From positions 1 to 8,222 of the forward strand of contig JAKBTA010000061.1 in assembly GCA_021844645.1 (NCBI GenBank): DNA of 8,222 nt. Direction: 5' to 3'. The position numbers were made by a program, and so were the translations under genes. The stretch comes from Nitrospirota bacterium (GTDB lineage: Bacteria; Nitrospirota_A; Leptospirillia; Leptospirillales; Leptospirillaceae). Below the pieces are notes generated by a model. It searched no databases. It was not told the origin of the DNA and worked only from the letters and a program-made list of their open reading frames with translations. Each line of letters starts with the position of its first letter. Position 1 is the first letter of the stretch. Positions 1 through 8,222 of the stretch are shown piece after piece.

Positions 1-2543
1 AGAACCGAGCCCAGAAGGGCTTCTCCCAGTGTCCGGAAGCTTTTTTGTTCCTGCTTGTATGCACCGGAGTAAGTGACCCACGAGGATTTCGGGAGAGTGA
101 GGGAGGAGATGCGTGTCTTGATCGCTTTGATCACTCCGCCCAGATTTCCATGATCCAGACGTCCTTCTATCCGGAGGATCGGGGAGAGGTTCTTGTCCTC
201 CTCCTCAATGGCGGGGGGAGTATTGGCGAATGTGACTACCTGGGAGAGTGGTATCAGGGAGCCGTCGGACTGGGTCATCGGGAGGTGGGAGAGGGGAATC
301 AGCCCATTTCTGTACTGGGAAGGGTAGAGAACCCTGACAGGAAGCGGTCCCTTGGGAGAAAGGACGGTTGTTGCGTTGATTCCCATGAGGTCTTCTCTTG
401 TCTGTGTGATGATGGATTCCGGTGTCAGTCCCGAAAGTGCGGCAAGGGGAGCGATCACGTGGCCGTCAAGGGTGTCTCCCATGGGACGGACGGACAGGTG
501 GACATCGACAAGCCCTGGGATCCCGTCAAGACTGTGCTGGATCATGCGGGCTGTCCCCAAAAGGTCTTTTCTGTTGGGACCATGGACTTCAATCACCACA
601 GGAGCTGAAACACCGATCAGGTCACCGAGGCTGTCCTCCATGACCTGGGAGTAGTCGGTGTCCAGTTCGGGTTCATTTTTTTGAACCCATGGCCTGAGTT
701 CCCTGATCAGAGTGAAGGTTGACTTCGGGTGGTTCCCGGAAAGCCTGATCACGAAATCGCCCTTGTTGGGTTCGGTGATGTAAAACCCCATCTCCGTTCC
801 AAGTCTTCTTGTCGTGTCGATGACACCCGGAAGGCTTCGGATATGATTTTCAACCCGGAGGACTGCCCGGTCCATGTCGTTGATGGAGCTTCCCACCGGG
901 GCATGAAAGTCCAGGGTGAAGGAGCCCTCGTCCATTCTGGCCATGAAATTCGTTTTGATGTGGGTTAGCGGCAAAAGCAGAAAGGCAAACAGAATGGCTC
1001 CGCCCACCAGAATGAGCGCTGGAGAGAGACGTGTCAGCATCCTGGTCGAGATCGCTTCCGGACTCTCGCTTTCCTGCTGGATGAATGCCGGAGTCACAAA
1101 AGTGTTGACCAGAAGAGAAACGCCCAAAAGCGTTACGAAGGAGATGGCCAATGGCTTGAAGAAGGCGCCTACGAGCCCATTCATGCCAAAGAGAGGAACG
1201 AGGGCGAGAATGGTGATCAGCCCTGAAAGAATGAATGGGACCAGGAGGCCTCTCATTCTGAGAGCGTGTCTTCCCCCTTCGATGATGACGATAAAGTCGT
1301 CGATGACAAGTCCAACTCCGGCAGCAATCCCTCCAAGGATCATGAGGTTCAATGTTTCACCAAGGAGTCCGAGAATGCCCGCGGAAATAAACAGGATTGC
1401 AGGAAGAAGTGCTCCCATCAGGAGAATGGGTGAGACTCGCCTGAGAATCAGGATGACGATGGCCATCGCGCCGGCGAGGCCGATGGCAAGAGCCCACAGG
1501 ACGTGCCGGATGGCATCGTGAACAAGTTCTCCCTGATCGTACACGATGGCCGGGGTGCATCCCTTCGGGAGAAGCCTCTTAAACTCGTCCATATGTGAAA
1601 GAAGGGCTCTCTGAATGGTCAGGGCGTTGCCTCCATGGGCACGGTAGATGAGAAGGAGGACTGCGGGGGATCCATTGGCGCTGATCCTGATCGTTTCGTC
1701 GGAAGGTCTGACTCCACGATGAACCGTTGCCAGAAGGTCGATCGGAAGGGGGACTCCTGAGGGTGATGGCAGGAAGATCCTGCTGATCGCCGATGTTCCG
1801 GTCATTGTGTTGTCGATCTGGACTGTCTTGAGGCGGTGGTTCTCGGTTCTTGGTCCAATGACACCGATTTTGTTCTGGGTGGATAGTGCGCTGACAACAT
1901 CCGAAAATGTCCGGTGAGCTCCGGCGAGCTTGTATGGATCAACCTCGACATGGATCTCCGGATTTTTGCCTCCGGCAATTTCGGATTTCCAGACTCCCGG
2001 AAGGTTTGAGATATAAGGGATCAGTCTGGTCTTTGCAATCCTTGTGATCTGGGGCAGGTTGTTGGAGTTTGAAGAAAGCGCCACTGTGAGGACAGGCGTA
2101 TCGGAAGGATACATCCTGATTGCCTGGATACTGGTTCCGGGAGGAAGATCTCCCCGGATGCGTTCAATAGCCTGTGCTACCCGCGGCAATGCCAGAGACA
2201 TTTGTTCATTCCAGGAAAATCGGAGAAAGAACTCGGCGGATCCTTGCATCGTTCGGGAGTTGAGTTCCCGGACGCCTTGCACGCCTCTCAGGGTAATTCC
2301 CACAGGTCTTGTGATCCGGCTTTCCATTTCCGCAAAGGGAATATCCGGAGAGCGGACAATAACAGAGACTCTGGGAAAGTCGATGGACGGATACAGGGTC
2401 ATGGGGAGATTCCATGCCTTGAGCGCGCCCAGGATTGAAAGCACAATGGTTAAAAGGAGGGAAAACCCCCGATATTTCCTGATGAGTTCCATGGCGGACG
2501 ATTGATTCGTGGATGGGGGCAACGATGCTCCTGGGCTAGACAT
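1..2543 (-). CDS. RND efflux transporter permease (AcrB/CusA superfamily), 3' end outside window
   Basis: Proton-driven inner-membrane pump subunit that normally works with a membrane-fusion protein and an outer-membrane channel; neither partner is in the window. The frame is open from 2543 to the left edge (847 codons visible; the family is about 1,020-1,050), so TM8-12 are missing. Visible: TM1 about residues 29-47, a periplasmic porter domain, TM2-TM6 starting near 348, the TM4 motif GLVIDDFIVIIE with the proton-relay pair D415/D416, TM7 about 508-528, then MARMDEGSF (534-542) opening the second porter domain, and YSGAYKEQKSF near the edge, typical of the approach to TM8. The Asp pair is HAE-like, while MARMDEGSF resembles the HME motif, so the substrate cannot be assigned. 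The cytoplasmic TM4-TM5 loop is about 12 residues shorter than usual. The start could instead be the ATG at 2492 (MELIRKYRGF), which begins where most family members do; neither ATG has a strong ribosome site. Probably co-transcribed with the peroxidase 87 bases upstream. Confidence 0.93.
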   Translation of the reverse strand, partial: MSSPGASLPPSTNQSSAMELIRKYRGFSLLLTIVLSILGALKAWNLPMTLYPSIDFPRVSVIVRSPDIPFAEMESRITRPVGITLRGVQGVRELNSRTMQGSAEFFLRFSWNEQMSLALPRVAQAIERIRGDLPPGTSIQAIRMYPSDTPVLTVALSSNSNNLPQITRIAKTRLIPYISNLPGVWKSEIAGGKNPEIHVEVDPYKLAGAHRTFSDVVSALSTQNKIGVIGPRTENHRLKTVQIDNTMTGTSAISRIFLPSPSGVPLPIDLLATVHRGVRPSDETIRISANGSPAVLLLIYRAHGGNALTIQRALLSHMDEFKRLLPKGCTPAIVYDQGELVHDAIRHVLWALAIGLAGAMAIVILILRRVSPILLMGALLPAILFISAGILGLLGETLNLMILGGIAAGVGLVIDDFIVIIEGGRHALRMRGLLVPFILSGLITILALVPLFGMNGLVGAFFKPLAISFVTLLGVSLLVNTFVTPAFIQQESESPEAISTRMLTRLSPALILVGGAILFAFLLLPLTHIKTNFMARMDEGSFTLDFHAPVGSSINDMDRAVLRVENHIRSLPGVIDTTRRLGTEMGFYITEPNKGDFVIRLSGNHPKSTFTLIRELRPWVQKNEPELDTDYSQVMEDSLGDLIGVSAPVVIEVHGPNRKDLLGTARMIQHSLDGIPGLVDVHLSVRPMGDTLDGHVIAPLAALSGLTPESIITQTREDLMGINATTVLSPKGPLPVRVLYPSQYRNGLIPLSHLPMTQSDGSLIPLSQVVTFANTPPAIEEEDKNLSPILRIEGRLDHGNLGGVIKAIKTRISSLTLPKSSWVTYSGAYKQEQKSFRTLGEALLGSV

Positions 2544-2546
2544 GAC

Positions 2547-2577
2547 CTGGACGTTTCTGATTCTCCGGAACGTCCAG
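2547..2577 (-). promoter_or_regulatory. Perfect 9-bp hairpin/palindrome just before the RND start
   Basis: On the minus strand the arms CTGGACGTT and AACGTCCAG are exact complements separated by 13 bases, and the hairpin ends three bases before the ATG at 2543. The loop carries the only purine-rich stretch (CCGGAG) that could act as a ribosome site. There is no T tract after it, so it is not an intrinsic terminator. It could be an operator for a dimeric repressor or an RNA hairpin affecting translation. The symmetry is seen directly; the role is inference. Confidence 0.45.
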
Positions 2578-2630
2578 AGTGCAGCTGATGATCTTTCCTG
2601 ATCCTGGCAGATTCTCGATGTCAGTGCCTT

Positions 2631-3551
2631 TTAGTCAAACAGAAAACGGAGATCGAGTCGATCCCCCATAATTGGCGGGCACCAGTAATATCCTCCCCTG
2701 ACAGGTCTTGAGAAGGTAAAAAGGGCGTCGGCGATGCCGTCATCCAGTCCCATCATGCGCCGCAAGACATGTTCAAAGGGATCAAGCGTTTTTCCGAAAG
2801 CAATGAATTCAAGACCCTGTTCAAGATTCAAGGCCCAGGGCATGGATCTTCTTAGCATGTAGGCCGGAGGTGTGTAGGATTCCTGGGCGCTTCTTTTGAC
2901 GTGGGCCGAGGGATCGGCATCAAGAATCTCTTCGTTGGTTGCCTGCTTTCTCCCGATAATATTGTCCCGTTCGTTTTGTGAATGAGTCCGGAAGTGTTTG
3001 AGATCGTGGACCCATCTCTGGACTGCGACAAGACTTGATCCTGCAACCCCTTCCCTTTCAGTCGCAATTGCAACGTCCAGGGCCTTTTCGCCGGAAGGAT
3101 TTTCCGTTCCGTCTTCATAGCCGGAAAGGTCTTTTCCTCCGGCGTACAAAAAGGTATCGATCTGGTCGTCAGGAGAAAAGGAGTCATTTAAAATATCCGA
3201 AAGTGGGAGCAGTTGATCGAAAATTTCACTGCGGTCATTTCCCTGGAGGAAGATCCAAAGGCTTCCCTGAGTGGAAGGAGATGAACAATTGGCGCCGGAA
3301 AGTCCGGGAAAAGTTCTGAGCCCCGGAACTTTTCTGGAGAAAGCCGATACAAGGGGTTCTCCAAGCCCGATGATTCCTTTTTGCGGATCAAAATGTTGGC
3401 TCAGGTTTTGAAGTACTTTTTTCGCATTTCTTTCCGGGAGATGCCGATAGGTGAGGGAGAGGCCGCATGGTTTATTCCCGGAGAGTATGAGGGGTTGTGC
3501 TGAAGGTTGATGCATATGGCTTCCTTTCTGAGAGATCTTTGGAGAATTCAT
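2631..3551 (-). CDS. DyP-type haem peroxidase, YfeX-like (class P/B)
   Basis: Haem peroxidase using H2O2 to oxidise organic or metal substrates; members of this class without a Tat signal act in the cytoplasm, and none is seen here. In the 306-residue frame the family signature GYEDGTENP lies at 144-152 with distal Asp147, followed by VQRWVHDLKHF at 177-187, the proximal haem ligand His217 in AHVKRS, and the distal Arg234-x-Ser236 in LRRSMPW. The spacing D-70-H-17-R-2-S closely matches what I recall for YfeX (143, 215, 232, 234). The C-terminal block PFEHVLRRMMG...GGYYWCPP is also typical. The ATG at 3551 overlaps the stop of the cyclase gene (ATGA). A second in-frame ATG at 3515 (MHQPSAQP) has a better ribosome site (AAGGA, 6-base gap) and gives 294 residues; it may be the real start. 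All key residues are present, so it should be active. Confidence 0.93.
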   Translation of the reverse strand: MNSPKISQKGSHMHQPSAQPLILSGNKPCGLSLTYRHLPERNAKKVLQNLSQHFDPQKGIIGLGEPLVSAFSRKVPGLRTFPGLSGANCSSPSTQGSLWIFLQGNDRSEIFDQLLPLSDILNDSFSPDDQIDTFLYAGGKDLSGYEDGTENPSGEKALDVAIATEREGVAGSSLVAVQRWVHDLKHFRTHSQNERDNIIGRKQATNEEILDADPSAHVKRSAQESYTPPAYMLRRSMPWALNLEQGLEFIAFGKTLDPFEHVLRRMMGLDDGIADALFTFSRPVRGGYYWCPPIMGDRLDLRFLFD

Positions 3552-4780
3552 GCCGTATCGGGCTCCTCATGGAAGGAGATTTCGGCTCTGGGCGCGATCC
3601 GGTATGCGTTCTTTCCATTTTTCTTGACATGGTACATGGCCTGGTCGGCCGTATGGATAATTGTTTTTGTCGAACATTGGTGAAAGGGGAACAGGCATAT
3701 CCCGATACTTGCACTGATAGAAAGAGGCTCTGGGATCTCCGGGTGCGAAAATGGAAGGGCCAGCACCCGGATGAGTCCCTTTGCGACTGAAACCGCTTCA
3801 TGTTCGGACGCAACCTTTTCAAGCAAAAGGAAAAACTCGTCTCCTCCAATTCGAGATAGCGTATTTTCGGGATGGAGGACGGACAGGATCCTTTCCGATG
3901 TCCTGACCAGGATCCAGTCTCCGACTTCATGTCCCCAGGTATCATTGATTGTCTTGAAGCCATCGATATCGATATAAAGTCCGGCGGCATCAAATTTGCC
4001 CCGTTGCGCATGAATAATGGCCTGTCCGATGCGGTCATCGAGAAGTTCCCGATTGGGAAGCCCTGTCAGCCGGTCATGGAGGGATCTTAGCAGCTGATGG
4101 TTTCGTTCTTCATCAAGCTCATATTCTCGGATAAACAGTTTTCTTCGTTGTCTTTCCATGATGTATCCGGTGATTCCGCCAATGATGTTGGCGGAAACAA
4201 TAAAGAAGAGATGGTTGAAGATGGTGTGTGGTGGGTAGTGGAAGTGCTGATCAAGCAGGAAAAAATAGGACAGGAAAAAGAGAAGATTGAGCCTGACTGA
4301 ATGGTAGAAGCGAAGTCCGATGGAGTTATAGATCCAGAAGGTGATGAGAATGATGCCAACATAGTAGACCTGCTCCGGGGAGGCTGGAATGTGGCTCATG
4401 GCGAGGAGGAAAAAAAAACCGGCAGCAAAAGCGGTGATTGAGAGTGTTAGCGGGTGTGTTTTGGAAAAGGATGATCGATAGGTCATGAGGATGGCCCATG
4501 CTCCAACGAGTAAAACCATCCCCCTGATGAGCCAAAGAAAGCCTTGATCGTTTTTGGGAATTAGCCATGGATCAATTCCACCGGAAACAATGTAGATGAA
4601 AACGCCGATAATAATTGCCCAGCGGCTTTGAACTTTGAGTCGGGGAACGATCGCTTCCTGATAGGATGTTTCAAGGAGCGGGTTCAAAAACGAGAGGGTA
4701 AACGGGTGCATCTCTCCACGGGAAGATTGAAGGGCGTCTTTTTTTTCCATTTTCTGGAGAAGATTTCCTTCATCTGGCAT
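3548..4780 (-). CDS. Membrane-anchored diguanylate cyclase (GGDEF)
   Basis: Makes cyclic di-GMP from two GTP at the inner membrane. The 410-residue protein has a short cytoplasmic N-terminus, about six hydrophobic segments between residues 54 and 207 (roughly 54-66, 82-100, 113-129, 138-152, 164-177, 188-207), a basic/acidic linker, then a GGDEF domain from about 232 (LHDRLTGLPNRELLDDR) to 395. The metal-binding DIDGFKTINDTWGHEVGD is at 271-288 and the catalytic RIGGDEFFLL at 310-319, so it should be active. The RxxD inhibitory site expected nine to six residues before GGDEF reads HPEN (303-306), so classical product inhibition is probably lost. No EAL domain follows. The membrane sensor is not one I can name. 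The start has an AAGG nine bases upstream; in-frame ATGs at 4750 and 4711 are alternatives. First gene of the probable operon with the peroxidase and the RND pump. Confidence 0.94.
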   Translation of the reverse strand: MPDEGNLLQKMEKKDALQSSRGEMHPFTLSFLNPLLETSYQEAIVPRLKVQSRWAIIIGVFIYIVSGGIDPWLIPKNDQGFLWLIRGMVLLVGAWAILMTYRSSFSKTHPLTLSITAFAAGFFFLLAMSHIPASPEQVYYVGIILITFWIYNSIGLRFYHSVRLNLLFFLSYFFLLDQHFHYPPHTIFNHLFFIVSANIIGGITGYIMERQRRKLFIREYELDEERNHQLLRSLHDRLTGLPNRELLDDRIGQAIIHAQRGKFDAAGLYIDIDGFKTINDTWGHEVGDWILVRTSERILSVLHPENTLSRIGGDEFFLLLEKVASEHEAVSVAKGLIRVLALPFSHPEIPEPLSISASIGICLFPFHQCSTKTIIHTADQAMYHVKKNGKNAYRIAPRAEISFHEEPDTA

Positions 4781-4860
4781 GGATATGAACCTTGTTTTCA
4801 GGAGGGAAACATTGATTCCCGGTCAGACTCTTGACTCATCAGAAAGCGATTCTTGTTACA

Positions 4861-4891
4861 AGTGTAGTTTTTTTTGATGGGAACATGTCAA
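4861..4891 (-). promoter_or_regulatory. Candidate sigma70 promoter of the cyclase-peroxidase-RND unit
   Basis: On the minus strand a perfect -35 TTGACA (4886-4891) is followed after 19 bases by TACACT (4861-4866, two mismatches to TATAAT). The 19-base spacer is longer than the ideal 17 and contains a run of eight A. Predicted transcription start is near 4854, giving a leader of about 74 nt that includes a small hairpin GGGAA/TTCCC. Confidence 0.5.
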
Positions 4892-4921
4892 GTTTTACTC
4901 CCTTGTTCAATATGGTAAGAG
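4886..4921 (+). repeat. Imperfect direct repeat, copy A
   Basis: On the plus strand it begins TGTCAA and contains CAATATGGTAAGAG (4908-4921). The same layout occurs at 7986-8019 (TGTCAA, then CAATATGGTATGAG), with a two-base length difference between the blocks. On the minus strand both read CTC(T/A)TACCATATTG, then TTGACA 16 or 14 bases later. The TGTCAA block is the -35 box of the predicted promoter in both copies. Confidence 0.5.
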
Positions 4922-4955
4922 ACTGCAATTTGCATACTTTAAAAGCAGGTAGGCT

Positions 4956-4971
4956 GAGGCTGGGAAATAAG
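4956..4971 (+). repeat. Solitary third copy of the IS terminal repeat
   Basis: GAGGCTGGGAAATAAG differs from the left IS end (5168-5183) at one position and from the right end at one position. The similarity may continue: TCAAAAAT follows directly here and follows after five extra bases at the left IS end. It has the same orientation as the left end. No partner end in the opposite orientation is present nearby, so it is probably a relic of a related element or of a deletion. Confidence 0.6.
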
Positions 4972-5080
4972 TCAAAAATTCTGATGTCGGTGGAGATGAG
5001 ATGCAATTTTTATAGGATGAGGGTTACCATGCTGGTGGCGAAAGGACATGAGGCAGTACTGATGACTGGTTGTGGATAGC

Positions 5081-5167
5081 TCAAGCCAGCACTCTCCAGA
5101 TTTTTTGTTGTCTCCAGTCCTCTTTGAACCCCATCTCCTTTGGAGAGATCGTTGGATGAGACTCTAG
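5081..5167 (-). pseudogene. 3' fragment of the interrupted Abi_2/AbiF gene
   Basis: Read on the minus strand from the CTAG at 5164-5167 in the frame of the 5' part, this encodes 27 residues and a TGA stop, including ESHPTISPKEMGFKEDW and ending IWRVLA. This fits the usual C-terminus of Abi_2 proteins (LL-x-HP...MGFPxxW...W). It completes the gene whose first 278 codons are at 7057-7890; joined, they would encode 305 residues. The fragment has no start or ribosome site suited to separate expression and lies downstream of the element's terminator, so it is dead sequence in this state. Confidence 0.88.
5164..5167. repeat. CTAG target-site duplication, left copy
   Basis: CTAG directly abuts the left terminal repeat; the matching copy is at 7056-7059. 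Keeping one copy and deleting 1,892 bases restores the abi reading frame. Deleting both copies would not, which argues that CTAG is a duplicated target rather than part of the element. Confidence 0.8.
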
Positions 5168-5183
5168 GAGCCTGGGAAATAAG
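5168..5183 (+). repeat. IS left terminal inverted repeat
   Basis: GAGCCTGGGAAATAAG, pairing with the reverse complement of 7040-7055 (GAGGCTGGGAAATAGG) at 14 of 16 positions. Similarity stops sharply after this block. Confidence 0.82.
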
Positions 5184-5304
5184 AAAAATCAAAAATCGGT
5201 CCGTCAACCGGATGACGCCCGTTTTTCACGCTCACATTTCCTCCGATCGCTGTCAGAGTTGGAGTTTTTTCGGACTCCCCTCTCCATCTGACCGATATTT
5301 GATC

Positions 5305-5337
5305 AAAAAAGGGAAGATGCCCCCTTTCAGAGGGCAT
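5305..5337 (-). terminator. Rho-independent terminator overlapping the transposase stop codon
   Basis: On the minus strand ATGCCCTCT, GAA, AGGGGGCAT form a 9-bp stem (one T-G pair) with a three-base loop at 5317-5337, followed by CTTCCC and six T. The transposase TGA (5327-5329) spans the end of the 5' arm and the loop. It should end transposase transcripts inside the element and shield the abi 3' fragment and the cyclase region. Confidence 0.72.
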
Positions 5338-6898
5338 TTTCCGCCATCATTCCCGGAAAAAGGCCGCGGGGAAAGGCCGCTTTAGGGAATGTTCCACGTT
5401 TTTTATCTCGGCCCGCGCCCTCCGGCGCCGGTCCGTTCACGAGGCGCTGTTTCCAGGCCATCAGCTTCTTCAGGTTGAACGCCCCGCACACCAGATTCCA
5501 TTCGCTCTGAACCTTCTCTAACCCCCGACAGAAAAAGTGCACAAACCCCATGCCGGACTTGATCTGCCCGAAAACTGGCTCGACCGTCGTTTTCCGGCGC
5601 CGATAGACCGCTTCGTTCTCCTTTTGCTTCTGCCGGAGTTTGAAACGGGCCCAGGCTGTTTCTTCCACACGCAGTTCTTCGGGACAGCCGCAGGCACATT
5701 CTTCCTCGACTGCCCGATAGGTCCGCTTCTTCCCAAAGCTTGAGTAGATCCAGACGAAGAGGATCCCGTGGGAACAACGGAGGGTGTCCAGCGATCCTTC
5801 CGTCTCCTCCAGAACGAACCCGGAGAGAAGAGGGGGCGCTTCCTCCTCTCCCTCCGCTTTTTTCCTCTCCCGGGCGGTCGCCACCACCGGGATCACTCCC
5901 GCCTTCTCACAGGCTTCCAGGGTGTGCACGTTTCCATAGCCCGCATCGGCCACCAGCATCTCGGGGCGTTCTCCAGCCGTTTCCTTGATCTTTTCAAGCA
6001 TCCCTTCCACCGCCCGGCTGTCGCTCACCGTATTGATCAGGGTCGTTCCCAGAATGATCTGAGACCCCATGTCCACCGCCACCTGTGCGTTGTACACATA
6101 TTCCGTTCCCTCGCTCTTCTTCGAGAAGACACGGGCCTCCGGATCCGCAAACGAGATCTGCTTCGTGTTCTCGATCGCCTTTCCCGGATTTTCCTCAGCC
6201 TCCCGTTTTTCGAGCTCCGCCTTGGCGGTCTGGATCTTCTTCCGTTTTTCTTCCCGGAGCGCGATCTCCTCCTTCGCCCGGATGATCGTTTCCTTGCGGG
6301 CGTTCCCATCCGCCAGCGCAGCTGGCAAGCTTCCGGATTTCTCCGGCGTTCCCGCTTCCCGACTGTCCTCCTCCTCGGCCTTCTTCATCCAGAAGTCGAT
6401 CTCGCTCTTGAGCCTCTCTTCCTCCTCTTGCATCCGGCCGTAGCTCATCGCCTTGTGCTTGGAGGTGTCGGAAAGAACCTTCGTCCCATCCATCGCCACG
6501 TTCCCAAGTTTTGCCAACCCCATCGTTCGGGCCAGGAGCACCGTCTCCTTGAAGACCGTTTCCATTCCCTCCCGGTGTCGTTCCCGGAATTCGATGAAGG
6601 TCCGGTAAACCGGCGTCTGCAGCCCCGACAGATACAGGAACGGGAGCGACTCCTCGCAGGCCTTGGCCAGCTTGCGCGAACTGAAGATTCCTTCCGTGAA
6701 TCCGTACAGGATCACCTTCAGCATCATCTTCGGATGGTAGGCCGCCGGGCCCATCCCGCTATACCGGGCATAGAAGCTCGACAGATCCATCTGGTCGATG
6801 ATGTCGCTGATGATCCGTGATTGATGGTCCACCGGAACAAATTCTGACAAGGCCCGGGGAAAAAGAAAGTTCAGATTCTGATGATAGGGAAGGAACAT
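5327..6898 (-). CDS. IS1182-family transposase (DUF772 N-terminus plus DDE domain)
   Basis: Catalyses cut/join of the element ends. With the ATG at 6898 the protein has 523 residues and starts MFLPYHQNLNFLFP, the usual start of the family; GGAGG lies four bases upstream at 6903-6907. An upstream in-frame ATG at 6931 would add 11 residues but lies before that ribosome site. The N-terminal DUF772 region (about 20-110) includes HPKMMLKVILYGF and SSRKLAKAC. The catalytic residues appear as Asp137 in VAMDGTKVLS, Asp318 in MLVADAGYGN and Glu440 in RRRKTTVEPVFGQIKSGMGF. A charged, helix-prone insert rich in Glu, Lys and Arg (about 157-245) lies between the first and second Asp. No frameshift or stop is seen, so the enzyme looks intact. 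Confidence 0.93.
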   Translation of the reverse strand: MFLPYHQNLNFLFPRALSEFVPVDHQSRIISDIIDQMDLSSFYARYSGMGPAAYHPKMMLKVILYGFTEGIFSSRKLAKACEESLPFLYLSGLQTPVYRTFIEFRERHREGMETVFKETVLLARTMGLAKLGNVAMDGTKVLSDTSKHKAMSYGRMQEEEERLKSEIDFWMKKAEEEDSREAGTPEKSGSLPAALADGNARKETIIRAKEEIALREEKRKKIQTAKAELEKREAEENPGKAIENTKQISFADPEARVFSKKSEGTEYVYNAQVAVDMGSQIILGTTLINTVSDSRAVEGMLEKIKETAGERPEMLVADAGYGNVHTLEACEKAGVIPVVATARERKKAEGEEEAPPLLSGFVLEETEGSLDTLRCSHGILFVWIYSSFGKKRTYRAVEEECACGCPEELRVEETAWARFKLRQKQKENEAVYRRRKTTVEPVFGQIKSGMGFVHFFCRGLEKVQSEWNLVCGAFNLKKLMAWKQRLVNGPAPEGAGRDKKRGTFPKAAFPRGLFPGMMAENAL

Positions 6899-6948
6899 GC
6901 ATCCTCCAAAGATGGCGTGGTGGAAAATCAAGCCGGACTATTTCTATA

Positions 6949-6977
6949 AGTATATATAATTATTGAATAATAGTCAA
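6949..6977 (-). promoter_or_regulatory. Near-consensus promoter of the transposase gene
   Basis: On the minus strand TTGACT (6972-6977), a 17-base spacer and TATACT (6949-6954): one mismatch in each box, in a markedly AT-rich patch inside an otherwise GC-rich element. Predicted start is near 6942, about 45 nt before the ATG at 6898. Confidence 0.72.
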
Positions 6978-7039
6978 TGTCCATGCCAGAATGGTCATAT
7001 CTTTGACAGATGTCCCTTCCTTTTTTGTGCTTTTATGTA

Positions 7040-7055
7040 CCTATTTCCCAGCCTC
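7040..7055 (-). repeat. IS right terminal inverted repeat
   Basis: Read on the minus strand: GAGGCTGGGAAATAGG, the partner of 5168-5183. It is translated as the end of the truncated Abi protein (…GGWEIGT, stop). Confidence 0.82.
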
Positions 7056-7059
7056 CTAG
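7056..7059. repeat. CTAG target-site duplication, right copy
   Basis: Abuts the right terminal repeat and falls on codon 278 (CTA, Leu) and the first base of the next codon of abi. Confidence 0.8.
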
Positions 7060-7904
7060 CAGACAAATGAATCTCCTATGCCAAGTGGAACGAGGGGAGA
7101 CAATGCGTATGAGATAGGCCAGCAATGTCATCGTATTTCCAAGTCGACCATCCTCTACCGGATTGAACGAATTTGCCAGTCCAGCGGGTTTTTTTCTCGG
7201 GATTTGCATTTTCATGGAAAACGATCGATTCCAGATTCGCCCATGATGCGCACAGTGGTTGCGGACGATGGACAAATGATGGGTAAACGATACCAGGACT
7301 TTTTCATCCAGTTCATAGGCATCGGCGATATGCTGGCGGTCGGTAGGATTTTTAAGATTTTGCAGCCAGCGAGAAATGTGCCCTAAGGCCATTAGTTCAC
7401 AGGCAACACAGATGGGCGGGAGTTCTAAGTGGTTATAGTTGTTTCGGTAATGCTCGGCAAAGACCTCCCGGCTTCGCCGGTATTCTTTTTCGAGTTCCTT
7501 CTTACAAATCTCCCACACATCCCGTCGTCGAAAGAGATCCGGATCGGTATGGGCAAAAGAACCGTACTTCAACGCCAGGGAGTGTGACCATCGAGCGCGT
7601 AAAGAAATTTCCACCCGCTCAATGGCATCGAGGAGCAGCAGGCGAAGTTCACGGTCGAAATCGTACAGCAGAAGGATCTCTTCCAGCGTGGTGCTACTGC
7701 GAAACGCATGTTGCCCGCTGGCATCTTTGGATTCAAAGGGCAACCAATAGGCCCGAAGCCTGTAATAGTTGATGTGGGTCAAAAGGTGACGGGCGTGCTC
7801 CCGGTCCGGGATGGACAAGCCACGTTCAAGGAGGAGATCTATTTGCTGGTCGATGGTCAGGGGGGGCTTTGGAAAGGATGTCGGAGTCATTGTCCGGCCC
7901 TTAA

Positions 7905-7956
7905 ATCAAAAAACCCGCCTGGTGCGCATCGTTGAGAGGCGGGGCGGGTGTTGTTA
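7905..7956 (-). ncRNA. Candidate short abi leader RNA ending in a terminator
   Basis: The predicted start from the promoter at 7963-7991 is near 7956 and the intrinsic terminator ends near 7907, so most transcripts should be about 50 nt long and stop before abi. From memory, a structured RNA motif is known upstream of abiF genes, and AbiF has been described as a toxin held by a noncoding RNA. This leader occupies the right position, but I cannot show that it matches that motif. Confidence 0.4.
7907..7949 (-). terminator. Intrinsic terminator/attenuator in the abi leader
   Basis: Minus strand: CCCGCCT (7937-7943) pairs perfectly with AGGCGGG (7914-7920), with a 16-base loop, followed by six T (7908-7913). 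A second left arm, ACCCGCC (7943-7949), can pair with GGCGGGT (7913-7919), so two overlapping registers compete for the same 3' arm. It lies 17 bases upstream of the abi ATG and downstream of the abi promoter, so abi transcripts must read through it. Confidence 0.75.
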
Positions 7957-7962
7957 GTTCTG

Positions 7963-7991
7963 ATCTTACCGAAGCTTGGTTGTTCTGTCAA
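7963..7991 (-). promoter_or_regulatory. Promoter of the abi leader and gene
   Basis: Minus strand: perfect -35 TTGACA (7986-7991), 17-base spacer, -10 TAAGAT (7963-7968, two mismatches). A CTCATACCATATTG block lies 14 bases upstream of the -35 and is nearly identical to one upstream of the cyclase promoter. Confidence 0.62.
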
Positions 7992-8019
7992 TTTGCAGCC
8001 TCATCCAATATGGTATGAG
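7986..8019 (+). repeat. Imperfect direct repeat, copy B
   Basis: TGTCAA at 7986-7991 and CAATATGGTATGAG at 8006-8019, matching copy A at 4886-4921 (13 of 14 in the second block, 6 of 6 in the first). The two copies bracket the abi locus including the IS. Confidence 0.5.
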
Positions 8020-8105
8020 TCTTAAAGGGAGTTCGTCTTTCCACCAAGAGATGAGTCTACAAGGGGTCAAATCGTTCATAATGGATGGCATGGTAATCAA
8101 TATGG

Positions 8106-8222
8106 ATGACTGGGCTTTCCCGCCAGCAAGTGACCCGTCTCGTCCATCAGTTTCAGAAAACGGGGACAGTGCGATTGGGATACCAGACTCCCAGACGTGG
8201 ATTCCAGAGGGTTTTTGGCCCC
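8106..8222 (+). pseudogene. Fragment of an integrase-type transposase (HTH part), running off the right edge
   Basis: This frame encodes MTGLSRQQVTRLVHQFQ followed by a GYQTPRRGF block. It resembles the HTH region of integrase-core (rve-type) transposases whose usual text is TG(L/Y)SRxQ(V/L)TRL…(R)xF…(R)YT. In that family I recall about 60-70 residues before this motif, but here a TAA lies four codons upstream (8094-8096), and only a short possible N-terminus (MSLQGVKSFI, from 8051, different frame) is visible. It therefore looks like a gene with an internal deletion or frameshift; a genuine short start at 8106 is the alternative. The catalytic part would be beyond the window. Confidence 0.45.

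What the first reader, a model, noticed from the sequence alone, without database searches (positions are those of the whole stretch)
5081..7890. IS1182-type element splits an AbiF-like gene; excision in silico restores a perfect reading frame
Removing 5168-7055 and one CTAG joins codon 278 (CTA) to GAG TCT CAT and gives the expected C-terminus ESHPTISPKEMGFKEDW before a stop. This fixes both element ends to the base, shows a CTAG duplication, and recovers an intact 305-residue defence protein that neither open frame shows alone. Conventional annotation would report a 285-residue Abi protein and miss the tail 1.9 kb away.
Basis: seen in the sequence. Interest (0 to 1): 0.72.

Follow-up and report, generated by a model that had tools for sequence, protein, structure and literature searches.

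The report
Jumping gene interrupts RNA-guarded phage-defence gene
In what looks like a Leptospirillum-type bacterium a jumping gene has split the last 27 residues off a known kind of phage-defence protein, while the small RNA expected to keep that protein in check is still intact; a neat but ordinary kind of event.

Summary
An IS1182-family element (5168-7055, 1888 bp, CTAG on both sides) lies in an Abi_2 gene on the minus strand: codons 1-278 are at 7890-7057, the last 27 codons plus stop at 5164-5081. A natural uninterrupted relative (P0001, 305 aa) matches 262 of 278 residues before the element and 23 of 27 after it, with no residue gained or lost; the next-best stretch in six frames matches 8 of 27. 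This is therefore an AbiD/F-type RNA-antitoxin/HEPN-RNase-toxin module whose toxin gene has lost a conserved C-terminal segment; RNA, promoter and the RNHCAH motif remain. A P0001 model matches the solved PbAbiF-RNA structure over 296 residues, tail included. Most likely a recent insertion inactivated or crippled the toxin (inferred). Each component is a known kind; extra details are an IS1182 hit at a CTAG target and related CTAG-flanked MITEs in Leptospirillum and kin. Interest modest.

The parts
7033..7890 (-). Interrupted AbiD/F (Abi_2) gene as an open frame of 285 codons; native codons 1-278 at 7890-7057, element-derived codons 279-285 at 7056-7036, stop 7035-7033
5081..5164 (-). Separated 3' end of the same gene: 27 codons and stop; 23 of 27 residues identical to P0001 279-305
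5168..7055 (.). IS1182-family insertion sequence, 1888 bp
5327..6931 (-). IS1182 transposase ORF (534 aa from TTG; ATG at 6898 is a more likely start, by inference), DDE_Tnp_1, DUF772
5168..5181 (+). Terminal inverted repeat, left (one mismatch to the right end)
7042..7055 (-). Terminal inverted repeat, right
5164..5167 (.). CTAG, target-site copy
7056..7059 (.). CTAG, target-site copy
7913..7948 (-). abiF RNA (Rfam RF03085), putative RNA antitoxin; its closing stem is followed by a T-run, so it is probably also the terminator before the gene
   Evidence: 40.1 bits, gathering 37, E 4.2e-5
7963..7991 (-). Sigma-70-like promoter TTGACA-17-TAAGAT in front of the RNA
   Evidence: consensus match only; the same hexamers in G012
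4956..5013 (+). Left 58 bp of an IS1182-type MITE of about 170 bp, 90% identical to the full copy in G001

Best explanation
An AbiD/F-type toxin-antitoxin and phage-defence module (promoter, abiF RNA that is antitoxin and probably terminator, Abi_2/HEPN RNase) was recently hit by an IS1182-family element. The element used a CTAG spanning codons 278-279 and duplicated it. Shown: the arrangement, the breakpoints, a conserved tail separated from the protein, and an intact RNA, promoter-like site and RNHCAH motif. Inferred from studied relatives: the RNA binds the protein and stops most transcription before the gene, and when phage or stress releases the protein it acts as an RNase that halts growth. 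Inferred: loss of the last 27 residues, which belong to the folded body in the solved PbAbiF-RNA structure, inactivates or weakens the toxin (about 0.75), leaving an RNA antitoxin without a working partner.
Against: No DNA of an uninterrupted allele could be fetched; the empty site is inferred from protein P0001, which has V instead of L at residue 278. The RNHCAH motif and the whole Pfam domain (35-221) lie before the break, so residual activity or RNA binding is possible. The only other close copy with DNA (G012) loses similarity after residue 132, near a contig end. NCBIfam has no model for the Abi ORF. The more distant relatives' loci L002, L004 and L005 gave no abiF RNA up to E 0.1. No expression or activity data exist for this locus.
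Confidence: 0.88

Rival explanations
1. The interrupted protein still works: the 285-residue form keeps the RNase site and RNA binding, so the insertion is nearly neutral.
For: RNHCAH (R210, H215) and the whole Abi_2 Pfam domain remain; the truncated form still models at mean pLDDT 90.9; dN 0.045 against dS 0.20 to G012 over residues 1-132 shows no long decay.
Against: The lost tail motif is found in 117 of the 120 listed homologues and the tail is part of the solved PbAbiF chain; element-derived residues model poorly; W161C is an added change at a column with W in 46 of 47.
Confidence: 0.2
2. The element was inserted by the stem-loop-replacing route proposed for IS1272 (also counted as IS1182 family), without a true target duplication; CTAG belongs to the element.
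For: IS1182 is heterogeneous and IS1272 is proposed to replace palindromes (PMC5678879, passages read). CTAG is found at both ends of 3 of 3 copies, so one copy cannot be told formally from element sequence.
Against: Nothing is missing from the target when set against P0001. MITE copies with one altered flank (G015 CTGG, G009 CTAC) suggest that the four bases are flank, not an obligatory end. ISPsy36 (IS1182 family) has 4-base GGCC repeats as its target (PMC8027508, passages read).
Confidence: 0.07
3. Assembly artefact: the element joins unrelated flanks.
For: IS copies are common points of misassembly (general knowledge), and the window's own assembly is not held.
Against: Both halves belong to one gene by collinear match to P0001, and each carries the same CTAG.
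Confidence: 0.03

Closest known systems
AbiF-ncRNA toxin-antitoxin (PbAbiF 8vz6; AbiF-RCd22 of C. difficile, PMC12373285)
   Same: Abi_2/HEPN protein with RNxxxH, abiF RNA upstream on the same strand, promoter-like site before the RNA, terminator-like T-run between RNA and gene; fold match to 8vz6 over 296 residues
   Different: One abiF motif found here instead of the two in RCd22, and its own closing stem precedes the T-run; the gene is split by an IS
AbiD/AbiD1/AbiF of Lactococcus plasmids
   Same: Same Abi_2 / AbiD-F group; PADLOC's only match is AbiD
   Different: Host probably Nitrospirota (inferred), chromosome-like neighbourhood; phage resistance untested
IS1182-family insertion sequences
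   Same: Transposase above the NF033551 cut-off, 14-bp imperfect terminal repeats, palindromic 4-base target
   Different: Unlike the route proposed for IS1272, nothing of the target is lost and 4 bases are repeated

Membership tests
IS1182 insertion sequences | Transposase above the NCBIfam IS1182 cut-off | tested here: met
   NF033551 350.5 bits against 270, residues 18-493
IS1182 insertion sequences | Terminal inverted repeats and short palindromic target repeat | tested here: met
   I1 18 nt, 94%, CTAG included; CTAG on both sides of 3 of 3 copies with both ends in hand
Abi_2 (AbiD/F) proteins | Abi_2 domain above gathering score | tested here: met
   180.7 bits against 25.6, full profile 1-184
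AbiF RNA-protein toxin-antitoxin | abiF RNA (RF03085) upstream on the same strand | tested here: met
   40.1 bits, gathering 37
AbiF RNA-protein toxin-antitoxin | HEPN RNxxxH motif | tested here: met
   RNHCAH, R210 and H215 invariant in 49 aligned rows
AbiF RNA-protein toxin-antitoxin | Complete protein including the conserved C-terminal MGFP..W segment | tested here: not met
   Separated by the element in this window; present in P0001. So: a disrupted member
AbiF RNA-protein toxin-antitoxin | Toxicity neutralised by the RNA | not testable with these tools
   Needs expression experiments

The most novel reading that the evidence does not exclude
The 285-residue form, stripped of its tail but keeping the RNA-binding groove, persists as a non-toxic abiF-RNA binder that changes how much free RNA antitoxin is available, so the insertion rewires the module instead of killing it.
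Probability: 0.06. Interest if true: 0.5.

Novelty: new member of a known kind. Interest (0 to 1): 0.3.

Why it matters
It shows how a recent element can hide a complete RNA-toxin module from annotation: the protein would be called 285 aa, its tail missed, and its RNA partner possibly left unlisted. AbiD/F is proposed as the ancestor of Cas13's HEPN nucleases (PMC12165695 and PMC12373285, passages), so a probable Nitrospirota member with a single RNA motif that seems to double as terminator is a useful comparison. Whether the C-terminal segment is needed for toxicity is easily tested. IS disruption of a costly defence gene is otherwise ordinary.

Tried and rejected
A viral-contig scan with P0001 found no relative. 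The one genome-contig scan gave three loci, none an uninterrupted close relative: the 92% one is the truncated copy also seen in G012, the others are 38% and 35%. The window's own assembly is not held. No metagenome-contig scan was open to me, so the DNA behind P0001 was not read and the empty site was not seen as DNA.

Sub-threshold Rfam matches Tombus_3_III (4970-5026) and ylbH (5270-5347) were rejected as chance: 20.3 against a cut-off of 35 and 19.7 against 50, E 0.66 and 0.41 (which covered 4800-8222 only). A simple pattern for RNxxxH returned RNNYNH at 149 first; I take RNHCAH at 210-215 as the catalytic motif. Abi relatives in phage records (44) and plasmid records (367) are all below 60% identity and gave no empty site. 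Matches of the IS in G003, G011 and G020:C54 are partial; their flanks were not examined.

Literature: 'Leptospirillum' with 'insertion sequence' and 'MITE' gave 0 papers; 'abiF', 'transposase' and 'Leptospirillum' gave 0. These cover only the held open-licence library.

Full report
What is there. On the minus strand, an Abi_2 gene begins at 7890 and runs as an open frame of 285 codons to 7033. Pfam Abi_2 (180.7 bits) and PADLOC AbiD (214.2 bits) match it; NCBIfam has no match for it. At 7055 an element of 1888 bp begins (5168-7055). Its transposase scores 350.5 bits with the IS1182 equivalog model, whose cut-off is 270. Its ends are 14-bp imperfect inverted repeats with CTAG outside both. Beyond it, at 5164-5081, lie 27 codons and a stop in the same orientation.

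Is it real? The homologue search returned P0001, 305 aa, 94% identical over 98% of the query by the search's own measure, from a 2351-base contig. Compared piece by piece, 262 of 278 residues agree before the break and 23 of 27 after it, and 278 + 27 = 305, so no residue is gained or lost. As a control, the 27-residue tail of P0001 was slid along all six frames of the window: 23 matches at this place, at most 8 anywhere else. CTAG occurs 3 times in the window, where base composition alone predicts about 32 and a Markov estimate 5.3, so the word is uncommon here but not unusually so for its own sub-words. Two of the three are the element's flanks, and the native pieces 7060-7890 and 5081-5163 hold none, so the place of insertion is explained by the only CTAG that the gene offered.

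The element. The same element with its flanking CTAGs lies in genome G001 with 3 mismatches in 1896 bases, all upstream of the transposase ORF. A diverged copy, matched in two pieces at 85% and 77%, lies in G020:C8. All 3 copies with both ends in hand (window, G001, G020:C8) carry CTAG on both sides. The partial matches in G003, G011 and G020:C54 were not examined for flanks. ISPsy36, another IS1182 member, has GGCC repeats as its target (PMC8027508, passages). IS1272, also counted in this family, is proposed to replace a stem-loop (PMC5678879, passages and the start of the abstract). Here nothing is missing from the target, so the duplicating route fits better.

Rfam, run on 4800-8222, finds an abiF RNA (RF03085) at 7948-7913 on the gene's strand, 40.1 bits against a gathering score of 37, E 4.2e-5. 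A TTGACA-17-TAAGAT promoter-like site lies at 7991-7963 (the scan found 3 such sites against 1.6 expected, so this alone is weak). In G012 the same 105-bp leader is found with 3 differences, the motif itself unchanged and both promoter hexamers kept, again with the RNA at 40.1 bits. Loci of more distant relatives (L002 at 45%, L004 and L005 at 38% and 35%) gave no abiF RNA up to E 0.1. Of 21 family genomes, only G012 has the gene (which searched 41 genomes; the other hit, G022 at 45%, is of another family) and only G012 has the RNA (where 150 of the several hundred first-look candidates per genome were scored). The RNA's closing stem runs straight into TTTTTT; folded alone, 7956-7904 has z -2.70. 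The longer leader folds unremarkably (z -1.44), and the pattern scan for terminators did not list this site, probably because its loop is longer than that scan allows. I fetched the leaders of 7 plasmid relatives, picked by hand from the 20 listed of 367 records. In 6 of 7 an abiF match ends 39-88 bases before the annotated gene start on the same strand, all 6 below the gathering score (29.2-32.2 bits, E 0.017-0.094), with T-rich tracts after the stem; two of the six (L068, L069) are near-identical. The seventh (L066) has no match up to E 0.5.

How it probably works. In C. difficile, AbiF is toxic in C. difficile and E. coli; RNA RCd22, encoded upstream, stops transcription before the gene and neutralises the protein by direct binding; substituting R202 and H207 removes toxicity (PMC12373285: abstract, sections 6, 7, 12 and the first part of the discussion read, plus passages). 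The discussion cites the solved structure of PbAbiF with its RNA (Zilberzwige-Tal et al. 2025, seen only as cited). The window's protein keeps the equivalent RNHCAH motif, with R210 and H215 invariant in 49 aligned rows (48 proteins picked by hand of the 120 listed, plus the window). I infer the same mechanism for the intact allele; the anti-phage role is inferred too.

Setting. The chromosome-like part of the window matches G002 (1-2535, 2640-4817) and G003 (1-2550, 2640-4720) at 74-83%. G001 is the nearest genome by 31-letter words (60%), yet it matched none of window 1-3500, none of 7060-8222, and only short stretches of 3500-5163; apart from the IS I cannot say what it shares. Held names point to Leptospirillum: the L. 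ferrooxidans plasmid p49879.1 carries a close relative of the MITE piece of this window. That the host genus is Leptospirillum is inference. The module lies between a partial IS1182-type MITE (4956-5013) and the start of another transposase element (7996 on), and in G012 it adjoins HsdM, a tyrosine integrase and a tRNA-Leu, as expected of a mobile defence gene.

Verdict. The finding is correct and precise; the biology is a known kind of system broken by a known kind of element. The added value is recognising the RNA-toxin module.

Noticed in passing
4956-5013; full copies L055, L056, L057, L058, and p49879.1 (L054): A MITE of about 170 bp with IS1182-type ends (GAGGCTGGGAAATAAG). Of five full copies seen, 3 have CTAG on both sides and 2 on one side with a one-base change on the other. 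The window holds only its left 58 bp, without CTAG.
   Followed up: partly
7996-8222: 5' end of another element matching the start of a 416-aa transposase-like ORF; the stretch occurs three times in G003. It begins 4 bp upstream of the -35 box of the abiF RNA promoter, where similarity to G012 ends.
   Followed up: partly
L050 99-4646 (G012): A 92%-identical AbiF gene, similar only up to residue 132 near the contig start, beside an HsdM methylase, a tyrosine integrase and tRNA-Leu: a likely defence island.
   Followed up: partly
L065-L071, leaders of plasmid AbiF genes: The abiF motif in 6 of 7 leaders scores below Rfam's gathering score but is followed by T-rich tracts, suggesting that the Rfam cut-off is strict and that motif and terminator may be one.
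   Followed up: partly
7408-7410 (-), codon 161: W161C in the window's Abi protein at a column that is W in 46 of 47 relatives; may be a further inactivating change or a sequence error.
   Followed up: no
4894-4924 and 7992-8022: A 31-nt direct repeat, 74% identical, on either side of the module; possibly chance.
   Followed up: no
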